From contig NZ_WWVR01000007.1 in NCBI RefSeq assembly GCF_009883055.1, positions 1-64,000 on the forward strand: a stretch of DNA of 64,000 nucleotides, written 5' to 3'. Origin of the DNA: Blautia sp. BIOML-A1 (GTDB lineage Bacteria > Bacillota > Clostridia > Lachnospirales > Lachnospiraceae). A program made the position numbers and the translations under genes. The notes beneath the pieces are model-generated. The model was given only the letters and a program-made list of their open reading frames with translations, had not been told where the DNA came from and did no database searches. This document shows, in pieces, positions 1 through 64,000 of this stretch (its first letter is position 1; every line of letters begins with the position of its first letter).

Positions 1-12
1 ATCAATTTAACA

Positions 13-35
13 AGCCCCAGCAAAAAGCCGGGGCT
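13..35. terminator. Short GC-rich hairpin at window edge
   Basis: Nine-base arms AGCCCCAGC and GCCGGGGCT surround a 5-base A-rich loop, with one A-C mismatch. Neither side carries a strong T-run, so the direction is uncertain. It probably ends a gene lying outside the window. Confidence 0.4.
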
Positions 36-71
36 AATACTTCAATTATTTTAGGACATTTTCAAAAACGC

Positions 72-101
72 TTGACATGTTTAATTTCGACATAAGATAA
101 T
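72..101 (+). promoter_or_regulatory. Possible distal promoter upstream of rpmB
   Basis: TTGACA at 72-77 and GATAAT at 96-101 are separated by 18 bases. It points toward rpmB and would give a leader of about 130 bases. A second, better placed promoter lies closer to the gene, so this one may be secondary or drive a short leader RNA. Confidence 0.45.
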
Positions 102-174
102 CGTATGACGCAGAGATAAAAGCACCTGCTTTTGCTCACTTTGAAGAATATTTCGAGATTTTCTGTTTTTTTGC

Positions 175-203
175 TTGCAAAAACCATATTCATCTGGTAG
201 AAT
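175..203 (+). promoter_or_regulatory. rpmB sigma-A promoter
   Basis: TTGCAA (175-180), a 17-base spacer and TAGAAT (198-203), with an extended -10 TG at 195-196. It lies about 35 bases upstream of the rpmB start, as expected for a strongly expressed ribosomal protein gene. Confidence 0.6.
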
Positions 204-240
204 AAAATCTGTTGAAAAAAAGCGTCAAGGAGGTGCTATC

Positions 241-429
241 ATGGCTAAATGCGCAGTTTGTGAAAAAGGTGCTTATTTCGGAAATAATGTAAGTCATTCC
301 CATAGAAGATCCAATAAAATGTGGAAATCCAATGTAAAATCCGTTAAAGTTAAAACAGCTAACGGCGGTGCACAGAAGATGTATGTATGTACTTCTTGTC
401 TGAGATCCGGAAACGTTGAGAGAGCATAA
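241..429 (+). CDS. rpmB: 50S ribosomal protein L28
   Basis: Structural protein of the large ribosomal subunit, 62 aa, the normal length for the short bacterial form. The start MAKCAVCEKG is preceded by an AAGGAGGTG ribosome binding site at 227-235; an in-frame start at 175 falls inside the promoter and is rejected. Cysteine pairs near both ends (CAVC and CTSC) match the zinc-binding C+ form of L28, and the conserved core VSHSHRRSNKMWKSN is present. It is a single-gene unit with its own promoter and a strong terminator, and is transcribed away from the gerW group. Confidence 0.97.
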   Translation: MAKCAVCEKGAYFGNNVSHSHRRSNKMWKSNVKSVKVKTANGGAQKMYVCTSCLRSGNVERA

Positions 430-454
430 TTCCGATTTATGTATGAACTAAGAA

Positions 455-487
455 AGGCACGGGAGATATCCCGTGCCTGTTTTCGTT
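455..487 (+). terminator. rpmB terminator
   Basis: Perfect nine-base arms GGCACGGGA and TCCCGTGCC around a GATA loop (456-477), followed by TGTTTTCGTT. It sits 26 bases after the rpmB stop codon. Confidence 0.85.
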
Positions 488-503
488 ATACAAACCAAAA
501 GCT

Positions 504-641
504 TTACCGGCAGAACATATGATAACCACAGAGAAGGCAAAGCCCGGCTGTGACAATAATGACTATATTTTCCTCTATCAGCATACCGATCACAATTCCT
601 ATCCCAATGCAGAAAATCATCAATCCCAGAAGTCTTCCCAC
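504..641 (-). CDS. Small hydrophobic membrane protein, unknown function
   Basis: A 45-aa reading frame that would start at GTG and begin MGRLLGLMIF. It holds two hydrophobic stretches (about residues 5-22 and 26-40) separated by the acidic turn IEEN and ends GYHMFCR, so it looks like a two-helix hairpin membrane protein. An in-frame TAA lies 15 bases upstream of the GTG, so the frame cannot be longer. The only ribosome-binding candidate is a GGGG about nine bases upstream, which is weak. It lies downstream of the gerW terminator and converges on rpmB. The amino-acid pattern is too regular for chance, but the start and function are uncertain. Confidence 0.5.
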   Translation of the reverse strand: MGRLLGLMIFCIGIGIVIGMLIEENIVIIVTAGLCLLCGYHMFCR

Positions 642-743
642 ATTCCGAACCCCGTCTTATGGTCTTACCATAGTTTATGCAAAAACTCCGCAGAATAATA
701 ACAAAGCGGACAAGTCCGCTTCAAACTCCCTGAATCCCTGCAA

Positions 744-781
744 AGCAAAAAAAGCTTTATCGCATCTCTACGATAAAGCTT
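744..781 (-). terminator. Terminator after gerW
   Basis: Perfect 11-base arms AAGCTTTATCG and CGATAAAGCTT (752-762 and 771-781) followed on the minus strand by seven T residues. It ends the 3.2-kb group that finishes with gerW. Confidence 0.85.
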
Positions 782-800
782 CTGTCCATATTATTCATGA

Positions 801-1175
801 TCAGATTTCCGTTTCGCTTTCCGCATCACTGTTTTTGCCAAATCCGGAAGCAAAGCGGTCTACAAAATCCGGCACCATATCAAGAACCTTGGTAAGTCCA
901 TCCTGATTCTTTACATTGACAAGCTTGGTAGTTCCATTCTGGATAACCAGCACTGCACTCGGTGTCAGTTTTCCTGTCATTCCGCCGCCGCCATTGTTTT
1001 TCTTATCGCTCTCAAAAGCACCTGCACCTACCCCGAAAGAAACATCCACCAGAGGGAGGATGATCGTATCTCCAACATGGATTGCCTCTCCCACTACAGT
1101 TTTGGCAGAAATAAATGCGTCCATTCCTTTAAAAAGAGAATTTACAGTATCCTTAAAATTGTTTTCACCTGACAT
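801..1175 (-). CDS. gerW: GerW/YtfJ family sporulation protein
   Basis: A 124-aa protein of the GerW (YtfJ) family, which in Bacillus subtilis is needed for germination of spores. The N-terminal region carries VNSLFKGMDAFISAKTVVG, followed by the family core GDTIILPLVDVSFGVGAG and a glycine-rich patch (about 60-68). The C-terminal third, about residues 100-124, is acidic and variable. ATG at 1175 is preceded by AAGGAGG. It lies 14 bases after the DUF2953 gene; in Bacillus the homologous pair is ytfI-ytfJ, so the neighbourhood supports the call. It suggests that the organism is, or descends from, a spore former. Confidence 0.9.
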   Translation of the reverse strand: MSGENNFKDTVNSLFKGMDAFISAKTVVGEAIHVGDTIILPLVDVSFGVGAGAFESDKKNNGGGGMTGKLTPSAVLVIQNGTTKLVNVKNQDGLTKVLDMVPDFVDRFASGFGKNSDAESETEI

Positions 1176-1189
1176 AAGCCTGTCCTCCT

Positions 1190-2227
1190 TTATTTATGTT
1201 TCCATCGTCTGATGACATATTTTATATTTTTATCAAAATACAGCTCAAGTGCTGTTTTGACCAGCATAACACCATACACCCTGCCTCTGAAATGCGCATG
1301 TCCATAAAGAACATTTCTGTTTTCAAAAAGCGGTGTGACCCGAATACAGTTTCTGTGAAGAGGGATCGTCATTCCAAGTACTGCAAGAATCGAACCTGTA
1401 ACAGAAGGATCTGTACAGTCAAATGCCAGTTCTCCCTCTATCCTTGTCGGAAATACATGTCTTAACAGACGAAACACCTTCGTCCGCACAAGAGAGACTG
1501 CTTCCTGCGTACGAGGATGTCCGATGAATGCACTCCACCAGTCGATCTTATCGCAAAGAGCATCTTTCTTCCTGGAAAGCTTCTCCATATCCTCAGGAAT
1601 CTTCATGATCCTTCGATGGACTGCTTTTATTTTGTCCCAGAGCTTCCTGGTTTTATTCCCGAGATTATAAAACAGTTTCTTTAACTTCTCTGCCATCTCA
1701 TGCCATCTGCGTTCCTTCTCGGCATCCTGGTCTGACAGGATTTCTTCTTCATTCTCCGGTGAAGCCACCTGAATGGATTCTGTATCTTCTTCTCTGTGCT
1801 TTTGCTCATCCTCAAAAGATTCCAGAAGAGGACTGTCTGTTGTTTCTATATAAGTATCTGAAGGTTCTCCTTCGTCCTTCCAGGCTCCGCTGTCATCCAG
1901 AGTCTCTTTCTTATCAGCATCTGACGTTTGTTTCTTCTTACGGTTCTTGATTTTCTTAAGAAGCTTCATCAGTGGGATTCCAAAAAGCCGAAAATCCACA
2001 TCTGTCTGTCCCTCTGTAAATCCAAGCGAAAAAGACACTCCTCCAAAAAGCCAGCTTATTCTTGCTCTCCCTGTGGCAGTACGAAACGAACCGGCTTCCT
2101 TCATGCCATCCGCCTGATATCTCACCGGACAGAACAAAAGCAGAAGCAATACAAGAAGAAGCAGCCCCAGTATGATTCCTATAAGGATCAATATAAATTT
2201 TATGATCATCCACAAAATATGTAGCAT
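1190..2227 (-). CDS. DUF2953 (YtfI-like) membrane-anchored protein
   Basis: A 345-aa protein with a single strongly hydrophobic N-terminal segment (about residues 7-32, very rich in Leu and Ile), then a charged body. Residues about 95-170 are an acidic, low-complexity stretch, followed by a lysine-rich region likely to be helical and the C-terminal DUF2953 core (about 250-340). Bacillus YtfI belongs to this family and is also next to ytfJ. Its function is unknown; the topology suggests an inner-membrane anchor with a cytoplasmic domain. The start at 2227 follows the previous stop by only 4 bases, so the two genes are translationally coupled. Confidence 0.8.
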   Translation of the reverse strand: MLHILWMIIKFILILIGIILGLLLLVLLLLLFCPVRYQADGMKEAGSFRTATGRARISWLFGGVSFSLGFTEGQTDVDFRLFGIPLMKLLKKIKNRKKKQTSDADKKETLDDSGAWKDEGEPSDTYIETTDSPLLESFEDEQKHREEDTESIQVASPENEEEILSDQDAEKERRWHEMAEKLKKLFYNLGNKTRKLWDKIKAVHRRIMKIPEDMEKLSRKKDALCDKIDWWSAFIGHPRTQEAVSLVRTKVFRLLRHVFPTRIEGELAFDCTDPSVTGSILAVLGMTIPLHRNCIRVTPLFENRNVLYGHAHFRGRVYGVMLVKTALELYFDKNIKYVIRRWKHK

Positions 2228-2231
2228 CGCC

Positions 2232-2543
2232 TCACCTGTTCTTCCAATATTCTTCTACCCGGAAATCTCCCGTCCTGTCATAGACTTCCTGAATGATCTC
2301 GACAGTCATCTCCACTGCCTCATCTTTATTTCCTGCAAGCCCGATGATCTCCGGACAGATATCTGCCGCGCTCTGCTGGATCATTGTCAGAGCCGGTATG
2401 ATCTCCAGAAGATTGCGGGGATTCTCTGAAAAAGTGATAAGATACACGCCCGGTACAATCTTCCCATGATTTAGTTTACGGCGGATCCTGTCCGCCTTTT
2501 TTACGCTTTCTCCTATGCGAAGATCTCTGCACCACTTCAGCAT
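2232..2543 (-). CDS. Conserved hypothetical protein
   Basis: A 103-aa soluble protein that I do not recognise as a named family. It starts with a basic segment (LRIGESVKKADRIRRKLNHG) and continues with a mixed alpha/beta pattern ending EYWKNR; no membrane segment or signal peptide is seen. ATG at 2543 is preceded by GGGGGAGG with a 6-base spacing, so it is very likely translated. It sits directly upstream of the DUF2953 gene and is probably cotranscribed with it and gerW. Confidence 0.65.
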   Translation of the reverse strand: MLKWCRDLRIGESVKKADRIRRKLNHGKIVPGVYLITFSENPRNLLEIIPALTMIQQSAADICPEIIGLAGNKDEAVEMTVEIIQEVYDRTGDFRVEEYWKNR

Positions 2544-2599
2544 TTCATTCCTCCCCCGGCTGTTATTTGGAGTATTTCCTTTTTTTCAGGATAGTAAAC

Positions 2600-2624
2600 A
2601 GGGCTGCGTCAGAAACACAGCCCT
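2600..2624 (-). terminator. Hairpin after the Nudix gene
   Basis: Seven-base arms AGGGCTG and CAGCCCT around an 11-base loop. The following minus-strand sequence GTTTACTATCC is a poor T-run, so it may be a weak terminator or only an mRNA hairpin. Confidence 0.4.
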
Positions 2625-2648
2625 ATTGTACCTATTTCATGCAGAGAT

Positions 2649-3101
2649 TCAGTCTCTGCGCTGCTTACCCCAGAGTCCCTGGCTTCGCAGTTCCAGATAT
2701 TCCTGATATGCTCTTTCCACGATCTGTTTCTCATTGGAAAAACGAAGGAGATGATAAATCTCATGGAACTTGTAATAGCCGGAATCCACAAAAAACTCTT
2801 CTCTCTGAGGTCTGCTATGATAATTATCAGCCGTCATCAGATACCAATGTACTTCCTTTGTAACGATATCCTCCGGAACTGTGAAATTATAATGGCTCTT
2901 GCCGATATATTTAACTACAGTAGCCTTCACTCCAGATTCCTCGCGCACTTCACGAAGCGCTGTCTGGATATGTGTTTCACCTGGTTCTACAGTTCCCTTT
3001 GGCAGCACCCAGCCTTCGTAACGGTTCTTATAAGACTTGTAAAGTGCCAGTATCTTGCCACGATAAATTACCACACCGCCACAGCTCGTTGCTTCTATCA
3101 T
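2649..3101 (-). CDS. Nudix hydrolase
   Basis: A 150-aa hydrolase that cleaves a nucleoside diphosphate linked to another group; the substrate cannot be read from sequence. The Nudix box is complete at about residues 38-60 (GTVEPGETHIQTALREVREE followed by SG), including the REVREE metal-binding core. The start MIEATSCGG at 3101 is chosen because AGGAGG precedes it, and because the longer frame to 3182 would be translated through a consensus promoter (3154-3182). The C-terminus is basic. It lies 98 bases after the PBP gene and appears to have its own promoter. Confidence 0.9.
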   Translation of the reverse strand: MIEATSCGGVVIYRGKILALYKSYKNRYEGWVLPKGTVEPGETHIQTALREVREESGVKATVVKYIGKSHYNFTVPEDIVTKEVHWYLMTADNYHSRPQREEFFVDSGYYKFHEIYHLLRFSNEKQIVERAYQEYLELRSQGLWGKQRRD

Positions 3102-3153
3102 GTTGCAATTTCCTCCTGTACTGCGTGTGAGTTTCATACACTGAACTGTTAAT

Positions 3154-3182
3154 AGTATAACTCTTTTTGGGCAAACTGGCAA
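3154..3182 (-). promoter_or_regulatory. Nudix gene sigma-A promoter
   Basis: Read on the minus strand: TTGCCA (3182-3177), 17 bases, TATACT (3159-3154). It lies 53 bases upstream of the chosen start and argues that the upstream PBP and downstream Nudix genes are at least partly independent. Confidence 0.6.
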
Positions 3183-3199
3183 CCTTTATCGTTATTCGA

Positions 3200-4681
3200 T
3201 CAGTCAAAATAATATGCATCAAAGACATCCGCTGCGATCGGCACTGCCGCCTCGCTTCCGGTACCACCATCCTCGACGATGACAGAAACCACGATATCCG
3301 GATTATCAACATTAGAATATCCGACAAACCAGGAATGGCTTGCACCACTTTCGTTGTATTCAGCAGAACCGGTCTTTCCTGCCACTGTATAGCCTCTTCC
3401 ATTCAGAGAAGAAGCTGTACCGTTCTGTACAACCCCCTTCATCAGTTCTCCGAGGAGAGATGCTTCGTTGTCTGTCATCAGACGTTTATATGCTTCCGGC
3501 TCTGTGGTATCCACCTCATCACCGGCATGATTCTGCACCTTGTCGATCAGATATGGTTTCATCAGAACACCGCCGTTTGCAATGGAACTTGTGATCAGTG
3601 CCATGTGCATCGGAGATACCAGGGTATTTCCCTGACCGATCGCCGTCTGCATCGTGAGCGGAACTCCGGAGCTTCCATTTAAAGTAAAGGAGCTCTTACG
3701 ATAGGATCTCAGCGGAAGCTTCTGATTAAACAGAAGGTCCTCGCTTGTCTTAAGAAGTGCAGCTCCGCCAAGCTGTGTTCCCATCTCCGCAAATGCACAG
3801 TTACAGGATTTCGCGAATGCCGCATAAAAATCCTCCTGTCCGTGAACGGTTCCTCCATAACACTGGATCGTATGGTCTTCTTTTGTGATACTTCCCTGGC
3901 AGTCATAGGAAAATCCGTTAAACGTTCCACGCTGACGAAGATAAGTCAGTGCCGTAACAATCTTGAAGGTCGATCCCGGAGGATACTGTCCCATTGTCGC
4001 ACGGTTCAAAAGGCTGCTGTTTGTCTCATCATTTACAAGCTGTTCCCAGTTTGCTGCAATCGTATTCGGATCAAAATCCGGCTTGCTGACCATCGCAAGG
4101 ATTTTTCCTGTAGATGGCTGAATGACCACAACAGCTCCTCTTCTGTCGCCCAGAGAATTATAGGCTGTTGTCTGAAGATCTGCATTCAGGGTGGAAACCA
4201 CTGTATCTCCCACATTCTTGGCACCCATAAATTCGTTTTTGATCTGGGTCAGAAAGAATTCATGAGAACTCAGCAGCTGGAAATTTGCCTCCGACTCCAG
4301 ACCGCTTTTGCCATTGGTATCATATCCGACAACATGTGCAAAAATATTGGAATACGGATAAGAACGTTCTTCCGTTCCGTCATCGCTGACATTCGTCTGT
4401 GCGAGTATTTCACCGTCTGAAGACATAATATTTCCCCTCACGACTCTGTCTGCAAATGTATCCTGCCTTGTATTATAAGGGCTGTTGATAAAGCTGTCTC
4501 TCTTTATGGCATTGAAATACACCAGATACCCTGCCAGTCCCAGAAAAATAAGCACAAAGAAGACAGATACAAATGTATATTCTTTATTTCTTGCCCGACG
4601 TCTCTTAGAAGCGGCGCGTTCTGTCGCCAATCTCCTCTCTTGCTCTGATTCTCTGTAATGCTTCCTTTTTTCGTTTCTCAA
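3200..4681 (-). CDS. Class B penicillin-binding protein (transpeptidase)
   Basis: A 493-aa peptidoglycan transpeptidase. The N-terminus is a highly basic cytoplasmic segment followed by one membrane helix (about 36-55); the rest is extracytoplasmic. Catalytic motifs are complete: STFK (Ser237-Lys240), SCN (292-294) and KTGS (436-439). It overlaps the SEDS gene by 77 bases, the classic pairing of a SEDS glycan polymerase with its cognate class B PBP. The start appears to be TTG at 4681, with GAGGA eight bases upstream; a TTG at 4627 is possible but has poor spacing. It resembles the PbpA/PBP2 group rather than the long PASTA-bearing FtsI type. Confidence 0.92.
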   Translation of the reverse strand: MRNEKRKHYRESEQERRLATERAASKRRRARNKEYTFVSVFFVLIFLGLAGYLVYFNAIKRDSFINSPYNTRQDTFADRVVRGNIMSSDGEILAQTNVSDDGTEERSYPYSNIFAHVVGYDTNGKSGLESEANFQLLSSHEFFLTQIKNEFMGAKNVGDTVVSTLNADLQTTAYNSLGDRRGAVVVIQPSTGKILAMVSKPDFDPNTIAANWEQLVNDETNSSLLNRATMGQYPPGSTFKIVTALTYLRQRGTFNGFSYDCQGSITKEDHTIQCYGGTVHGQEDFYAAFAKSCNCAFAEMGTQLGGAALLKTSEDLLFNQKLPLRSYRKSSFTLNGSSGVPLTMQTAIGQGNTLVSPMHMALITSSIANGGVLMKPYLIDKVQNHAGDEVDTTEPEAYKRLMTDNEASLLGELMKGVVQNGTASSLNGRGYTVAGKTGSAEYNESGASHSWFVGYSNVDNPDIVVSVIVEDGGTGSEAAVPIAADVFDAYYFD

Positions 4682-5978
4682 ATTCCTCGTCCTCGTCTTC
4701 TCTCAAAATATACAGTCCCTGAATGATCGCCAGCATGAGGATCGTACTCAGAAGAGAACTTCCTCCATAGCTTACCAGCGGAAGAGTAACACCTGTCATA
4801 GGGATAAATTTGGTAGCACCGCCGATCGTCAGGAATACCTGAAATGCATACTCTGTTCCAAGTCCCAGCGCGATCAGCTTATAAAAAGGATTGATGATAC
4901 GCAGCGCGATATTGACAATCATCAAAAAGAAACTCATGCATACCAGTATCAGACAGATTGCAAAAATTCCTCCCAGTTCCTCACAGATCGCACTGAAAAT
5001 AAAGTCGTTCTTAACTACCGGGATAGATTCCGGAGAGCCCTGACACAGCCCCATGCCAAACCAGCCGCCGGTTCCGATCGCAAACAGTGACTGCACGATC
5101 TGATATCCTTCGTTCTGATAAACAGCCATCGGATCCTTCCATGCACTGACCCTCTGTCTGACATGTCCAAACAGATGATAGGCAGCCACCGCGGCACCGC
5201 TTCCTCCGGCAAGTCCCAGCCCGAGATACCCGACATTTCTGGTAGAAACATAAACCATCACAAGATAGGTTACAAAAAAGATCACTGCACTTCCAAGATC
5301 AGTAGAAAGAACCAGTATTCCTACATGAAGAGCTGCGATCACCGACACCTGGACAACCGCCTTAAAACTGGTATCTCTTGACAGAAAGGAGGCTGCAAAA
5401 AATACAAACGTGATCTTGATCGCCTCAGACGGCTGAACACCCAGAAGTGTCAGCTTTGCTCCGTAACTGGTCTTGGCCAGAAGAAATACCGCTGCCAGAA
5501 GTATGATACCAATTCCGGCATATATCCAGGTCAGCCTGCGCAGAAAACGCATTTTCCGGATCATGACCGGTATGACAAGTGCAACTCCGCTGGCTCCTGC
5601 TGCAACCAGAAGCTGTTTGGTCGCCATCGTGATGTCCAGACGGCACAGCATGATAAATCCGACACTCAAAAGCATACACATATTATTCAGAAGCAGCAGT
5701 GATGCTTTTTTGTACAGGATACGGTACAGTATCTGGATTGCTGCAAAAAAGATCTGCATTTCTATATAGAAACGGACCACCTTATAATCAAAGGTCTTAA
5801 GGTAGATCACAAGAAATGCGGTAAAATCGATGAAGAAGATCAGCATCAGCTGCTGACGCAAAAGCTCGTTCCTCTCCTCCTCATCCGGCTGACGCACAGT
5901 ATAAAAACAATGAAACGTATAAACGATCATCAGCGTCAAGATGATATATTTGGATAATTCTACTATTACATTGATCAT
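4605..5978 (-). CDS. SEDS family glycan polymerase (FtsW/RodA/SpoVE)
   Basis: A 457-aa polytopic membrane protein with about ten hydrophobic segments, a member of the family that polymerises lipid II into glycan strands. The conserved C-terminal signature is clear (FIFSAICEELGGIFAICLIL and TGVTLPLVSYGGSSLL), as is the loop NEGYQIVQSLFAIGTGGWFG. The C-terminal tail after residue 430 is charged and cytoplasmic. It is followed at once by its likely partner PBP and preceded by the U32 peptidase with a 6-base gap. Sequence alone does not decide between elongation, division and sporulation roles. Confidence 0.93.
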   Translation of the reverse strand: MINVIVELSKYIILTLMIVYTFHCFYTVRQPDEEERNELLRQQLMLIFFIDFTAFLVIYLKTFDYKVVRFYIEMQIFFAAIQILYRILYKKASLLLLNNMCMLLSVGFIMLCRLDITMATKQLLVAAGASGVALVIPVMIRKMRFLRRLTWIYAGIGIILLAAVFLLAKTSYGAKLTLLGVQPSEAIKITFVFFAASFLSRDTSFKAVVQVSVIAALHVGILVLSTDLGSAVIFFVTYLVMVYVSTRNVGYLGLGLAGGSGAAVAAYHLFGHVRQRVSAWKDPMAVYQNEGYQIVQSLFAIGTGGWFGMGLCQGSPESIPVVKNDFIFSAICEELGGIFAICLILVCMSFFLMIVNIALRIINPFYKLIALGLGTEYAFQVFLTIGGATKFIPMTGVTLPLVSYGGSSLLSTILMLAIIQGLYILREDEDEEFEKRKKEALQRIRAREEIGDRTRRF

Positions 5979-5984
5979 ATGCCC

Positions 5985-8171
5985 CTACTCGGCTCCTCTT
6001 TTAAAATGTCCTTTTGTAAAGTTCCTTTCGGCAGGTATACGGTTATGATAATATACCCCCAGAAATTCATCCAGAATCTTCTCTGTTTCTTCTTCATTCT
6101 CCATAGTAAGCGAAATGCGCAGCGACTGCATCCCAAGTGCAGCCACCTGCTTTGCTTCCTTAAGGAGTCCATATGGCAGACTGTTATAGATTATATTATA
6201 ACAGCGTTCTTTTTTTCCTGTAGCCCCTGTTTTCCATGGATGGCAGACACAGACTGCTGTAAATTCCTTCTCATACCTGTCCTTCAGAACCATGCTTCCC
6301 TCCTGCATGTCACAGGAAGAAAGATTCCTGCGAACACACTGCGCCGACTGCATGAGCGGAATATATCCATACACGATCAGTTCGCTGTGCTGATTGTTTC
6401 TGTGACGCATTTCTGCTTCCTTCAATTCCAGCGGAACTGTATTCTTAAGAATCTTCTGTTTCTCCCAGAAATCAACCGCTTCATTGTTCCAGGTATACAT
6501 AGTCGCATCCAGCACCGTATATCTTTCAAGTCCCAGCGCCCTGAGCATTCCGTAGGACTCCAGATTTCTCACGAGAAAGCCCTTCATCCCCTTCTCTATC
6601 CATTCTCCGGCTGTCTCAAAGAAATGTTCCGGGGCCTGTTCTCTGGTAATATAAGGGAGTGCCAGATAGAGTTCTTTCTGATTCTGGATTTCCCTTCCAA
6701 TGGCCTGTTCCATCACAGAATACGGCAGATACAGTCCTCTGACTTCTTCATGGCTCCATGCAGTCTCTGCCTGTTTCATTGTTTCACAGGATACAAACAT
6801 TGGCGGGATCTCTTTATTTTGTCCAGACGCATCAAAAGACTGTGAAAACTTCGGTTTATTCTCTGCCTTACGGTACATCGGCACACAAAGCTCTTCTTCC
6901 AGCTCTGCCAGTGCATTTCTTCTGAGTTCGTTGAGGAGTTTCACCGGAACAAAGATATTTCCATCCATCTGAATATCCAGTTCTTCCCATTCAAACTCTG
7001 TATTTCCAAGCTTTTCCATCTGTTTGCGGATACGCTCCTCTGACATTGGATGCTCCTTCGCAAACTGCACTTCGCCGTCAGAAACCACCACCTGTTTATC
7101 CCTGCAGGAAATCTGCAGGATTGCAGGACTTTCCGGATAAAGCATCAGGCTTCCCGTGATCTTCTCTCTGCATTTCTTAAGTTCTGTTGAAACACCGCCC
7201 GTCTTTTTCTCGTTGGAAAACGCCATCATAGACGGTCCGTTGTGCTGTTTATAATATCCCGTACAGGAGCCGCCTCTGTTGAAGATATCCAGAATGTATC
7301 TCCGGTCTTCTTCCGTCACCCGGTACCCTTCTCTGTCCCTTGATAATATATCCAAATATTTCCTGTACATGCCTGTGACTCCGGCTGTATATCCCGGCTG
7401 TTTCATTCTTCCCTCGATTTTGAGCGAGATCACACCCGCATCTATGATCTCCGGTAAAATATCCAGCGTACAGATATCCTTAAGACTCAGAGGACAAAGT
7501 TCCTCTTTCTTTTGAAATCTTCTTTCTTCCCCCTTACGCACCTGATACGGCAGACGGCATGGCTGTGCGCATCTGCCACGATTGCCGCTTCTGCCTCCCA
7601 GGATGCTGCTCATCAGGCACTGTCCCGAAAAGCTGTAGCACAAAGCTCCATGGACAAAGGCTTCTATTTCAATGCTGCTCTTTCTGTGCATGGCGGCAAG
7701 CTCTTCAAGGCTCAGTTCTCTGGCTGCAACCACACGGGCTGCACCCTGCTCTTCGAGAAACTTCATTCCCTCCGGACCGGTAACTGCCATCTGCGTACTG
7801 GCATGGATATGCATCTTCGGAAAATTCCTGCGGATAAACTGGAACACACCGAGATCCTGGACAATAACAGCATCCAGTCCCGCCTCATACAATGGCTTCA
7901 GAGAATCAAAAAGCTTCTCCTTAATCTCGCGATTCTTAAGAAGCGTGTTTACTGTAAGATATAGCTTCCTGCCATGAATATGCGCTGTCCGAATCGCACG
8001 GATCAGCTCTTCCTGTGTAAAATTCTGTGCATAGGCCCTGGCACCAAAATCCGGACCGCCAACATAAACTGCATCCGCACCGGCTCCGATCGCAGCTTCG
8101 AATCCCTCATAAGAACCTGCCGGTGAAAGTAATTCTATTTCCTGTTTCTTCAAATCGGTCTTTCCTTTCAT
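5985..8171 (-). CDS. U32 family peptidase / RlhA-like protein
   Basis: A 728-aa protein of the U32 family. The N-terminal barrel starts with the hallmark ELLSPAGSYEGFEAAIGAGA and contains VHGALCYSFSGQCLMSS and GRCAQPCR, whose cysteines are the family's likely metal or Fe-S ligands. A C-terminal extension of roughly 300 residues (DUF3656-like) follows. Relatives include secreted-collagenase-annotated proteins and the tRNA/rRNA hydroxylation factors TrhP and RlhA, so RNA hydroxylation is a plausible role. The ATG at 8171 has a weak binding site; a TTG at 8153, preceded by AAAGGAAAG, is an alternative start. It is part of the zapA-SEDS-PBP transcription unit. Confidence 0.9.
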   Translation of the reverse strand: MKGKTDLKKQEIELLSPAGSYEGFEAAIGAGADAVYVGGPDFGARAYAQNFTQEELIRAIRTAHIHGRKLYLTVNTLLKNREIKEKLFDSLKPLYEAGLDAVIVQDLGVFQFIRRNFPKMHIHASTQMAVTGPEGMKFLEEQGAARVVAARELSLEELAAMHRKSSIEIEAFVHGALCYSFSGQCLMSSILGGRSGNRGRCAQPCRLPYQVRKGEERRFQKKEELCPLSLKDICTLDILPEIIDAGVISLKIEGRMKQPGYTAGVTGMYRKYLDILSRDREGYRVTEEDRRYILDIFNRGGSCTGYYKQHNGPSMMAFSNEKKTGGVSTELKKCREKITGSLMLYPESPAILQISCRDKQVVVSDGEVQFAKEHPMSEERIRKQMEKLGNTEFEWEELDIQMDGNIFVPVKLLNELRRNALAELEEELCVPMYRKAENKPKFSQSFDASGQNKEIPPMFVSCETMKQAETAWSHEEVRGLYLPYSVMEQAIGREIQNQKELYLALPYITREQAPEHFFETAGEWIEKGMKGFLVRNLESYGMLRALGLERYTVLDATMYTWNNEAVDFWEKQKILKNTVPLELKEAEMRHRNNQHSELIVYGYIPLMQSAQCVRRNLSSCDMQEGSMVLKDRYEKEFTAVCVCHPWKTGATGKKERCYNIIYNSLPYGLLKEAKQVAALGMQSLRISLTMENEEETEKILDEFLGVYYHNRIPAERNFTKGHFKRGAE

Positions 8172-8190
8172 CTGGTCTTGTGACTTTATC

Positions 8191-8219
8191 GGAACATTAC
8201 GAAGTAACTTCCTATAAAG
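8191..8219. repeat. Copy 1 of a short palindromic repeat
   Basis: GGAACATTACGAAGTAACTTCC followed by TATAAAG, in the gap between zapA and the U32 gene. It is an imperfect palindrome centred on GAA; related copies are at 16944 and 56260. Confidence 0.45.
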
Positions 8220-8258
8220 TAAATAAAGAGGACTACCGAAGCAATCCCCTCCCTACTC

Positions 8259-8666
8259 TTACTTAAGTAACTTATCGATTTCCTGTTCCAGTTCTTTGAC
8301 CTTGCCTTCAAGAAGTTCCTTCTGATGTCTGGCATCGGATTCCTTCTTCTCGGTTTCTTCGATCTTCATGCGGAGTGCGATCAGCTCATGCTTCAGTTCA
8401 TACATCTCCTGATCCTTCTGCTGAAGATCCTGCTCAAATATCTCCGCCTGTTTCTTTGCCTTGAAATAATCATCGGTAACATTCAGACTGAGCAGTGTAT
8501 GCTTTGTCTCCATCGGCTGGCGGGAATATCCCGGCATTTCGCTTAATTCAGACATTTTGTTATTTATATATGATGCCACTTTCTGAAAATACTCTTCAGA
8601 TTCGTAGCCGCCCAGAGTTATGATCTTTCCTCCGATGACTACCTGCGCCGTATTTTTGACTGCCAT
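8259..8666 (-). CDS. zapA: Cell division protein ZapA
   Basis: A 135-aa protein with the ZapA fold at residues 1-60 (VVIGGKIITLGGYESEEYFQKVASYINNKM) and a long C-terminal heptad-rich coiled coil (about 70-134), longer than the roughly 85-aa Bacillus protein. ZapA binds and bundles FtsZ filaments at midcell. The coiled-coil extension is common in clostridial homologues. It heads a group containing the U32 peptidase, SEDS protein and PBP, which fits a role in division or envelope growth. A promoter lies about 110 bases upstream. Confidence 0.92.
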   Translation of the reverse strand: MAVKNTAQVVIGGKIITLGGYESEEYFQKVASYINNKMSELSEMPGYSRQPMETKHTLLSLNVTDDYFKAKKQAEIFEQDLQQKDQEMYELKHELIALRMKIEETEKKESDARHQKELLEGKVKELEQEIDKLLK

Positions 8667-8773
8667 AACAAGCCTCCCGTATCTTAAACTTTCATCTTTC
8701 TTCCATAACGGAAACAGATCAGATCCTGCTGATCTGAGGCGTAGTAATGCTTCTTACACCTTGTCTGTACTCC

Positions 8774-8802
8774 ATTATAATCGAATTTTGTAAAAATGTA
8801 TA
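8774..8802 (-). promoter_or_regulatory. Probable zapA promoter
   Basis: Minus strand: TATACA (8802-8797), 17 bases, TATAAT (8779-8774). The -35 matches the consensus at four of six positions. The 197-base gap between ruvB and zapA holds nothing else recognisable. Confidence 0.5.
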
Positions 8803-8863
8803 GGAATTTTTAAGAAATCTTGCAAGTATTACATTTTAGGATTACTGTGCAGGTACTGAAAAA

Positions 8864-9862
8864 TCATGAAATCCTGTCGATTCCGAGATGTTTGTAGGCA
8901 AGTGCGGACGCTGTGCGCCCCCGCGGAGTTCTGTTGAGAAATCCATTCTGCAGAAGATACGGCTCGTAAACATCCTCCAGAGTACCCGCATCTTCACCGA
9001 TGGCCGCAGCCAGGGTCTCCAGTCCCACCGGGCCGCCCTGAAAATTCACAATCAGAGTCTTGAGAATTCTTCTGTCGATCTTGTCCAGGCCATACTGATC
9101 CACCTCGAGAAGATCCAGTGCAAAGACAGCCACCTCATAGGTGATCCTTCCATCATATTTGACCTGTGCAAAATCCCGGACTCTCTTAAGAAGGCGGTTT
9201 GCAAGACGCGGGGTTCCTCTCGAACGCTTGGCGATCTCCGCCGCACCTCTTTTGTCGATCTCGACTCCCAGAACATCTGCCGAACGAAGTATGATCGTCT
9301 GAAGTTCCTCTTTATTATAAAATTCCAGATGATGCATCACACCAAAACGGTCGCGAAGCGGTGCCGAGAGAAGCCCGGCCCTCGTCGTTGCGCCAACCAA
9401 AGTGAATTTCGGAAGATCCAGACGGATGGATCTGGCAGAGGCACCCTTGCCGATCATGATATCAATCGCAAAATCCTCCATTGCCGGATAGAGTACCTCC
9501 TCCACCTGACGGTTCAGACGATGAATCTCATCCACAAAAAGGACATCTCCCTCCTGAAGGTTATTCAGAATGGCCGCCATCTCTCCGGGTTTCTCGATTG
9601 CCGGTCCGGAGGTCACCTTCATATGAGTTCCCATCTCATTGGCAATGATTCCGGACAGAGTAGTCTTACCCAGACCCGGAGGACCGTAAAAAAGGACGTG
9701 ATCCAGTGCATCATGCCTCTGTTTGGCAGCTTCTATATATATTTTGAGTGTATTCTTGGTTTTTTCCTGACCAATGTATTCATCAAGAGTCTGCGGACGG
9801 AGGCTTCCCTCCAGCGGCAGATCCTCCTCTGTCACATCTGTTGTGATCATTCTTTTTTCCAT
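8864..9862 (-). CDS. ruvB: Holliday junction branch migration ATPase RuvB
   Basis: A 332-aa AAA+ motor that drives branch migration of Holliday junctions together with RuvA. Walker A GPPGLGKT (60-67), Walker B DEIH (111-114), the sensor stretch [10 protein letters not shown] and the arginine-finger region LRDRFG are all intact. The C-terminal winged-helix domain holds [19 protein letters not shown] at 9862 is 41 bases after ruvA. RuvC is not adjacent, unlike in many clostridia. Confidence 0.98.
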
Positions 9863-9903
9863 CTATATCATCGCTCCATTGTATATTGCTGTAAACCCTG
9901 CCA

Positions 9904-10515
9904 TTATAGCTGCTTCAGGGCTGCTTTCAGGATTGCCTCCACATCACCCGGATCCACATCCGTAACCTTATGCACTGCCTTCAGTGCCTCGGAACTGCTG
10001 TATCCAAGAGCTGTCAACGCTTCCACAGCCTCCTGGCGTCCATCATGGAAATCTGTGTCATTCAGGTCTGCATTTTCCTGTTCATGCATCAGTTTCTTCT
10101 CAAATGCATCCTCCAGCTTCAGCTTGTCCTTCAGCTCAAGAATCAGCTTCTGCGCTGTCTTCTTGCCGATTCCCGGTGCCCTGGAAAGCGTCTTTACATC
10201 ATCGGAAAGCACTGCAAACCGCAGTTCATCGGCACTAAGCCCTGCGAGCACTCCCAGCGCTGCCTTCGGACCGATGCCATTCACACTGAGGAGCAGGCGG
10301 AACACCTGAAGGTCATCCTTATGCCAGAACCCGTACAGCTGCATGGCATCCTCTCTCACCTGGAAATAGGTATGGATCTTCACCTTTCCCTCCATGCGGG
10401 CTGCCTGCTCGATCGCCTCTCCTGTCATAAATATCTCATATCCGATCCCGCCTGTTTCTATGATCACAGAATTTTCTGTTATATCTGCCACCTGGCCGCA
10501 AATGAATGAAATCAT
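9904..10515 (-). CDS. ruvA: Holliday junction DNA-binding protein RuvA
   Basis: A 203-aa protein that binds four-way junctions as a tetramer and loads RuvB. Domain order: OB-fold (1-62, MISFICGQVADITENSVIIE), helix-hairpin-helix domain (about 70-140, with VNGIGPKAALGVL and APGIGKKTAQKLI), an acidic flexible linker, and domain III (about 155-203, EAVEALTALGYSSSEA), which contacts RuvB. First gene of the ruvAB operon, with a consensus promoter 45 bases upstream. Confidence 0.97.
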   Translation of the reverse strand: MISFICGQVADITENSVIIETGGIGYEIFMTGEAIEQAARMEGKVKIHTYFQVREDAMQLYGFWHKDDLQVFRLLLSVNGIGPKAALGVLAGLSADELRFAVLSDDVKTLSRAPGIGKKTAQKLILELKDKLKLEDAFEKKLMHEQENADLNDTDFHDGRQEAVEALTALGYSSSEALKAVHKVTDVDPGDVEAILKAALKQL

Positions 10516-10559
10516 GCAAAATCTACTCCCGCTTCAAATTAATTTTTTCCTGTTTTTCA

Positions 10560-10588
10560 ATCATAACATAACCCCGGGCAAAAAGCAA
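10560..10588 (-). promoter_or_regulatory. ruvAB promoter
   Basis: Minus strand: TTGCTT (10588-10583), 17 bases, TATGAT (10565-10560). It lies between the rnf terminator and ruvA, so ruvAB is transcribed separately from rnf. Confidence 0.6.
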
Positions 10589-10615
10589 ACATCTATTCGA
10601 GTCATTCCGGAATAT

Positions 10616-10663
10616 ACAAAATCCCGGCCGGAGAAAGAAAAGACTTCTTTCTCCGGCCGGGAT
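10616..10663 (-). terminator. rnf operon terminator
   Basis: Perfect 18-base arms beginning ATCCCGGCCGGAG (10621-10638 and 10646-10663) with a 7-base loop, followed on the minus strand by ATTTTGTATATT. It closes the rnf operon 23 bases past rnfB. Confidence 0.85.
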
Positions 10664-10685
10664 CGTATTTTTACCAATATGGGGT

Positions 10686-11477
10686 TTAGAGAATAACTTT
10701 TCTCGGACATGCTTCCTTACATGCACCGCAGTTTGTACATTTGTCATAATCAATATGTGCACAGAAATCTGTCACAGTGATCGCACCGTTCGGACAGGTC
10801 TTCTCGCACTTCTTACATCCGATGCATCCAATCTCGCAGGCTTCTGTGACTGCCTTTCCTTTGGCATGGGAGCTGCAGCCTACAAAAGTTTTCTGCTCAT
10901 ATGGTGCAAGCTCGATCAGATGATGCGGGCATTTTGCAATACATTTACCACAGGCTTTACATTTGTCGCGGTCAACCACTGCCACACCGTTAATGATATG
11001 GATCGCATCAAACGGACATGCCTTTACGCAGCTTCCGAATCCCATGCATCCATAGGAACAGGATTTTGCTCCGCCGCCCGGGACAAATGCCATCATTTCA
11101 CAGTCTTCCACACCTGTGTATGTATAATTGTCTTTTGTTTTTTCGCAGGTTCCTGTGCATTTTACGAACGCAGCCATACGGGTGCTCTCAACAACCTCCT
11201 GGCCCATGATCCCTGCAATAACTTTTCCTGCCGCTTCGCCGCCTACCGGACATGCATTGACAGGAGCTTCACCCTTGGCGATTGCTGCTGCCAGACCATC
11301 ACAGCCCGGGTATCCACAACCGCCGCAGTTATTTCCCGGAAGAGCCGCACGGACAGCAACCTCTCGTTCATCTACTTCTACCGCAAACTTCTTACCGGCT
11401 ACACCAAGGAAAATTCCAATAAAGAGGCCTACTGCTGCAACAACGACAGTTGCCACGATAATCGCATTCATATCCAT
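10686..11477 (-). CDS. rnfB: Rnf complex subunit B (multi-cluster ferredoxin)
   Basis: A 263-aa iron-sulfur subunit that takes electrons from reduced ferredoxin. It has an N-terminal membrane helix (about 5-27), then the NCGGCGYPGCDGLA cluster motif that starts the 4Fe-4S domain, followed by four CxxCxxCxxxCP-type ferredoxin motifs (GFGSCVKACP, CKACGKCIAKCP, CIGCKKCEKTCP, CTNCGACKEACP). The first of these has irregular spacing. ATG at 11477 has GGAGG upstream. It is the last gene of rnfCDGEAB, as in Clostridium and Acetobacterium. Confidence 0.95.
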   Translation of the reverse strand: MDMNAIIVATVVVAAVGLFIGIFLGVAGKKFAVEVDEREVAVRAALPGNNCGGCGYPGCDGLAAAIAKGEAPVNACPVGGEAAGKVIAGIMGQEVVESTRMAAFVKCTGTCEKTKDNYTYTGVEDCEMMAFVPGGGAKSCSYGCMGFGSCVKACPFDAIHIINGVAVVDRDKCKACGKCIAKCPHHLIELAPYEQKTFVGCSSHAKGKAVTEACEIGCIGCKKCEKTCPNGAITVTDFCAHIDYDKCTNCGACKEACPRKVIL

Positions 11478-11494
11478 AATCTCTGCCTCCTCTG

Positions 11495-12073
11495 TTACTT
11501 AATCAGTCCGGAGAATCCGAAGAAAGCAATCGCCATCAGACCTGCTGTGAGCAGGACAGTCGGGAAGCCTTTGAAAGATTCCGGAACATCGTTGAATTCA
11601 ATTTTTTCTCTGATACCAGCCATCAGAGTAATGGAAATGGTAAAACCAACTGCTGTGGCAAATCCGTTCACAGTTCCCTGAAGGATGTTGTAGCTTTTCT
11701 GTACGTTTGTCAGTGCAACACCGAGAACTGCACAGTTTGTTGTGATCAGAGGAAGATATACACCAAGTGACTGATAAAGTGCCGGCATACCTTTCTTGAG
11801 GAACATCTCAACAAACTGAACCAGTGCAGCGATAATAAGAATAAATACGATCGTCTGTAAATATTCCATACCTGTCGGCACCAGGATAAAGTTGTAGATC
11901 AGACCTGTTACAAAAGAGGACAATGTGATAACGAAAATAATCGCACCACCCATTCCGGCTGCTGTTTCAATTCTCTTGGATACACCGAAGAACGGGCAGA
12001 GTCCGAGGAACTGGCTCAGGACTACGTTGTTGACGATCGCAGAGCTTACCAGGATTAGTAATAATTCTTTCAT
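11495..12073 (-). CDS. rnfA: Rnf complex subunit A
   Basis: A 192-aa integral membrane subunit with six hydrophobic segments, starting MKELLLILVSSAIVNNVVLS and containing QFLGLCPFFGVSK, the family signature whose cysteine helps hold an intramembrane iron-sulfur centre. The ATG at 12073 overlaps the rnfE stop codon as ATGA and has AAAGGAGG upstream; a longer frame to 12130 is rejected. RnfA pairs with RnfE as inverted-topology homologues. Confidence 0.95.
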   Translation of the reverse strand: MKELLLILVSSAIVNNVVLSQFLGLCPFFGVSKRIETAAGMGGAIIFVITLSSFVTGLIYNFILVPTGMEYLQTIVFILIIAALVQFVEMFLKKGMPALYQSLGVYLPLITTNCAVLGVALTNVQKSYNILQGTVNGFATAVGFTISITLMAGIREKIEFNDVPESFKGFPTVLLTAGLMAIAFFGFSGLIK

Positions 12074-12786
12074 GCTTCCTTGCCTCCTTTGCACATTGTA
12101 TTGTTGCAGGTATCGCAGCCTGAACAGCATCCACAGCCTTCACTTGGATCAATACCTCTCTTTGCTGCACCGATCTTAAACTTGTTCTGAAGTGCTGCAA
12201 GCATGGCAAGAACAAAGAAAGCTCCAGGCGCAAGGATAAAGATCGTGATCGGCTCATAGCCCATCTTTCCGGCTGCCGCATCAGCAAGCGGAAGGATCTG
12301 ACGTCCGAAGAGTTGTCCTGCACCAAGAAGTTCACGTACTGCACCGATACAGGTGATACTTAAAGTAAAACCAAGTCCCATGCCAATACCATCAAAGAGT
12401 GACGGAATCGGAGGATTCTTTGAAGCATAAGCCTCTGCACGGCCAAGAATGATACAGTTTACAACAATAAGAGGAATATAAATTCCAAGTGCAGAATAAA
12501 GACTCGGAATGAATCCCTCTAACAGCATCTGCACGATGGTTACAAAAGATGCAACGACAACGATAAAGGCCGGCATACGAACTCCATCCGGAATAAACTT
12601 CCGAAGAAGGGAGATCATAAGGTTGGACATTGCCAGAACTACAGTTGTAGTCAGACCCATTCCGATACCGTTGATCGCAGATGTAGTAACCGCCAGTGTA
12701 GGACACATACCCAGCACCAGCACAAAAGTCGGGTTTTCTTTGATAATACCGTTTACAAGACGTTCTGCAGGTGTATTTGCTTTCAT
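12070..12786 (-). CDS. rnfE: Rnf complex subunit E
   Basis: A 238-aa polytopic subunit, homologous to RnfA, beginning MKANTPAERLVNGIIKENPT with the conserved VLGMCPTLAVTTSAINGIGMG. The C-terminal tail has an unusual cysteine-rich end, GCGCCSGCDTCNNTMCKGG, beyond the last membrane helix; it may bind metal. ATG at 12786 overlaps the rnfG stop by 4 bases, and the gene's own stop overlaps rnfA. Such coupling is expected for fixed-stoichiometry subunits. Confidence 0.95.
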   Translation of the reverse strand: MKANTPAERLVNGIIKENPTFVLVLGMCPTLAVTTSAINGIGMGLTTTVVLAMSNLMISLLRKFIPDGVRMPAFIVVVASFVTIVQMLLEGFIPSLYSALGIYIPLIVVNCIILGRAEAYASKNPPIPSLFDGIGMGLGFTLSITCIGAVRELLGAGQLFGRQILPLADAAAGKMGYEPITIFILAPGAFFVLAMLAALQNKFKIGAAKRGIDPSEGCGCCSGCDTCNNTMCKGGKEA

Positions 12787-13388
12787 GACTCTGCTCCTCC
12801 TTCCACATAACGAAATGCACAAAGGCCGGCATTTACACCGTTTGTCATGGCATTTGTAGTAATTGTGGCACCACTGATGGCATCGATCTGATCGTCAGAT
12901 GTGGCCCCTGTCTTGGTGTACTCGAATTTTTCTACTTTTTTGTCCTTGAACTGATCCTGGAAATCCGGATTTTTGGCCTTCATACCAAGTCCTGCAGTCT
13001 CGCTGATGGACAGGATGGAAATTCCATTTAAAGTTCCGTCATTCTGAATTCCCATGGTAAACTGGATATCTCCGCCATATCCTTCAGAATCTGTGACATT
13101 GAGTGCATAGCCGATCGTCTCGCCGGAAGCATCCTTCGCTTCCATGACTTCATTGATCGTCTGTGCGTTAAAATTGTTTTCTGCAAGGTTTGCTGCCAGT
13201 GCATCGGCATCCACTTCACATGGTTCAAAGCTGTCTGCATCTTCAAATACAGCCTTGTATGCCTCCTGCTTGGACTGTTCCTGCTGCTGTGCGATAGGGC
13301 CTTCCGTGATATCCTGGACTACGCCAAGAGCCAGACCTGCCACAAGCGTGATCGCAGTGATCGCGATCGTATCTTTTACAATACTCAT
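12783..13388 (-). CDS. rnfG: Rnf complex subunit G (covalent FMN)
   Basis: A 201-aa subunit with one N-terminal membrane helix (about 7-27) and an extracytoplasmic FMN-binding domain. The flavinylation motif is visible as SGATITTNA, in which a threonine carries FMN through a phosphoester bond. The stretch ISETAGLGMKAKNPDFQDQF is also characteristic. Flavinylation needs an ApbE-type transferase, which is not encoded in this window. Start and stop both overlap the neighbours by 4 bases. Confidence 0.95.
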   Translation of the reverse strand: MSIVKDTIAITAITLVAGLALGVVQDITEGPIAQQQEQSKQEAYKAVFEDADSFEPCEVDADALAANLAENNFNAQTINEVMEAKDASGETIGYALNVTDSEGYGGDIQFTMGIQNDGTLNGISILSISETAGLGMKAKNPDFQDQFKDKKVEKFEYTKTGATSDDQIDAISGATITTNAMTNGVNAGLCAFRYVEGGAES

Positions 13389-14365
13389 GCTTTCTTACCT
13401 CCTTTTCCAAAGGCAACCGGTTTGGTCACTTTCTCGATCAGCGGTACCAGAAGGTTACAGAAGATGATCGCATAGGAAACACCCTCTGCGGATCCGCCAA
13501 AGAGACGGAAGATCGCGGTAACAACACCAAGACAGCATCCGTAGATCAGCTGGCCCTTCGGTGTGATCGGAGTTGTTACATAGTCTGTCGCCATGAACCA
13601 TGCACCAAGCATAAGTCCGCCGCCGAACAGATGGCTGAAAAGATAGTTCACATCAAAGCCTTTGCCTGTTCCAAGCATATAAAAGATCACAAATACTGCA
13701 AAGCTTCCGATATATGTAAGCGGGATCTTGAGATCAATGACCTTGAATGCAAGGAGGATCACTGCACCGATCAGGATCGCAAGAGCAGAAGTTTCTCCGA
13801 TGGTTCCATGAATGTTACCGATGAACAGATTTTTTACAGAAATGGAATCTGCTGTGAATCCGCTGTTCTTAAGCTCTGCAAGTGCAGTTGCTCCTGTAAC
13901 GGTATCAATGCAATGATATCCGCTCAGCTTGTCCACTGCAAAATCGGTCATTTTACCTGTGAAAGAAATCATCAGGAAGCATCTTGCAGCCAGTGCCGGG
14001 TTCATAAAGTTCTGTCCAAGTCCGCCAAAAAGCTGCTTTACAACGATGATCGCAAAAGCACTGCCAAGTACAGGCATCCACAGCGGGATCTGAGGCGGCA
14101 TATTGAGTGCAAGCAGAAGTCCTGTAACTGCTGCACTGAAATCAGTAACGGTATTCTTTTTATGCATAAGACGGTCATACAGCCATTCAAAAAATACGCT
14201 GGATGCTACCGTCACAAGTACAACAAGAAATGCACGGAAGCCGAAGTTCCAGATACCAAACAGTGTGGTTGGAAGCAGTGCAAGCACGACAAGCTGCATG
14301 ATCCGACCTGTTGTCATTTTGTCCCTGACATGAGGATTAGATGATACATTTAACATTTGTTCCAT
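13385..14365 (-). CDS. rnfD: Rnf complex subunit D (covalent FMN)
   Basis: A 326-aa polytopic membrane subunit, NqrB/RnfD family. The N-terminus SSNPHVRDKMTTGRIM is typical, and the covalent FMN site is visible as TGATALAEL. GGLGQNFMNPALAARCFLM and SEGVSYAIIFCNLLVPLIE are other conserved parts. GGGAGGGAACAAA precedes the ATG. It lies 14 bases downstream of rnfC and overlaps rnfG. Confidence 0.95.
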   Translation of the reverse strand: MEQMLNVSSNPHVRDKMTTGRIMQLVVLALLPTTLFGIWNFGFRAFLVVLVTVASSVFFEWLYDRLMHKKNTVTDFSAAVTGLLLALNMPPQIPLWMPVLGSAFAIIVVKQLFGGLGQNFMNPALAARCFLMISFTGKMTDFAVDKLSGYHCIDTVTGATALAELKNSGFTADSISVKNLFIGNIHGTIGETSALAILIGAVILLAFKVIDLKIPLTYIGSFAVFVIFYMLGTGKGFDVNYLFSHLFGGGLMLGAWFMATDYVTTPITPKGQLIYGCCLGVVTAIFRLFGGSAEGVSYAIIFCNLLVPLIEKVTKPVAFGKGGKKA

Positions 14366-14379
14366 TTTGTTCCCTCCCC

Positions 14380-15702
14380 CTATTTCTTCTTACGGCTGGC
14401 AAGAACCATTTTTCGCATGGATTTGATACTCTGGGTCAACGGTCTCTTTGCCGGGCAGATGTAACTGCAGCATCCGCACTCACAGCACTCCATACCATCC
14501 AGGGCTTCAAAGCCTGCCATATCACCACGTTCAGCCAGCGTAGCCAGACGTGCCGGAAGAACATGACCTGGACAGACACTTACGCAGCGTCCGCAGTTGA
14601 TACACGCTGTCTGGATCTTCTGTGCTTCAGCTACTGCATCATGTTCCAGGAAAAGGAACGCAGATGTTGTCTTTGTACATGGAATATGAAGCTCATACAG
14701 CGGGAATCCCATCATCGGACCACCGGAAATAATCTTTTCGATCTTTGCTTTCAGTCCTCCTGCCGCATCGATCAGCTCTGACATATCTGTTCCTGTATAG
14801 ACACTGAAGTTCTTAGGCGCTTTAATACCATCACCTGTTATCGTTACAACTCTGTCCACAACTGGTTTTCCCAGAATCACCGCTTCATATATAGCAATAA
14901 CAGTTGCAACGTTATCTACCACACATCCGACATCTGCCGGGAGCATTGTGGAATTGATCTCTCTGCCGGTTGTGGCATAGATCAGAGTACGCTCACCACC
15001 CTGTGGATATTTGGTCATAACTTCTTTGACTTCGATTCTCGGGATATCCTTTACCAGTTTCTGCATCTTTTCGATACAGTCCGGTTTGTTATCCTCAATG
15101 CAGATATAGCCTTTGGCAGAATCAAAGAGTTTAAGGATCACCTTAAGTCCTTCTACAACCTTCTCCGGCTCTTCCAGCATTCTTCGATAGTCACTTGTAA
15201 TATAAGGTTCACACTCTGCACCGTTTACCAGTACATATTCAATCTTGGAAGGATCCTTCGGTGCCAGCTTGACATGGGTCGGGAATCCGGCTCCACCCAT
15301 ACCAACAACTCCGCCTTCCTTGATACGGTTCAGGATCTCTTCTTTCGTCAGATCCTCAAGTGCAGCAGGAACAAACTCTACTTCCTGATACTGCTGGTCA
15401 TTATCTACGATGACTGCATCAACCATTGCCCCTGTAGCATTCAGTCTCTTCTCGATGCCCTTGACGGTACCGGATACAGATGCATGCTGAGGTACCGATA
15501 CAAATCCGCCTGCATCGGCAATCTTCTGTCCTGCAAGAACCTGGTCACCTTTTTTGACACACGGAACAGATGGAGCTCCAATGTGCTGAGACATCAGATA
15601 GACCATATCTCCCTTTGGGAGATACTTCTCAACCGGCTGGTTCTTTGCCAGTTCCTTACCTTCGTAAGGATGGATTCCGCCTTTAAAGGTCAGTTTTCCC
15701 AT
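14380..15702 (-). CDS. rnfC: Rnf complex subunit C (NADH-binding)
   Basis: A 440-aa peripheral subunit that reduces NAD+ with ferredoxin-derived electrons. The N-terminal barrel-sandwich segment (FKGGIHPYEGKELAKNQP) is followed by the NADH/FMN-binding Rossmann part (GVVGMGGAGFPTHVKL and NGAECEPYITSDYRRMLE), an SLBB-like segment, and two 4Fe-4S motifs (CINCGRCVSVCP and CCECGCCSYICP). ATG at 15702 with AAAGGAGG is preferred to a longer frame starting at 15813. It is the first gene of the operon; the 178-base divergent gap to the yprB-like gene must hold the rnf promoter, but I could not place it with confidence. Confidence 0.95.
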   Translation of the reverse strand: MGKLTFKGGIHPYEGKELAKNQPVEKYLPKGDMVYLMSQHIGAPSVPCVKKGDQVLAGQKIADAGGFVSVPQHASVSGTVKGIEKRLNATGAMVDAVIVDNDQQYQEVEFVPAALEDLTKEEILNRIKEGGVVGMGGAGFPTHVKLAPKDPSKIEYVLVNGAECEPYITSDYRRMLEEPEKVVEGLKVILKLFDSAKGYICIEDNKPDCIEKMQKLVKDIPRIEVKEVMTKYPQGGERTLIYATTGREINSTMLPADVGCVVDNVATVIAIYEAVILGKPVVDRVVTITGDGIKAPKNFSVYTGTDMSELIDAAGGLKAKIEKIISGGPMMGFPLYELHIPCTKTTSAFLFLEHDAVAEAQKIQTACINCGRCVSVCPGHVLPARLATLAERGDMAGFEALDGMECCECGCCSYICPAKRPLTQSIKSMRKMVLASRKKK

Positions 15703-15880
15703 ATATTCGTTTCCTCCTTTTTCATGAGCTCTGCCCAGAACGACCTGCTCATGTTTATTTTCTTTCTGATGATATCGCAAAACCCTATTTATACTATACA
15801 TCTTTTTCTTCAAAAATTCACTACCAAATTTTCAAAATATTGTGTATAATCAAATACAATCAAGAAAGGAAAAATATCAC

Positions 15881-16924
15881 ATGATTGTTAAAAAAATGCC
15901 GATTTTACAAGGGTTTCCGACCCCTGATACTGTTAAATTTTTGTCGAGTACAGAATTAAAATTGTCAGAATTTACACCTGTTTTTTATGATATTGAGACT
16001 ACAGGTTTATCCAGATATTCCACCTTTGTCTACCTCATCGGAGCCGTCAAATGGGAACAGAATCAGTGGATCCTCACACAGTGGCTCGGAGAATCTCCGG
16101 AAGAAGAAGCCTTGATCATTCGCGAATTCACTAACTATCTACAGGATTCAACCTATACGATCCAGTACAACGGAGATCGTTTTGACCAGCCCTATCTTGA
16201 AGAACGCTGCCGAAAAAATGAGCTTCCGTCTCCATTTGAAGGACTCGCCTCAATCGATGTCTATCAGGTACTTAAATCCTGTCAAAGTTTGTTTAAATTA
16301 TCACGAATGAAGCAGCCTGACCTGGAAAATCTCTTCCCTTCCATGCACAGAATCTACTGTGATGGAGGACAGTGTATCCGCCTGTACCGCTCCTATATGA
16401 AAAAAAAGGATCCAAAAGCACTGGAAACTGTGCTCGGACACAACCAGGAAGACTTACATGGTCTCGGACTTGTCTTTACGCTTCTGAGTTACAGATCACT
16501 CTATCTCGGAAAATACGAGCCTTCTGCAATCCGCATTCATGATCAGCAGGAGCTCGTGATCACACTGAAGCTAGAGCATCCGGTACCGATATCTGTCTCC
16601 TGTGTCACAGATGAATTTTACTTTACCGCCGACAGAGAGGAAGCACGTCTGCTTCTCCATCTAAAAAACGGAAAGCTCCGACAATACTACTCCAATTATA
16701 AGGATTACGAGTATCTTCCCGGAGAAGATCAGGCAATTCCCAAATCCCTCAGCCGCTATATGGACAAAAGTCTTCGAATGCCGGCCACACCTCAGACCTG
16801 TTATACATGGTTTCAATGTGACAAAAATTTTCTTAACAGCACTTCCATGCAAATGCAGTATCTGACACACTCTCTTCCCTGTCTTCTCAACAATCTCGGA
16901 ACCAGGCGTACAAGTCCTTCTTAA
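15881..16924 (+). CDS. YprB-like RNase H-fold nuclease
   Basis: A 347-aa protein with a DEDD-type exonuclease fold. The metal ligands are visible as YDIETTGLS (about residue 37-45), NGDRFDQPYL and HNQEDLHGL, matching the YprB family. The target is unknown; the fold fits a 3'-5' exonuclease acting on nucleic acid. ATG at 15881 is preceded by AAGAAAGGA; a longer frame to 15842 lacks a binding site and would run through the -10 TATAAT at 15845-15850. It is divergent from rnf and ends in a bidirectional terminator. Confidence 0.82.
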   Translation: MIVKKMPILQGFPTPDTVKFLSSTELKLSEFTPVFYDIETTGLSRYSTFVYLIGAVKWEQNQWILTQWLGESPEEEALIIREFTNYLQDSTYTIQYNGDRFDQPYLEERCRKNELPSPFEGLASIDVYQVLKSCQSLFKLSRMKQPDLENLFPSMHRIYCDGGQCIRLYRSYMKKKDPKALETVLGHNQEDLHGLGLVFTLLSYRSLYLGKYEPSAIRIHDQQELVITLKLEHPVPISVSCVTDEFYFTADREEARLLLHLKNGKLRQYYSNYKDYEYLPGEDQAIPKSLSRYMDKSLRMPATPQTCYTWFQCDKNFLNSTSMQMQYLTHSLPCLLNNLGTRRTSPS

Positions 16925-16943
16925 GGCTTTGCAATACTTATTC

Positions 16944-16971
16944 GGAAATTTACAAAGTAATTTCCAAATAA
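16944..16971. repeat. Copy 2 of the short palindromic repeat
   Basis: GGAAATTTACAAAGTAATTTCC followed by AAATAAA, just after the yprB-like gene. An imperfect palindrome related to the copies at 8191 and 56260. Confidence 0.4.
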
Positions 16972-16974
16972 AAC

Positions 16975-17013
16975 AAAAAATCCCGGCAGATCTTAAGTCT
17001 GCCGGGATTTAAT
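16975..17013. terminator. Bidirectional terminator
   Basis: Thirteen-base arms AAATCCCGGCAGA and TCTGCCGGGATTT around a 7-base loop, with A-rich and T-rich flanks. It serves both the yprB-like gene and the rpsA operon. Confidence 0.8.
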
Positions 17014-17028
17014 ATTCTCGAGAACTAA

Positions 17029-18111
17029 TTAAGCTTCTGTATCTTCTTCTGCCTGTGCAGGAGCTTCCAGTGCTTTCATGCTGAGGCTGATCTTCTTGTC
17101 TTCACCGTTGAAGTCAACAACCTTTGCCTCGATTTCCTGTCCGATGGAAAGTACATCAGATGGTTTTGCAACGTGCTCTCTGGAAATCTGGGATACGTGA
17201 AGAAGTGCATCGATTCCAGGTGCCAGTTCAACAAATGCACCAAAATCTGTCATACGGGCAACTTTACCAGTTACAACGTTTCCTACTGCAAATTTCTCTG
17301 CAGCTGTCAGCCATGGATTCTCTTCCGGGAATTTCATGGAAAGTGCAATCTTGTCTCCATTAATCTCTTTGATCATAACTTTAACTTCATCGCCAACGTT
17401 GAATACTTTCTTCGGATTCTCTACTCTGCCCCAGGACATTTCGGAAATATGAAGAAGTCCGTCTGCTCCGCCAAGATCGATGAATGCACCGAAATCTGTA
17501 ACGTTCTTAACAGTACCTGTAACAACATCACCAACGTTGATCTTTTCCATGAGTTCTTTCTGTTTCTCTGCTTTCTCAGCAAGAAGAAGCTGTTTACGGT
17601 TACCGATGATACGGCGTCTTCTCGGGTTGAACTCTGTGATCACGAATTCGATTTCCTGATCTGCGTATTTGGAAAGATCTTTCTCATAAGTATCGGATAC
17701 AAGGCTTGCAGGGATGAATACTCTTGCTTCATCAATGTTTACACAAAGTCCGCCATCCAGTACCTGTGTTACAGGTGCTTTGAGTACTTCCTGAGATTCA
17801 AAAGCAGCTTCCAGACGTTTGTTGCCTTTCTCTGCAGCAAGACGTTTGTATGTCAGGATAACCTGTCCCTCTCCATCATTTACTTTCAGGACTTTTGCTT
17901 CCATAGTATCACCAACTTTAACTGCATCGGTAAGTACCAGGGAAGAATCGTTGGAATATTCATTCTTTGTGATGATACCATCTGCTTTATAACCGATATT
18001 CAGGATGATCTCATCCTCTTTGACATCGATAACAGTACCCTGTACGATCTCTCCATTTCTGATTGTTTTTACGGAATCCTCCAGCATCTGTTCAAAACTT
18101 AATTCTGACAT
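17029..18111 (-). CDS. rpsA: 30S ribosomal protein S1 homologue
   Basis: A 360-aa RNA-binding protein with four S1 domains, at about residues 16-85, 105-170, 185-255 and 270-340; the third and fourth are the clearest (GDVVTGTVKNVTDFGAFIDL and GNVVTGKVARMTDFGAFVEL). The C-terminus is acidic. ATG at 18111 with GAGGAGG is chosen. The start lies 20 bases inside the ispH coding region. In many clostridia IspH and S1 are fused in one polypeptide; here they are separate but overlapping. It may act in translation or mRNA handling. Confidence 0.9.
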   Translation of the reverse strand: MSELSFEQMLEDSVKTIRNGEIVQGTVIDVKEDEIILNIGYKADGIITKNEYSNDSSLVLTDAVKVGDTMEAKVLKVNDGEGQVILTYKRLAAEKGNKRLEAAFESQEVLKAPVTQVLDGGLCVNIDEARVFIPASLVSDTYEKDLSKYADQEIEFVITEFNPRRRRIIGNRKQLLLAEKAEKQKELMEKINVGDVVTGTVKNVTDFGAFIDLGGADGLLHISEMSWGRVENPKKVFNVGDEVKVMIKEINGDKIALSMKFPEENPWLTAAEKFAVGNVVTGKVARMTDFGAFVELAPGIDALLHVSQISREHVAKPSDVLSIGQEIEAKVVDFNGEDKKISLSMKALEAPAQAEEDTEA

Positions 18112-18967
18112 GTTCTTGAACCTCCTCAATAATTTTCTTTGGGGTGGACGCCCCTGCTGTAATACCTACACAACTACTGCGATGGAACATTTCAGAATCC
18201 AAGTCTACAGGTGTTTGTATATAGTAAGTATTTCCACATTCCTCTTTGCATATTTCAAACAGCTTTTGAGTATTGGAACTATGTCTGCCACCGATGACAA
18301 GCATAGTGTCTACCTCTCCGGCTATGTTTTTTGCTTCTTTCTGCCGTTCTTCAGTAGCATTACAAATAGTGTTTAAAATATTGCTAATATTTAAAACATT
18401 ATTATAATACCTCTTTTCGCAAAGAATTTCAACTAATTCTTTAAATTTGTTGTAATTAAATGTCGTCTGTGATACGATGCACGCCTCCATATCCGGATCG
18501 GGAATCATATTTTCAACATCTTCTCTGTTCTTGAGAACCCTGTAAGGACCATGACACCATCCGCAGATTCCCTGAACCTCCGGATGCTTCGGATCACCAA
18601 AAATAAAAATCTGTCTGCCTGCAAGGCTTTCCTTCTCGACGATCCTGTGTATCTTCAGAACGAAAGGACAGGTAACATCCACATACTCAAGATTGTTTTC
18701 TTTGAGTTTCTGATAAATATCTCTCCCTACTCCATGGGACCGGATCACAACCGTACCGTCCCTGATCTGATCCAGTTCTTCTGCCTGAATCACCTGAACG
18801 CCCCTGGATTCCAGATCAGATACAACCTCTTCATTGTGGATGATCGGGCCCAGAGTATAGATCGGAGAAACTCCCTCTTCGATCAGCTGATAGACTTTAT
18901 CGACCGCACGTTTGACCCCAAAGCAGAATCCGGCAGTTTTGGCTACTTTTACCTTCATACTCCTCAT
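18092..18967 (-). CDS. ispH: 4-hydroxy-3-methylbut-2-enyl diphosphate reductase
   Basis: A 291-aa iron-sulfur enzyme, last step of the MEP isoprenoid pathway, making IPP and DMAPP. The three cluster cysteines are present: GFCFGVKRAV (Cys15), VTCPFV and NTICNATEERQ. Substrate-binding HNEEVV, RSHGVG and GGRHSSNT are intact. The ATG at 18967 overlaps the cmk stop as ATGA; a second ATG at 18958 is possible. Iron-sulfur content fits an anaerobic host. It overlaps rpsA by 20 bases. Confidence 0.96.
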   Translation of the reverse strand: MRSMKVKVAKTAGFCFGVKRAVDKVYQLIEEGVSPIYTLGPIIHNEEVVSDLESRGVQVIQAEELDQIRDGTVVIRSHGVGRDIYQKLKENNLEYVDVTCPFVLKIHRIVEKESLAGRQIFIFGDPKHPEVQGICGWCHGPYRVLKNREDVENMIPDPDMEACIVSQTTFNYNKFKELVEILCEKRYYNNVLNISNILNTICNATEERQKEAKNIAGEVDTMLVIGGRHSSNTQKLFEICKEECGNTYYIQTPVDLDSEMFHRSSCVGITAGASTPKKIIEEVQEHVRIKF

Positions 18968-19641
18968 TCCTCTTCTGATACTTTTGTGTGATATACAGAA
19001 AGGATCTTCTCCACGGTCTCATCAATCGTAAGCTCTGAGGAATCCACAAGGACCGCATCCTTCGCCTGACAGAGCGGAGAAACCTCTCTGGTCATATCCC
19101 TGTGATCCCTCTCCTCGATGGTTTTCTGGATTTCTACAAGATTACAGTCCTCTCCTCTTTCCTGATATTCCAGATAACGGCGGCGTGCTCTGGTCAGAGA
19201 ACTTGCTGTAAGGTAAATTTTGACATCCGCATCCGGCAGAATGGTTGTTCCGATATCTCTCCCGTCCATGACGACACTCATGGCCCTTGCCAGCTTGCGC
19301 TGCAGATCCAGAAGCTTTGCCCTCACCCGCGGCACTGCTGAGCTTACGGAAGCCATCCCGCTTACTTCCTCCGTGCGAAGATAGTCATTTACATTTTCTC
19401 CGTCAAGAAGGACGATCTGCTCTCCGTTCTGATACTCAATAGAAATCTCCGCATTCTGACATGCTTCTCCGATCTCGTCCAGATTTTCCCGGTTTACGCC
19501 CTTTCTCAGAAGATAAAGTGCCATAGCCCGATACATGGCTCCTGTGTCCACGTATACAAACGAAAGCTCTTTTGCCACTTTTTTTGCTACCGTGCTTTTG
19601 CCCGCTCCTGCCGGACCGTCAATTGCAATATTGTGTACCAT
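18964..19641 (-). CDS. cmk: (d)CMP kinase
   Basis: A 225-aa nucleoside monophosphate kinase that phosphorylates CMP and dCMP. P-loop GPAGAGKST at residues 8-16, then VYVDTGAMYRA, DGRDIGTTILPDA and the lid region ARRRYLEYQERG are diagnostic. AGGAGG with 8-base spacing supports the ATG at 19641. The order cmk-ispH-rpsA is a conserved clostridial arrangement. A second, divergent kinase-like gene is at 52435. Confidence 0.96.
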   Translation of the reverse strand: MVHNIAIDGPAGAGKSTVAKKVAKELSFVYVDTGAMYRAMALYLLRKGVNRENLDEIGEACQNAEISIEYQNGEQIVLLDGENVNDYLRTEEVSGMASVSSAVPRVRAKLLDLQRKLARAMSVVMDGRDIGTTILPDADVKIYLTASSLTRARRRYLEYQERGEDCNLVEIQKTIEERDHRDMTREVSPLCQAKDAVLVDSSELTIDETVEKILSVYHTKVSEEE

Positions 19642-19668
19642 TTATTTCATCCTCCTGCTTATTTCTTT

Positions 19669-19686
19669 GTTACTGTTCGCAGTAAC
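19669..19686. repeat. Hairpin resembling a deletion derivative of the mobile-element end
   Basis: GTTACTGTTCGCAGTAAC is a perfect 7-base-arm palindrome with a TTCG loop. It matches the outer bases of the 27718 element's right end joined to the inner copy, with the middle missing. It supplies the last codons and the TAA stop of the BaiN-like gene. Confidence 0.45.
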
Positions 19687-20923
19687 TCTTTTCACTTATA
19701 TCCATAGCAGCAAGATATGCGGTGGACCATGCAATCTGAAGATTATAGCCCCCTGTTACTGCATCAAGATCAAGAACTTCTCCTGTAAAATACAGGTTTT
19801 TGATTTTTTTGGATTCCATGCTTCCCGGATTGATATCCCTGACAGAGACTCCACCCTGTGTAATGACTGCTTCTTTAAATTCGCCCGGCTCTGTGATCGT
19901 AAACGGAAAATTCTTGACTGTCATGCCGAAAGCAAGTCTCTCTTCTCTGGATATCTCATGGATCACTTTATCCCCTGGTATTCCGCCGATTTCAAGCATT
20001 ACCGGTGTCAGAGAAGAAGGAAACAGGACTCCTATCACATTTTTGAACTGTTTATTCTTACCATTTTCAAATTCTCTCAGGATCCTCTCATCCAGCTGTT
20101 CCAGAGAAAGTGCCGGCTTAAGGTCAATAAACGCAGTCAGTTCTTCTCCCTTGACCAGATATTTGCCAAGTCTGGCACTGGCACTTAAGATCAGAGGACC
20201 TGTAACACCGGTATGTGTAAACATCATCTCCCCGAAATCCCGATAAAGAATCTTCTTGCCGCGTCTGACGGTAAGTTCCACATTCTTAAGAGAAAGACCT
20301 GTCATCCTCGGAATGTAATCTTCTCTGGTCTTAAGCGGAACCAGGGATGGAATACAGTCTGTCACCTGATGCCCGGTTTCTCTGGCAAAACGGTATCCGT
20401 CTCCTGTGGATCCCGTCGTTGGATAAGACAGACCACCTGTCGCGACAACTACAGCGTCTGCGCGCTTTATTTCACCATCTGCAAGAGAAACTCCCACAGC
20501 AGCACCGTCCTGCGTCAGAATCTCTCTGACCTCGCTTCTGAATCTGACATGAACACCATACTTCTTCATCAGACGTTCCAGACCACGGATGATATCTGAT
20601 GAGCGGTCAGATTCCGGAAATACACGGTTTCCTCTCTCCGTCTTAAGCGGTACCCCCGCTTCTTCAAGGAGAGCCATCATATCCTGACTGTTAAAAGTAT
20701 AAAATGCACTGTACAGAAACTTGCTGTTCGTCATGACTGCCCGGAGCAGTTCTTCAACCTCACAGTTATTTGTAACATTGCATCTCCCTTTTCCTGTAAT
20801 ATAGAGTTTTTTTCCCAGCTTTTCATTCTTTTCAAACAGAAAAACCTCACAGCCGTTTCTGGCGGCAATAATACTGCACAGCATACCTGCTGCTCCGCCT
20901 CCGACAATTATCACTTTATTCAT
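19670..20923 (-). CDS. BaiN/HI0933-family FAD-dependent oxidoreductase
   Basis: A 417-aa flavoprotein. The N-terminal Rossmann motif GGGAAGMLCSIIAARNG is followed by the family signature KLYITGKGRCNVTN; a second dinucleotide motif reads DAVVVATGGLSYPTTGSTGD, and the C-terminal FAD loop reads NLYFTGEVLDLDAVTGGYNL. Some relatives (BaiN) act on bile acid intermediates, but most of this widespread family has no assigned substrate, so no bile-acid role is claimed. It precedes cmk by 28 bases. Its last residues SYCEQ are encoded in the hairpin at 19669-19686. Confidence 0.88.
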   Translation of the reverse strand: MNKVIIVGGGAAGMLCSIIAARNGCEVFLFEKNEKLGKKLYITGKGRCNVTNNCEVEELLRAVMTNSKFLYSAFYTFNSQDMMALLEEAGVPLKTERGNRVFPESDRSSDIIRGLERLMKKYGVHVRFRSEVREILTQDGAAVGVSLADGEIKRADAVVVATGGLSYPTTGSTGDGYRFARETGHQVTDCIPSLVPLKTREDYIPRMTGLSLKNVELTVRRGKKILYRDFGEMMFTHTGVTGPLILSASARLGKYLVKGEELTAFIDLKPALSLEQLDERILREFENGKNKQFKNVIGVLFPSSLTPVMLEIGGIPGDKVIHEISREERLAFGMTVKNFPFTITEPGEFKEAVITQGGVSVRDINPGSMESKKIKNLYFTGEVLDLDAVTGGYNLQIAWSTAYLAAMDISEKSYCEQ

Positions 20924-20945
20924 GGAAATCCTTTCTTTTTTGCAA

Positions 20946-20977
20946 GCAAGCCCGTCAGAAAAATCTGGCGGGCCTGC
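20946..20977 (-). terminator. Stem-loop between the oadA-like and BaiN-like genes
   Basis: Fourteen-base arms GCAAGCCCGTCAGA and TCTGGCGGGCCTGC with one mismatch and one wobble around an AAAA loop. It lacks a T-run on either strand. It may be a weak terminator for the decarboxylase operon or a leader structure. Confidence 0.45.
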
Positions 20978-21025
20978 TTTCCTGTATCAGAATCCTATCC
21001 AAAACAGGGACTTCTTTATATTTTT

Positions 21026-22438
21026 TTAGACCGGATATGCTCCGTTTTCTGTATCTGCAGCTTTTTCGTCTACTTTCTTCTCCTGAGCCTGACGGTATTT
21101 GAAGAAATCAGTAGCAACCTGCGGGAACAGTGCATAGGACAGAACGTCCTCATCCTGCTCTTTGTAAGCAGACATTTCTGTTTCCAGCTTATCCAGCTCG
21201 TTGTCGAGAAGGTCTGCCGGACGACAGGTAATCGGTTTTGCATCGCCGATGCACTTCTTCTGTACTTCCTGGTTGAACGGTTTTACGGTTGCTCCGTATT
21301 TTCCTAACAGGATGTCTTTTGTTTCTTTTGTTACCATCTTGTATCTCTCGCCCATAAGTACGTTAAATACAGCCTGTGTACCAACGATCTGGGAAGACGG
21401 AGTTACGAGCGGCGGCTCACCAAGGTCTTTACGAACCTTCGGAACTTCCTCAAGAACATCATAGAATTTATCTTCTGCATGCTGTTCTTTCAGCTGTGAT
21501 GTCAGGTTGGAAAGCATTCCGCCCGGTACCTGATACAGAAGAGTCTTGATATTAACGCCAAGGTTCTTCGGATTCAGAAGGCCACTGTCCAGAGCTTCAT
21601 CACGGATCGGACGGAAGTAATCAGCGATCTCAGCAAGGAGTTTCTGATCAAATCCTGTGTCATATGGTGTACCCTTGAAGGTTTCTACCATAACCTCTGT
21701 TGCAGGCTGGGAAGTTCCCAGAGCGAACGGAGACATTGCAGTGTCGATGATGTCAACGCCTGCCTCTACTGCCTTGAGGTATGTCATGGAAGCAACACCG
21801 GATGTGTAATGTGTATGAAGGTCGATCGGGATGCTTACAGCATCTTTGAGTGCTCCTACAAGCTCAGTTGCTTTGTAAGGAAGCAGAAGACCTGCCATAT
21901 CTTTGATACAGATAGAATCTGCACCCATCTCTTCGATGTGTTTTGCGATGTTTACCCAGTACTCAAGAGTATATGCATCGCCTAAAGTGTAGGAAAGAGC
22001 AACCTGTGCGTGTGCTTTTTCTTTGTTTGCAGCCTTTACAGCTGTCTGAAGGTTACGCATATCATTGAGACAGTCAAAAATACGGATGATGTCGATTCCG
22101 TTTGCTGCGGATTTCTGTACGAAATATTCTACTACATCATCTGCGTACGGACGGTATCCAAGGATGTTCTGTCCACGGAAGAGCATCTGAAGTTTGGTGT
22201 TTTTGAAGCCGTCACGTAATTTACGAAGTCTTTCCCACGGATCTTCCTTGAGGAAACGAAGGGAAGCGTCAAAAGTAGCTCCACCCCAGCACTCTACTGC
22301 ATGGTAGCCGACTTTATCCATTTTATCTACGATTGGAAGCATCTGTTCTGTGGTCAGTCTGGTTGCAATCAGAGACTGATGTGCATCACGGAGAACAGTT
22401 TCCACAATTTTTACAGGTTTTTTTTCTAATTCAGCCAT
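21026..22438 (-). CDS. oadA: Oxaloacetate decarboxylase alpha / pyruvate carboxyltransferase subunit
   Basis: A 470-aa carboxyltransferase of the OadA/PycB/5S family, moving CO2 between oxaloacetate or pyruvate and biotin. Metal and substrate residues are visible: TVLRDAHQSLIATR at the start, FRGQNILGYR, the lysine in CIKDMAGLL and the HxH in DLHTHYTSG. It stops short of the C-terminal biotinyl domain found in many OadA proteins, so it relies on the separate carrier encoded at 23639-24007. It is the last gene of a five-gene operon with the beta pump. Confidence 0.93.
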   Translation of the reverse strand: MAELEKKPVKIVETVLRDAHQSLIATRLTTEQMLPIVDKMDKVGYHAVECWGGATFDASLRFLKEDPWERLRKLRDGFKNTKLQMLFRGQNILGYRPYADDVVEYFVQKSAANGIDIIRIFDCLNDMRNLQTAVKAANKEKAHAQVALSYTLGDAYTLEYWVNIAKHIEEMGADSICIKDMAGLLLPYKATELVGALKDAVSIPIDLHTHYTSGVASMTYLKAVEAGVDIIDTAMSPFALGTSQPATEVMVETFKGTPYDTGFDQKLLAEIADYFRPIRDEALDSGLLNPKNLGVNIKTLLYQVPGGMLSNLTSQLKEQHAEDKFYDVLEEVPKVRKDLGEPPLVTPSSQIVGTQAVFNVLMGERYKMVTKETKDILLGKYGATVKPFNQEVQKKCIGDAKPITCRPADLLDNELDKLETEMSAYKEQDEDVLSYALFPQVATDFFKYRQAQEKKVDEKAADTENGAYPV

Positions 22439-22473
22439 TATGTTTTCTCCTTGTATTTATTAAGTACTCTAGA

Positions 22474-23622
22474 TCAGACTCCAAAGATAGCCATGAAGGT
22501 TCCAGCTGCAACGGCTGTTCCGATTACACCGGCTACGTTCGGTCCCATCGCATGCATCAGAAGGAAGTTTGTAGGATCCGCTTCTGCACCGACTTTCTGA
22601 GAAACACGGGCAGCCATAGGAACCGCAGATACACCTGCCGAACCGATTAGAGGATTGATCTTTCCGCCTGACAGTTTACACATCAGTTTACCGAGCATAC
22701 ATCCGCCAAAGGTACCAAATGCAAACGCTACAAGACCAAGAACAACGATTTTCAGAGTGTCAATATTAAGGAATGCTTCTGCACTTGTGGAAGCACCTAC
22801 AGATGTACCAAGCAGGATAACTACGATGTACATCAGCGCGTTGGATGCTGTTTCTGTAAGCTGTTTAACAACGCCAGACTCACGGAAGAGGTTACCAAGC
22901 ATCAGCATACCTACCAGCGGAGCTGTTGTAGGAAGAATCAGGCACACAACGATGGTAATTACGATCGGGAAGAGAATCTTCTCGATTTTGGTTACAGGAC
23001 GAAGCTGATCCATTTTGATTTTACGTTCTTTCTCTGTAGTACAGAGTTTCATGATTGGCGGCTGAATGATCGGAACCAGTGACATATAAGAATATGCCGC
23101 CACCGCGATCGGTCCCATTAAAGTGGTCTGTCCAAGTTTTCCTGCAAGGAAAATGGAAGTAGGACCATCTGCTCCACCGATGATGGAGATTGCTGCTGCT
23201 GCCTTTCCGTTGAATCCAAGGAAGATTGCAAGGAAGTATGCAACATAGATACCAAGCTGTGCAGCTGCTCCAAGAAGGAAACTCTTCGGATTGGCAATCA
23301 GCGGACCAAAGTCTGTCATCGCACCAACGCCCATAAAGATCAGGGACGGAAGAATACTCCACTCATCAAGGATATAGAAGTAATGCAGAAGACCACCAAC
23401 ACCATTGGACATGTCTTCCGGATTTGCCATAATATCCGGGTAGATATTTACCAGGAGCATACCAAAAGCGATCGGAACCAGAAGAAGCGGCTCAAAACCT
23501 TTTTTGATAGCAAGGAATAAGAATACACACGCCACCGCGATCATCAGATAGTTTCCCCATGTCAGGTTAAAAAATGCCGTCTGATGAATCAGGTTGGACA
23601 GGGTTTCTGTTACATAAGACAT
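22474..23622 (-). CDS. Sodium-translocating decarboxylase beta subunit
   Basis: A 382-aa polytopic membrane protein, the OadB/MmdB/GcdB family, which decarboxylates carboxybiotin and exports Na+. The family Na+-site motif IIGGADGPTSIFLAGKL is intact, as are the C-terminal helices NPLIGSAGVSAVPMAARV and LLMHAMGPNVAGVIGTA. It lies between the biotin carrier and oadA genes with gaps of 16 and 35 bases. The subunit is shared by oxaloacetate-, methylmalonyl-CoA- and glutaconyl-CoA-type pumps, so it does not identify the substrate. Confidence 0.95.
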   Translation of the reverse strand: MSYVTETLSNLIHQTAFFNLTWGNYLMIAVACVFLFLAIKKGFEPLLLVPIAFGMLLVNIYPDIMANPEDMSNGVGGLLHYFYILDEWSILPSLIFMGVGAMTDFGPLIANPKSFLLGAAAQLGIYVAYFLAIFLGFNGKAAAAISIIGGADGPTSIFLAGKLGQTTLMGPIAVAAYSYMSLVPIIQPPIMKLCTTEKERKIKMDQLRPVTKIEKILFPIVITIVVCLILPTTAPLVGMLMLGNLFRESGVVKQLTETASNALMYIVVILLGTSVGASTSAEAFLNIDTLKIVVLGLVAFAFGTFGGCMLGKLMCKLSGGKINPLIGSAGVSAVPMAARVSQKVGAEADPTNFLLMHAMGPNVAGVIGTAVAAGTFMAIFGV

Positions 23623-23638
23623 TTGATTACCTCCCGTC

Positions 23639-24007
23639 CTAGTTCATTGTAGCCAGAGTATCTCCGTTTTCTACGGATGCGCCTTCGGATGTATCGATGC
23701 TGGCTACAGTACCATCCTGAGGAGCAACAACCGGGATTTCCATCTTCATGGATTCCAGGATCACGATGTTGTCTCCTGCTTTTACTGCCTGTCCTGCGGA
23801 AGCTACGACTTTGAGGACTTTACCTGGTACAGAAGCAGTAACTTTCACTGCACCTGCTCCTGCTGCCGGTGCTGCTGCCTTAGGAGCTGCTTTCGGTGCT
23901 GCCTTCGGTGCTGCTACAGGTGCTGCTGCCGGTGTGCTTACGCTTCCTGTTTCTTCTACAGTAACTTCATATGCTGTTCCGTTTACGGTGATTGTATAGC
24001 TTTTCAT
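23639..24007 (-). CDS. Biotin carrier protein of the decarboxylase
   Basis: A 122-aa biotin/lipoyl-attachment protein. An N-terminal domain (MKSYTITVNGTAYEVTVEE) is joined by an Ala-Pro-Lys linker (about residues 32-50, APKAAPKAAPKAA) to a biotinyl domain. The biotinylated lysine is in ESMKMEIP. ATG at 24007 has TAGGAGG upstream; a longer frame to 24031 is rejected. The flexible linker lets the biotin reach two carboxyltransferases and the membrane pump. Confidence 0.94.
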   Translation of the reverse strand: MKSYTITVNGTAYEVTVEETGSVSTPAAAPVAAPKAAPKAAPKAAAPAAGAGAVKVTASVPGKVLKVVASAGQAVKAGDNIVILESMKMEIPVVAPQDGTVASIDTSEGASVENGDTLATMN

Positions 24008-24031
24008 TTTTAATCCTCCTAAAATTGTCAA

Positions 24032-24775
24032 TTACCTTTTTTTACGGTTGATCTTACGAATGGAGCGTACAACAAATCCGTCTGTTGTAGTTCCCTCTGA
24101 TGCCGCGATTGCCGCTGCAATTACAGCGATCAGTTCTGAATCATCAGCTTCCTCCTGTACAGGTACTGCCACAGGAACCGGCGCCGGTGCCGGAGTTTCT
24201 TCTTTCTTCTTCTTAACCTGCTGTGCCCCGGATCCCGGAACAAATTTAAACAGGGAAATAAGGAAGATCAGGAATATAAGGATCACAAATACAGTACCAA
24301 GTCCCATGAGAGTATTCAGTGCTGCATTCTTCATGGTTGTCGCAAAAGAATACTTAACATCAACGGTCAGGGAAGTAGGGTTCATTTTTTTGTCGATTAC
24401 GTAGACAAAGTCTGCGTCTTCTTTTTCGAATTCGACCTCAACAGTAGCAGTGTATTCCTTATCCTTATCGTCATACTCTACTTCTACTGTGTCACCGATC
24501 TCCTTCAGGTCACCTACTTCTTTCTTAACACCACTCCAGGCTGTCATCGCATTTACAACAAATTCATTATCTTCTTCCAGGTACTGCTCGATCTCAGCAT
24601 CTGACAAGCCGATAATTTCATCTGTTACTGCTCCAACATAAGCTTCAACCTGAGTCTTAACATTATCATCCATCTCACCGTCTGCCCAGACAAGAGCTGT
24701 GCCTGAGAACATCAGAGATGCGGCACACGCAAACGCAGCACAGGTAGTGGATGCTTTCTTTAACATCTGATTCAT
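24032..24775 (-). CDS. OadG-like membrane subunit with extracytoplasmic domain
   Basis: A 247-aa protein starting MNQMLKKAST with a signal-like hydrophobic segment (about 8-30), an acidic extracytoplasmic domain of about 110 residues, one membrane helix (about 146-172, MGLGTVFVILIFLIFLISLF) and a Pro-rich, then basic, cytoplasmic tail ending IRKINRKKR. The C-terminal half resembles OadG/MmdD, which holds carboxyltransferase and pump together. The large extracytoplasmic part is unlike the short gamma subunit of Klebsiella. It lies between the carrier and carboxyltransferase genes. Confidence 0.8.
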   Translation of the reverse strand: MNQMLKKASTTCAAFACAASLMFSGTALVWADGEMDDNVKTQVEAYVGAVTDEIIGLSDAEIEQYLEEDNEFVVNAMTAWSGVKKEVGDLKEIGDTVEVEYDDKDKEYTATVEVEFEKEDADFVYVIDKKMNPTSLTVDVKYSFATTMKNAALNTLMGLGTVFVILIFLIFLISLFKFVPGSGAQQVKKKKEETPAPAPVPVAVPVQEEADDSELIAVIAAAIAASEGTTTDGFVVRSIRKINRKKR

Positions 24776-24788
24776 ATGCTCACCTCGC

Positions 24789-26225
24789 TTAGACTGTGCC
24801 ATGTTTCTTAGCTGGACGGTCTTCTCTCTTTGTGAACAGCATTTCAAATGCTCCGATCACGTATTTACGTGTATCAGCCGGAGCGATCACAGTATCTACA
24901 TAACCTCTTGCTGCTGCGGACTCTACGTTAGACTGCAGTGCTCTGTACTCAGCTGCCTTCTCATTCAGGACAGAAGCCTCTGATCCCGGATACATGATCT
25001 TGGCTGCCATGGAGGCATCCATCATACCGATTTCTGCATTCTCCCATGCATAAACAAAATCTGCTCCTACAGATTTGCTGTTCATAGCCACATAAGCAGT
25101 TCCGTATGCCTTGCCGATGATCACATTAACCTTCGGTACAGTTGCGGATGCAAATGCGTGAACAAGTTCTCCGACAGCTTTTGCCATTACCTTTTCGCTG
25201 CATACGGTTGCATTGAATCCGGTTACATTTGTAAGAGTCAGCACCGGAATTTCAAAAGCATCACAGAATTTAACAAATCCGGCAGCTTTTCTTGCACCTC
25301 TTGCAGAAAGAGTTCCATCGAATTCTTCTGCCTTCTTGCCTTCTGCATCGTAAACTTCTGTTCTGTTGGCTACTGCACCTACAGTCATTCCGTTTACACG
25401 AAGGAAACCGGTAACAACGTCTTTACCATAGTCTCTCTTTGTCTCAAAGAAAATTCCATTGTCTGCGATTCTGGAAAGTGCGAGGGATGTGTCTCCTGCA
25501 CATGCTGCGATATCTTCGCATGCACGGTTCAGATCATCTGTGCACTCTTCAAAAGAATCGTTGTCTTCGAAATTGGATGGAAGAAGTCCGATAAGCTGAC
25601 GGATTTCAGCAAGAATCTCTTCCTCTGATTCTACTGCATCGATAAGTCCAGTTTCTTTGCTCTGGAATTCTGCAGATGCTGTGTCGCATTTCTCTGTGTA
25701 GTTTCCATCCAGTGCATTCGGGCTGTTTACAAACATCTTGCCTTTCTTGGATTCGATGAATGTAAAGTCTGTCAGTGCCGGAACAACTGCCATTCCTCCG
25801 CCACAGGTACCAAATACAGCTGTGATCTGCGGGATCATTCCGGATGCCATTGTCTGTTTCAGATAAATTCCACCAAACGCTTCCAGTGCATCTGTTGCTT
25901 CCTGCAGACGCATTCCTGCACAGTCAACAAGACCGATCACCGGTGCGCCTGTCTTCATAGCCAGGTCATATAAAGCAGAAATCTTCTTTGCATGCATCTC
26001 GCCGACTGTTCCGTTCAGTACGGAAGCATCCTGGCTATATACATAGACAAGATTTCCGTCGATCACACCATATCCGGTGATAACACCGTCTGAAGGCGCT
26101 TTTGTTTCAGCCATGTTAAAATCTGTGGATCTGGCTGTTACGCTTTTCCCGATTTCAACAAAACTGTTGGCGTCAAGCAAAGAATTTATTCTTGTGCCTG
26201 CTAAGCTTTGTGTTGCATTACTCAT
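24789..26225 (-). CDS. Acyl-CoA carboxyltransferase (MmdA/PccB-like)
   Basis: A 478-aa crotonase-fold carboxyltransferase, related to methylmalonyl-CoA decarboxylase alpha and the transcarboxylase 12S subunit. The N half carries SQDASVLNGTVGEMHAKKI and FGTCGGGMAVVPALTDF; the C half carries VTGFNATVCSEKVMAKAVG and GKAYGTAYVAMNSKSVGADF, both family signatures with oxyanion-hole glycines. It is shorter at the N-terminus than canonical 515-aa MmdA. GGAGGG precedes the ATG. As first gene of the operon it adds a CoA-ester half-reaction to the oadA-type half-reaction. Substrate (malonyl-, methylmalonyl- or glutaconyl-CoA) is not decided. Confidence 0.88.
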   Translation of the reverse strand: MSNATQSLAGTRINSLLDANSFVEIGKSVTARSTDFNMAETKAPSDGVITGYGVIDGNLVYVYSQDASVLNGTVGEMHAKKISALYDLAMKTGAPVIGLVDCAGMRLQEATDALEAFGGIYLKQTMASGMIPQITAVFGTCGGGMAVVPALTDFTFIESKKGKMFVNSPNALDGNYTEKCDTASAEFQSKETGLIDAVESEEEILAEIRQLIGLLPSNFEDNDSFEECTDDLNRACEDIAACAGDTSLALSRIADNGIFFETKRDYGKDVVTGFLRVNGMTVGAVANRTEVYDAEGKKAEEFDGTLSARGARKAAGFVKFCDAFEIPVLTLTNVTGFNATVCSEKVMAKAVGELVHAFASATVPKVNVIIGKAYGTAYVAMNSKSVGADFVYAWENAEIGMMDASMAAKIMYPGSEASVLNEKAAEYRALQSNVESAAARGYVDTVIAPADTRKYVIGAFEMLFTKREDRPAKKHGTV

Positions 26226-26389
26226 TCTCTTTTGCCCTCCATGTTTATAAAATTTTAAAATATAACCAAAATTTTAGCCGATTATAATTGTAACCTGTTT
26301 TCAATATTTTTTCAATACATTTCCGTTTTTTTGTTAATTTTTTAACTCCTAAATTTATTTTGCGACAATACAATTTTTTTGTATTTTAC

Positions 26390-26420
26390 AAAAAAAGCCC
26401 TCGCTGCCGCGAAAAGGCTC
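26390..26420 (-). terminator. Terminator after the first D,D-carboxypeptidase gene
   Basis: AGCC...GGCT outer pairing with an inner TCGC/GCGA stem, followed on the minus strand by seven T residues. It closes the 26.4-31.9 kb gene group. The gap to 26226 is AT-rich and includes ATTATA at 26281, a possible -10 of the decarboxylase operon, without a clear -35. Confidence 0.6.
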
Positions 26421-26432
26421 TTCCCTCTGCTC

Positions 26433-27632
26433 TCAATGAAAAAATTTTTCCGAAACATACTCCAGTACCCGAAAAAAGGTTCTACGCTCGATCGACTGTT
26501 CCGCCAGAACCGGGTAGGAGGCCAGAATCTGTCCGTCAAGCAAAAATGTCACCCTGCCGATCTTATCACGGCGCTTTACCGGAGCCTCAAGCATCTCTGG
26601 TACATTCATCCGGCATACAATCCTTTCATCGTCTGCAAGAAGTATCTGACTCTCCTTCTGTTCCGTGTCGACATCGGATATACCACGGATATACTGCACT
26701 CTTTTGGTGGGATCTTCCCGAAATCCGTTCTTTACCCGGATCAGTGGAATTTCCGGATCTTCCCACCAGCTTCGATAGTTATAATTTTTTTCTCCGTATG
26801 TAAGAAGTGCAGACGCATCCTTCCATTTATAGGTCTTATGGTCCGGCCATCCGCTCCCCAAAAGAGCAACGATAAAGGTTTTTCCATCTCTTTCTTCTGC
26901 ACACACATAACAGTATCCTGCATCTCCTGTATATCCTGTTTTTCCCGAAACTATCCCTTCCCGCATATCCAGAAATGCATTGGTGTTGTGGATCGAAAAA
27001 GTCCGCTTCTTCTGAATGTCCGAGAAAGAATATTCTCTGGTTTGTGTGATCTTAAGAAACATAGGATTCTGTATGGCATATCGCATGATCCGTGCCAGAT
27101 CTCTCGCAGTCGTATGATGTATCCCGCCGCTGTCTTTCGCGTCGAGGCCATTGGGTGTCACAAAATGCGTATCCGTACAGCCAAGCTCTTCTGCTTTCTG
27201 ATTCATCATCGCTGCAAATCCTTCTGTGGAACCTCCGATACGCTCTGCGATCGCAACCGCAGTATCATTATGGCTCTGCAGCATCAGGGAATATAAAAGA
27301 TCCTCAAGGTAATACTGTTCTCCCTCCCGGATTCCAAGACGTACCTCCGGCTGGGATGCTGCCCTTGAGGAAACCTGCACATAATCATCACCCTGTCCGT
27401 TTTCCAGCGCAAGGATACAGGTCAGGACCTTTGTGGTACTCGCATTCGGCCGCGGCGTTTCTCCTTCTTTTTCGTACAGAACTCTCCCGGAGTCCCCATC
27501 CATCAAAACAGCCGAAAGAGCATAAAGATTCCCCGGGGAGGAATCCGCCCCTGATACATCATAGACTACAGAATTCAGTATAAAAAATGTCAAAAGCACG
27601 ATTACGGCTGCCGCATGATATCTGCACTTCAT
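26433..27632 (-). CDS. D-alanyl-D-alanine carboxypeptidase, S11 family
   Basis: A 399-aa low-molecular-weight PBP that trims the terminal D-Ala of peptidoglycan stem peptides. Signal segment at residues 7-27; active-site motifs STTK (Ser65-Lys68), SHN (120-122) and KTGYTG (about 234). The C-terminal domain after about residue 290 is the beta-rich type of DacF/DacB proteins. A second paralogue lies at 31999-33201. The gene is downstream of the scp operon, separated by the mobile element at 27718-27859. Confidence 0.93.
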   Translation of the reverse strand: MKCRYHAAAVIVLLTFFILNSVVYDVSGADSSPGNLYALSAVLMDGDSGRVLYEKEGETPRPNASTTKVLTCILALENGQGDDYVQVSSRAASQPEVRLGIREGEQYYLEDLLYSLMLQSHNDTAVAIAERIGGSTEGFAAMMNQKAEELGCTDTHFVTPNGLDAKDSGGIHHTTARDLARIMRYAIQNPMFLKITQTREYSFSDIQKKRTFSIHNTNAFLDMREGIVSGKTGYTGDAGYCYVCAEERDGKTFIVALLGSGWPDHKTYKWKDASALLTYGEKNYNYRSWWEDPEIPLIRVKNGFREDPTKRVQYIRGISDVDTEQKESQILLADDERIVCRMNVPEMLEAPVKRRDKIGRVTFLLDGQILASYPVLAEQSIERRTFFRVLEYVSEKFFH

Positions 27633-27709
27633 ATTCCACCTCTTATTCTTGATAGAATATTTTATGCAGACCTGTCCTGACTATATTCCTGTTACCTGAC
27701 TTTCAGTGA

Positions 27710-27867
27710 AATTCAACGTAACTGTTCACAGGTAATATCCCGCGAGGTGTTTTGCCATGAATATGGCAAAATCTCGAGACATACGGGGCAAAATGCCATC
27801 ACCGAAGGTGATTTGGAATGCATTTTGACCAAGTTACTGTGAACGGAGTGAACAGTAACAATTCAAC
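27710..27867. mobile_element. 142-bp MITE-like element with perfect 8-bp target duplication
   Basis: The element spans 27718-27859. Left end GTAACTGTTCAC and right end GTGAACAGTAAC are inverted copies matching at 11 of 12 positions. Both sides are flanked by AATTCAAC (27710-27717 and 27860-27867), a perfect target site duplication. It has no reading frame of its own but contains three hairpins: TTTTGCCAT/ATGGCAAAA, CAAAATGC/GCATTTTG enclosing ATCACC/GGTGAT, and GTTACTGT/ACAGTAAC at the right end. The target site includes the phospholipase gene's stop codon, which the duplication preserved. IS66-family elements also use GTAA-like tips and 8-bp duplications, so that family is a candidate source of transposase. 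Confidence 0.85.
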
Positions 27868-28657
27868 CGCTATATGTCCTGTGCCATCTTTCGGAAAGAG
27901 GGCGGTCTTCTCTGGAAAGATCAAAAAGTTCTTCCAGATATCCGGGTGCTTCCCGGACTTCCCCTTCATAAAGTCCATATAAGTTGTGTACCGGAACTGC
28001 ACTTCCGGGAACCGGATCCTTCGCCATAAAATACTCCATCACAGAATCAGACAGCTTCCTGCCCGCGAGTCTGGAAATTACCGTGAGGAGTTTCTTTCGT
28101 CTGCCTTTATTATCATAGACCATACAGTTTGTGATAAATTTCATACGGCTTAAGGAAGTCAGGATCTCACCTGAGGTCACCTTCGGAATTGCCCGGTGGA
28201 TCACTCTGGCATAAGTGATTCTTGGTATCACACCACACGCCGGATAGTAATGATATGGATTTTTGTGCGTTTTCAGCATAAGCATCCGGTCAAATTCTTT
28301 CTCCAGAAGGGTATGCGTGATCACCTTTTTATCTGCCATATCCTCAATATAAGGATGGCAGGCACTGTCCAGAAGATAATGGCATCCGAACCCAAGCAGA
28401 TATGCCAGAAGTTTTTCATCATGTGTATCCCGCACAAGTGCCATGCCTCTTTCAAAAAAAGGAGCAGCTATTTCCTTGTGCATACGGATTCCGGTTTTGG
28501 ATACTTCCGGTTTCAGCATATGATAAAACAGAATATCCGGTCCGTGGAGACCGATCCTGTACAGATTGACATTTCTTCGGATGACCGTCTGCATCTCCAC
28601 CGGAAGTTCGTGATAAATCTTCTTGCCGAACAGATCATGTGCATACGTCGTAGGCAT
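27863..28657 (-). CDS. Zinc-dependent phospholipase C family protein
   Basis: A 264-aa protein of the zinc-dependent phospholipase C/P1 nuclease-like fold. Histidine and aspartate ligands are visible in MPTTYAHDLFG, GLHGPDILFYHM, MHKEIAAPFFERG and GFGCHYLLDSACHPYIED. There is no signal peptide, unlike the secreted clostridial alpha-toxins, so it is probably a cytoplasmic hydrolase with an unknown substrate and not a toxin. It follows scpB by 12 bases. Its TGA stop lies inside the target site duplication of the mobile element. Confidence 0.85.
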   Translation of the reverse strand: MPTTYAHDLFGKKIYHELPVEMQTVIRRNVNLYRIGLHGPDILFYHMLKPEVSKTGIRMHKEIAAPFFERGMALVRDTHDEKLLAYLLGFGCHYLLDSACHPYIEDMADKKVITHTLLEKEFDRMLMLKTHKNPYHYYPACGVIPRITYARVIHRAIPKVTSGEILTSLSRMKFITNCMVYDNKGRRKKLLTVISRLAGRKLSDSVMEYFMAKDPVPGSAVPVHNLYGLYEGEVREAPGYLEELFDLSREDRPLSERWHRTYSG

Positions 28658-28669
28658 TTTAATTTCCTC

Positions 28670-29239
28670 CTAAACATCCAGGCGAAGCTGTATCTCTTCT
28701 TCCGCTTCTGCCTTAAAATCTTCCAGACGGACCGGATCCACAGTCGGAAGCTCATCCAGTCCCTGTACACCAAAACAGCGCAGAAACTCTTCCGTAGTTC
28801 CAAGAAGGATCGGCCGCCCTGGGGCATCCAATCGTCCAAGTTCTCTTACAAGCTCATACTCCATCAGCTTGTTGATTGCATGGTCGCATTTTACACCTCG
28901 GATTTTCTCGATCTCTGCCTTTGTGACCGGCTGCTTGTACGCAATGATCGAGAGCGTTTCCAACATGACATCTGTTAATGCCGGCTTCTTAGGATGCAGA
29001 GCCAGACGGATCAGACATTCATAGTATTCTTTCTTTGTACACATCTGATAGGACTGCTCCAGTTCAATGATCTGGATTCCGCGCTCCTCCGCCTGATAAC
29101 GATCCATCATATTATGAATGATTTTTCTTGTCGTTTCCTTATCCTGCTGGATCGCACCCGCGATCTGAGACAATTCCACAGACTCTCCCATCGTAAACAA
29201 AACCGCCTCTATCGCCGCTTCTAGTTTCTTTATCTCCAT
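28670..29239 (-). CDS. scpB: Chromosome segregation and condensation protein ScpB
   Basis: A 189-aa kleisin-interacting protein with two winged-helix domains. The family core MLETLSIIAYKQPVTKAEIE followed by IRGV is intact, and the C-terminal part contains GRPILLGTTEEFLRCFG. ATG at 29239 with GAGGA at 5-base spacing is preferred to a TTG at 29251. With ScpA and SMC it forms the bacterial condensin. It is 21 bases after scpA. Confidence 0.95.
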   Translation of the reverse strand: MEIKKLEAAIEAVLFTMGESVELSQIAGAIQQDKETTRKIIHNMMDRYQAEERGIQIIELEQSYQMCTKKEYYECLIRLALHPKKPALTDVMLETLSIIAYKQPVTKAEIEKIRGVKCDHAINKLMEYELVRELGRLDAPGRPILLGTTEEFLRCFGVQGLDELPTVDPVRLEDFKAEAEEEIQLRLDV

Positions 29240-29260
29240 ATAATTCCTCAATCTTTATTT

Positions 29261-30046
29261 TTACTCATCTGCAAACTCTGTCAGATGTGTCCACTCCTGT
29301 GGCTCCCGGACCACCTCTACCAGAATATCATCAAACAATGCATCCTGTTCCACATGGATATATCCCATTTTCATAAGCTCCAGGATTGACAGAAATGTTA
29401 CGATCAGCTGCACTCTTGATTTCTGACCGACAAGAAGCTGCCGGAAGCTGAATTTTCTGTGGCCTCCGGCATATTCCTTCATCTCCAGCATCTTTTCGGA
29501 CAGACTGACCTCTTCTTTCTCGATCGTCCCGAATCTGCTTCGGATCGGATCGATCTTGTCTTCCTGTTTCTTAAGGATCGACTGGTAAATGTTATGTAGT
29601 TTCTCCAGGGTAAGTCCCGCCAGAAGTTCCCTCGGATCTACCGGCTCTCTATATTTCATCACTTCTGCCGGGATCGTAGGCTGCTTATAAAACACCCCTA
29701 CCGCCCCGTCCATTTTGTCTTTCAGTTCATAGGACATATATTTGTACATCTTATATTCCAGAAGCTTCTGGACGAGTTCCTCTCTCGGGTCTTCTTCCTC
29801 GCCCTCTTCGTTCACTTCTTTCGGAAGAAGCATTCTGCACTTGATATCAAGAAGTGTTGCCGCCATGACCAGAAATTCGCTCATGATCCCCAGATCTTCT
29901 TTTTCCATGGAGTGGATATATTCCATATACTGATCTGTGATCTCTACGATCGGGATATCATAAATATCGATTTTATTTTTGTCGATCAGATGCAGCAGAA
30001 GATCCAGAGGCCCTTCAAACACATTAATCTTTACCGGTATTGCCAT
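29261..30046 (-). CDS. scpA: Segregation and condensation protein ScpA
   Basis: A 261-aa kleisin that bridges SMC heads. It begins with the family hallmark VFEGPLDLLLHLIDKNKIDI and contains EFLVMAATLLDIKCRMLLP; the C-terminal winged helix (about 195-255) includes VTFLSILELMKMG. ATG at 30046 lies 23 bases inside the metallophosphoesterase gene, giving translational coupling. The SMC gene is not in the window. Confidence 0.96.
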   Translation of the reverse strand: MAIPVKINVFEGPLDLLLHLIDKNKIDIYDIPIVEITDQYMEYIHSMEKEDLGIMSEFLVMAATLLDIKCRMLLPKEVNEEGEEEDPREELVQKLLEYKMYKYMSYELKDKMDGAVGVFYKQPTIPAEVMKYREPVDPRELLAGLTLEKLHNIYQSILKKQEDKIDPIRSRFGTIEKEEVSLSEKMLEMKEYAGGHRKFSFRQLLVGQKSRVQLIVTFLSILELMKMGYIHVEQDALFDDILVEVVREPQEWTHLTEFADE

Positions 30047-30875
30047 ATAGTGATTTCCTTCCTGTCTTATGGGACTTTCTTTCTGTCGGGCAAAATTCGA
30101 TCACAAGCAGCTCCCGTGGATTATGAAGCCGTATCGGTATCGTATGTTCCCCAAGGCCGGCACTGACGATCATCGTACTTCTGCCGCTCTGAAATCTGCC
30201 GCAGCAGTACGGAGGAAAAAGGAGGTACTGCGGGCAGGTCAGTCCGTGATTCTCATCGAAGCGCAAAATCCCCCCGTGGTAGTGTCCTGACAAAATAAGA
30301 TCTGCCCCCCAGGAAAGATAGGTATTCCCATATTTTGGATTATGCGCCAGCAGAATATGTATCCCCGCTTTCGAGGGTGTTCCGATTAACTCTTCCAGGG
30401 CAGTGAGACTCAGTGCCGGAGAATTCGGCTTATGATAATATTCGATTGGAAGCTCCAGTCCATAAAATATAAAATCCGTTTCCCCAAACCTTGAAAATAT
30501 GTGCTCATTATGAAGAAAGCAGACTCCTGCACTGGTAAGCAGACGTTCATAATTCAGATACTGCTGCCTGACCTCCGGATTCAGAAGCATCTTATACTCG
30601 TGATTTCCAAGTGCATAAAAAACCGGAACACGTTCACTCAGACGGACCAGAAGTCCTGCCGCCGTCTGAAGTGTTTCTTTTTCTCTGGTTACGATCATAT
30701 CTCCCGTAACAAGCACAGCATCCGGCTTCTGCCGAAGAATCTCCTCATACAGATACTGATGGTTATTGCCATAGGTCATACCATGAAGATCTGTCAGAAA
30801 GGCAAATCTTACTTTCTGTCCACTTTTCAGTTTTCTGGAATGAATCTCATAGGTTCTGGTTCTGAATGTCTTCAT
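30024..30875 (-). CDS. Calcineurin-like metallophosphoesterase
   Basis: A 283-aa phosphoesterase. Metal-binding motifs are in order: FLTDLHGMTYG (D-x-H), VLVTGDMIV (GD), YALGNHEYKM (GNHE), LLAHNP and LSGHYHGGILRF (GHxHGG). There is no signal peptide or membrane helix. The substrate is unknown; YkuE-type relatives act on UDP-sugars or envelope compounds. It sits between the molybdopterin-binding gene (17-base gap) and scpA (23-base overlap). Confidence 0.9.
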   Translation of the reverse strand: MKTFRTRTYEIHSRKLKSGQKVRFAFLTDLHGMTYGNNHQYLYEEILRQKPDAVLVTGDMIVTREKETLQTAAGLLVRLSERVPVFYALGNHEYKMLLNPEVRQQYLNYERLLTSAGVCFLHNEHIFSRFGETDFIFYGLELPIEYYHKPNSPALSLTALEELIGTPSKAGIHILLAHNPKYGNTYLSWGADLILSGHYHGGILRFDENHGLTCPQYLLFPPYCCGRFQSGRSTMIVSAGLGEHTIPIRLHNPRELLVIEFCPTERKSHKTGRKSLYGNTGKD

Positions 30876-30892
30876 GTGACTCCTTCATGTTT

Positions 30893-31921
30893 TTATTTGC
30901 CGAATCCACAGTTTGGAAATGTACAGGTCTGGCAGTTAAGACAAAGTCCGCCCTCCCCATAGGCAGAAATCTCTTTCGCACAGATTCTGTCATCTGCCAT
31001 AACGCGCGGAAGGATCAGATCAAAGACTGTTCTTTTGGCATACATTACACATCCCGGAAGTCCCAGAATCGGAACCGTCCGGTCTTCTGTCTTATAATAA
31101 GCCAGAAGAAGCATTGCCCCCGGCAGTACCGGTGCTCCGTAAGTGACAATCTCCGCTCCTGTATCCTTGATCGCACCCGGTGTACGGTCATCCGGATCCA
31201 CGCTCATTCCTCCGCTGCAGATCACAAGATCGGCACCTTCTCTAATAAAGTTCAGAATATCTTCTGTAATCTGTTTTCTGTCATCTCCGGGAGTAGTCTG
31301 ACCGACAACCGAACAGGCATACTCATCAAGCTTCTCTCTGAGCACCGGTGTAAAAGTATCCTTGATCAGTCCTTTTTGTACCTCACTGCCGGTGGTAACA
31401 ATTCCTGCTTTTTTGTTTCGGAACGGAAGAATGGAAAAAATCGGTGTCTCTCCTGCTGCTTTCTCTGCGCGATCCATCTTTTCCTTTTCGATGACCAACG
31501 GAATGATACGGGTTCCTGCAATCTTATCTCCCTTTCTGACCGGGAAATCGCCATGTCTGGACGCGATCATCATTTCTCCCAGAGAATTCACCGCCTGCAG
31601 TGCATCTCTGCGTATCTTGAGAAGACCGTCACAATCTGCGATCAGCTCAATCTTACCCTCTTTGATCTCACTTCCGTGCATATGCTCTCCTGCTGAGATC
31701 TTATAGAGAATCTCGGCCGCCTCGTTTTCGTGCAACATCCCCTCTTTCTTCTCCCACACGAAAAGATGCTCTTTTCCTACCGAAAGAAGCGCCGGTATAT
31801 CTTCTTCTCTTACAACATGCCCCTTTTTAAATAAAACTCCCTTTTTCTGATCTTTGATGATCTGTGTGATATCATGGCACAGAATCTGCCCAACTGCATC
31901 TACTGTTCTGATTTCTTTCAT
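30893..31921 (-). CDS. Molybdopterin-binding (MoeA/MoaB-domain) protein with cysteine-rich tail
   Basis: A 342-aa protein with a MoCF-type domain (about 165-310): GIVTTGSEV, VVGQTTPGDDRKQI, LVICSGGMSVDPDDRTPGAI and PVLPGAMLLL match molybdopterin-binding proteins. The first part resembles MoeA. The C-terminus ends with LCLNCQTCTFPNCGFGK, four cysteines in a CxxCxxCxxxxC-like array, suggesting a metal or Fe-S site. No molybdoenzyme is encoded nearby. It starts a group continuing into the phosphoesterase and scpAB, driven by a consensus promoter. Confidence 0.85.
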   Translation of the reverse strand: MKEIRTVDAVGQILCHDITQIIKDQKKGVLFKKGHVVREEDIPALLSVGKEHLFVWEKKEGMLHENEAAEILYKISAGEHMHGSEIKEGKIELIADCDGLLKIRRDALQAVNSLGEMMIASRHGDFPVRKGDKIAGTRIIPLVIEKEKMDRAEKAAGETPIFSILPFRNKKAGIVTTGSEVQKGLIKDTFTPVLREKLDEYACSVVGQTTPGDDRKQITEDILNFIREGADLVICSGGMSVDPDDRTPGAIKDTGAEIVTYGAPVLPGAMLLLAYYKTEDRTVPILGLPGCVMYAKRTVFDLILPRVMADDRICAKEISAYGEGGLCLNCQTCTFPNCGFGK

Positions 31922-31961
31922 AGTTTTCTTCTCCTAGTTTTTGCTTACACATTCGAGTATT

Positions 31962-31991
31962 ATTATAACTCTCACAGAGTCTCTTTGTCAA
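31962..31991 (-). promoter_or_regulatory. Promoter of the molybdopterin-binding/scpAB group
   Basis: Minus strand: TTGACA (31991-31986), 18 bases, TATAAT (31967-31962), both perfect hexamers. It lies about 40 bases upstream of the start at 31921. Confidence 0.7.
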
Positions 31992-31997
31992 AAGATT

Positions 31998-32013
31998 GTT
32001 ACTGCTCACTCCG
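31998..32013. repeat. Fragment of the mobile-element right end
   Basis: GTTACTGCTCACTCCG matches 15 of 16 bases of the right tip of the 27718-27859 element. It encodes the last residues (SEQ) and TAA stop of the D,D-carboxypeptidase gene. Confidence 0.6.
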
Positions 32014-33201
32014 CCTGTGGTTTTGCATCAACCACAGATAATTTATAACTTTACCAAGACTGTCTGAATACCCGGCACGCTCAACCGTTTCTCCGTAAAC
32101 GATCTCCATCCGTCCAAATTCCTTGCCTCCGGCAGAATAAATGATTTCTCCGGCTTTCGCCCCTTTTTGAACCGGAGCTTCCGTCTTTTGGGGAATCTTC
32201 ATTTCTTTTTTCACTTCAGAAAAATCCCGCCCGTCTGTATCCAGATAGCGAAAAATCCCCTGACAGGAAAGAGAGACTTCTTCTTTTTTTCCTTTTCTAA
32301 TTGGAAGCTTCGGAAGTTTTACCCCCTCTTCATCTACATAAAGACTGCATCTGGCAAACCCATAGTCCAGAAGTGCTGCCGCATCTTTCAGTCTGGCTTT
32401 ATAATCCGGTGCCGCCATGATCACAGAAATCAGCATCAGATTATTTTTCTCTGCCACCGCACTGAGGCAGAATTTGGCTTTGCTGGTGCTTCCTGTTTTA
32501 AGTCCGATGCATCCCGGATAGGTCCGGATCAGGCGGTTTGTATTGGTGAGTCCGAATTCCTTGCTGCCCTGCCTTGTGACATGCGTAATGTTTTCCATCC
32601 AGATAGAAGAATATTCAAAAATCTCCGGGTAGTTCAGAATCAGTTCCCGGCTCATAAGTGCAATATCATACGCCGTCGTATAATGATCATCGGAATCTGT
32701 CAGACCACAGCAGTCAACAAAATGGGTATTCTTCATTCCCAGCTCATCCGCCCTTTTGTTCATCTCCTTCACAAAGCTCTCCTCGCTGCCTGCGATATGC
32801 TCTGCCATCGCAACACTCGCATCATTGCCCGAAGCCACTACGATGCATTTGATCATGGTTTCCACATCCTGTGTTTCTCCCTCTTCCAGAAACACCTGGG
32901 AGCCACCCATGGATCTGGCATGTGCACTTGTCGTCACCGTATCGGTAAGATGCAGATTTCCACTTTTCAGATGATCAAAGATCAGAAGAAGTGTCATGAT
33001 CTTTGTAACACTTGCCGGACTTCTTCTGGTATCTTTGTCCTTTTCATAAAGAATGGTTTTGGTCTCCGGCTCCATTAATACAGCTCCGGGAGCAGAAATT
33101 TCCACCGCATTTTCTTCCGCCTGCACAGGAATACAGCAAAGCACAATACTGCATAACAGAAAAACAGATATCGTCTTTTTTATCCTCTTATAAAGCTTCA
33201 T
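31999..33201 (-). CDS. D-alanyl-D-alanine carboxypeptidase, DacF-like
   Basis: A 400-aa S11-family PBP. Signal peptide at residues 8-28 with a likely cleavage after VQA; catalytic motifs SVTK (Ser64-Lys67), SGN (124-126) and KTGS (235-238). The C-terminal beta domain (about 290-380) is followed by a short end, LWLMQNHRRSEQ. ATG at 33201 with AGAGGT is chosen; the frame extends upstream to 33417 but has no binding site. The final codons and stop derive from the mobile-element fragment at 31998-32013, so the natural C-terminus may have been longer. Confidence 0.93.
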   Translation of the reverse strand: MKLYKRIKKTISVFLLCSIVLCCIPVQAEENAVEISAPGAVLMEPETKTILYEKDKDTRRSPASVTKIMTLLLIFDHLKSGNLHLTDTVTTSAHARSMGGSQVFLEEGETQDVETMIKCIVVASGNDASVAMAEHIAGSEESFVKEMNKRADELGMKNTHFVDCCGLTDSDDHYTTAYDIALMSRELILNYPEIFEYSSIWMENITHVTRQGSKEFGLTNTNRLIRTYPGCIGLKTGSTSKAKFCLSAVAEKNNLMLISVIMAAPDYKARLKDAAALLDYGFARCSLYVDEEGVKLPKLPIRKGKKEEVSLSCQGIFRYLDTDGRDFSEVKKEMKIPQKTEAPVQKGAKAGEIIYSAGGKEFGRMEIVYGETVERAGYSDSLGKVINYLWLMQNHRRSEQ

Positions 33202-33271
33202 GCGATACCTCTTTTTACTTCTCCCTACTATTGTAAAATCTTCCCTGCAAAAATATACCTGAATAAAACAG

Positions 33272-33314
33272 AAAAAGGAATGCGATGCACTCCATAAAGG
33301 ATTCTCACATTCCT
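33272..33314 (-). terminator. Terminator after cls
   Basis: AGGAATG and CATTCCT arms around a long loop, followed on the minus strand by TTTTT. It lies 12 bases after the cls stop. Confidence 0.6.
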
Positions 33315-33325
33315 GCCGAAATTTC

Positions 33326-34888
33326 CTACAAAAGTGGAGCCAGAAGTCTGAGGATACTCTGAAATCCACGAACCAGAATATTTCTATTTTTGCAAAATTC
33401 AATATTAATGGGATCACAGTAATTCAGTGTTTCTTTGAAATCCTGAAAAATATCCGCGACCACTTTATTCTTATAAAACCAGACACCATTCTCAAAATGG
33501 AGATACAGGCTTCGGTAATCCAGATTGATCGTTCCGACAACTGCGATCTCATCATCACAGACAAACGATTTTGCATGCAGAAAGCCCGGCTGATACTCAT
33601 AAACCCGCACTCCTGCCTCAAGAAGCTGCTCATAATAAGACTGCGTCAGCAGAAAAACCATCTTCTTATCAGGTACTCCCGGTGTCATGATCCGAACGTC
33701 CACGCCACTTTTGGCTGCCAGGCAGAGTGCCGTCATCATCTCATTATCAATGATCAGATACGGCGTACAGATATAGACATATTTTCTCGCACGGTTAATG
33801 ATATTCAGATATACATTCTCACCAAGCACTTCTCCATCCAGAGGAGTATCACTGTACGGCTGTACAAAACCATCCTCCTCAAAGGCTTCCGGATGGTATC
33901 TGTGCGGCATATGAAGCTCATGCTCCATAGGAGTTCTCGAACCATTGACCACACTCCACATATGCATAAACATGACTGTCATATTCCAGACAGCCTCACC
34001 TTTCAGCATGACTGCAGTGTCCTTCCAGTGCCCAAACCGCTCCTTCTGATTGATGTACTCATCTGCAAGATTGATTCCACCGGTAAAACCTGTTTTGCCA
34101 TCGATCACGCAGATCTTACGGTGATCACGGTTATTCTGAACAATATTCAAGATCGGCCGGAACGGATTGAAGATCACACATTTGATGCCTTTTTCCTGAA
34201 GAATCTTGTCATATCTGTTCGGGAGCGTTGTAAGACAGCCAAATCCATCATAGATCAGGCGGACATCCACACCTTCCTTCGCCTTACGCTCCAGAATATC
34301 AAGGATTGTTCTCCACATCACACCGTCATTGATGATAAAATACTCAATATAAATATAATGTTGTGCCTGCTCCAGCTCCCGTACCAGAACCGGAAACATA
34401 TCATCGCCGACCTGAAAATATTCTGCCGTTGTATTGCCATGGACCGGAAAGCCGGAATACCGATGAATGTATCTGGACTGAACTGCCGCACTCTCTCCCT
34501 GTTCTTTGAGCTCTTCGAAGGTTTTCTCATCCTGCCTCATGTAAGGAAGACTCTCTTCCTGAACCTGGGCGTATCTGTACTGGATCGCCTGCGCGATTCT
34601 TGACTTTCCAAACAGCAGATACAACAGTACGCCAAATACAGGCACTGTCAGGATCAGGATCGTCCAGCCAAGCTTATAGGATGGATTGATCTTTTTATTA
34701 ACGATCCAGAGTACGACCAGAATGCTGATGACTGCAATCGCATTTGAAATATATTTTGAATATGCCGCCAGCCTCCATGCCATGATCAAAAGCCAGCCAA
34801 GCTGGAGCAACAGGGCAGCTGCAACATAAAAAATTCTATTAAACAGAAGTTTAAGAATTCTTTTTAAAAAACGCATAACATAACTCAT
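33326..34888 (-). CDS. cls: Cardiolipin synthase
   Basis: A 520-aa phospholipase D-family synthase joining two phosphatidylglycerol molecules. Two N-terminal membrane helices (about 20-40 and 46-64, with a third near 74-92) precede two catalytic HKD motifs: HRKICVIDGKTGFTGGINLA and LHAKSFVCDDEIAVVGTINL. ATG at 34888 or the ATG at 34876 (MRFLKRI) could be the start. It is a single gene bounded by terminators. The substrate donor gene pgsA is at 43028. Confidence 0.93.
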   Translation of the reverse strand: MSYVMRFLKRILKLLFNRIFYVAAALLLQLGWLLIMAWRLAAYSKYISNAIAVISILVVLWIVNKKINPSYKLGWTILILTVPVFGVLLYLLFGKSRIAQAIQYRYAQVQEESLPYMRQDEKTFEELKEQGESAAVQSRYIHRYSGFPVHGNTTAEYFQVGDDMFPVLVRELEQAQHYIYIEYFIINDGVMWRTILDILERKAKEGVDVRLIYDGFGCLTTLPNRYDKILQEKGIKCVIFNPFRPILNIVQNNRDHRKICVIDGKTGFTGGINLADEYINQKERFGHWKDTAVMLKGEAVWNMTVMFMHMWSVVNGSRTPMEHELHMPHRYHPEAFEEDGFVQPYSDTPLDGEVLGENVYLNIINRARKYVYICTPYLIIDNEMMTALCLAAKSGVDVRIMTPGVPDKKMVFLLTQSYYEQLLEAGVRVYEYQPGFLHAKSFVCDDEIAVVGTINLDYRSLYLHFENGVWFYKNKVVADIFQDFKETLNYCDPINIEFCKNRNILVRGFQSILRLLAPLL

Positions 34889-34942
34889 CCTGTACCTTTG
34901 CTGCCCCCTGTTCTTATAAGTTATTTATTCCGGTAAAATCTT

Positions 34943-34977
34943 AAAAATCCCTGACGGATATATCGCCAGGGATTTTT
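34943..34977 (-). terminator. rpsU terminator
   Basis: AAAAATCCCTG and CAGGGATTTTT arms around a 13-base loop; on the minus strand the stem runs into TTTTTAAGATTTT. It lies 9 bases after the rpsU stop. Confidence 0.8.
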
Positions 34978-34985
34978 GCGCACAA

Positions 34986-35162
34986 TTAATTATATTTACG
35001 TTTTCTTGCGGCTTCAGATTTTTTCTTACGACGAACGCTTGGTTTCTCGTAATGCTCTCTCTTACGGATTTCCTGCTGGATACCTGCTTTAGCACAGCTT
35101 CTCTTGAATCTGCGAAGAGCGCTATCTAAAGTCTCGTTTTCTTTTACGATAACGTTTGACAT
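34986..35162 (-). CDS. rpsU: 30S ribosomal protein S21
   Basis: A 58-aa, very basic ribosomal protein starting [20 protein letters not shown] and ending in the [15 protein letters not shown] tail, the usual firmicute form. The longer frame to 35273 crosses the promoter and is rejected. It stands alone between its own promoter and terminator. S21 helps initiation on the 30S subunit. Confidence 0.96.
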
Positions 35163-35240
35163 AGACTCACACCTAACCTCCCTCCAGTTGTAGATTGTGC
35201 TAAAATACAACTGTCTGGGTATTTTTCTTGCACGAGTGTT

Positions 35241-35270
35241 ATTATATAACATAGTGATAACATTCGTCAA
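35241..35270 (-). promoter_or_regulatory. rpsU promoter
   Basis: Minus strand: TTGACG (35270-35265), 18 bases, TATAAT (35246-35241). It leaves a leader of about 70 bases. Confidence 0.65.
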
Positions 35271-35325
35271 CATATATTTTGGCTAATTTTAGAAAAAAAT
35301 TCTTTTCCGTCAATTTTCGTGTTTT

Positions 35326-37965
35326 TTAGTGAATCTGCTGCTCCAGGATTCCTGCTGCTGCATCGATTGCTTCCTGTGCTTTTTCCGGATTCTTTCCGCC
35401 GGCCTGAGCCATATTCGGACGTCCGCCGCCGCCACCACCTGCGATCGCTGCGACACCTTTGATCAGATTTCCGGCATGTGCTCCGGCCTTCTGTGCTGCA
35501 TCGGTAGCCATGGCAAGAAGGTTTACTTTGCCGCCATTTACAGCCGCAAGAACAACAACGCCCTCTCCAAGCTTTTCTTTGAGCTGGTCGCCAAGGTCAC
35601 GAAGTCCATTCATGTCAACACCTTCTACTTTGGCAGCAAGAAGCTTCACTCCCTTAATCTCTACAACCTGGTTCATAACATCACCGAGGGATCCCTGTGC
35701 CAGTTTGCTCTTGAGAGATTCATTTTCGCTCTGAAGAGATTTTACTTCTGCCTGAAGATGTGTGATCTTCTCTGCAACTTCTGCCGGCTGAGCCTTAAGA
35801 GCTTTGGCAGCCTCATGCAGCATAGCTTCCTGTTTCTTATAATATTCAATGACCCCGTTTCCTGTCAGTGCCTCGATACGACGTACACCTGCTGCAACAC
35901 CGGCCTCAGAAACGATCTTGAAAAGCATGATGGTGCTTGTATTCTTGACATGTGTACCACCACAGAGTTCTCTTGAGAAATCTCCCATGGATACAACACG
36001 TACTTTCTGATCGTATTTCTCACCAAATAAAGCCATTGCTCCGGATTTCTTGGCTTCCTCAATATCCATAACGTCTGTTACTACAGGAAGAGCTGCCTGA
36101 ATTTCTTTATTTACAAGCGCTTCTGTCTGAACGATCTCTTCCGGTGTCATTGCCTGGAAATGTGCAAAGTCAAAACGAAGTCTGTCCGGAGTTACAAGAG
36201 AACCTTTCTGTTCTACATGAGAACCGAGAACTGTTTTAAGTGCCTTCTGAAGAAGATGTGTTGCACTGTGGTTTTTCTCTGTATCACGGCGTGCCTGTTC
36301 GTTGACTTTAAGAGTTACTGTCTCCCCTGCGGAAAGCATTCCGGATTCCATATGTCCGACATGACCGAATTTACCGCCACGAAGCTTGATGGTATCCTCT
36401 ACCACAAATCTGCCATTTGCAGTCTCGATCACACCGCAGTCACCTTCCTGGCCACCCATGGTAGCGTAGAACGGTGTTTCTTTTACAAATACAGTACCTT
36501 TCTGGCCTTCCATCAGAGAAGCTGCAATCTCTTTCTCTGTCGTAAGAACTGTGATCTCTGAATCATATGCGAGATGATCGTAGCCTACAAATTCTGTGGT
36601 TACATTGACATCGATCTCATCATATACAGTAGCATCAGCTCCCATATAGTTGGTTACCTCACGTGCTGAACGCGCCTTCACTCTCTGCTCTTCCATTGCC
36701 TTCTGGAAGCCGTCTTCATCAATTCCATATCCCTTTTCCTCAAGGATTTCTTTGGTAAGATCAAGAGGGAATCCATAAGTATCATACAGTTTGAATGCAT
36801 TGTCTCCGGAAAGAGTCTTTTCTCCGGCTGCCTTCATCTCTTCTTCCATATCAGCAAGAATGCGTAAGCCCTGATCGATGGTCTTATTAAACTGATTTTC
36901 TTCGTTTGTCAGAACCTTGAAGATAAATTCTTTCTTTTCTTCCAGTTCCGGATAACCTGCCTTGGAACCGTTGATCACTTCTTCACTGAGTTTTGAAAGG
37001 AAGGTTCCCTTGATTCCCAGAAGACGTCCGTGACGGGCAGCACGACGGATCAGACGACGAAGTACATATCCACGGCCTTCGTTTGTCGGCATGATACCAT
37101 CGGAGATCATAAATGTAGCAGAACGGATATGGTCTGTGATCAGACGGATGGAAACATCATCCTGATAGTTTTTCTCGTATTCCTTGCCTGCGATCTCGCA
37201 TACCAGGTTACGAAGTGCACAGATAGTATCCACATCAAAGATAGAATCCACATCCTGTACAACAACTGCCAGACGCTCAAGGCCCATACCTGTATCAATA
37301 TTTTTCTGTTTCAGAGTCGTATAATTTCCATTTCCGTCATTCTCAAACTGTGTGAATACGTTGTTCCATACTTCCATATAACGGTCGCAGTCGCAGCCTA
37401 CTGTACAGCCTGGTTTGCCGCAGCCATATTTCTCTCCACGATCATAGTAGATTTCTGAACAAGGACCGCAGGGACCTGCACCATGCTCCCAGAAGTTATC
37501 CTCTTTCCCAAAACGGAAGATTCTGTCTGCCGGGATTCCTACTTCTTTGTTCCAGATATCAAATGCTTCATCATCCTCCAGGTATACGGATGGATAAAGT
37601 CTGTTCGGATCAAGACCTACAACTTCTGTCAGAAATTCCCAAGACCAGTGAATTGCCTCTTTCTTGAAATAATCTCCAAAAGAAAAGTTTCCAAGCATTT
37701 CAAAGAATGTACCATGACGTGCTGTCTTACCAACATTCTCAATATCACCTGTACGGATACATTTCTGGCATGTGCTGACTCTTGTTCTTGGTGGTTTCTC
37801 CGCACCTGTGAAATATGGTTTCAGTGGAGCCATACCTGCATTGATCAGCAGAAGGCTCTTATCTCCCTGCGGTACCAGAGAGAAGCTTTTCATTACAAGA
37901 TGTCCTTTGCTCTCCATGAAGTCAAGAAACATCTGACGAAGTTCGTTTACCCCGTATTTCTTCAT
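35326..37965 (-). CDS. alaS: Alanyl-tRNA synthetase
   Basis: An 879-aa class II synthetase of normal length. The catalytic domain begins MKKYGVNELRQMFLDFMESK; motif 2 includes TCQKCIRTGDIENVGKTARH. The editing domain has the zinc site HSATHLLQKAL with LCGGTHVKNT, and the C-terminal C-Ala domain contains the glycine run GGGGGGRPNMAQAGG. ATG at 37965 with AGGAGG at 8-base spacing is better than the ATG at 37971. It starts only 12 bases after tyrS, so it is probably under the Tyr T-box upstream of tyrS. Confidence 0.97.
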   Translation of the reverse strand: MKKYGVNELRQMFLDFMESKGHLVMKSFSLVPQGDKSLLLINAGMAPLKPYFTGAEKPPRTRVSTCQKCIRTGDIENVGKTARHGTFFEMLGNFSFGDYFKKEAIHWSWEFLTEVVGLDPNRLYPSVYLEDDEAFDIWNKEVGIPADRIFRFGKEDNFWEHGAGPCGPCSEIYYDRGEKYGCGKPGCTVGCDCDRYMEVWNNVFTQFENDGNGNYTTLKQKNIDTGMGLERLAVVVQDVDSIFDVDTICALRNLVCEIAGKEYEKNYQDDVSIRLITDHIRSATFMISDGIMPTNEGRGYVLRRLIRRAARHGRLLGIKGTFLSKLSEEVINGSKAGYPELEEKKEFIFKVLTNEENQFNKTIDQGLRILADMEEEMKAAGEKTLSGDNAFKLYDTYGFPLDLTKEILEEKGYGIDEDGFQKAMEEQRVKARSAREVTNYMGADATVYDEIDVNVTTEFVGYDHLAYDSEITVLTTEKEIAASLMEGQKGTVFVKETPFYATMGGQEGDCGVIETANGRFVVEDTIKLRGGKFGHVGHMESGMLSAGETVTLKVNEQARRDTEKNHSATHLLQKALKTVLGSHVEQKGSLVTPDRLRFDFAHFQAMTPEEIVQTEALVNKEIQAALPVVTDVMDIEEAKKSGAMALFGEKYDQKVRVVSMGDFSRELCGGTHVKNTSTIMLFKIVSEAGVAAGVRRIEALTGNGVIEYYKKQEAMLHEAAKALKAQPAEVAEKITHLQAEVKSLQSENESLKSKLAQGSLGDVMNQVVEIKGVKLLAAKVEGVDMNGLRDLGDQLKEKLGEGVVVLAAVNGGKVNLLAMATDAAQKAGAHAGNLIKGVAAIAGGGGGGRPNMAQAGGKNPEKAQEAIDAAAGILEQQIH

Positions 37966-37977
37966 GATCATTTCCTC

Positions 37978-39207
37978 CTATTTAACACAAACCTTGTTGA
38001 ATTTCTTCTTACCACGTTTCAGGACAATGCCGTCACCTGTGAGGCTGTCTTTTGCGACAACGTGCTTAATGTCTGTGATCTTCTCGCCATCAATAGAAAC
38101 TCCACCCTGCTCGATCGCACGGCGTCCTTCAGAACGGGTCGGAACAAGGCCTGCTTTGATCAGCATTGTGATAAGATCGATAGTTCCCTCTTCGGTAAAA
38201 TCTTCATCTGTGAGTTCTGTGGTTGGCATATGTGCAGTGTCAGCCCCGCCGGAAAACAGTGCTCTTGCACCTTCCTGCGCTTTCTTTGCTTCCTCCTCAC
38301 CATGAACCAGGTTTGTCAGTTCATATGCAAGGATTTCTTTGGCCTTATTCAGCTGGCTGCCTTCCCATGCTGCCATCTCATCGATCTGCTCGATCGGAAG
38401 GAAGGTAAGAAGACGCATACATTTGATAACATCTGCATCATCCACATTTCTCCAGTACTGATAGAAATCGAACGGAGAAGTCTTGTTCGGATCAAGCCAT
38501 ACAGCACCGGACTGTGTTTTACCCATCTTCTTTCCTTCTGAGTTCAGAAGAAGAGTGATCGTCATGGCATATGCATCCTTGCCAAGCTTACGACGGATCA
38601 GTTCTGTACCGCCAAGCATGTTGCTCCACTGGTCATCTCCACCAAACTGCATATTGCAGCCATATTTCTGGTATAACATGTAAAAGTCGTAGCTCTGCAT
38701 GATCATGTAGTTGAACTCAAGGAAGCTTAAACCTCTCTCCATACGCTGTTTATAGCACTCTGCTGTCAACATACGGTTTACAGAGAAATGTGCTCCTACA
38801 TCGCGAAGCATATCTACATAGTTCAGATCCAGAAGCCAGTCAGCATTGTTGACCATCAGTGCTTTACCATCGGAGAAATCGATGAAACGGGACATCTGTT
38901 TCTTGAAGCAGTCAATGTTGTGCTGGATGGTTTCTTTTGTCATCATCTGACGCATATCTGTTCTTCCGGACGGGTCACCGATCATACCGGTACCGCCGCC
39001 GAGAAGTGCGATCGGACGGTTGCCTGCCATCTGAAGACGTTTCATCAGGCAGAGTGCCATAAAATGTCCTACATGAAGACTGTCTGCTGTAGGGTCAAAG
39101 CCAATGTAGAAGGTTGCCTTTCCGTTATTTACCATTTCTTTGATCTCGTCTTCATCTGTTACCTGGGCAATCAGGCCTCTCGCCTTAAGTTCTTCCCATA
39201 CTGTCAT
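37978..39207 (-). CDS. tyrS: Tyrosyl-tRNA synthetase
   Basis: A 409-aa class I synthetase of the TyrRS type with the Rossmann catalytic domain ([20 protein letters not shown], where HVGH is the HIGH motif; [19 protein letters not shown]; and the [11 protein letters not shown] loop that corresponds to KMSKS) and a C-terminal S4 RNA-binding domain (about 340-405). GGAGGAAC precedes the ATG. It lies directly downstream of a complete T-box leader with a UAC tyrosine specifier. Confidence 0.97.
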
Positions 39208-39225
39208 AATATGTTCCTCCTGTTA

Positions 39226-39474
39226 TTAAAAAAGCCCGGTTCCTGTCCTTCTTAGGACGAGAACCGGGTCCCGTGATACCACCTAACTTCGCAGAAAAAA
39301 CTCCTGCCTCATTGAGCACGATAACGAGTGCCATTCCGTCGCAGCCTACTGCAGAATTTCGGTGCGAAGCTCCGGGATGTATTCACAGCAAGTTCTGCAC
39401 GCGCCTCTCACCGTCCGGCTACTCTCTGTGTGTGTTGCTTCTGTTACTTTTTCCCTTCAAAGCTGTTTCATATA
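39226..39474 (-). promoter_or_regulatory. T-box riboswitch, tyrosine specific
   Basis: The gap of 330 bases upstream of tyrS is a T-box leader. The antiterminator element reads TTAGGTGGTATCACGGG (39286-39270), with TGGT able to pair with the tRNA ACCA end. In the Stem I region the loop GTGAATACATCCCGGAG (minus strand) contains TAC at 39381-39379, a tyrosine codon in the specifier position. The regulated terminator follows. Uncharged tRNA-Tyr should allow read-through into tyrS and alaS. Confidence 0.9.
39228..39268 (-). terminator. T-box regulated terminator
   Basis: Fourteen-base arms CCCGGTTCCTGTCC and GGACGAGAACCGGG with one mismatch, followed on the minus strand by TTTTTT. It ends 20 bases before tyrS and is the OFF structure of the T-box. 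Confidence 0.9.
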
Positions 39475-39482
39475 CTTCTAAA

Positions 39483-39511
39483 AGTATACAAATTGACTTT
39501 TTGTTTGTCAA
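39483..39511 (-). promoter_or_regulatory. tyrS-alaS promoter
   Basis: Minus strand: TTGACA (39511-39506), 17 bases, TATACT (39488-39483). It places the transcript start at the beginning of T-box Stem I. Confidence 0.8.
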
Positions 39512-39537
39512 GTGTGTTTTCTTTCTAGTTTAACAAC

Positions 39538-40278
39538 TTAAAGTGATAAACAGTGCTTCGCATTATCCAGGATTTCCTGCGGATTATCGATAAATATCTC
39601 ATCTGCCGCCTGACGCCCAAACTTCTTTGAAACATAGGCATAGGCATCTCCGATCCTTGTGACACGGCGTTTGCTGCCATGGCAGTCTGAACCAATAAAC
39701 TGTACAAGCTCATCCTCAAGAAGCTTTCCACAGTATTTCTTCACTCCATGTCCGTTTTTTCCGATCACACTGTCTGCGTTGACCTGCATATAGGCTCCCT
39801 TATTTACGAGATACTCAACCAGTTCTATGTCCTTCATGCATTTATAACGCTCAATATGTGCCACGATCGGTTTATATCCACTGGAAAGCAGCTCATATAT
39901 TCTGTCCCTGATATACTTTTCCTCTGTACTTGCAGAGAATTCCGTAAGCACATATCTGGATCCTGCCATCGAATACACTCTGTCAGCGTGCAGGTATTCC
40001 AGCATTTCTACATTCGCATGAAACTCACAGCCCAGAAAGACTTTAAGATCCGGTCCGATCTTTTCGGCAAGTCGTCTTAATACCAGGAAATGTTTTTTGA
40101 CAATCTCCGGCGAGGTCTCAAACATCTCCCGTCTGAAATGCGGAGTTACAATAATTTTACGCACACCCTGCTCATACTCCATCTGAAGCATGGCAAAGGC
40201 TTCTTTCACACTCTGTGCTCCGTCATCTACCAACGGAACTATATGACAGTGCATATCAAACAGTCCTCTGTCTGCCAT
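39538..40278 (-). CDS. CpsB/YwqE-family PHP tyrosine-protein phosphatase
   Basis: A 246-aa manganese-dependent phosphatase of the PHP fold. Metal-binding motifs are clear: FDMHCHIVPLVDDGAQSV, VTPHFRREMF, FLGCEFHAN, VAHIERYKCM and IGSDCHGSKRRV. Relatives dephosphorylate the BY-kinases that control capsule synthesis. No kinase or capsule gene is in the window, so the partner is unknown. It has its own promoter with a palindromic site, and is divergent from the cysteine-rich gene. Confidence 0.92.
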   Translation of the reverse strand: MADRGLFDMHCHIVPLVDDGAQSVKEAFAMLQMEYEQGVRKIIVTPHFRREMFETSPEIVKKHFLVLRRLAEKIGPDLKVFLGCEFHANVEMLEYLHADRVYSMAGSRYVLTEFSASTEEKYIRDRIYELLSSGYKPIVAHIERYKCMKDIELVEYLVNKGAYMQVNADSVIGKNGHGVKKYCGKLLEDELVQFIGSDCHGSKRRVTRIGDAYAYVSKKFGRQAADEIFIDNPQEILDNAKHCLSL

Positions 40279-40301
40279 TCCATCCTCTCCTTTTCTGCTG
40301 T

Positions 40302-40342
40302 ATTACCCGGGTAATTATATCCTATGAACGTTTCTTTTGCAA
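40302..40342 (-). promoter_or_regulatory. cpsB promoter with overlapping palindrome
   Basis: Minus strand: TTGCAA (40342-40337), 17 bases, TATAAT (40319-40314). Immediately downstream and overlapping the -10 by two bases is the perfect 14-base palindrome ATTACCCGGGTAAT (40302-40315), a position typical for a repressor site. Confidence 0.6.
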
Positions 40343-40353
40343 CCGGATTTTAT

Positions 40354-40381
40354 CACACCGGACATCCTTCTCACATAAAAT
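40354..40381 (+). promoter_or_regulatory. Possible sporulation (sigma-K-like) promoter
   Basis: CACA at 40354-40357, 16 bases, CATAAAAT at 40374-40381. This fits the loose mother-cell sigma pattern (AC near -35, CATAnnnT at -10). It lies 33 bases before the cysteine-rich gene. No sigma-A promoter was seen at this position. Confidence 0.35.
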
Positions 40382-40413
40382 GAACTGTAGACAAAAAGCC
40401 GGAGGATTTTATA

Positions 40414-40740
40414 ATGAGTGATTTAGCTGCTACAAACTGTGGGTGCAACAACGATTGTGGATGTAATAACGGGTGCGGATGCGGCAGTGACTGTGGCTGT
40501 GGATGCAGCAACAGCTGTGGATGCGGAACCAGTCTTTTTGGCGGCGGTTCCTCCTGCAGCTGCATTCTCTGGATCATCATTCTTATGTGTTGCTGCGGAA
40601 ATAACGGATATGGCAATAGCTGCGGTGGATGCGGAAATGGTGATAACTGCTGGATCATCCTCGTTCTGCTTCTTCTCTGCGGCGGATACGGCAGCAACAA
40701 TGGCTGCGGTTGTGGATGCGGCAACAACTGTGGATGCTGA
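40414..40740 (+). CDS. Cysteine/glycine/asparagine-rich protein with two hydrophobic segments
   Basis: A 108-aa protein with 25 cysteines (23%), mostly in CGC, CNNGC and GNNC repeats at both ends. Two hydrophobic runs (about residues 51-60, ILWIIILM, and 79-88, WIILVLLLL) break up the cysteine-rich parts. GGAGG at 40401-40405 precedes the ATG. Similar proteins in gut clostridia carry the label chorion-class high-cysteine protein, by composition only. A spore-coat or membrane-associated crosslinked protein is an inference from composition and a possible sporulation promoter. The function is unknown. Confidence 0.8.
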   Translation: MSDLAATNCGCNNDCGCNNGCGCGSDCGCGCSNSCGCGTSLFGGGSSCSCILWIIILMCCCGNNGYGNSCGGCGNGDNCWIILVLLLLCGGYGSNNGCGCGCGNNCGC

Positions 40741-40772
40741 TTCTGTTCCTGTAAGGGCATAACAGGCAAAAA

Positions 40773-40800
40773 GCAGAGGATCATTTCCTCTGCCTTTGTC
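40773..40800 (+). terminator. Terminator of the cysteine-rich gene
   Basis: Perfect eight-base arms GCAGAGGA and TCCTCTGC (40773-40780 and 40786-40793) followed by CTTTGTCTGTCTTTTT. The hairpin overlaps the 3' end of the small convergent gene. Confidence 0.65.
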
Positions 40801-40924
40801 TGTCTTTTTCTGCATTTCGCTCTTTTTCTCTCTGCAGTTTTTTCTGTTTATTTTTCAGACATTCCATGTCCAGTTCATAAAAAGCATTTCCATCCAGTAC
40901 CAGTTTTTCTTTTTTGTCGTCCAT
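40781..40924 (-). CDS. Small charged protein, unknown function
   Basis: A 47-aa frame starting MDDKKEKLVLDGNAFYELDM and continuing as a highly charged helix rich in Lys, Arg, Glu and Gln that ends DRQRQRK. GGAGAGAGG lies upstream of the ATG at normal spacing. The LDGNAFYELD stretch followed by a charged tail suggests a real, conserved small protein, not chance. It converges on the cysteine-rich gene and its 3' end overlaps that gene's terminator. No function can be assigned. Confidence 0.6.
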   Translation of the reverse strand: MDDKKEKLVLDGNAFYELDMECLKNKQKKLQREKERNAEKDRQRQRK

Positions 40925-41035
40925 ACGGATCCTCTCTCCTGTTTTTCCTACCATTTATCTTATGTCAGGCCATGCCTCTCTGTCATAATCTAAAAACAAA
41001 AAGCATATCTTCATATAAAAAAGGAGCCTTATTTT

Positions 41036-41407
41036 ATGGAAGAAGAAATGATCTCCCAGACCAGATTTGACCAGCTGGTTTCTGATGACCAGTCACAGAT
41101 GCTGAAGGCCTTTATTCCATATCTCCCGCCCAGAAGTCAGCAGGTTCTCTCTGTATTTACAAAAGCAAGAGAGCTTTCAAACACCATGGCTCTGTTTCAG
41201 GGCAGACCGCCAGAGATGCAGATCTGCGCCTCTCCTTCTGCTTCTCCTTCGGATCTTTTGGATGATATCCGTAAATTCAGCTATGGCAGAAGCCGGGAAC
41301 AGATCGATCAGATCAGCAATTTTCTCGTGATGATGCAGTTAATGCAGGTTATGAACAGCTCCGGTATGGAAGAAGGTGATACCTCTGGAACAGAACTGGC
41401 AGAATGA
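41036..41407 (+). CDS. Hypothetical helical protein
   Basis: A 123-aa protein, unrecognised. It begins MEEEMISQTRFDQLVSDDQS, has a predicted helical body with a Pro-rich break (FIPYLPPRSQQ) and a Met-rich helix near the end (FLVMMQLMQVM). No signal or membrane segment is seen. AAGGAG precedes the ATG. It overlaps the next gene by 32 bases and, with it, forms a two-gene unit next to the cysteine-rich gene. Confidence 0.65.
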   Translation: MEEEMISQTRFDQLVSDDQSQMLKAFIPYLPPRSQQVLSVFTKARELSNTMALFQGRPPEMQICASPSASPSDLLDDIRKFSYGRSREQIDQISNFLVMMQLMQVMNSSGMEEGDTSGTELAE

Positions 41408-41657
41408 TCCCAGGCTCAATAACATTGACCCGTCAAAACTTGCTCTTCTTCAGAATCTCGCAGGACAAAGCGGAGGCAGATCTCCCTCAGATATGCTTCC
41501 TTTTCTGATGAGTGCAGCTGCACAGGGCAGGCAGAATGGACTTAATTTTTCTCCTGATGAAATTTCAACAATACTGAGTGTTCTTAAAACCGGAAAATCC
41601 CCCAGCGAAGCTGCAAAACTCGATCAGATCGTCCGGCTTATGCGTATGATCCGGTAA
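41376..41657 (+). CDS. Hypothetical helical protein
   Basis: A 93-aa frame with a GTG start, beginning MIPLEQNWQNDPRLNNIDPS. The pattern DPSKLALLQNLAGQ, LPFLMSAAAQG and FSPDEISTILSVLKTGKSPS suggests three helices and a compact soluble fold. The exact start is uncertain because of the 32-base overlap with the preceding gene. It ends in a bidirectional terminator 1 base after the stop. The function is unknown. Confidence 0.6.
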   Translation: MIPLEQNWQNDPRLNNIDPSKLALLQNLAGQSGGRSPSDMLPFLMSAAAQGRQNGLNFSPDEISTILSVLKTGKSPSEAAKLDQIVRLMRMIR

Positions 41658-41693
41658 AAAAATCCCCCACCAGATAACTGTGGGGGATTTTTT
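41656..41693. terminator. Bidirectional terminator
   Basis: AAAAAATCCCCCAC and GTGGGGGATTTTTT arms around a 9-base loop. It ends both the accessory cluster (+) and the cinA operon (-). Confidence 0.85.
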
Positions 41694-41731
41694 CTAATCA
41701 GGAGATACTCCGTAATGTTCCTATAATATAT

Positions 41732-43000
41732 TTATTTTTTCTTATCCGCGCGTTCCATCATACAGTCGCGTAAAAATGCCAGTCCGTGTGCGACGGTCTG
41801 TTCTCTCACTCTCGCACGGTTTCCCTGGAAATGGAACTCTCTCACCCTGGTACAGCCCTTATAGGAGCAGCCCATAAAGACGGTTCCGACAGGTTTTTCT
41901 TTTGTTCCGCCGCCCGGTCCTGCGATTCCTGTAACGGAAAGGCAGATATCCGTCTCTGCCGCCTTACGTCCGCCCTTTGCCATTTCTGCCGCACATTCCT
42001 CGGACACAGCTCCATGCTTCTTAAGCGTGGACTTGCTGACATCAATGCATCTTCTCTTGGCTTTGTTGCTGTAAGTGACCATGCCCTGAAGAAATACCTC
42101 AGAAGCTCCTGATACATTAACGATCCTTGCGGCGATCGCACCACCTGTACAGGACTCTGCCAGAGAAAGTGTCATTTCCTGTTCTTTCAGCATATCTACC
42201 ACAGCTTCCTCCAGAGTTTTGGATTCTTCCGTCGCAAAAACGTTTCTTCCGAATCTTGCCTTCAGTTCTTTGACAACAGGTTTAATGAGTTTCTGACATT
42301 CCTTCTCATTCTTACCCTTGGCGGTAATGCGAAGATGTACCTCACCTGTCTTGGCATACGGTGCGATCGTCGGATTTGTCTGTTTCTCGATCAGGTCCTG
42401 AATTTCCTCTGCAACCTGGCTCTCACCGATCGAGCAGATCTTCACCATCTGAGAATAAATGATCTCCGGCTGTTTCTCACGCAGATACGGGAAAACAGAC
42501 TCTTCAAACATCGGTTTCATCTCACCTGGAGGTCCGGGAAGAAGAATTGCTGTTTTACCCTTTTTCTCAAGGATCAGTCCCGGTGCTGTACCATTATGAT
42601 TATCCAGAACGATCGCCCCCTTTGGAACCATCGCCTGCTTATAATTGTTTGCTGTGATCTTTCTCTGTGGATTGTTCTTCTTGTACTTCTTAAGATATTC
42701 CTCCATCAGCTCTTTGCTGTGAAGATCCTCCACAAGCTTCATTCCCATCACATCAGCCGTGACTTCCTTCGTCAGATCATCCTCTGTCGGTCCGAGACCT
42801 CCTGTCAGAATTACGACATCCGAACGGTCCAGTGCTGTCTGAATGGTTTCCCGCATACGTGCCTCATTGTCGCCCACTACTGTCTGATAATAGACAGACA
42901 GCCCAAGCTGTGCACATTTTTCGGAAAGATATGCACTGTTGGTATTTACAATGTTTCCAAGAAGTATTTCTGTTCCCACAGAAATCAGCTCTGTTATCAT
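41732..43000 (-). CDS. cinA: CinA family nicotinamide-nucleotide amidase
   Basis: A 422-aa protein with an N-terminal MoCF/COG1058 domain (ELISVGTEILLGNIVNTNSA, VILTGGLGPTEDDLTKE) and a C-terminal amidase domain (LSLAESCTGGAIAARIVNV, VTGIAGPGGGTKEKPVGT). Relatives act on NMN or ADP-ribose by-products and have a conserved link to competence. ATG at 43000 with GGAGG at 8-base spacing is preferred to the GTG at 43009. Last gene of the yicC operon. Confidence 0.94.
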   Translation of the reverse strand: MITELISVGTEILLGNIVNTNSAYLSEKCAQLGLSVYYQTVVGDNEARMRETIQTALDRSDVVILTGGLGPTEDDLTKEVTADVMGMKLVEDLHSKELMEEYLKKYKKNNPQRKITANNYKQAMVPKGAIVLDNHNGTAPGLILEKKGKTAILLPGPPGEMKPMFEESVFPYLREKQPEIIYSQMVKICSIGESQVAEEIQDLIEKQTNPTIAPYAKTGEVHLRITAKGKNEKECQKLIKPVVKELKARFGRNVFATEESKTLEEAVVDMLKEQEMTLSLAESCTGGAIAARIVNVSGASEVFLQGMVTYSNKAKRRCIDVSKSTLKKHGAVSEECAAEMAKGGRKAAETDICLSVTGIAGPGGGTKEKPVGTVFMGCSYKGCTRVREFHFQGNRARVREQTVAHGLAFLRDCMMERADKKK

Positions 43001-43027
43001 TTGATACACCTCCTGTTTTGCTGCAGG

Positions 43028-43570
43028 TTATTCCTGCATGGACAGAACGCTGCGGTTCTGCCAGATGTAAGTCATAAGTGAAATAACGGTAAGTGCAAGA
43101 GAGAGCCAGATAAAAATCTGCTCCAGGATCACAAACACAGAAAGATCAAAGTGCAGAATCAACAGAATGATCATGATCATCTGTGATACGGTCTTGAACT
43201 TGCCCCAGTAGTTCGCCGCAATAACAATCCCGTTCTCTGCAGCGATCAGACGAAATCCACTGATAATAAATTCTCTTCCGATAATGATGATCACAAACCA
43301 GGCCGGAAGTCTGCCAAGCTCGATCATACAGATCATTGCAGAGCAGACCAGAAGCTTGTCTGCAAGAGGATCCATAAATTTACCAAAATTCGTCACTAAA
43401 TGATTTTTGCGGGCCAGATATCCGTCAAACCAGTCCGTAATACTTGCTGCCACAAAAAGGATAAGAGAGATATAACGATTTGCCTCTCCACCCCATCCTG
43501 TCAAAAGAAACACTACAAGAAACGGCACCATGATCATTCTTGCCACTGTCAGTTTATTCGGTGTATTCAT
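43028..43570 (-). CDS. pgsA: CDP-diacylglycerol-glycerol-3-phosphate 3-phosphatidyltransferase
   Basis: A 180-aa membrane enzyme making phosphatidylglycerol phosphate. The CDP-alcohol phosphatidyltransferase motif reads DWFDGYLARKNHLVTNFGKF followed by MDPLADK, giving the full DGx2ARx8Gx3Dx3D pattern. Four to five hydrophobic segments are present. Its start overlaps rimO by 17 bases and it precedes cinA; rimO-pgsA-cinA is a conserved firmicute order. Confidence 0.96.
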   Translation of the reverse strand: MNTPNKLTVARMIMVPFLVVFLLTGWGGEANRYISLILFVAASITDWFDGYLARKNHLVTNFGKFMDPLADKLLVCSAMICMIELGRLPAWFVIIIIGREFIISGFRLIAAENGIVIAANYWGKFKTVSQMIMIILLILHFDLSVFVILEQIFIWLSLALTVISLMTYIWQNRSVLSMQE

Positions 43571-44891
43571 CAGCCAACTCTCCTATCAAATCGTATTCCA
43601 GTGCACCGGTCACGCAGACACGGGCAAAATCACCAGTTACAAGAAGCTCTCCTGTCTGAACAAAGAGATAACCGTCTACCTTCGGTGCATCTGCATAAGT
43701 TCTTCCAATGTAGGCACTCTCGCCGGACACCTTGCCTTCGATCATAACAAGAAGCTCCTGTCCGATCCGTTCACTGCCTTTCTCCAGGGAAATCTCCTGC
43801 TGAAGAGACATGATCTCATCCCTGCGCTCTTCTTTGACTTCCTCCGGAACCTGTCCTTCCATACTCTCCGCCGGTGTTCCTTCTTCCGGAGAATAGGTAA
43901 ATACGCCAAGACGGTCAAATTCCATCTCGTCCACAAATTCCATCAGTTCCTCATGATCCTCCTGTGTCTCACCCGGGAAACCTGTGATCAGAGAAGTACG
44001 GAGCACAATATCCGGAATTTCGCGGCGAAGCTTTGTAATGATATCTGTAAGCTGCTTTCTGGTGGTACGGCGTCCCATTCTCTTAAGAATACGGTCGCTT
44101 GCATGCTGGATTGGAAGATCAAGATAATTACATATCTTCTTTTCTTCCTTCATGACCTGGATCAGTTCATCATAAATCTCCTCCGGATAACAGTAGAGAA
44201 CACGTATCCAGCGGATTCCCCTGATCTGGCAGAGCTTCTTGAGCAGAATGTGAAGTGTTTTCCTGCCGTAGAGATCCGTACCATAGACAGTAGTTTCCTG
44301 TGCTACAAGAATCAGTTCCTTCACTCCCTGAGAAGCCATATATTCTGCCTGCGCAAGAAGACGTTCCTCCGGAACACTTCTGAAGCTGCCTCGAAGAGAC
44401 GGGATGATACAGTAAGTACAATGCTTGTCACAGCCTTCTGCAATCTTGAGATATCCAAAATGACCACCTGTCGTCAGTACCCGTCTGCCGGAGTCCTCCG
44501 GAAGTTCATTGATATCGCGGAATTCTTGAAAAACATGACCCGCCTGCACTTCATTTAATGCCTTTACAATATCCCCGTAGGAGGTTGTTCCAAGAACCGC
44601 ATCCACCTCCGGGATTTCCTGTGTGATTTCTTCTTTATAGCGCTGTGCCATGCAGCCTGTTACGACCAGTGCCTTACATTTACCGGTCTTCTTGTATTCT
44701 GCCATTTCAAGGATCGTGTTGACACTCTCCTCCTTGGCATCATGAATGAAACAGCACGTGTTGATCACAATCGCTTCTGCCTCTTCCTCTGAATCAACGA
44801 TCTCATGCCCGCTTCCCGTAAGAAGACCCAGCATCTCCTCTGAATCCGCAAGGTTCTTGTCACAACCCAGTGATATAAATAAAATTTTCAT
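43554..44891 (-). CDS. rimO: Ribosomal protein S12 methylthiotransferase RimO
   Basis: A 445-aa radical SAM enzyme that methylthiolates an aspartate of S12. Three domains: UPF0004 (FISLGCDKNLADSEEMLGLL, with cluster cysteines including NTCCFIHDAKEE and VTGCMAQRY), radical SAM (AEGCDKHCTYCIIPSLRG) and a C-terminal TRAM domain (about 375-440). The SLGCDKN start distinguishes RimO from MiaB. AGGAG precedes the ATG at 44891. Confidence 0.96.
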   Translation of the reverse strand: MKILFISLGCDKNLADSEEMLGLLTGSGHEIVDSEEEAEAIVINTCCFIHDAKEESVNTILEMAEYKKTGKCKALVVTGCMAQRYKEEITQEIPEVDAVLGTTSYGDIVKALNEVQAGHVFQEFRDINELPEDSGRRVLTTGGHFGYLKIAEGCDKHCTYCIIPSLRGSFRSVPEERLLAQAEYMASQGVKELILVAQETTVYGTDLYGRKTLHILLKKLCQIRGIRWIRVLYCYPEEIYDELIQVMKEEKKICNYLDLPIQHASDRILKRMGRRTTRKQLTDIITKLRREIPDIVLRTSLITGFPGETQEDHEELMEFVDEMEFDRLGVFTYSPEEGTPAESMEGQVPEEVKEERRDEIMSLQQEISLEKGSERIGQELLVMIEGKVSGESAYIGRTYADAPKVDGYLFVQTGELLVTGDFARVCVTGALEYDLIGELADEYTE

Positions 44892-44947
44892 AATAAATCT
44901 CCTGATACACATAATCAGAAGACAAACTGCCTTCTGATTATCATACT

Positions 44948-45283
44948 TTACTGATTATTTTCTTCGTTTGTTTCTTCTGTTACAGCCTCTGCAGTCTCTG
45001 CAGTTTCTTCAGAAACAGCCGGTGCAGCTTCCTGTGTCTCTTCTTCCTCAGATGTTGCTACGATTTTGACTTTGCCCTTGTATAATTCATCAATGGCGAT
45101 AGCAAGCGGTTTCTTACCTGCTGCACCATCAACAAGCGGCTCACTTCCTGCGATCAGCTGTCTTGCTCTCTTGCTGGTTGCCAGCACCAGAGAATAACGG
45201 CTGTTGAGCATCATTGTGTTATCATCTTCCTCTGCATTGTTGTTGATTGCCTGAATCAGTTCTGTATATGACGGATGTATCAT
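44948..45283 (-). CDS. rpoZ: RNA polymerase omega subunit
   Basis: A 111-aa protein. The first 75 residues are the omega fold (MIHPSYTELIQAINNN and NSRYSLVLATSKRARQLIAG); the remaining tail is very acidic (about 20 Glu in 35 residues), longer than in Bacillus. It assists polymerase assembly. It follows gmk by 33 bases, the usual arrangement in firmicutes. Confidence 0.93.
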   Translation of the reverse strand: MIHPSYTELIQAINNNAEEDDNTMMLNSRYSLVLATSKRARQLIAGSEPLVDGAAGKKPLAIAIDELYKGKVKIVATSEEEETQEAAPAVSEETAETAEAVTEETNEENNQ

Positions 45284-45316
45284 ATTAAAAATCTCCTTTC
45301 ATGTGTCAGTTTTGTT

Positions 45317-45940
45317 TTATTTAAAAAATTCGCGGGACTCCTTCTGAATCGTCCTGATAAATTCTCCGTTGCGCTCTGCACGGCGTCTTTCACTCAGGAT
45401 AATCTCATGAAGTTCATCCACACAATTCTCCACAACATCATTCACGAGCAGATAATCGTAAGATTCGATTCCCTCTGCCTCCTCAGCTGCTCTTCTGAGA
45501 CGTGACTCGATCACAGCCTGCGTTTCGGTACCTCTTCCTACCAGACGGTTCTTAAGTTCCCGGATTGTTGGCGGTGTCACAAATACCAGAACGGTGTCTG
45601 AGATTTTTTCCTTGATCTTCATGGCACCCTGGATCTCAATCTCCAGGATCACATTCTTACCTCTGGAAAGCATCTCTTCTACATAAGCACGCGGAGTTCC
45701 GTAATAATTCTCTACATACTGAGCATACTCCAGCAGCTCATCTGCCTCGATCATTGCCTCTACTTCTTCTTTTGTCCTGAAAAAATAATCTCTGCCATCC
45801 ACTTCTCCCTCTCGCGGTTTCCTGGTAGTGACAGATATGGAAAGTACACAGTCGTCATACTTCTCTAGCAGACGTCTCATCACTGTACCCTTTCCGGCCC
45901 CGGAAAATCCGGATACTACGGTTAAAACTCCCTTACTCAT
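45317..45940 (-). CDS. gmk: Guanylate kinase
   Basis: A 207-aa kinase phosphorylating GMP and dGMP. P-loop GFSGAGKGT (residues 10-18), the GMP-binding TTRKPREGEVDGRDYFF and the lid stretch RLRRAAEEAEGIESYDYLL are diagnostic. ATG at 45940 lies inside remA, overlapping its last 8 bases; the longer frame to 46021 is rejected. Confidence 0.96.
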   Translation of the reverse strand: MSKGVLTVVSGFSGAGKGTVMRRLLEKYDDCVLSISVTTRKPREGEVDGRDYFFRTKEEVEAMIEADELLEYAQYVENYYGTPRAYVEEMLSRGKNVILEIEIQGAMKIKEKISDTVLVFVTPPTIRELKNRLVGRGTETQAVIESRLRRAAEEAEGIESYDYLLVNDVVENCVDELHEIILSERRRAERNGEFIRTIQKESREFFK

Positions 45941-46205
45941 GCTCCTCTTCCCTTTCCTCATAGTCATATGCCTCTGCAAATCTCCTGGCAATCGTCTCCG
46001 GCTGAAGTGCAGACAAAACAAGATAATCGTCAGATGTAACGATCACAGCCTTGGTCTTGCGTCCCTGCGTTGCATCAATCAGCGAACGGGTACCCTTGAT
46101 ACTCTGTACCATTCGCTTCACCGGTGCAGCATCAGGACTGACAACTGCCACGATCTTGCGGGAATTTACTACGTTTCCAAATCCTATATTAATTAATTTA
46201 GCCAC
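45933..46205 (-). CDS. remA: RemA family (DUF370) DNA-binding regulator
   Basis: A 90-aa protein, the RemA/YlzA family, which in Bacillus activates biofilm matrix and osmoprotection genes by wrapping DNA. The core KLINIGFGNVVNSRKIVAVV and TQGRKTKAVIVTSDDYLVLS is complete; the tail is acidic. The start is GTG at 46205 with GGAGG at a rather long 12-base spacing, suggesting modest translation. Its position between yicC and gmk is conserved in firmicutes. Confidence 0.92.
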   Translation of the reverse strand: MAKLINIGFGNVVNSRKIVAVVSPDAAPVKRMVQSIKGTRSLIDATQGRKTKAVIVTSDDYLVLSALQPETIARRFAEAYDYEEREEEHE

Positions 46206-46223
46206 AGAAACTGTCTGCCTCCA

Positions 46224-47102
46224 TTACTCAATATTCTGAATCTGCTCGCGGATCTTCTCGATCTCTGTCTTAAGACCGATTGCAATATCAGAGACTTCAA
46301 GGTCACTGGACTTTGACAGGATCGTATTTGCCTCACGGTTCATCTCCTGTGCCATAAAATCCATCTTACGTCCCACACCTTCCTGCTCCTCAAGCATTTT
46401 CTTCATTCCGAGGATGTGACTGTGCAGACGGACAGTCTCTTCATCATTACAGATCTTATCCGAAAACAGTACCACCTCCGCCGCGATGCGGTTGTCATCA
46501 ATCTGGCTGTCCTGCAAAAGATCACGAACCTTCTGCTCCAGTTTCTCTCGATAGATGCGCACCACCTCCGGAGAACGCACCTCCACTCTGCGGACCATTT
46601 CATCCAGACCATCCAGTTTCATAAGAAGATCCTCTCTCAAATGCTGTCCTTCTCTGGTGCGGGTCTCTACAAATTTCTCGCAGGCTTCCCTCAGAGGCTC
46701 CTCCAGAGATTTCCACAGTTCCTCCTCGTCTACCGTCTGCTCCTCCATCGTCAGAATCTCCGGATAACGGGAAAGAGCTGATACACGGATGTCATTCTCC
46801 AGACCAAATTCATCCGCCATCTGCTGCAGATATCCAAGATACGCCGCCGCCAGATCATGATTATATTTCAGTGCCACATCACCGCCTGTATAATCCTCAT
46901 AGTTAATAAAAACATCAACTTTACCACGCTGCATATACTGCTTCATCAGGCTGCGCACCTGTCCCTCCAGCATATTGAATTTACGCGGCATCTTGATGTT
47001 CAGATCCAGATATCTGTGATTGACAGATTTAAGTTCTACTGTAATCTTCTGCTGTCCGGTTACTTTTTCTGCATGGCCAAAGCCTGTCATACTTTTTATC
47101 AT
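46224..47102 (-). CDS. YicC family endoribonuclease
   Basis: A 292-aa protein of the YicC/YloC family of RNases. It begins with the family hallmark MIKSMTGFGHAEK and ends with RKMDFMAQEMNREANTILSK and KTEIEKIREQIQNIE, both well conserved. ATG at 47102 is used; the longer frame to 47159 covers the promoter region. First gene of a seven-gene operon through cinA. Confidence 0.94.
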   Translation of the reverse strand: MIKSMTGFGHAEKVTGQQKITVELKSVNHRYLDLNIKMPRKFNMLEGQVRSLMKQYMQRGKVDVFINYEDYTGGDVALKYNHDLAAAYLGYLQQMADEFGLENDIRVSALSRYPEILTMEEQTVDEEELWKSLEEPLREACEKFVETRTREGQHLREDLLMKLDGLDEMVRRVEVRSPEVVRIYREKLEQKVRDLLQDSQIDDNRIAAEVVLFSDKICNDEETVRLHSHILGMKKMLEEQEGVGRKMDFMAQEMNREANTILSKSSDLEVSDIAIGLKTEIEKIREQIQNIE

Positions 47103-47147
47103 AGGTTTTCTCACTTTGCAAGTCTGTTCTTTACTACATACAGATTT

Positions 47148-47176
47148 ATTATAGTGCATTCTAAAATACTAGTCAA
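47148..47176 (-). promoter_or_regulatory. Promoter of the yicC-to-cinA operon
   Basis: Minus strand: TTGACT (47176-47171), 17 bases, TATAAT (47153-47148). It lies 45 bases upstream of yicC. Confidence 0.75.
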
Positions 47177-47215
47177 TTTGTTTTTTTATTTATAACCCGG
47201 ATTCTCGCGGAATAT

Positions 47216-47281
47216 GTTACTGCTCACTCCGTTCACAGCAACTTGGTCAAAATACATTCCAAATCACTATCAAACAGTAAC
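47216..47281. mobile_element. Internally deleted copy of the mobile element
   Basis: A 66-bp sequence starting GTTACTGCTCACTCCGTTCA, then CAGCAACTTGGTCAAAATACATTCCAAATCAC, and ending CAAACAGTAAC. It keeps the right end of the 27718 element and a possible opposite tip, but lacks the middle. Flanking octamers CGGAATAT and CGTACATT do not match. It lies between the divergent yicC and rqcH genes. Confidence 0.6.
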
Positions 47282-47380
47282 CGTACATTGACATTTCCGG
47301 CTCGAAAAGGTTACAATAACAATAATTTCGTTATAAATGAAAATTTTGTATGTCTGATAAATAAAAAGGAGATTTTAACT

Positions 47381-49138
47381 ATGGCTTTTGATGGAATTAC
47401 CATTGCGGCAATGGTTCAGGAATTACACCAGAATCTGGATGGCGGACGTTTTAACAAGATCGCCCAGCCTGAAGCAGATGCCTTAATGATCACAGGAAAG
47501 GGAGCAAACGGCCAGTGCAGACTTCTGCTCTCCGCCAACGCTTCCCTCCCTCTGATCTATTTTACGGATAAGAATAAACCAAGCCCGCTTACCGCACCAA
47601 ACTTCTGCATGCTCCTGCGTAAGCACATCGGCAGTGCCCGCATCAGCAGTATCCACCAGCCCGGCATGGAACGAGTTGTGGAATTTGGACTGGAGCATCG
47701 CAATGAAATGGGAGACCCCTGTAAGAAATTTCTGATCATAGAATTGATGGGAAAACACAGCAATATCATCTTCTGCGATGAGAACCGTATGATCCTGGAC
47801 AGCATCAAGCATGTTTCCTCTCATATGAGTTCTGTCCGCGAGGTTCTTCCGGGAAGAGATTATTTTCTTCCGCATACACAGGAAAAATCTGATCCGCTCA
47901 CCATCACAGAAGCAGAATTTATCGAAAGAGTCTGCTGCAAACCCTGCAACATATCCAAGGCGATCTACAGCACTCTCACAGGTCTCAGCCCACTGATTGC
48001 AGAGGAGATATGCTACCGTGCTTCTATTGACGGAAGTGATGCCGCACAGTCACTGACTGAAACAGCCTCCATACACCTTTATCATACCTTCCGAAGACTG
48101 ATGGATCAGGTTTCCGAAGGAGATTTTACTCCAAACATCATTTACCGCGGCAGCGAACCGATAGAGTATTCTGTTCTTCCGCTGACTCAGTACGGAAAGG
48201 AATACCACAGTGAAACATTCTCTACTGTTTCCTCCATGCTGGAGACCTACTACGCATCCCGTGATACTCTGAACCGCATCCGCCAGAAGTCTTCCGACCT
48301 TCGCAGGATCGTACAGACTGCCCTTGAACGTAACCGCAAGAAATATGCACTTCAGCAGAAACAGATGAAAGACACTGCCAAAAAGGACAAATACAAGGTC
48401 TACGGTGAACTCATCAACACCTACGGCTATGGTCTGGAAGAGGGATGCAAATCTTTCAAGGCACTGAATTATTACACCAACGAAGAAATCACCATTCCTC
48501 TGGATCCGACTCTCACCCCACAGGAAAACTCCAAAAAATATTTTGACCGCTATGGCAAGCTCAAACGTACGGAAGAAGCTCTGAACGAGCAGCTTGCCGA
48601 TACCGAATCCGAGATCGAGCATCTGGAATCCATATCCAACGCACTCGATATTGCCCGTGCAGAGAGTGATCTGAGCCAGATCAAGGAAGAGCTTACCGAG
48701 TATGGTTACATCAAAAAGCATTATTCCAGCAAAAAGGGTGCCAAAGCACAGACAAAATCCAAACCTTTCCACTATATTTCCAGTGACGGATTCGATATCT
48801 TTGTGGGCAAAAACAACTTCCAGAATGATGAACTGACATTTAAACAGGCAACGGGAAATGACTGGTGGTTCCATGCCAAAAAAATGGCCGGATCCCATGT
48901 CATCGTCAAAACTCCGGATGGAGAACTTCCGGACCGTACCTTCGAAGAGGCTGGCCGCCTCGCGGCTTATTACTCCAAAGGACAGACTGCACCAAAAGTC
49001 GAAATAGACTATATTCAGAAGAAACATGTCAAAAAACCGGGTGGTGCCAAACCTGGATTTGTAGTTTACTATACCAACTATTCTTTGATGGCTGAACCGG
49101 ATATTTCCGGAATCTCAGAAGCATCCGACGGGAAATAA
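47381..49138 (+). CDS. rqcH: NFACT-family ribosome quality control protein RqcH
   Basis: A 585-aa protein of the NEMF/FbpA/RqcH family that adds C-terminal alanine tails to stalled nascent chains. NFACT-N (MAFDGITIAAMVQELHQNLD with ELMGKHSNIIF), a helical coiled-coil middle (about 280-430) and NFACT-R (about 445-570: FHYISSDGFDIFVGKNNFQN and DWWFHAKKMAGSHVIVK) are all present. Often misnamed fibronectin-binding protein. AAAGGAG precedes the ATG at 47381; a longer frame to 47243 reads through the mobile-element copy and is rejected. Confidence 0.94.
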   Translation: MAFDGITIAAMVQELHQNLDGGRFNKIAQPEADALMITGKGANGQCRLLLSANASLPLIYFTDKNKPSPLTAPNFCMLLRKHIGSARISSIHQPGMERVVEFGLEHRNEMGDPCKKFLIIELMGKHSNIIFCDENRMILDSIKHVSSHMSSVREVLPGRDYFLPHTQEKSDPLTITEAEFIERVCCKPCNISKAIYSTLTGLSPLIAEEICYRASIDGSDAAQSLTETASIHLYHTFRRLMDQVSEGDFTPNIIYRGSEPIEYSVLPLTQYGKEYHSETFSTVSSMLETYYASRDTLNRIRQKSSDLRRIVQTALERNRKKYALQQKQMKDTAKKDKYKVYGELINTYGYGLEEGCKSFKALNYYTNEEITIPLDPTLTPQENSKKYFDRYGKLKRTEEALNEQLADTESEIEHLESISNALDIARAESDLSQIKEELTEYGYIKKHYSSKKGAKAQTKSKPFHYISSDGFDIFVGKNNFQNDELTFKQATGNDWWFHAKKMAGSHVIVKTPDGELPDRTFEEAGRLAAYYSKGQTAPKVEIDYIQKKHVKKPGGAKPGFVVYYTNYSLMAEPDISGISEASDGK

Positions 49139-49144
49139 AGTAAC

Positions 49145-49174
49145 AAAGGCTGTGACTTAAAGTCACAGCCTTTT
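49145..49174 (+). terminator. rqcH terminator
   Basis: AAAGGCTGTGACTT and AAGTCACAGCCTTT arms separated by one base, followed by TCTC. It is nearly symmetrical and may also serve thrC on the other strand. Confidence 0.75.
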
Positions 49175-49189
49175 CTCTATGGTCTTATC

Positions 49190-50680
49190 TCAGTGAATTC
49201 CAAGAATATCCTTAACCGCTGCCGGCATATCCGGTGCATCTACAACTCTGTCGTGAAGAACCGGAGCTGTACGGATCTCTTCTACCGCTCTCGGAATCTT
49301 GACTCCGGAGATTCTGGTCAGTTCATCTGCCAGAGCAAAATCATCCAATCCCTCTCCCTTATCAGAGATTGCAGCCATAACACTTCTTGTGAATTTGTAT
49401 GGGCTTGCTGTGGATGCGATCACTGTCGGAGTCGTATCCTTGGTGTCCTCGGTATATTTCTTATATACTCCTGCTGCAACTGCTGTATGCGGGTCGATCA
49501 CATAATCTGCATCCTCAAAGATTCTGCGGATCGCTTCTTTCGTTTCTTCTTCGCTGCAGTAGTTGCCATAGAAATCTGAAAGACCTGCTTTCATTTCGTC
49601 TGTAATGGTGTACTCTCCGCCCTGGCTTAATGCCTGCATCAGTTCCACACATTTCTCTGCATCCTCACCTGTGAGACGATAGATCAGACGCTCCAGGTTA
49701 CTGGAGATCAGAATGTCCATAGAAGGAGAAGTAGTAAGAATAAACTCTCTCTTTCTGTTATAGGTTCCTGTACGGAAGAAATCAAACAGAACTTTGTTCT
49801 CATTGGAAGCACAGATCAGCTTATGGATCGGAAGTCCCATCTGTTTTGCATAAAATGCTGCAAGAATGTTTCCAAAGTTTCCTGTAGGAACTACAACATT
49901 GATCTCATCTCCTGCCTTGACAGTTCCGTCTTTGACCAGTTTTGCATATGCATATACATAATATACGATCTGTGGCACCAGACGTCCAATATTGATGGAA
50001 TTGGCAGAGGAAAACTGGAATCCGGCTCCATCGAGTTCCGCTGCAAGTTCTTTGTCGTTGAACATCTTTTTGACAGCAGTCTGTGCGTCATCGAAGTTTC
50101 CTGTGATGCCTACGACTGCAGTGTTGGCACCCTTCTGTGTTACCATCTGTTTCTCCTGGATCGGACTTACTCCATGCTTCGGATAAAATACAATGATTCT
50201 TGTTCCAGGAACATCTGCAAAGCCTGCAAGGGCTGCTTTACCGGTATCTCCGGAAGTTGCAGTCAGGATCACGATCTCATTTTTTACCTGATTCTTTCTT
50301 GCTGCTGTTGTCATCAAATGCGGAAGAATGGACAGTGCCATATCCTTAAATGCGATGGTGGAACCATGGAACAGTTCCAGATAATAAGCTCCGTCTGCTT
50401 TATGAAGCGGGGCGATCTCTGTTGTGTCAAATTTCTCATCGTATGCATTTGCAATACAGTTCTTCAGCTCTTCCTCTGTAAAATCTGTAAGAAAACGGCT
50501 CATAACTTCATAGGCTGTTTCCTGATATGTCATCTGAGCAAGTTTCTCTACAGGAACATCCAGTTTCGGGATCGAAGTCGGTACAAACAGACCTCCATCT
50601 TCGGAAAGTCCTTTCAAAATAGCCATGGACGCGGTTACTGTTTCACCTTTGCCTCTGGTGCTCTTATATAATACCTGCAT
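49190..50680 (-). CDS. thrC: Threonine synthase
   Basis: A 496-aa PLP enzyme converting O-phosphohomoserine to threonine. The N-terminal MQVLYKSTRGKGETVTAS is typical of the long form; the PLP lysine is in FHGSTIAFKDMALSILP and the phosphate-binding loop in TATSGDTGKAALAGF. VVPTGNFGNILAAFYAKQMG completes the signature. ATG at 50680 with AGGAAG is preferred to 50755. An extended -10 (TGGTATACT) lies at 50734-50726 on the minus strand without a good -35. Confidence 0.96.
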   Translation of the reverse strand: MQVLYKSTRGKGETVTASMAILKGLSEDGGLFVPTSIPKLDVPVEKLAQMTYQETAYEVMSRFLTDFTEEELKNCIANAYDEKFDTTEIAPLHKADGAYYLELFHGSTIAFKDMALSILPHLMTTAARKNQVKNEIVILTATSGDTGKAALAGFADVPGTRIIVFYPKHGVSPIQEKQMVTQKGANTAVVGITGNFDDAQTAVKKMFNDKELAAELDGAGFQFSSANSINIGRLVPQIVYYVYAYAKLVKDGTVKAGDEINVVVPTGNFGNILAAFYAKQMGLPIHKLICASNENKVLFDFFRTGTYNRKREFILTTSPSMDILISSNLERLIYRLTGEDAEKCVELMQALSQGGEYTITDEMKAGLSDFYGNYCSEEETKEAIRRIFEDADYVIDPHTAVAAGVYKKYTEDTKDTTPTVIASTASPYKFTRSVMAAISDKGEGLDDFALADELTRISGVKIPRAVEEIRTAPVLHDRVVDAPDMPAAVKDILGIH

Positions 50681-50765
50681 GTATTCTTCCTGCCTTTCTT
50701 TGGTTATCTTTTTGATTTTTGTCATAGTATACCACGGTGACGTGTAAAATTCCATAGGAAATTTA

Positions 50766-50800
50766 AAAAGCTCCGAAAGATTCTGTTTCTTTCGGAGCTG
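50766..50800 (-). terminator. Terminator after the SleB-like gene
   Basis: AGCTCCGAAAGA and TCTTTCGGAGCT arms with a 7-base loop, running on the minus strand into TTTTTAAATTT. It separates the hydrolase gene from thrC. Confidence 0.75.
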
Positions 50801-50854
50801 TACGCCCTGTTATTCTTCTGCGGACATCTGCTTTACAAGCCCGGACACTGGCTT

Positions 50855-51730
50855 TTAATTCTCCGCGTTTTCTCTGAGAACCTCATCCGGATATGTATAA
50901 AACTCATGAACACCATGCTTAAATAATCTCTTGAGATTCTTATCAAACCAGGAAATATTGCTCTTTGCAGCTGCTGATTTCTGAATAAAAAACAGTGCTC
51001 CCTTAGAATAATCCACCCCTTCGAGAACCTGCTTCACAGCTTCCTTCGTTTCCCTGGAAACAGTTACCTCAGAAATCCGGCCATCCTCAACCGGCGAAAA
51101 CTGTGCCACACCATTATTGTATTCCCAGATCACATCTGTGACATTGTCCGGAAACTCACTGTACTTCACACGATTCATAATTACATTGGCAACCATGATC
51201 CTGCCTTTGATGTCCTCTGTACCTGCCTCAGCCTCTACAATCTGCAGAAGGTTCTGATAATCCTCATCTGACATCATCTTTGCAGAGGATACAACATTGG
51301 AATCAAAATTATCTATCGTAGTAGCCATGGATTCACTGACATTCATCTCAACAGCCTGGCTGGTGATCTTCTGTACACGCTGACCTACAATCACATCCTC
51401 ACACGAAGTACCGATCCTGTTGATCGTTGCTCCTGCAGACGGAGTTCCGCTCACACCGGATGCCACGCCTGCAATTCCAGATGGAAGTTCATAACCCGCA
51501 CCCTCATATGCACTGTTTACTGTACTCTCTGCTGCCGCATAAACTCTTTCCTGCCTGTTAAAACTGTCTGCGATCTTGAGGCCTCCTGAAACCGTCAGAA
51601 CAGCAGCCGCACATACCGTCAGTGAAACAAAGCCTCTCATAGAAGCCGGCAGTTTCTTCCTGTTGTTATTCTTATTCTCACCCTTAACGGGCGTTGGGAT
51701 CTGATTTTCTGTTAATTCTGATTTCTTCAT
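50855..51730 (-). CDS. SleB/CwlJ-type cell wall hydrolase
   Basis: A 291-aa protein with a basic N-terminus, one membrane helix or signal anchor (about residues 33-52), a low-complexity Ser/Gly/Thr region (about 70-105), and a C-terminal Hydrolase_2 domain (about 160-285). The domain carries the catalytic stretch LLQIVEAEAGTEDIKGRIMV and ANVIMNRVKYSEFP, with Glu in EAEAG as the likely catalytic acid. SleB relatives are lytic transglycosylases of spore cortex, but this domain is also used in vegetative cells. The tandem sigma-A promoters here favour vegetative expression. Confidence 0.88.
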   Translation of the reverse strand: MKKSELTENQIPTPVKGENKNNNRKKLPASMRGFVSLTVCAAAVLTVSGGLKIADSFNRQERVYAAAESTVNSAYEGAGYELPSGIAGVASGVSGTPSAGATINRIGTSCEDVIVGQRVQKITSQAVEMNVSESMATTIDNFDSNVVSSAKMMSDEDYQNLLQIVEAEAGTEDIKGRIMVANVIMNRVKYSEFPDNVTDVIWEYNNGVAQFSPVEDGRISEVTVSRETKEAVKQVLEGVDYSKGALFFIQKSAAAKSNISWFDKNLKRLFKHGVHEFYTYPDEVLRENAEN

Positions 51731-51811
51731 ACTCTTATAATCCTTGCAATTTCATTATTTCTTTTTTTCTGAAATTATTTTTTCTGTAATATTTCTGTAA
51801 TTTATAAGAAA

Positions 51812-51840
51812 ATTATATTTAATAATCACCCATCTGTCAA
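51812..51840 (-). promoter_or_regulatory. Proximal promoter of the SleB-like gene
   Basis: Minus strand: TTGACA (51840-51835), 17 bases, TATAAT (51817-51812): perfect hexamers and ideal spacing. Confidence 0.75.
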
Positions 51841-51858
51841 GTGATTTTTATAATCCCT

Positions 51859-51887
51859 ATTATAAGAGTCTTCGTTTTTGCGGTCAA
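51859..51887 (-). promoter_or_regulatory. Distal promoter of the SleB-like gene
   Basis: Minus strand: TTGACC (51887-51882), 17 bases, TATAAT (51864-51859). It lies 47 bases upstream of the proximal promoter in the same direction. Confidence 0.65.
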
Positions 51888-51925
51888 CAAATTTCGTTCG
51901 ACAGAATCTGCCATTTCTTTTATCT

Positions 51926-51970
51926 GTTACTGTTCACTCCGTTCACAGTAACTTGGTCAAAATGCATTCC
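51926..51970. repeat. 45-bp fragment of the mobile-element right end
   Basis: GTTACTGTTCACTCCGTTCA then CAGTAACTTGGTCAAAATGCATTCC is identical to the right end of the 27718-27859 element over its whole length. The rest of the element is missing. It supplies the stop codon of the truncated adaptor frame. Confidence 0.8.
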
Positions 51971-52172
51971 AGCTGATCAGCCCGCATAACGCAGTGCTTC
52001 TATTCTTTACTTCTGTCTGCTGCACGTTGTCTGTTTCTGTGGCTGCTGCCATCGGCCGTCTCACTTTCCTGCAGACCACCGCTCCTGATGTTCCTGTCAC
52101 CGCCACAACAATGATCAGACTCAGGATTTTCTTTTTTTTAGATCTTTTCACTTTTCTTCCCTTTTGAAACAT
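51957..52172 (-). pseudogene. Truncated efflux adaptor-like gene (N-terminal remnant)
   Basis: A 71-aa frame with a very basic N-terminus (KVKRSKKKK), one membrane helix (about residues 17-34) and then AAATETDNVQQTEVKNRSTA. This layout matches the start of MacA/HlyD-type periplasmic adaptors of ABC exporters, which continue for 300 or more residues. Here the frame breaks off and its last residues (SWNAF) and TGA come from the mobile-element fragment. GGAGG at 6-base spacing shows an intact translation start. Downstream exporter genes are absent. The adaptor identity is an inference from the first 65 residues. Confidence 0.5.
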
Positions 52173-52283
52173 TTCTGCCCTCCAAGCTGTCCGTAACCGA
52201 CTCTCCTGTTCTCTGTTTCTGAAACATACTTTAACAGGAAACTGTGTTCACTTATTGAGAGATCTGTGAAAGACCCATGAACT

Positions 52284-52302
52284 AACCTTAAGCGAACCTT
52301 AA
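52284..52302 (-). promoter_or_regulatory. Direct repeat resembling a response-regulator site
   Basis: Two perfect copies of AACCTTAA (52284-52291 and 52295-52302), 11 bp apart; on the minus strand TTAAGGTT-CGC-TTAAGGTT. One-turn direct repeats are typical of OmpR/PhoB-family regulators. It lies about 110 bases upstream of the truncated adaptor frame. Confidence 0.5.
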
Positions 52303-52434
52303 AATCCGTCACATTTATCTGACTTATCAGATTTTCATAAAATATTTTCACTTTTTATGATTTTATTGTGGATATTTTCCAACTATTATGTTATAATATT
52401 CACAAATAAAAGTCCATCGAAAGGAGGAATTTAT

Positions 52435-53025
52435 ATGAGTAAACGTATCATTACAATCAATCGAATGTACGGAAGCGGTGGACGTGCTATCGGAAAGGCT
52501 CTTGCAGAAGAACTTGGAATCGGATTTTATGACAGAGAACTGATCGAGATTGCCGCTAAGAAGAAAAACATTCCTCTCGGCGACCTCGCTGATGTGGACG
52601 AAAAGAGACCCGGTGTCTGGAGTTTTCCTGTAAATCATGAGATTCAGATCAACCCGGAATATCTCACAATTCCAATGAATGATGTTCTGTTTGAACTCCA
52701 GCGTGATATCATCCTTTCCCTTTCGGATAAGGAGGACTGCGTGATTGTCGGCAGATGTGCCAATCACATCCTCCTGGATCGGACTAGCGTGTTTATCTAC
52801 GCACCGTTTGAAACCCGTGTAAAGACCATTATGGAGCGGCTTGACAGAGAAGAAAAAAGTGCCCGGAAGCTGGTTAAGCGAATGGATAAGGAACGTAAGG
52901 CTTATTACGAATTCTTTACCGATGAGAATTGGCTGGATATGGGACAGTATGATCTTTGCATTGACAGCAGCAGATTTACTACGGAAGAAATCGTAAAAAT
53001 CCTGAAAGAAGCATACGAACGATAA
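52435..53025 (+). CDS. Cytidylate kinase-like protein (AAA_26 family)
   Basis: A 196-aa P-loop protein distinct from cmk. The N-terminus MSKRIITINRMYGSGGRAIG gives a variant P-loop, followed by ELGIGFYDRELIEIAAKK, VIVGRCANHILLD and a basic lid region with RLDREEKSARKLVKRMDKER. This family is common in gut Firmicutes and annotated as cytidylate kinase-like; substrate unproven. AAAGGAGG precedes the ATG. A TATAAT at 52392-52397 is a likely -10, without a clear -35. Confidence 0.85.
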   Translation: MSKRIITINRMYGSGGRAIGKALAEELGIGFYDRELIEIAAKKKNIPLGDLADVDEKRPGVWSFPVNHEIQINPEYLTIPMNDVLFELQRDIILSLSDKEDCVIVGRCANHILLDRTSVFIYAPFETRVKTIMERLDREEKSARKLVKRMDKERKAYYEFFTDENWLDMGQYDLCIDSSRFTTEEIVKILKEAYER

Positions 53026-53026
53026 A

Positions 53027-53060
53027 CGTGGGGGAATGTATTATCATTCCCCCACGCATT
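53027..53060 (+). terminator. Terminator between the kinase-like and DUF362 genes
   Basis: Perfect 12-base arms CGTGGGGGAATG and CATTCCCCCACG around a 6-base loop, followed by CATTTTATC. Its stem starts 1 base after the kinase-like stop. Confidence 0.75.
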
Positions 53061-54152
53061 TTATCTGGAAATATATTCTTTTAAAAATTCATAGATCTGG
53101 TTTTCTGTCGGCGGACAGCCTTCTGCATGATGTCTGAAGTTTCTGGTACAATGTCCGACTCCCAATTCTCCGCTCTTACCTCTGTATCCCTGTCCGATAC
53201 AGATTTTTTCATGAAGTTTTTCGAGAAGTCCTTCCTGCTTCAGCATATCCAGTGCCGGGATCAGATATCCATAGCAGGCACTGCAGGAATCCACTTCCTC
53301 TACCGCATCAGCCACCTCTACTACCTTGCGTCGTCTCGGAATATTTTGCTGAACATCTTCACCCAGTATGCGGATATCTGCTTTTGAGATATCAGAACAT
53401 CCGACTCCAAGCTCTCCGGCAAGCTTCACATACGGAACATCGGAAACTCTGTAATGAAGCTGCTGACAGACATATGCATCCACAAGTACCGGATCCAGTG
53501 CTGTCCAGATACGGTTCATGACTACCGGATTTCCACCGTCTTCAAAATCCAGGTCTCCACAGATATTGTCAACTACGATAAAGTCCTGATGGATTCCTGT
53601 GTTTAAATGTGCGATCGGCTTGTGAAGACCCATCGAATGGAAATGACGTTTCTCTGTGTTTGGGATCAGTCCTTTCATATTCTTAAGTGCACAGGTGATC
53701 TTTGTCTGACAGTGTCCCTTCATAACCGGCACATTAATCAGGAAGTCCACCTCTTTTACACTGCTGCAAATCTTGAGTTCCAGTCCTCTGCAGTCTTTTG
53801 TAAAGCTTTTGTCCTTCTGGGTATCATGAAATTCCACATCATAGCCATCACATATCTGCTGATAACCGCACACCTCAAATACATCTGAGGTACGATCCCC
53901 TACCCAGGAGCCTTCCAGGATCATCATTTTGCGGAAGCCATTCTCCTTCAGATATTCCAGGATTCCGGCAATGATCTCCGTATGTGTCGTGGCACCATTG
54001 GACGGATCCGATGCCGAAACCATGTTTGGCTTGATGCCAACCATTTTGTCACGGTCACCGATCAGCTCTGCCAGATTACTCTCTGCCAGAAGTTCTTTGG
54101 TGATCTTTTTGTATTCTGTTCCACTTTTTATAAAAATCTGGTTTTTCTCCAT
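53061..54152 (-). CDS. DUF362 domain-containing protein
   Basis: A 363-aa protein whose N-terminal two thirds match DUF362: VGIKPNMVSASDPSNGATTH, FLINVPVMKGHCQTKITCAL and KNMKGLIPNTEKRHFHSMG. The C-terminal third has several cysteines (SCSACYGYLIPAL, GHCTRNFRHHAEGCPP) that may bind a metal or iron-sulfur centre, but no classical ferredoxin motif. The function of the family is unknown, probably redox. It is a single gene with a terminator shared with the convergent kinase-like gene. Confidence 0.85.
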   Translation of the reverse strand: MEKNQIFIKSGTEYKKITKELLAESNLAELIGDRDKMVGIKPNMVSASDPSNGATTHTEIIAGILEYLKENGFRKMMILEGSWVGDRTSDVFEVCGYQQICDGYDVEFHDTQKDKSFTKDCRGLELKICSSVKEVDFLINVPVMKGHCQTKITCALKNMKGLIPNTEKRHFHSMGLHKPIAHLNTGIHQDFIVVDNICGDLDFEDGGNPVVMNRIWTALDPVLVDAYVCQQLHYRVSDVPYVKLAGELGVGCSDISKADIRILGEDVQQNIPRRRKVVEVADAVEEVDSCSACYGYLIPALDMLKQEGLLEKLHEKICIGQGYRGKSGELGVGHCTRNFRHHAEGCPPTENQIYEFLKEYISR

Positions 54153-54255
54153 AAAATGCTCCTCCTGCCTGCATCTATATTTTCTCTTTTTACAGGATAA
54201 CGTATTTGGGAAAAATATTCCAGTTAATTATTTTAAGAGGGGGATTAGTTTTATT

Positions 54256-54282
54256 GTTACTGTTCACTCCGTTCACAGCAGC
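54256..54282. repeat. Fragment of the mobile-element right end
   Basis: GTTACTGTTCACTCCGTTCA followed by CAG matches the right tip of the 27718-27859 element for about 25 bases and then diverges. It lies 5 bases from the stop codon of the ABC permease gene. Confidence 0.6.
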
Positions 54283-54286
54283 CTAA

Positions 54287-54943
54287 TCAGAACTCTTTCC
54301 TCTCCATGATCCGCTCGCTGACTTTTACAGATACTGCCGTGCAGATCATCAGCAATACGATCAGCAGACATGCTGTCTGCCATCCGGAAATTCTTTCCAG
54401 AAACTCAAAGCCTCTCACAAAACCTTTCTTATATATATTGTACCCTTCCCTGCATACCGCCACCAGCAAAAAAAGTGCCGCTGCTGCCGCTACCATGATG
54501 ATTCTGCTTTTCTCCGCTTCGTACTTTAACCGCAGCGGAATCGTTCCGCAAAGAATCATCCCTGCAAGGATCATTGAGACACCTGCACTGATCAGAAGGT
54601 CCTGCATTTCCTGATTTCCGGTAACCTGAACTTTCAATATCCCAATGAGCAGAGCAGCCATACCTGTCACTGCTGCAAAGCAGAAACCAAGCAGATATTT
54701 CGACCATACATACTGTTTTCTGGTAACAGGAAGGGTCATCAGATAATTCATTCCATGGTGATAAGCATCATAGGAAATCGTTCCGACAGAGACACCAATA
54801 CTTACAAAAATCGAATAGTACACAAAGAAAGTGCTTCCATTCTTCTGTACGATCAGATACATAAATCCGATCAGGAAAACAGCCAGATATGTCTTCATAT
54901 TTATTTTGAGCAGTTCCATATCTTTCGCTAACAATCCACTCAT
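54287..54943 (-). CDS. ABC-2 type exporter permease
   Basis: A 218-aa membrane protein with six hydrophobic segments. The N-terminal MSGLLAKDMELLKINMKTYL and the loop YDAYHHGMNYLMTLPVTRKQ match ABC-2 permeases of the kind paired with YtrA-type GntR regulators in firmicutes. Its start overlaps the ATPase stop by 4 bases. The exported substrate is unknown; peptide antibiotics or cell-wall-active compounds are typical for the family. A mobile-element fragment lies just past its stop. Confidence 0.85.
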   Translation of the reverse strand: MSGLLAKDMELLKINMKTYLAVFLIGFMYLIVQKNGSTFFVYYSIFVSIGVSVGTISYDAYHHGMNYLMTLPVTRKQYVWSKYLLGFCFAAVTGMAALLIGILKVQVTGNQEMQDLLISAGVSMILAGMILCGTIPLRLKYEAEKSRIIMVAAAAALFLLVAVCREGYNIYKKGFVRGFEFLERISGWQTACLLIVLLMICTAVSVKVSERIMERKEF

Positions 54944-55791
54944 AATGTCTCTCCTTTCACCAGCATGGTGATCACCTCATCCACACTACCTTTCTCAACT
55001 ACGATCTCCGGGTAGTTTTCCAGATAATAGTGCTTCTGGTCTGTCAGGCAGCTGTATCCAAACGGCTCCTTCCTCACACGCAGAAGATATTCTTTATCAA
55101 GTGCCTCGTATTCCTGCTCTGTCACTTTGAGAAATCCATATTCCTCAAGAATACGGTCCGTCTCCTCATGAAGAACAATTTCCCCTTCATGGATCATATA
55201 CAGGTCATCGCAGAAATGCTCCAGATCCCCGGAAATATGGGAACTGACCACGATGGAACGCCCCGGGATCTCCATATATTCCCGCAGAAGATCAAGGATT
55301 TCTTCTCTGGCAACCACATCCAGCCCCGCTGTCGGCTCATCCAGAAGCAGCAATCTGCTGCCATGGCTGAGTGCAAGGAGCACATTCAGCTTTGCTTTCA
55401 TTCCGGTAGAGAAATCTCTGATCTGTTTGTTCCGTGGAATCTGAAATTTCTCACATCTTTCAGCGAACTCTTCTTCCCTGAAGTCCGGGTAAAACCGCTT
55501 CATAACCGGAATAAGCTGATTCACTTTCAGATATTCCGAAAATCCGCTGTCTGAAAACACTGTGCCAATCTCCTGTTTCTGCTCGGGTTTCAGATCTTGC
55601 GCTGTCCTGTCCAATACTTTTACGCTGCCCTGATCCGGATGGATAAGACCAAGTATAAGCTTAAAGGTCGTACTCTTTCCGGCTCCATTTGCCCCGATCA
55701 GCCCGATGATCCGATCCTTAGGAATCTGCATATTCAGATCAAGCGTAAAATCATTATATTTCTTAATCACATGATCGAATTCTATCATCAT
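54940..55791 (-). CDS. ABC transporter ATP-binding protein
   Basis: A 283-aa ATPase. Walker A GANGAGKST, an ABC signature of the form DFSTGMKAKLNVLLALSHG, Walker B LLLLDEPTAGLD and the switch histidine in VSSHISGDLEHF are complete. The C-terminal 70 residues form the extra domain seen in the BcrA/YtrB subfamily. ATG at 55791 overlaps the GntR stop (ATGA); a second ATG follows at 55788. It pairs with the permease at 54287. Confidence 0.94.
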   Translation of the reverse strand: MMIEFDHVIKKYNDFTLDLNMQIPKDRIIGLIGANGAGKSTTFKLILGLIHPDQGSVKVLDRTAQDLKPEQKQEIGTVFSDSGFSEYLKVNQLIPVMKRFYPDFREEEFAERCEKFQIPRNKQIRDFSTGMKAKLNVLLALSHGSRLLLLDEPTAGLDVVAREEILDLLREYMEIPGRSIVVSSHISGDLEHFCDDLYMIHEGEIVLHEETDRILEEYGFLKVTEQEYEALDKEYLLRVRKEPFGYSCLTDQKHYYLENYPEIVVEKGSVDEVITMLVKGETL

Positions 55792-56171
55792 AGCCTGTCC
55801 TCCATTATAATATCAAATGTCTCTCTGATCTCCTTCTCAGTCAGCCCTCCGGCCTGTGCCCTTCGGACGGCTGCCTCGAGTTCCTTCTCCAGTTCCTTGC
55901 GCCTCTCTTCCATTAGAAGCTCCTGATTTGTATTTGCAATAAAGCTTCCCTTTCCATGGACAGTTACGACCAGACCTTCTTCTTCCAGACTGTCGTAAGC
56001 TTTTTTCACCGTGAGCGCACTGATCTTTAGTTCTCTGGAAAGTGCACGCACGGAAGGAAGTGCCGCTCCCGCAGTCAGTGTACCTTCTATTATTCCTGCC
56101 TTGATCTGAATCATGATCTGCTCATAGATCGGTTCCATGGAAGTATGATTAATAATAAGATCCAACTTCAT
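55788..56171 (-). CDS. GntR family regulator, YtrA subfamily
   Basis: A 127-aa regulator with an N-terminal winged helix-turn-helix (about 10-75: EPIYEQIMIQIKAGIIEGTL, ALPSVRALSRELKISALTVK) and only a short helical C-terminal dimerisation segment, as in YtrA. It heads the GntR-ATPase-permease operon and very likely represses it through the large inverted repeat directly upstream. CTCC-complement GGAGG lies upstream of the ATG. Confidence 0.92.
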   Translation of the reverse strand: MKLDLIINHTSMEPIYEQIMIQIKAGIIEGTLTAGAALPSVRALSRELKISALTVKKAYDSLEEEGLVVTVHGKGSFIANTNQELLMEERRKELEKELEAAVRRAQAGGLTEKEIRETFDIIMEDRL

Positions 56172-56182
56172 CCCTCCTTGTA

Positions 56183-56233
56183 TAAACAGTATATAACAGC
56201 ATTATACTGTTGTCAACTGTTATATACTGTTTA
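56183..56233 (-). promoter_or_regulatory. GntR operon promoter inside a 17-bp inverted repeat operator
   Basis: Perfect inverted repeat TAAACAGTATATAACAG (56183-56199) and CTGTTATATACTGTTTA (56217-56233). The promoter lies within it on the minus strand: TTGACA (56216-56211), 17 bases, TATACT (56193-56188). One arm covers the -10 and the other lies just upstream of the -35, an arrangement expected for autorepression. Confidence 0.85.
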
Positions 56234-56259
56234 TCATTTTTCTATCCCAACATCCAACA

Positions 56260-56287
56260 CATTACGGAGTAATTTCCTATAAAGCAA
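56260..56287. repeat. Copy 3 of the short palindromic repeat
   Basis: CATTACGGAGTAATTTCC followed by TATAAAG, in the gap between the GntR and DUF5662 genes. It shares TTCCTATAAAG with the copy at 8191. Confidence 0.45.
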
Positions 56288-56357
56288 AAAAGCCTTCTCC
56301 CTGTCACCAGACCAGACTGACCGATCATGACAGAAAAAAGGCGTTTATCCTGTTCTC

Positions 56358-56915
56358 TCAATATTTGATTTTTCTTGTTTCTCCCTTAAGATATCTATAT
56401 TTGATATAGTGGAGAAGTTTTTCTTCACCATGATCATTCAGAATGCGAAGAAGCGCTTCCAGTTCTTTCTTGGTCTGTGGATGAATAAACCAGAGGTCTT
56501 CTTTGCTCTTCATGAAATATTCCAGAGGCTGGCTGCTTGTATAGGCATCTCCCAGATAATTCCGCGAAGCACTGATCCGGTCCATAACCATCTCTGCCAC
56601 ATATTTACGTGGCATCTGAGCTCCCATGATCACATGATTCTTATCAAGAGAATAATCAACCCAGTGCTCAAAATGATGCTTGTTCCGGCCCTTGTGGTGT
56701 AGCCACGAAGTGGAAACTCCGATGTCCTCCCGCTCTGCATTGTTCGGGCTTCTCGTTCCCTGATAATATTTACAGCCCACCAGAAATTCCGCAGGCGTAT
56801 ATTTGGAAAGGTCATGAAGCAGCCCCTGCTTATACAGTCCGATCCGGAAACAATATTTCATCACCAGTAATTTATGCTTTGTTATCGTCTTGAAGTGCAG
56901 CCACGGATGCATCAT
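56358..56915 (-). CDS. DUF5662 family protein
   Basis: A 185-aa protein with the family pattern WLHFKTITKHKLLVMKYCFR, GLLHDLSKYTPAEFLVGCKY, YQGTRSPNNAERE, WLHHKGRNKHHFEHW and MGAQMPRKYVAEMVMDRISA. The regular His and Asp residues (HDLSK, HHKGRNKHHFEHW) suggest an HD-like metal site, but no activity is established. ATG at 56915 with AGGAGG at 6-base spacing overlaps the GH13 gene by 44 bases, an unusually long overlap that implies coupling. Confidence 0.8.
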   Translation of the reverse strand: MMHPWLHFKTITKHKLLVMKYCFRIGLYKQGLLHDLSKYTPAEFLVGCKYYQGTRSPNNAEREDIGVSTSWLHHKGRNKHHFEHWVDYSLDKNHVIMGAQMPRKYVAEMVMDRISASRNYLGDAYTSSQPLEYFMKSKEDLWFIHPQTKKELEALLRILNDHGEEKLLHYIKYRYLKGETRKIKY

Positions 56916-58767
56916 CCTCTACCTCCTCCTGCCTTGCCACCAGCACCACAATGGTACGTGGATTGATATCTATTACTTTTTTGTAACTTACACTGTCTTC
57001 CCGGAACCATTTTTCTTCTTCCTGATCCGAGGTGTCGACAATCTTTCTCCATGTCACTCCATCCGGAAGGTTTGGCAATGCGATTTTCCTCTCCTCCCAG
57101 TGAAAATTGTAACCTATATAAAGGAAGTCATCTTTTGTTCCGTCTGCTCTCTCAGCATAATCTCCACAGTACATGATCCCGATCAGGCGGCTGGTGTTTT
57201 CCATATTTAAAAACCACGCACGTTCTCCATGGAAGGAAATATCCGGAAATCCCTTGGCCATATAATCTACGTTTCGAAGCTCATTCGGCATATGAAGGAT
57301 CGGATGCTCCTTTCGGAATTCAATCGCTTTCTTCACAAAGGAAAACAATTTCTCCTGTTTTTTGAATGATTTCCAGTCCGTCCAGCCTGTGCTGTTATCC
57401 TGACACCAGGCATTATTATTTCCTCCCTGTGAATTGCCGAACTCATCTCCTCCATAAAGCATCGGTGTACCCTGACTCAAAAGCAGCATGAGAAAAGCAT
57501 TTCGAAGCTGCTTCTCCCTGAGACGGCGGATTGCCTGCTTCCTCGTCGCGCCTTCTACACCGCAGTTCCAGGAATAATTATAATCACTGCCGTCATGATT
57601 CTCTTCTCCGTTCGCTTCATTATGGCGGTAATTATAAGTCACGGTGTCATACAGAGTAAATCCATCCTGACTCGCCATGTAATTGATCGTTCCGAAATCT
57701 CCTGTGTTTCTCTTAATATGAAACTGTGCTCCGGCGATCATCCCCTCGTCACTCTTGAGAAGGCGGCGCATATCCTGCATAAATCCTCTGTTGTACTCTG
57801 CCAGCATATTCTCTTTGTCGGGCTGTCCGGAAATATCAGAAAACATTTTTTTGACTCCATACAGGAACGGATCTCTCTCGATCAGTTCCTTCGGGACACC
57901 ATCTCCTACCAGATGGAAACCATCCACATGATAGTATTTTTTCCAGAACCACAATGCATAAAGGGCTTTCATCGGTGCGGTATCTGCCGGGAAATACATT
58001 TCCATAATACATTCTATTCCAGCCTCATGAAAGGCCCTCACCATATCGCAGAACTCCTTTTGCGGTTTCCTGGTAGCACAGTAAGCGCTTTTGGGTGCAA
58101 AATAAAATCCCGGCTGATATCCCCAGTAATTGATCCGGCCCTTCTGATGCTTCTGCCGGATCATGACCTTTCCAGAGTCTGCCACAGATTTTTCCATAAA
58201 TTCATAACATGGCATTAATTCAATCGCATTGATGCCCAGTTCTTTCCAATAGGGAATCATTTCTGTAAGACCTGCAAAGGTACCTCTCTTTTTGGGTGAG
58301 ATCTTTGCCTGTCTTGTATAACCCCTGACATGGATTTTATAAAGAAGCATATCCTGATAAGGGATCTTTGGTGCCGCATCTCCCATCCAGTTATATCCCT
58401 TTGTATTGAGAAAACTGCATCTTATTTTGTGCTCATCTTCCTTATCTGTTATTTTGCCAAATGCTTCTCTTCCTGTCAGGCCATAAGCATACGGATCCTG
58501 ACATACCTTTGTATCTATTCGAAAATTATATTCATATTGTTCCGGCTTAAATCCGGACACCATCATTGCACACATACGGCCGGTCCGATTTGCTTCTGTA
58601 AAAGGAATCTCTTCTACCGGTTCTGCTTCTCCCTTATGATACAGAATCAGAGAAGCTTCTTCATCAGCGGGAACCTCCACAGCAAAATTTATTCCCCCGG
58701 AAACTTTTGTGGCACCAGGCAGCATCGGATTGCCTTCGTGTATCAAAAGCCCGCTTTGATCGTACAT
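56872..58767 (-). CDS. GlgX/isoamylase-like GH13 protein, probably inactive
   Basis: A 631-aa protein with an N-terminal CBM48-like domain (about 1-110), a GH13 barrel (about 140-510) and a C-terminal beta domain. The debranching-enzyme family signature is clear (RHNEANGEENHDGSDYNYSW, QGTPMLYGGDEFGNSQGGNN). Catalytic regions are degenerate: region I is MEMYFPAD (254-261) instead of DVVYNHT, region II is VDGFHLV (281-287) with the Arg and nucleophile Asp missing, and region IV is SQDGF with His replaced by Gln. The region III Glu segment appears deleted. A binding or regulatory role for glycan is more likely than hydrolysis. ATG at 58767 is chosen because GGAGG lies upstream; 58791 is an alternative. 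Confidence 0.8.
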   Translation of the reverse strand: MYDQSGLLIHEGNPMLPGATKVSGGINFAVEVPADEEASLILYHKGEAEPVEEIPFTEANRTGRMCAMMVSGFKPEQYEYNFRIDTKVCQDPYAYGLTGREAFGKITDKEDEHKIRCSFLNTKGYNWMGDAAPKIPYQDMLLYKIHVRGYTRQAKISPKKRGTFAGLTEMIPYWKELGINAIELMPCYEFMEKSVADSGKVMIRQKHQKGRINYWGYQPGFYFAPKSAYCATRKPQKEFCDMVRAFHEAGIECIMEMYFPADTAPMKALYALWFWKKYYHVDGFHLVGDGVPKELIERDPFLYGVKKMFSDISGQPDKENMLAEYNRGFMQDMRRLLKSDEGMIAGAQFHIKRNTGDFGTINYMASQDGFTLYDTVTYNYRHNEANGEENHDGSDYNYSWNCGVEGATRKQAIRRLREKQLRNAFLMLLLSQGTPMLYGGDEFGNSQGGNNNAWCQDNSTGWTDWKSFKKQEKLFSFVKKAIEFRKEHPILHMPNELRNVDYMAKGFPDISFHGERAWFLNMENTSRLIGIMYCGDYAERADGTKDDFLYIGYNFHWEERKIALPNLPDGVTWRKIVDTSDQEEEKWFREDSVSYKKVIDINPRTIVVLVARQEEVEDDASVAALQDDNKA

Positions 58768-58802
58768 AATCCCTCTCTCCTCCTTATACATGCCTTCTAT
58801 GA

Positions 58803-59561
58803 TCAGAGCTGCTCTGTATCCAGCTCAACCGGACAATGGTCCGATCCCATGATCTCCGTGTGGATCACCGCATCCTTCAAATACTCCCTGAGGGCAGGTG
58901 ATACCAGGAAGTAGTCGATTCTCCATCCTGAATTCTTCTCACGGGCTCTGAAACGATAGGACCACCAGGAATAAATCCCTTCCTGATCCGGATAAAAATA
59001 GCGGAACGTATCAATAAATCCGCTTTCCAGGACTTTCGTAAAGCACCCTCTCTCTTCATCCGTAAATCCTGCGTTTTTGTGGTTGGTCTTAGGATTCTTA
59101 AGATCGATCTCCTGATGTGCGACATTCAGATCTCCGCAGCAGATGACCGGCTTTTTGTCCTGGAGCTTCAGAAGATATGCGAGAAAATCTCTCTCCCACT
59201 CCATTCGATAAGAAAGACGCTTCAGTTCCGTCTGAGAATTTGGCGTATATACCGTTACAAAATAAAAATGATCAAACTCAAGAGTGATCACACGTCCTTC
59301 CTTGTCATGTTCTTCTATTCCTATCCCATAAAAAACAGAAAGCGGCTCCTGCTTTGTAAAGATCGCCGTTCCGGAATATCCCTTCCTGTTTGCATAATTC
59401 CAGTACTGATGATAGCCCGGAAGTTCAATCTTGACCTGTCCCTGCTGACATTTCGTCTCCTGCAGACAAAAAATATCTGCGTCCAGTTCCCGAAATCTAT
59501 CTTCAAACCCTTTGGTCAGACATGCTCTGATTCCATTTACATTCCATGAAACAAATTTCAT
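58803..59561 (-). CDS. xth: Exodeoxyribonuclease III / AP endonuclease
   Basis: A 252-aa base-excision repair nuclease. Catalytic motifs are present: [11 protein letters not shown] (Asn), [11 protein letters not shown] (Glu), [26 protein letters not shown] (Asp/Asn), WRIDYFLVS and the final GSDHCPVEL (Asp-His). Firmicute homologues are named ExoA. It precedes the GH13 gene and probably shares its transcript. A possible promoter TTTAAC (59620-59615), 16 bases, TATAAT (59598-59593) lies upstream. Confidence 0.95.
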
Positions 59562-59653
59562 TTCGTTTCTCCTTCATTTTTTTATATCATTTATTATACA
59601 TGATTCCTGAGTGAGTTAAAATACATTTTTTTATTTTTTGCACAGAGCAACCG

Positions 59654-59682
59654 TTGTAAATCCCTGTGTTTTCTGATAAAAT
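59654..59682 (+). promoter_or_regulatory. DUF1292 gene promoter
   Basis: TTGTAA (59654-59659), 17 bases, TAAAAT (59677-59682) with an extended -10 TG at 59674-59675. Confidence 0.55.
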
Positions 59683-59724
59683 GAATAAAATAACCAAAAG
59701 AAAACAAAAGTGAGGAATTCAATT

Positions 59725-60099
59725 ATGAGTGATGAATTTACAAATTCCAAATGTGCACCGAGTGACTGTGCAACCTGCGGACTGAACTGCGGCGGAGCTG
59801 ACCCTGAAGAAGGTCACAGCACAATTTCACTGACACTGGAGGATGATACAGAGGTCGAATGTGCGATCCTTACAGTCTTCCCGATAGATGAGCAGGAATA
59901 CATTGCACTTCTTCCGCTGGACGAGAACGGCCAGAATCAGAGCGGAGAGGTTTATCTCTATCGTTTCTCCCGTACAGAGAACGGCGATCCGATGCTTGCC
60001 AACATCGAGGATGACGCGGAGTACCAGGCAGCAGCCACAGCATTTGATATTGTACTTGACAATGCCCGCAGAGCAGAAGAAGGCGAAACACTGGAATAA
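59725..60099 (+). CDS. DUF1292 protein with N-terminal cysteine cluster
   Basis: A 124-aa acidic protein. Residues about 10-25 carry CAPSDCATCGLNCGG, four cysteines in a CxxxxCxxCxxxC pattern; the DUF1292 core follows (ISLTLEDDTEVECAILTVFP, EQEYIALLPLDENG, GEVYLYRFSR). DUF1292 (YrzB) is of unknown function and usually lacks this cysteine segment in bacilli. ATG at 59725 with GAGG. It is monocistronic. Confidence 0.85.
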   Translation: MSDEFTNSKCAPSDCATCGLNCGGADPEEGHSTISLTLEDDTEVECAILTVFPIDEQEYIALLPLDENGQNQSGEVYLYRFSRTENGDPMLANIEDDAEYQAAATAFDIVLDNARRAEEGETLE

Positions 60100-60162
60100 T
60101 TCTTATTCGCAGTTACTGATATTCATTTACTATTTCACAGCACATATTTCACAGCACAAAAC

Positions 60163-60208
60163 AAGCGGAGTATCCGGAACACTAAAGTCCGGGAACTCCG
60201 CTTTTGTA
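60163..60208 (+). terminator. Terminator after the DUF1292 gene
   Basis: AAGCGGAG and CTCCGCTT outer arms with an inner TCCGG/CCGGG stem, followed by TTGTATTT. The symmetry suggests it also ends dut. Confidence 0.7.
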
Positions 60209-60219
60209 TTTACTGTATT

Positions 60220-60735
60220 TTATTTCTGCGTAGTGCTTCCAAAGCCGCCATTACGGATGCCCTGTGCATCATCATCTACTGTAATTCCATATTCTACAAA
60301 AATCCCCTGCATAAATCCTGTTCCGGCCTGAATGCTTACAGACTTGCTCTCATTGCTGTCGTTGGTGATCTTCGAGAAAATATGTCCTTCATTGTCAGAA
60401 TAAAAATAATCACTGTCAATGATCCCAACCGTATTATTGAGCTGCAGACGATATTTGAAGCCCAGTCCGCTCCTCGGATAACATTTCAGGACCCAGTCCT
60501 GCTCCATCTCCACACGGATTCCGGTCGGAATCTTGACGGTCTCGCCCGGATTCAGTGTAATGTCCACAGGTGAAAAGAAATCATATCCTGCACTTCCTGC
60601 TGTTGCTCTTACCGGAAGCTTGATTTTATTATAAATGTCGGCAATCGTTTCCTCTGCTGTCTCCGGAAAAGTATCTTTCCAGTCTGCCATAAAACGCTCT
60701 GCACTTACTTTGTGAAATTTTGCAATCCTTTTCAT
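60220..60735 (-). CDS. dut: dUTP diphosphatase-like protein
   Basis: A 171-aa trimeric dUTPase-family protein. Motif 1 AGYDFFSPVDI, motif 2 PRSGLGFKY, motif 3 VGIIDSDYF, motif 4 TGFMQGIF and motif 5 RNGGFGSTTQ are all recognisable. It has an N-terminal extension of about 40 residues and, after motif 3, SDNEGHIFSKITNDSN in place of the usual DYRGE continuation. It follows nrdG by 22 bases, so the two deoxynucleotide genes form a unit. Confidence 0.87.
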   Translation of the reverse strand: MKRIAKFHKVSAERFMADWKDTFPETAEETIADIYNKIKLPVRATAGSAGYDFFSPVDITLNPGETVKIPTGIRVEMEQDWVLKCYPRSGLGFKYRLQLNNTVGIIDSDYFYSDNEGHIFSKITNDSNESKSVSIQAGTGFMQGIFVEYGITVDDDAQGIRNGGFGSTTQK

Positions 60736-60757
60736 TTTGTCCTCCTGGATTTCTCAT

Positions 60758-61249
60758 TTATTCGGCATGAAGAACGATCCTGTGTTCACAAAGAGTAGAC
60801 GGAACATCAATCACACGCTGATTGGAAGATCCCTTCCATTTCAATCCGACATCCAGTTTATCTACCTGGAACTCTCCGTCTACAAGTACATCCAGATAGC
60901 GAAGGATTTCTTCATGCTGGATCTCTTCCCAGAGGGAACCTGTATAAAGCCAGATGGTTTTGTTCGGATATTTTTCTTTGATTTTACGTGCAAGGGCTGT
61001 TACTGCTGAAATATTGGACGGATGAAGCGGATCTCCTCCTGAAAAAGTGATACCGCTTACATACTCCTTATCCAGTTCGGCAAAAATCTCCCTCTCCTCT
61101 GCTTCTGTAAACGGAAGTCCGCCATTTGGATCCCAGGTAATGGGATTCTGGCACTCCCGGCAACAGTGATTGCATCCGGCAACCCAGAGTACCACCCGAA
61201 GTCCGTCTCCATTCAGCATATCATCCTTGGTTATATTATGATATCTCAT
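60758..61249 (-). CDS. nrdG: Anaerobic ribonucleotide reductase activating protein
   Basis: A 163-aa radical SAM activase that generates the glycyl radical on NrdD. The start MRYHNITKDDMLNGDGLRVV and the cluster motif CNHCCREC (CxxxCxxC) are diagnostic, followed by ITFSGGDPLHPSN. It lies 2 bases after pnp and before dut. The partner nrdD is not in the window. Strictly an enzyme of anaerobic metabolism. Confidence 0.95.
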   Translation of the reverse strand: MRYHNITKDDMLNGDGLRVVLWVAGCNHCCRECQNPITWDPNGGLPFTEAEEREIFAELDKEYVSGITFSGGDPLHPSNISAVTALARKIKEKYPNKTIWLYTGSLWEEIQHEEILRYLDVLVDGEFQVDKLDVGLKWKGSSNQRVIDVPSTLCEHRIVLHAE

Positions 61250-61251
61250 TT

Positions 61252-63345
61252 TTATGCTTCTTCCGGTACATCCTTAATACTGAAACTCATTCTTCCCATC
61301 TTGTCTTTGCCAAGGCAGATTACTTTTACCTTGTCGCCAAGAGTAAGAACATCTTCTACTTTGTCGATTCTGTGATCACTGATCTTGGAAATATGAACCA
61401 TTCCCTCTTTGCCAGGAGCAAACTCAACAAAGGCACCGAAATCCTTGATGCTTACAACTGTACCTTCAAAAATCTGACCTGCCTCGAAATCAGTTGCGAT
61501 GGTTTTGATCATCTTTCTTGCTTCGTCCATTCCGTGCTGGTCAACGCCGCAGATAGATACAGAACCTTCATCTGTGATATCGATCTGAACACCTGTACGC
61601 TCGATGATGGCATTGATGGTCTTGCCTCTCTGACCAACAACATCTCCGATCTTCTGAGGATCGATCTGAAGCTGAATGATCTTCGGTGCATATTTATTTA
61701 CCTGAGTACGCGGCTCTGCGATGCATTTCTCCATAACCTCTGTGAGGATATATTCTCTTGCTTCTTTTGTTCTGCGGATTGCCTCTTCTACGATCTGTCT
61801 TGTCAGGCCATGGATCTTGATGTCCATCTGGATCGCTGTGATACCATCATGTGTACCTGCAACCTTGAAGTCCATATCTCCAAAGAAGTCTTCCAGTCCC
61901 TGGATATCTGTCAGTACGATGTAATCGTCATCTGTTGCTCCTGTAACAAGACCACAGGAGATACCTGCAACCGGTTTACGGATCGGTACACCTGCTGCCA
62001 TAAGAGACATGGTGGATGCACAGATACTTGCCTGAGAAGTAGAACCGTTGGATTCAAATGTCTCAGATACTGTACGGATCGCATATGGGAACTCTTCTGC
62101 TGACGGAAGTACCGGAACAAGTGCACGTTCTGCCAGTGCTCCATGTCCGATCTCACGACGTCCCGGTCCTCTGGACGGTTTTGTCTCACCTACAGAGTAG
62201 GACGGGAAGTTGTAATGATGCATATATCTCTTGGATGTCTCAAACTCATCAAGTCCGTCAATTCTCTGTGCCTCTGAAAGCGGAGCCAGAGTTGTCATGG
62301 TGCAGATCTGTGTCTGTCCACGTGTGAACATAGCAGAACCATGAACACGCGGGATGATGTCCACTTCTGCTGCCAGCGGACGGATCTGTGTGATCTGACG
62401 GCCATCCGGACGTTTGTGATCTCTTAAGATCATCTTACGAACAGTCTTTTTCTGGTACTGATATACTGCTTCTCCGAGAACAGCAAGCCACTCTTCATTG
62501 TCAGCAAACGCATCCTGAAGTCTTGCTGTGATCTCACGGATATTTTCTTCTCTTGTCTGTTTATCATCTGTGAAGACTGCCTCTTCCATTTCCTCTGACG
62601 GCACGATCTTGCGAATTGCCTCAAACAGTTCTTCCGGTACTGCACAGGAAGCGTAGAGATGCTTCTCCTTGCCGCACTCTGCAACAATCTTGTCGATAAA
62701 ACGGATAATTTCCTGGTTCACATCATGTGCCTTGTAGATTGCTTCGATCATCAGATCTTCCGGTACTTCGTTTGCTCCGGCCTCGATCATGATAACCTTC
62801 TCTCTTGTGGAAGCAACTGTCAGCTGAAGATCAGAAAGCTCCTTCTGAGCCAGAGACGGGTTGATGATGAACTCTCCGTCAATCAGACCAACCTGTGTGG
62901 TAGCACAAGGACCATCAAACGGGATATCGGAAATACAGGTTGCGATAGAGGAACCAAGCATAGCCGGAATCTCCGGATTACACTCAGGATCCACAGACAT
63001 AACCATGTTTACCAGTGTCACATCGTTTCTGTAATCCTTCGGAAACAGCGGACGCATCGGACGGTCGATAACACGAGATGTCAGAATTGCGTGCTCGCTT
63101 GCCTTACCTTCTCTTTTATTGAATCCTCCTGGAATCTTGCCTACTGCGTACATTTTTTCTTCATACTCAACACTCAGAGGGAAGAAATCGATTCCTTCTC
63201 TTGGCTCCTTGGATGCTGTTGCAGTAGAAAGCACAGTTGTATCACCATAATGCATCAGAGCTGCGCCGTTAGCCTGCTTTGCAACACGACCAATATCTAC
63301 AGTCAGTGTTCTTCCGGCTAATTCCATAGAATAACTTTTGTACAT
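61252..63345 (-). CDS. pnp: Polynucleotide phosphorylase
   Basis: A 697-aa 3'-5' phosphorolytic exoribonuclease. Two RNase PH domains (about 10-230 and 310-545, with FFPLSVEYEEKMYAVGKIPG and RGPGRREIGHGALAERAL), then a KH domain (about 550-610, VVGQRGKTINAIIERTGV) and an S1 domain (about 618-690, FEGTVVSIKDFGAFVEFAPG). The order rpsO-pnp is conserved from E. coli to firmicutes. A long leader stem-loop lies just upstream. Confidence 0.97.
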   Translation of the reverse strand: MYKSYSMELAGRTLTVDIGRVAKQANGAALMHYGDTTVLSTATASKEPREGIDFFPLSVEYEEKMYAVGKIPGGFNKREGKASEHAILTSRVIDRPMRPLFPKDYRNDVTLVNMVMSVDPECNPEIPAMLGSSIATCISDIPFDGPCATTQVGLIDGEFIINPSLAQKELSDLQLTVASTREKVIMIEAGANEVPEDLMIEAIYKAHDVNQEIIRFIDKIVAECGKEKHLYASCAVPEELFEAIRKIVPSEEMEEAVFTDDKQTREENIREITARLQDAFADNEEWLAVLGEAVYQYQKKTVRKMILRDHKRPDGRQITQIRPLAAEVDIIPRVHGSAMFTRGQTQICTMTTLAPLSEAQRIDGLDEFETSKRYMHHYNFPSYSVGETKPSRGPGRREIGHGALAERALVPVLPSAEEFPYAIRTVSETFESNGSTSQASICASTMSLMAAGVPIRKPVAGISCGLVTGATDDDYIVLTDIQGLEDFFGDMDFKVAGTHDGITAIQMDIKIHGLTRQIVEEAIRRTKEAREYILTEVMEKCIAEPRTQVNKYAPKIIQLQIDPQKIGDVVGQRGKTINAIIERTGVQIDITDEGSVSICGVDQHGMDEARKMIKTIATDFEAGQIFEGTVVSIKDFGAFVEFAPGKEGMVHISKISDHRIDKVEDVLTLGDKVKVICLGKDKMGRMSFSIKDVPEEA

Positions 63346-63388
63346 ATCTTTTCTCCTTTATTTCTTGCGTTTTAATTTTACAGAAGTC

Positions 63389-63438
63389 CGAAACGACTGA
63401 AAAATCCACTGAAACCAATAGCCTTTTCAGTAGTCTCG
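63389..63438 (-). promoter_or_regulatory. Leader stem-loop of pnp
   Basis: Fifteen-base arms CGAAACGACTGAAAA and TTTTCAGTAGTCTCG pair at 13 positions around a 20-base loop, 44 bases upstream of pnp. Its place matches the RNase III-processed hairpin used for pnp autoregulation in E. coli, but the mechanism here is inferred. Confidence 0.5.
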
Positions 63439-63465
63439 GAAATAACTTCTGTTTTTTCATTTAAA

Positions 63466-63491
63466 AATGGGGCGGATGGTTTATCCGCCCC
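63466..63491 (-). terminator. rpsO terminator
   Basis: Perfect nine-base arms GGGGCGGAT and ATCCGCCCC around a 5-base loop, then ATTTTTAAAT on the minus strand. Partial read-through would let pnp be transcribed from the rpsO promoter. Confidence 0.75.
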
Positions 63492-63504
63492 GTCCGTATA
63501 CTAA

Positions 63505-63771
63505 TTATTTTCTTAAACCTAATTTCTCAATCAGTGCACGGTATCTTTCGATGTCTGTTTTCTTCAGGTATGCCAGAAGTCCTCGTCTCTGACCAACCAT
63601 CTTCAGAAGACCACGTCTGGAGTGATGATCTTTGTGATGTGTCTTTAAATGCTCTGTCAGCTCCTGAATTCTTGCTGTAAGAACTGCTACCTGTACCTCC
63701 GGTGATCCTGTGTCACCCTCGCATCTTGCATATTCTTTCATGATTGCCTGTTTTTTTTCTTTTGAAATCAT
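63505..63771 (-). CDS. rpsO: 30S ribosomal protein S15
   Basis: An 88-aa ribosomal protein with the usual sequence: [59 protein letters not shown] and a C-terminal KLGLRK. AAGGAGG precedes the ATG at 63771; the longer frame to 63894 reads through the promoter. It binds 16S rRNA and organises the platform of the 30S subunit. Confidence 0.98.
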
Positions 63772-63873
63772 TGTGATTTCCTCCTTAAAAATATTATTAT
63801 GAATGAAACGCCACATATTAAGAAACGGTTGGAGATTCCAATCTCTGAATATGGGCTGATTTACACCTCGAAT

Positions 63874-63902
63874 AGTATAGCATAAAACATCCAACGTGTA
63901 AA
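63874..63902 (-). promoter_or_regulatory. rpsO promoter
   Basis: Minus strand: TTTACA (63902-63897), 17 bases, TATACT (63879-63874) with an extended -10 TG. It gives a leader of about 100 bases. Confidence 0.7.
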
Positions 63903-63914
63903 CAAGATAATTAT

Positions 63915-64000
63915 TTATTTTTGAACTTTATTTTCGAAAAATAAGTGTCCTTCTTCGATGTCCCTTGCGATCTGTGCCTTGAGTGCCTCGAAAGAAGCAA
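63915..64000 (-). CDS. ribF: Riboflavin kinase/FAD synthetase, C-terminal fragment
   Basis: The last 27 complete codons of a gene that continues past the window: [20 protein letters not shown] then ENKVQK and TAA. This matches the C-terminal helix of RibF, and ribF directly before rpsO-pnp is a common firmicute order. Both the short match and the gene order support the call, but the catalytic part is not visible. Confidence 0.6.

Follow-up and report, generated by a model that had tools for sequence, protein, structure and literature searches.

BOX, RUP, Correia and REP/REPIN repeats are short, intergenic and hairpin-forming, and they occur in many copies; in each of these general respects they resemble the family described here. 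Borrelia plasmids reportedly carry conserved RNA structure motifs and IS605 stem-loops, and their intergenic hairpin motifs are said to be discussed alongside transposable elements. Conserved intergenic hairpins are common to those plasmids and to our family, but Borrelia is another host and the element concerned there is IS605, not IS66.

MITEPsy1 and MITEPsy2, of 100 and 228 nt, contain no CDS and have terminal repeats like those of known IS, and MITEPsy1 duplicates its target (PMC3189936). Our family is likewise short and gene-free, with IS-like terminal repeats and a target duplication as in MITEPsy1; unlike it, MITEPsy1/2 are tied to IS5-like and Tn3-family elements, and the accessible text of that report mentions no covarying core. 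The interiors of MITEs are usually seen as remnants of the parent IS, both in general understanding and in the accessible part of the same report (PMC3189936). QMITE1 and QMITE2 of Coxiella are MITE families of ~50 copies and reported sources of small RNAs, with QMITE2 measuring 150–190 bp and carrying 7–11 nt repeats (PMC5896051). They differ from our family in host and sequence, and neither covariation nor an IS66 partner is mentioned in the portion of that report available to us (PMC5896051). As far as its accessible text goes, a study of ISDge4 describes the ISBst12 group, to which ISDge4 belongs, as having a single transposase ORF, and gives for ISDge4 the tips GTGACTACTCAGCA / GTAACTGCTCAGCA, an 8-bp repeat and one ORF (PMC12898284). 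The 8-bp duplication is found in our family too, the ISDge4 tips resemble GTAACTATTCAGAA seen here, and the candidate partner IS also have one large transposase ORF each, three of them with smaller ORFs upstream; unlike ISDge4 and IS66 elements, however, the MITE is gene-free and its core is missing from the eight IS bodies compared.

Here we analyse one copy of this family in a 64,000-nucleotide stretch of Blautia sp. BIOML-A1 DNA (contig NZ_WWVR01000007.1, positions 1 to 64,000; hereafter the window), together with copies and a partner element sought in the genomes of relatives. The literature searches, which mostly did not reach subscription papers, found no description of the family. We think it probable that the element is a non-autonomous MITE moved by an IS66-family transposase, itself divergent and akin to those of the ISBst12 group, and that it carries a passenger module under selection for a folded core strand. 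Several gut bacteria each harbour tens of copies of this family, a source of insertion markers and of candidate regulatory changes close to many genes. As its interior is seemingly unrelated to the compared IS bodies and its pairing is kept, the family offers a system for testing whether RNA modules carried by transposons can be under selection.

The element in the window

The window copy is a 142-bp element at 27718–27859, flanked by a perfect 8-bp target duplication. Its parts are as follows, the strand given for the MITE being that of the core:

27710–27717, no strand: left copy of the target duplication, AATTCAAC
27718–27859, plus strand: 142-bp MITE
27718–27729, plus strand: left terminal inverted repeat, GTAACTGTTCAC
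27737–27749, plus strand: conserved 5′ flank of P1, ATCCCGCGAGGTG
27750–27771, plus strand: P1 hairpin, TTTTGCCAT-GAAT-ATGGCAAAA (arms 27750–27758 and 27763–27771), its sequence varying among subfamilies
27772–27784, plus strand: 3′ flank of P1, TCTCGAGACATAC (family consensus TCCCGAGACATAC)
27786–27830, plus strand: P2 hairpin, outer stem (arms 27786–27796 and 27820–27830) followed by inner stem ATCACC-GAA-GGTGAT
27833–27859, plus strand: P3 right-end hairpin, formed by the right tip with its inner inverted copy (arms 27833–27840 and 27852–27859)
27848–27859, minus strand: right terminal inverted repeat, GTGAACAGTAAC
27860–27867, no strand: right copy of the target duplication, AATTCAAC, within which the phospholipase C-like gene on the minus strand has its stop codon

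The inverted ends are 12 bp long and complementary at 11 of 12 positions. No listed ORF of at least 80 aa overlaps the element, whose length could not accommodate a transposase gene. On each strand, 200 shuffles all folded less well (z −4.69 and −4.67). Its two neighbours are minus-strand genes, to both of which the copy is antisense (the −− context): on one side lies the 3′ end of the phospholipase C-like gene, on the other the start of a gene resembling D-Ala-D-Ala carboxypeptidase. The former gene, which ends at 27863, encodes a zinc-dependent phospholipase C domain (PF00882, E 1.1e-10); its TGA stop (27865–27863) falls within the duplicated 8 bp, and the gene thus keeps its stop and is intact. 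A preliminary description of the locus had proposed the 142-bp MITE-like element with its perfect duplication, the 11-of-12 match of the ends, the lack of a reading frame, the internal hairpins, the right-end hairpin built from an inner tip copy and the insertion at a stop codon that the duplication rebuilt, and our analysis recovered each of these. A consensus scan of 27600–27900, covering the window copy only, found neither a sigma-70-like promoter nor an intrinsic terminator, and a promoter or terminator role was set aside on this result.

Fixed flanks and swapped stems in the interior

The same layout extends across subfamilies: a tip, ATCCCGCGAGGTG, P1 (usually of the form TTTT...AAAA), TCCCGAGACATAC, P2 and the tip hairpin P3. 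Both halves of the P1 flank, with at most one change each, are present in 52 of 66 long aligned rows, around 28 different P1 sequences. The P1 arms TTTTGCCAT..ATGGCAAAA of the window copy are replaced in other copies by TTTTGGCAT..ATGCCAAAA, TTTTCATGCA..TGCATGAAAA, TTTTGGTAC..GTACCAAAA or TTTTTTGTGA..TCACAGAAAA, and the flanks themselves could pair as C-GA-GG / CC-GA-G, a predicted tandem G-A motif. The interior is a module in which fixed flanks surround the hairpins and the stem sequence is swapped while the pairing is kept. This conservation of structure across diverged subfamilies had been missed by the preliminary description, as had the lack of a shared core in the IS bodies compared.

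Covariation was counted against a pairing structure drawn up manually from the element in the window, plus a covariance model. In a plain MAFFT alignment of 35 copies, double changes were found at 10 of 34 pairs (80 cells), compared with 1–3 pairs and 1–5 cells in slid controls; none of 500 shuffles attained the covariation score, and the number of further pair types was no better than in the shuffles (106 of 500 reached it). With alignments that lean towards the assumed structure, and with the proviso that adjacent pairs may change in a single event, the counts rose (i) to 32 of 34 pairs and 414 cells in 80 distinct model-fitted rows, truncated rows included (slid controls, 10–15 pairs and 18–44 cells), and (ii) to 56 double compensatory changes by parsimony on a 57-copy tree (slid controls, 1–4). 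The tree retained 57 of 81 rows, leaving out short rows, duplicates and rows on a list of our choosing; on it, pairing also survived 27 single changes, was broken 43 times and was restored 14 times. RNAalifold found almost no structure in a MAFFT alignment of 84 distinct bodies, a result that variable stems and gaps may explain, and the manual structure and the model took its place.

With an E-value limit of 1, searches of Rfam 15 found nothing around the window copy. At the gathering score, 11 loci yielded only one T-box and one tRNA, both outside the matched element, and seven loci gave seven hits, none of which came near the gathering score. That the interior derives from an IS was rejected: the eight IS bodies lack the core motif, and none of the 15 best BLAST hits listed extends beyond 14–22 terminal bases. 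What seems to be new, then, is a MITE interior that is unrelated to its likely mobiliser and whose fold has been kept through many compensatory changes.

RNA or DNA as the folded molecule

A core strand that works as RNA should tolerate G-T over A-C on that strand. Counted in cells that are not independent of one another, G-T exceeds A-C in P1 (24:7), inner P2 (11:1) and P3 (20:9), and the opposite holds in outer P2, with 8 G-T against 35 A-C cells.

The orientation set comprised 86 copies from six single-contig genomes (core-regex matches with at least 900 bp per side; origin placed from dnaA, terminus assumed opposite). In element orientation, their contexts were ++ in 39, −+ in 26, −− in 15 and +− in 6, counts to which some copies may contribute in more than one genome by common descent. 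By a simple ORF heuristic, none of the 86 copies lay within a spanning ORF; an earlier run with 72 copies gave ++ 33, −+ 26, −− 9 and +− 4, with one copy flagged within an ORF. Of 54 copies between tandem genes, 39 have the core strand in sense orientation (p 0.0015), and 59 of the 86 copies are co-directional with replication (p 0.0007). When tandem pairs are separated by strand, 34 of 44 are sense on the leading strand and 5 of 10 on the lagging strand; 17 of 26 copies between divergent genes are co-directional (p 0.17). Because lagging-strand tandem pairs show no sense bias and copies tend to be co-directional, the effects of transcription and replication are inseparable here.

An RNA-level role has, in our judgement, about an even chance of being correct, its main rival being the maintenance of hairpins at the level of DNA. 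We are similarly balanced on its specific form, in which the fold of the core strand would be under selection, probably in RNA that arises when transcription of a leader or spacer includes the element. The rival reading takes the element as an ordinary IS66 MITE that has no RNA role, its hairpins being kept by template switching from one arm to the other (quasi-palindrome correction) or by cruciform or single-strand DNA in transposition or replication, and we place it somewhat short of even. Covariation does not tell whether a hairpin forms in RNA or in DNA. The inner arm of P3 duplicates the tip and changes along with the tip type, as seen at columns 122/144 of the plain alignment and 227/261 of the fitted one, and both the 59 co-directional copies and the A-C excess in outer P2 agree with a DNA-level process; copying of arms, however, does not predict P1 flanks that stay fixed while the stems change, and in three of four helices the wobble counts point to the core strand.

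A stronger version of the RNA-level reading is more tentative still, and we consider it rather unlikely. In it, an IS66-type transposase would spread a conserved RNA fold through Blautia and its relatives, often in sense orientation ahead of genes, and the core would act in cis on the downstream transcript or protect it. If so, this would be a bacterial element selected for an RNA fold that merely borrows the ends of a DNA transposon.

Target duplications and empty sites

Copies were taken as full-length when the match reached from base 8 or earlier to at least base 135 and was flanked by 12 bp at each end; one further copy (L203) fell out of this set. Among the 92 distinct full-length copies, the window's included, the duplication is perfect in 48 and matches at no fewer than 7 of 8 positions in 70, compared with 0.06% and 0.34%, respectively, when flanks from different copies are paired. 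The A+T content is 71% at duplicated sites and 66% in left flanks.

Both genes that flank the window copy are present at 31 of 33 loci in relatives (29 distinct places); none of the 31 contains the core, and at one of them a lone tip-like match is seen. For two other copies, close genomes supply both the filled and the empty allele. A copy in G064 has GTTTGCGAT on each side, and G065 has one GTTTGTGAT, an empty site; G027 also lacks this copy, but with a small deletion at that place. A copy in G027 has GGATGATG on each side, and G064 and G065 have GGATGATG once, as empty sites. Copies within and between G064, G065, G027 and G017 are 97–99% alike. The element is a MITE that has transposed: it is short, has inverted ends and no transposase gene, and its dispersed copies show duplications and empty sites.

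The preliminary description had proposed looking for dispersed copies, their flanks, empty sites and an autonomous element, and all four were found, the last in sister subfamilies. Neither of the outcomes it had named as contrary, copies without duplications or empty sites and a position conserved across genera, arose in the material examined. REP/IS200-type elements make no target duplication and use an HUH transposase; such an identity is ruled out here by the 8-bp duplications and the DDE candidate partner.

Within the Blautia genus group, 31 of the 64 genomes contain PF03050 (IS66) matches, and G001, G003, G065, G041 and G046 have MITE copies and no such match; in the copy-rich G001 and G003 the copies may therefore be stranded. 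This circumstance, the absence of spanning ORFs around the 86 copies (one of 72 in the earlier run) by the same heuristic and the tendency to sit in sense ahead of downstream genes would suit a regulatory repeat adopted by the host and no longer mobile, with duplications left by a past burst. We hold that account to be improbable, as it sits poorly with perfect duplications in over half of the full-length copies, with the near-identity of copies in the four genomes named above, with filled and empty alleles in close genomes and with the lack of the core at all 31 junction loci.

A candidate IS66-type partner

Matching tips were sought among IS66-domain loci only. Paired ends and a duplication could be scanned for at 49 of 51 loci, two being too short, and the flanks were too short for some canonical IS66. 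Ten of the 49 have ends inverted at 13–14 of 14 positions and an 8/8 duplication, and nine of these ten, representing six element types, have MITE-like tips:

L122: tip GTTACTGTTCACAC, 2253 bp, duplication TGCTTTTC
L121: tip GTTACTTTTCACGG, 2399 bp
L120: tip GTAACAGTTCAGAT, 1893 bp
L115: tip GTAACTATTCAGAA, 1696 bp, transposase frame broken
L091: tip GTAACAGTTCAGCC, 1835 bp
L083, L090, L092 and L094: tip GTTACTGTTCAA, 2237–2242 bp

GTAA tips are the rule for the IS66 family. L115, L120, L091 and the left end of the window copy start with GTAAC, and L122, L121, L083, L090 and many MITE copies with GTTAC. In the 15 best hits listed, the sequence shared by MITE and IS tips amounts to 14–22 terminal bases: L122 and L115 agree with the MITE at 14 of 14 positions, and L083 over 17 bases at 94%. 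The exact tip of the window copy is absent from all IS66 elements found among relatives. L106, a canonical IS66 with GTAAGCG tips and an 8/8 duplication, was excluded as the partner by its tips.

Each IS has one large ORF; smaller upstream ORFs are present in L121 (124 aa), L122 (137 aa) and L090 (54 aa), and for L120 only ORFs of at least 150 aa were listed. All four large transposase ORFs tested passed the PF03050 cut-off and, at 136.5–153.7 bits, none reached the cut-off of 180 of the NCBIfam IS66 equivalog NF033517. Judged by these two profiles, the candidate partner transposases appear divergent and would be IS66 members at best of that kind.

The link to IS66 that the preliminary description had proposed from the tips and duplication is upheld by these loci, and mobility by an IS66-type transposase is very likely. 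An IS66-family DDE transposase of a divergent, ISBst12-like kind would mobilise the MITE in trans, recognising tips such as GTTACTGTTCAC / GTAACTATTCAG and cutting the target with an 8-bp stagger, and repair of the gaps would yield the duplication. The interior, ATCCCGCGAGGTG ... TCCCGAGACATAC around P1, then P2 and P3, would be carried as a passenger module that does not come from the compared IS66 elements. It is highly improbable that the element was moved by some non-IS66 transposase with the same 8-bp target stagger and that the IS66 tips match by chance: the best listed hits share only 14–22 terminal bases, but nine IS66-family loci combine such tips with 8-bp duplications, and several of their tip variants parallel MITE variants.

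Distribution and variant copies

The right-end 27-mer occurs four times in the window with at most three mismatches, this element included, and in none of 100 shuffles. A degenerate 37-bp right-end pattern matched nine stretches in the genome collection, eight from three Blautia genomes and one from [Ruminococcus] faecis; these four genomes have 37, 9, 29 and 3 element matches, respectively, partial ones included. In the Blautia genus group, 33 of 64 genomes have a match. Beyond the group the family is sparse, yet present: the exact core pattern was found in 4 of 299 genomes sampled from the family, three of which (G167, G201 and G302) are outside the 64, and the covariance model with stricter filters in 6 of 246 sampled from the order, two of which are within the 64. 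Match counts by the model in 16 chosen genomes ran from 1 to 69, G167 having the most (69) and G201 having 60.

Plasmid records gave no match to the family, and viral contigs none to the 27-bp right-end pattern. Six unannotated ‘Bacteriophage sp.’ records match the family, the best one being marked UNVERIFIED; near full-length copies with 83–85% identity are present in the short records MT839053.1 and MT839183.1.

Partial copies were also observed. Other right-end fragments lie on the minus strand of the window at 47210–47267, 51925–51971, 54253–54278 and 31995–32013 (matches of 19–58 bp). The possibility that window fragments (at 19669, 31998, 47216, 51926 and 54256) are small elements with their own duplication found no support, as the 7/8 or 8/8 repeats within 3 kb did not adjoin a tip. 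Among the matches listed for G001, 14 partial ones are right-end, four left-end and one middle. At L156 and L184 the left flank of the copy ends in GTTACTGTT, as if inserted in the tip of another copy. The stretch 1–1154 of L345 occurs at no fewer than 10 places in G017 with 97–99% identity and is probably another mobile element.

Several copies depart from the common layout. A 55-bp version at L061 1486–1540 consists of only the tips and the tip hairpin, lacks P1 and P2 and has a perfect duplication, AGAACTGT, from which it follows that the core was not needed at that site; L267 has the same 55 bp and flanks. A 233-bp version at L053 1501–1733 (reverse complement) has ~90 extra hairpin-rich bases after P2 and the duplication GATTTATA, and L278 shows the start of this extra insert. 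Four 146-bp elements in G518 (L386, L388, L391 and L394) have similar tips, P2-like and P3-like hairpins and a different P1 region, with an 8/8 duplication in all four, and by this combination the modules seem exchangeable.
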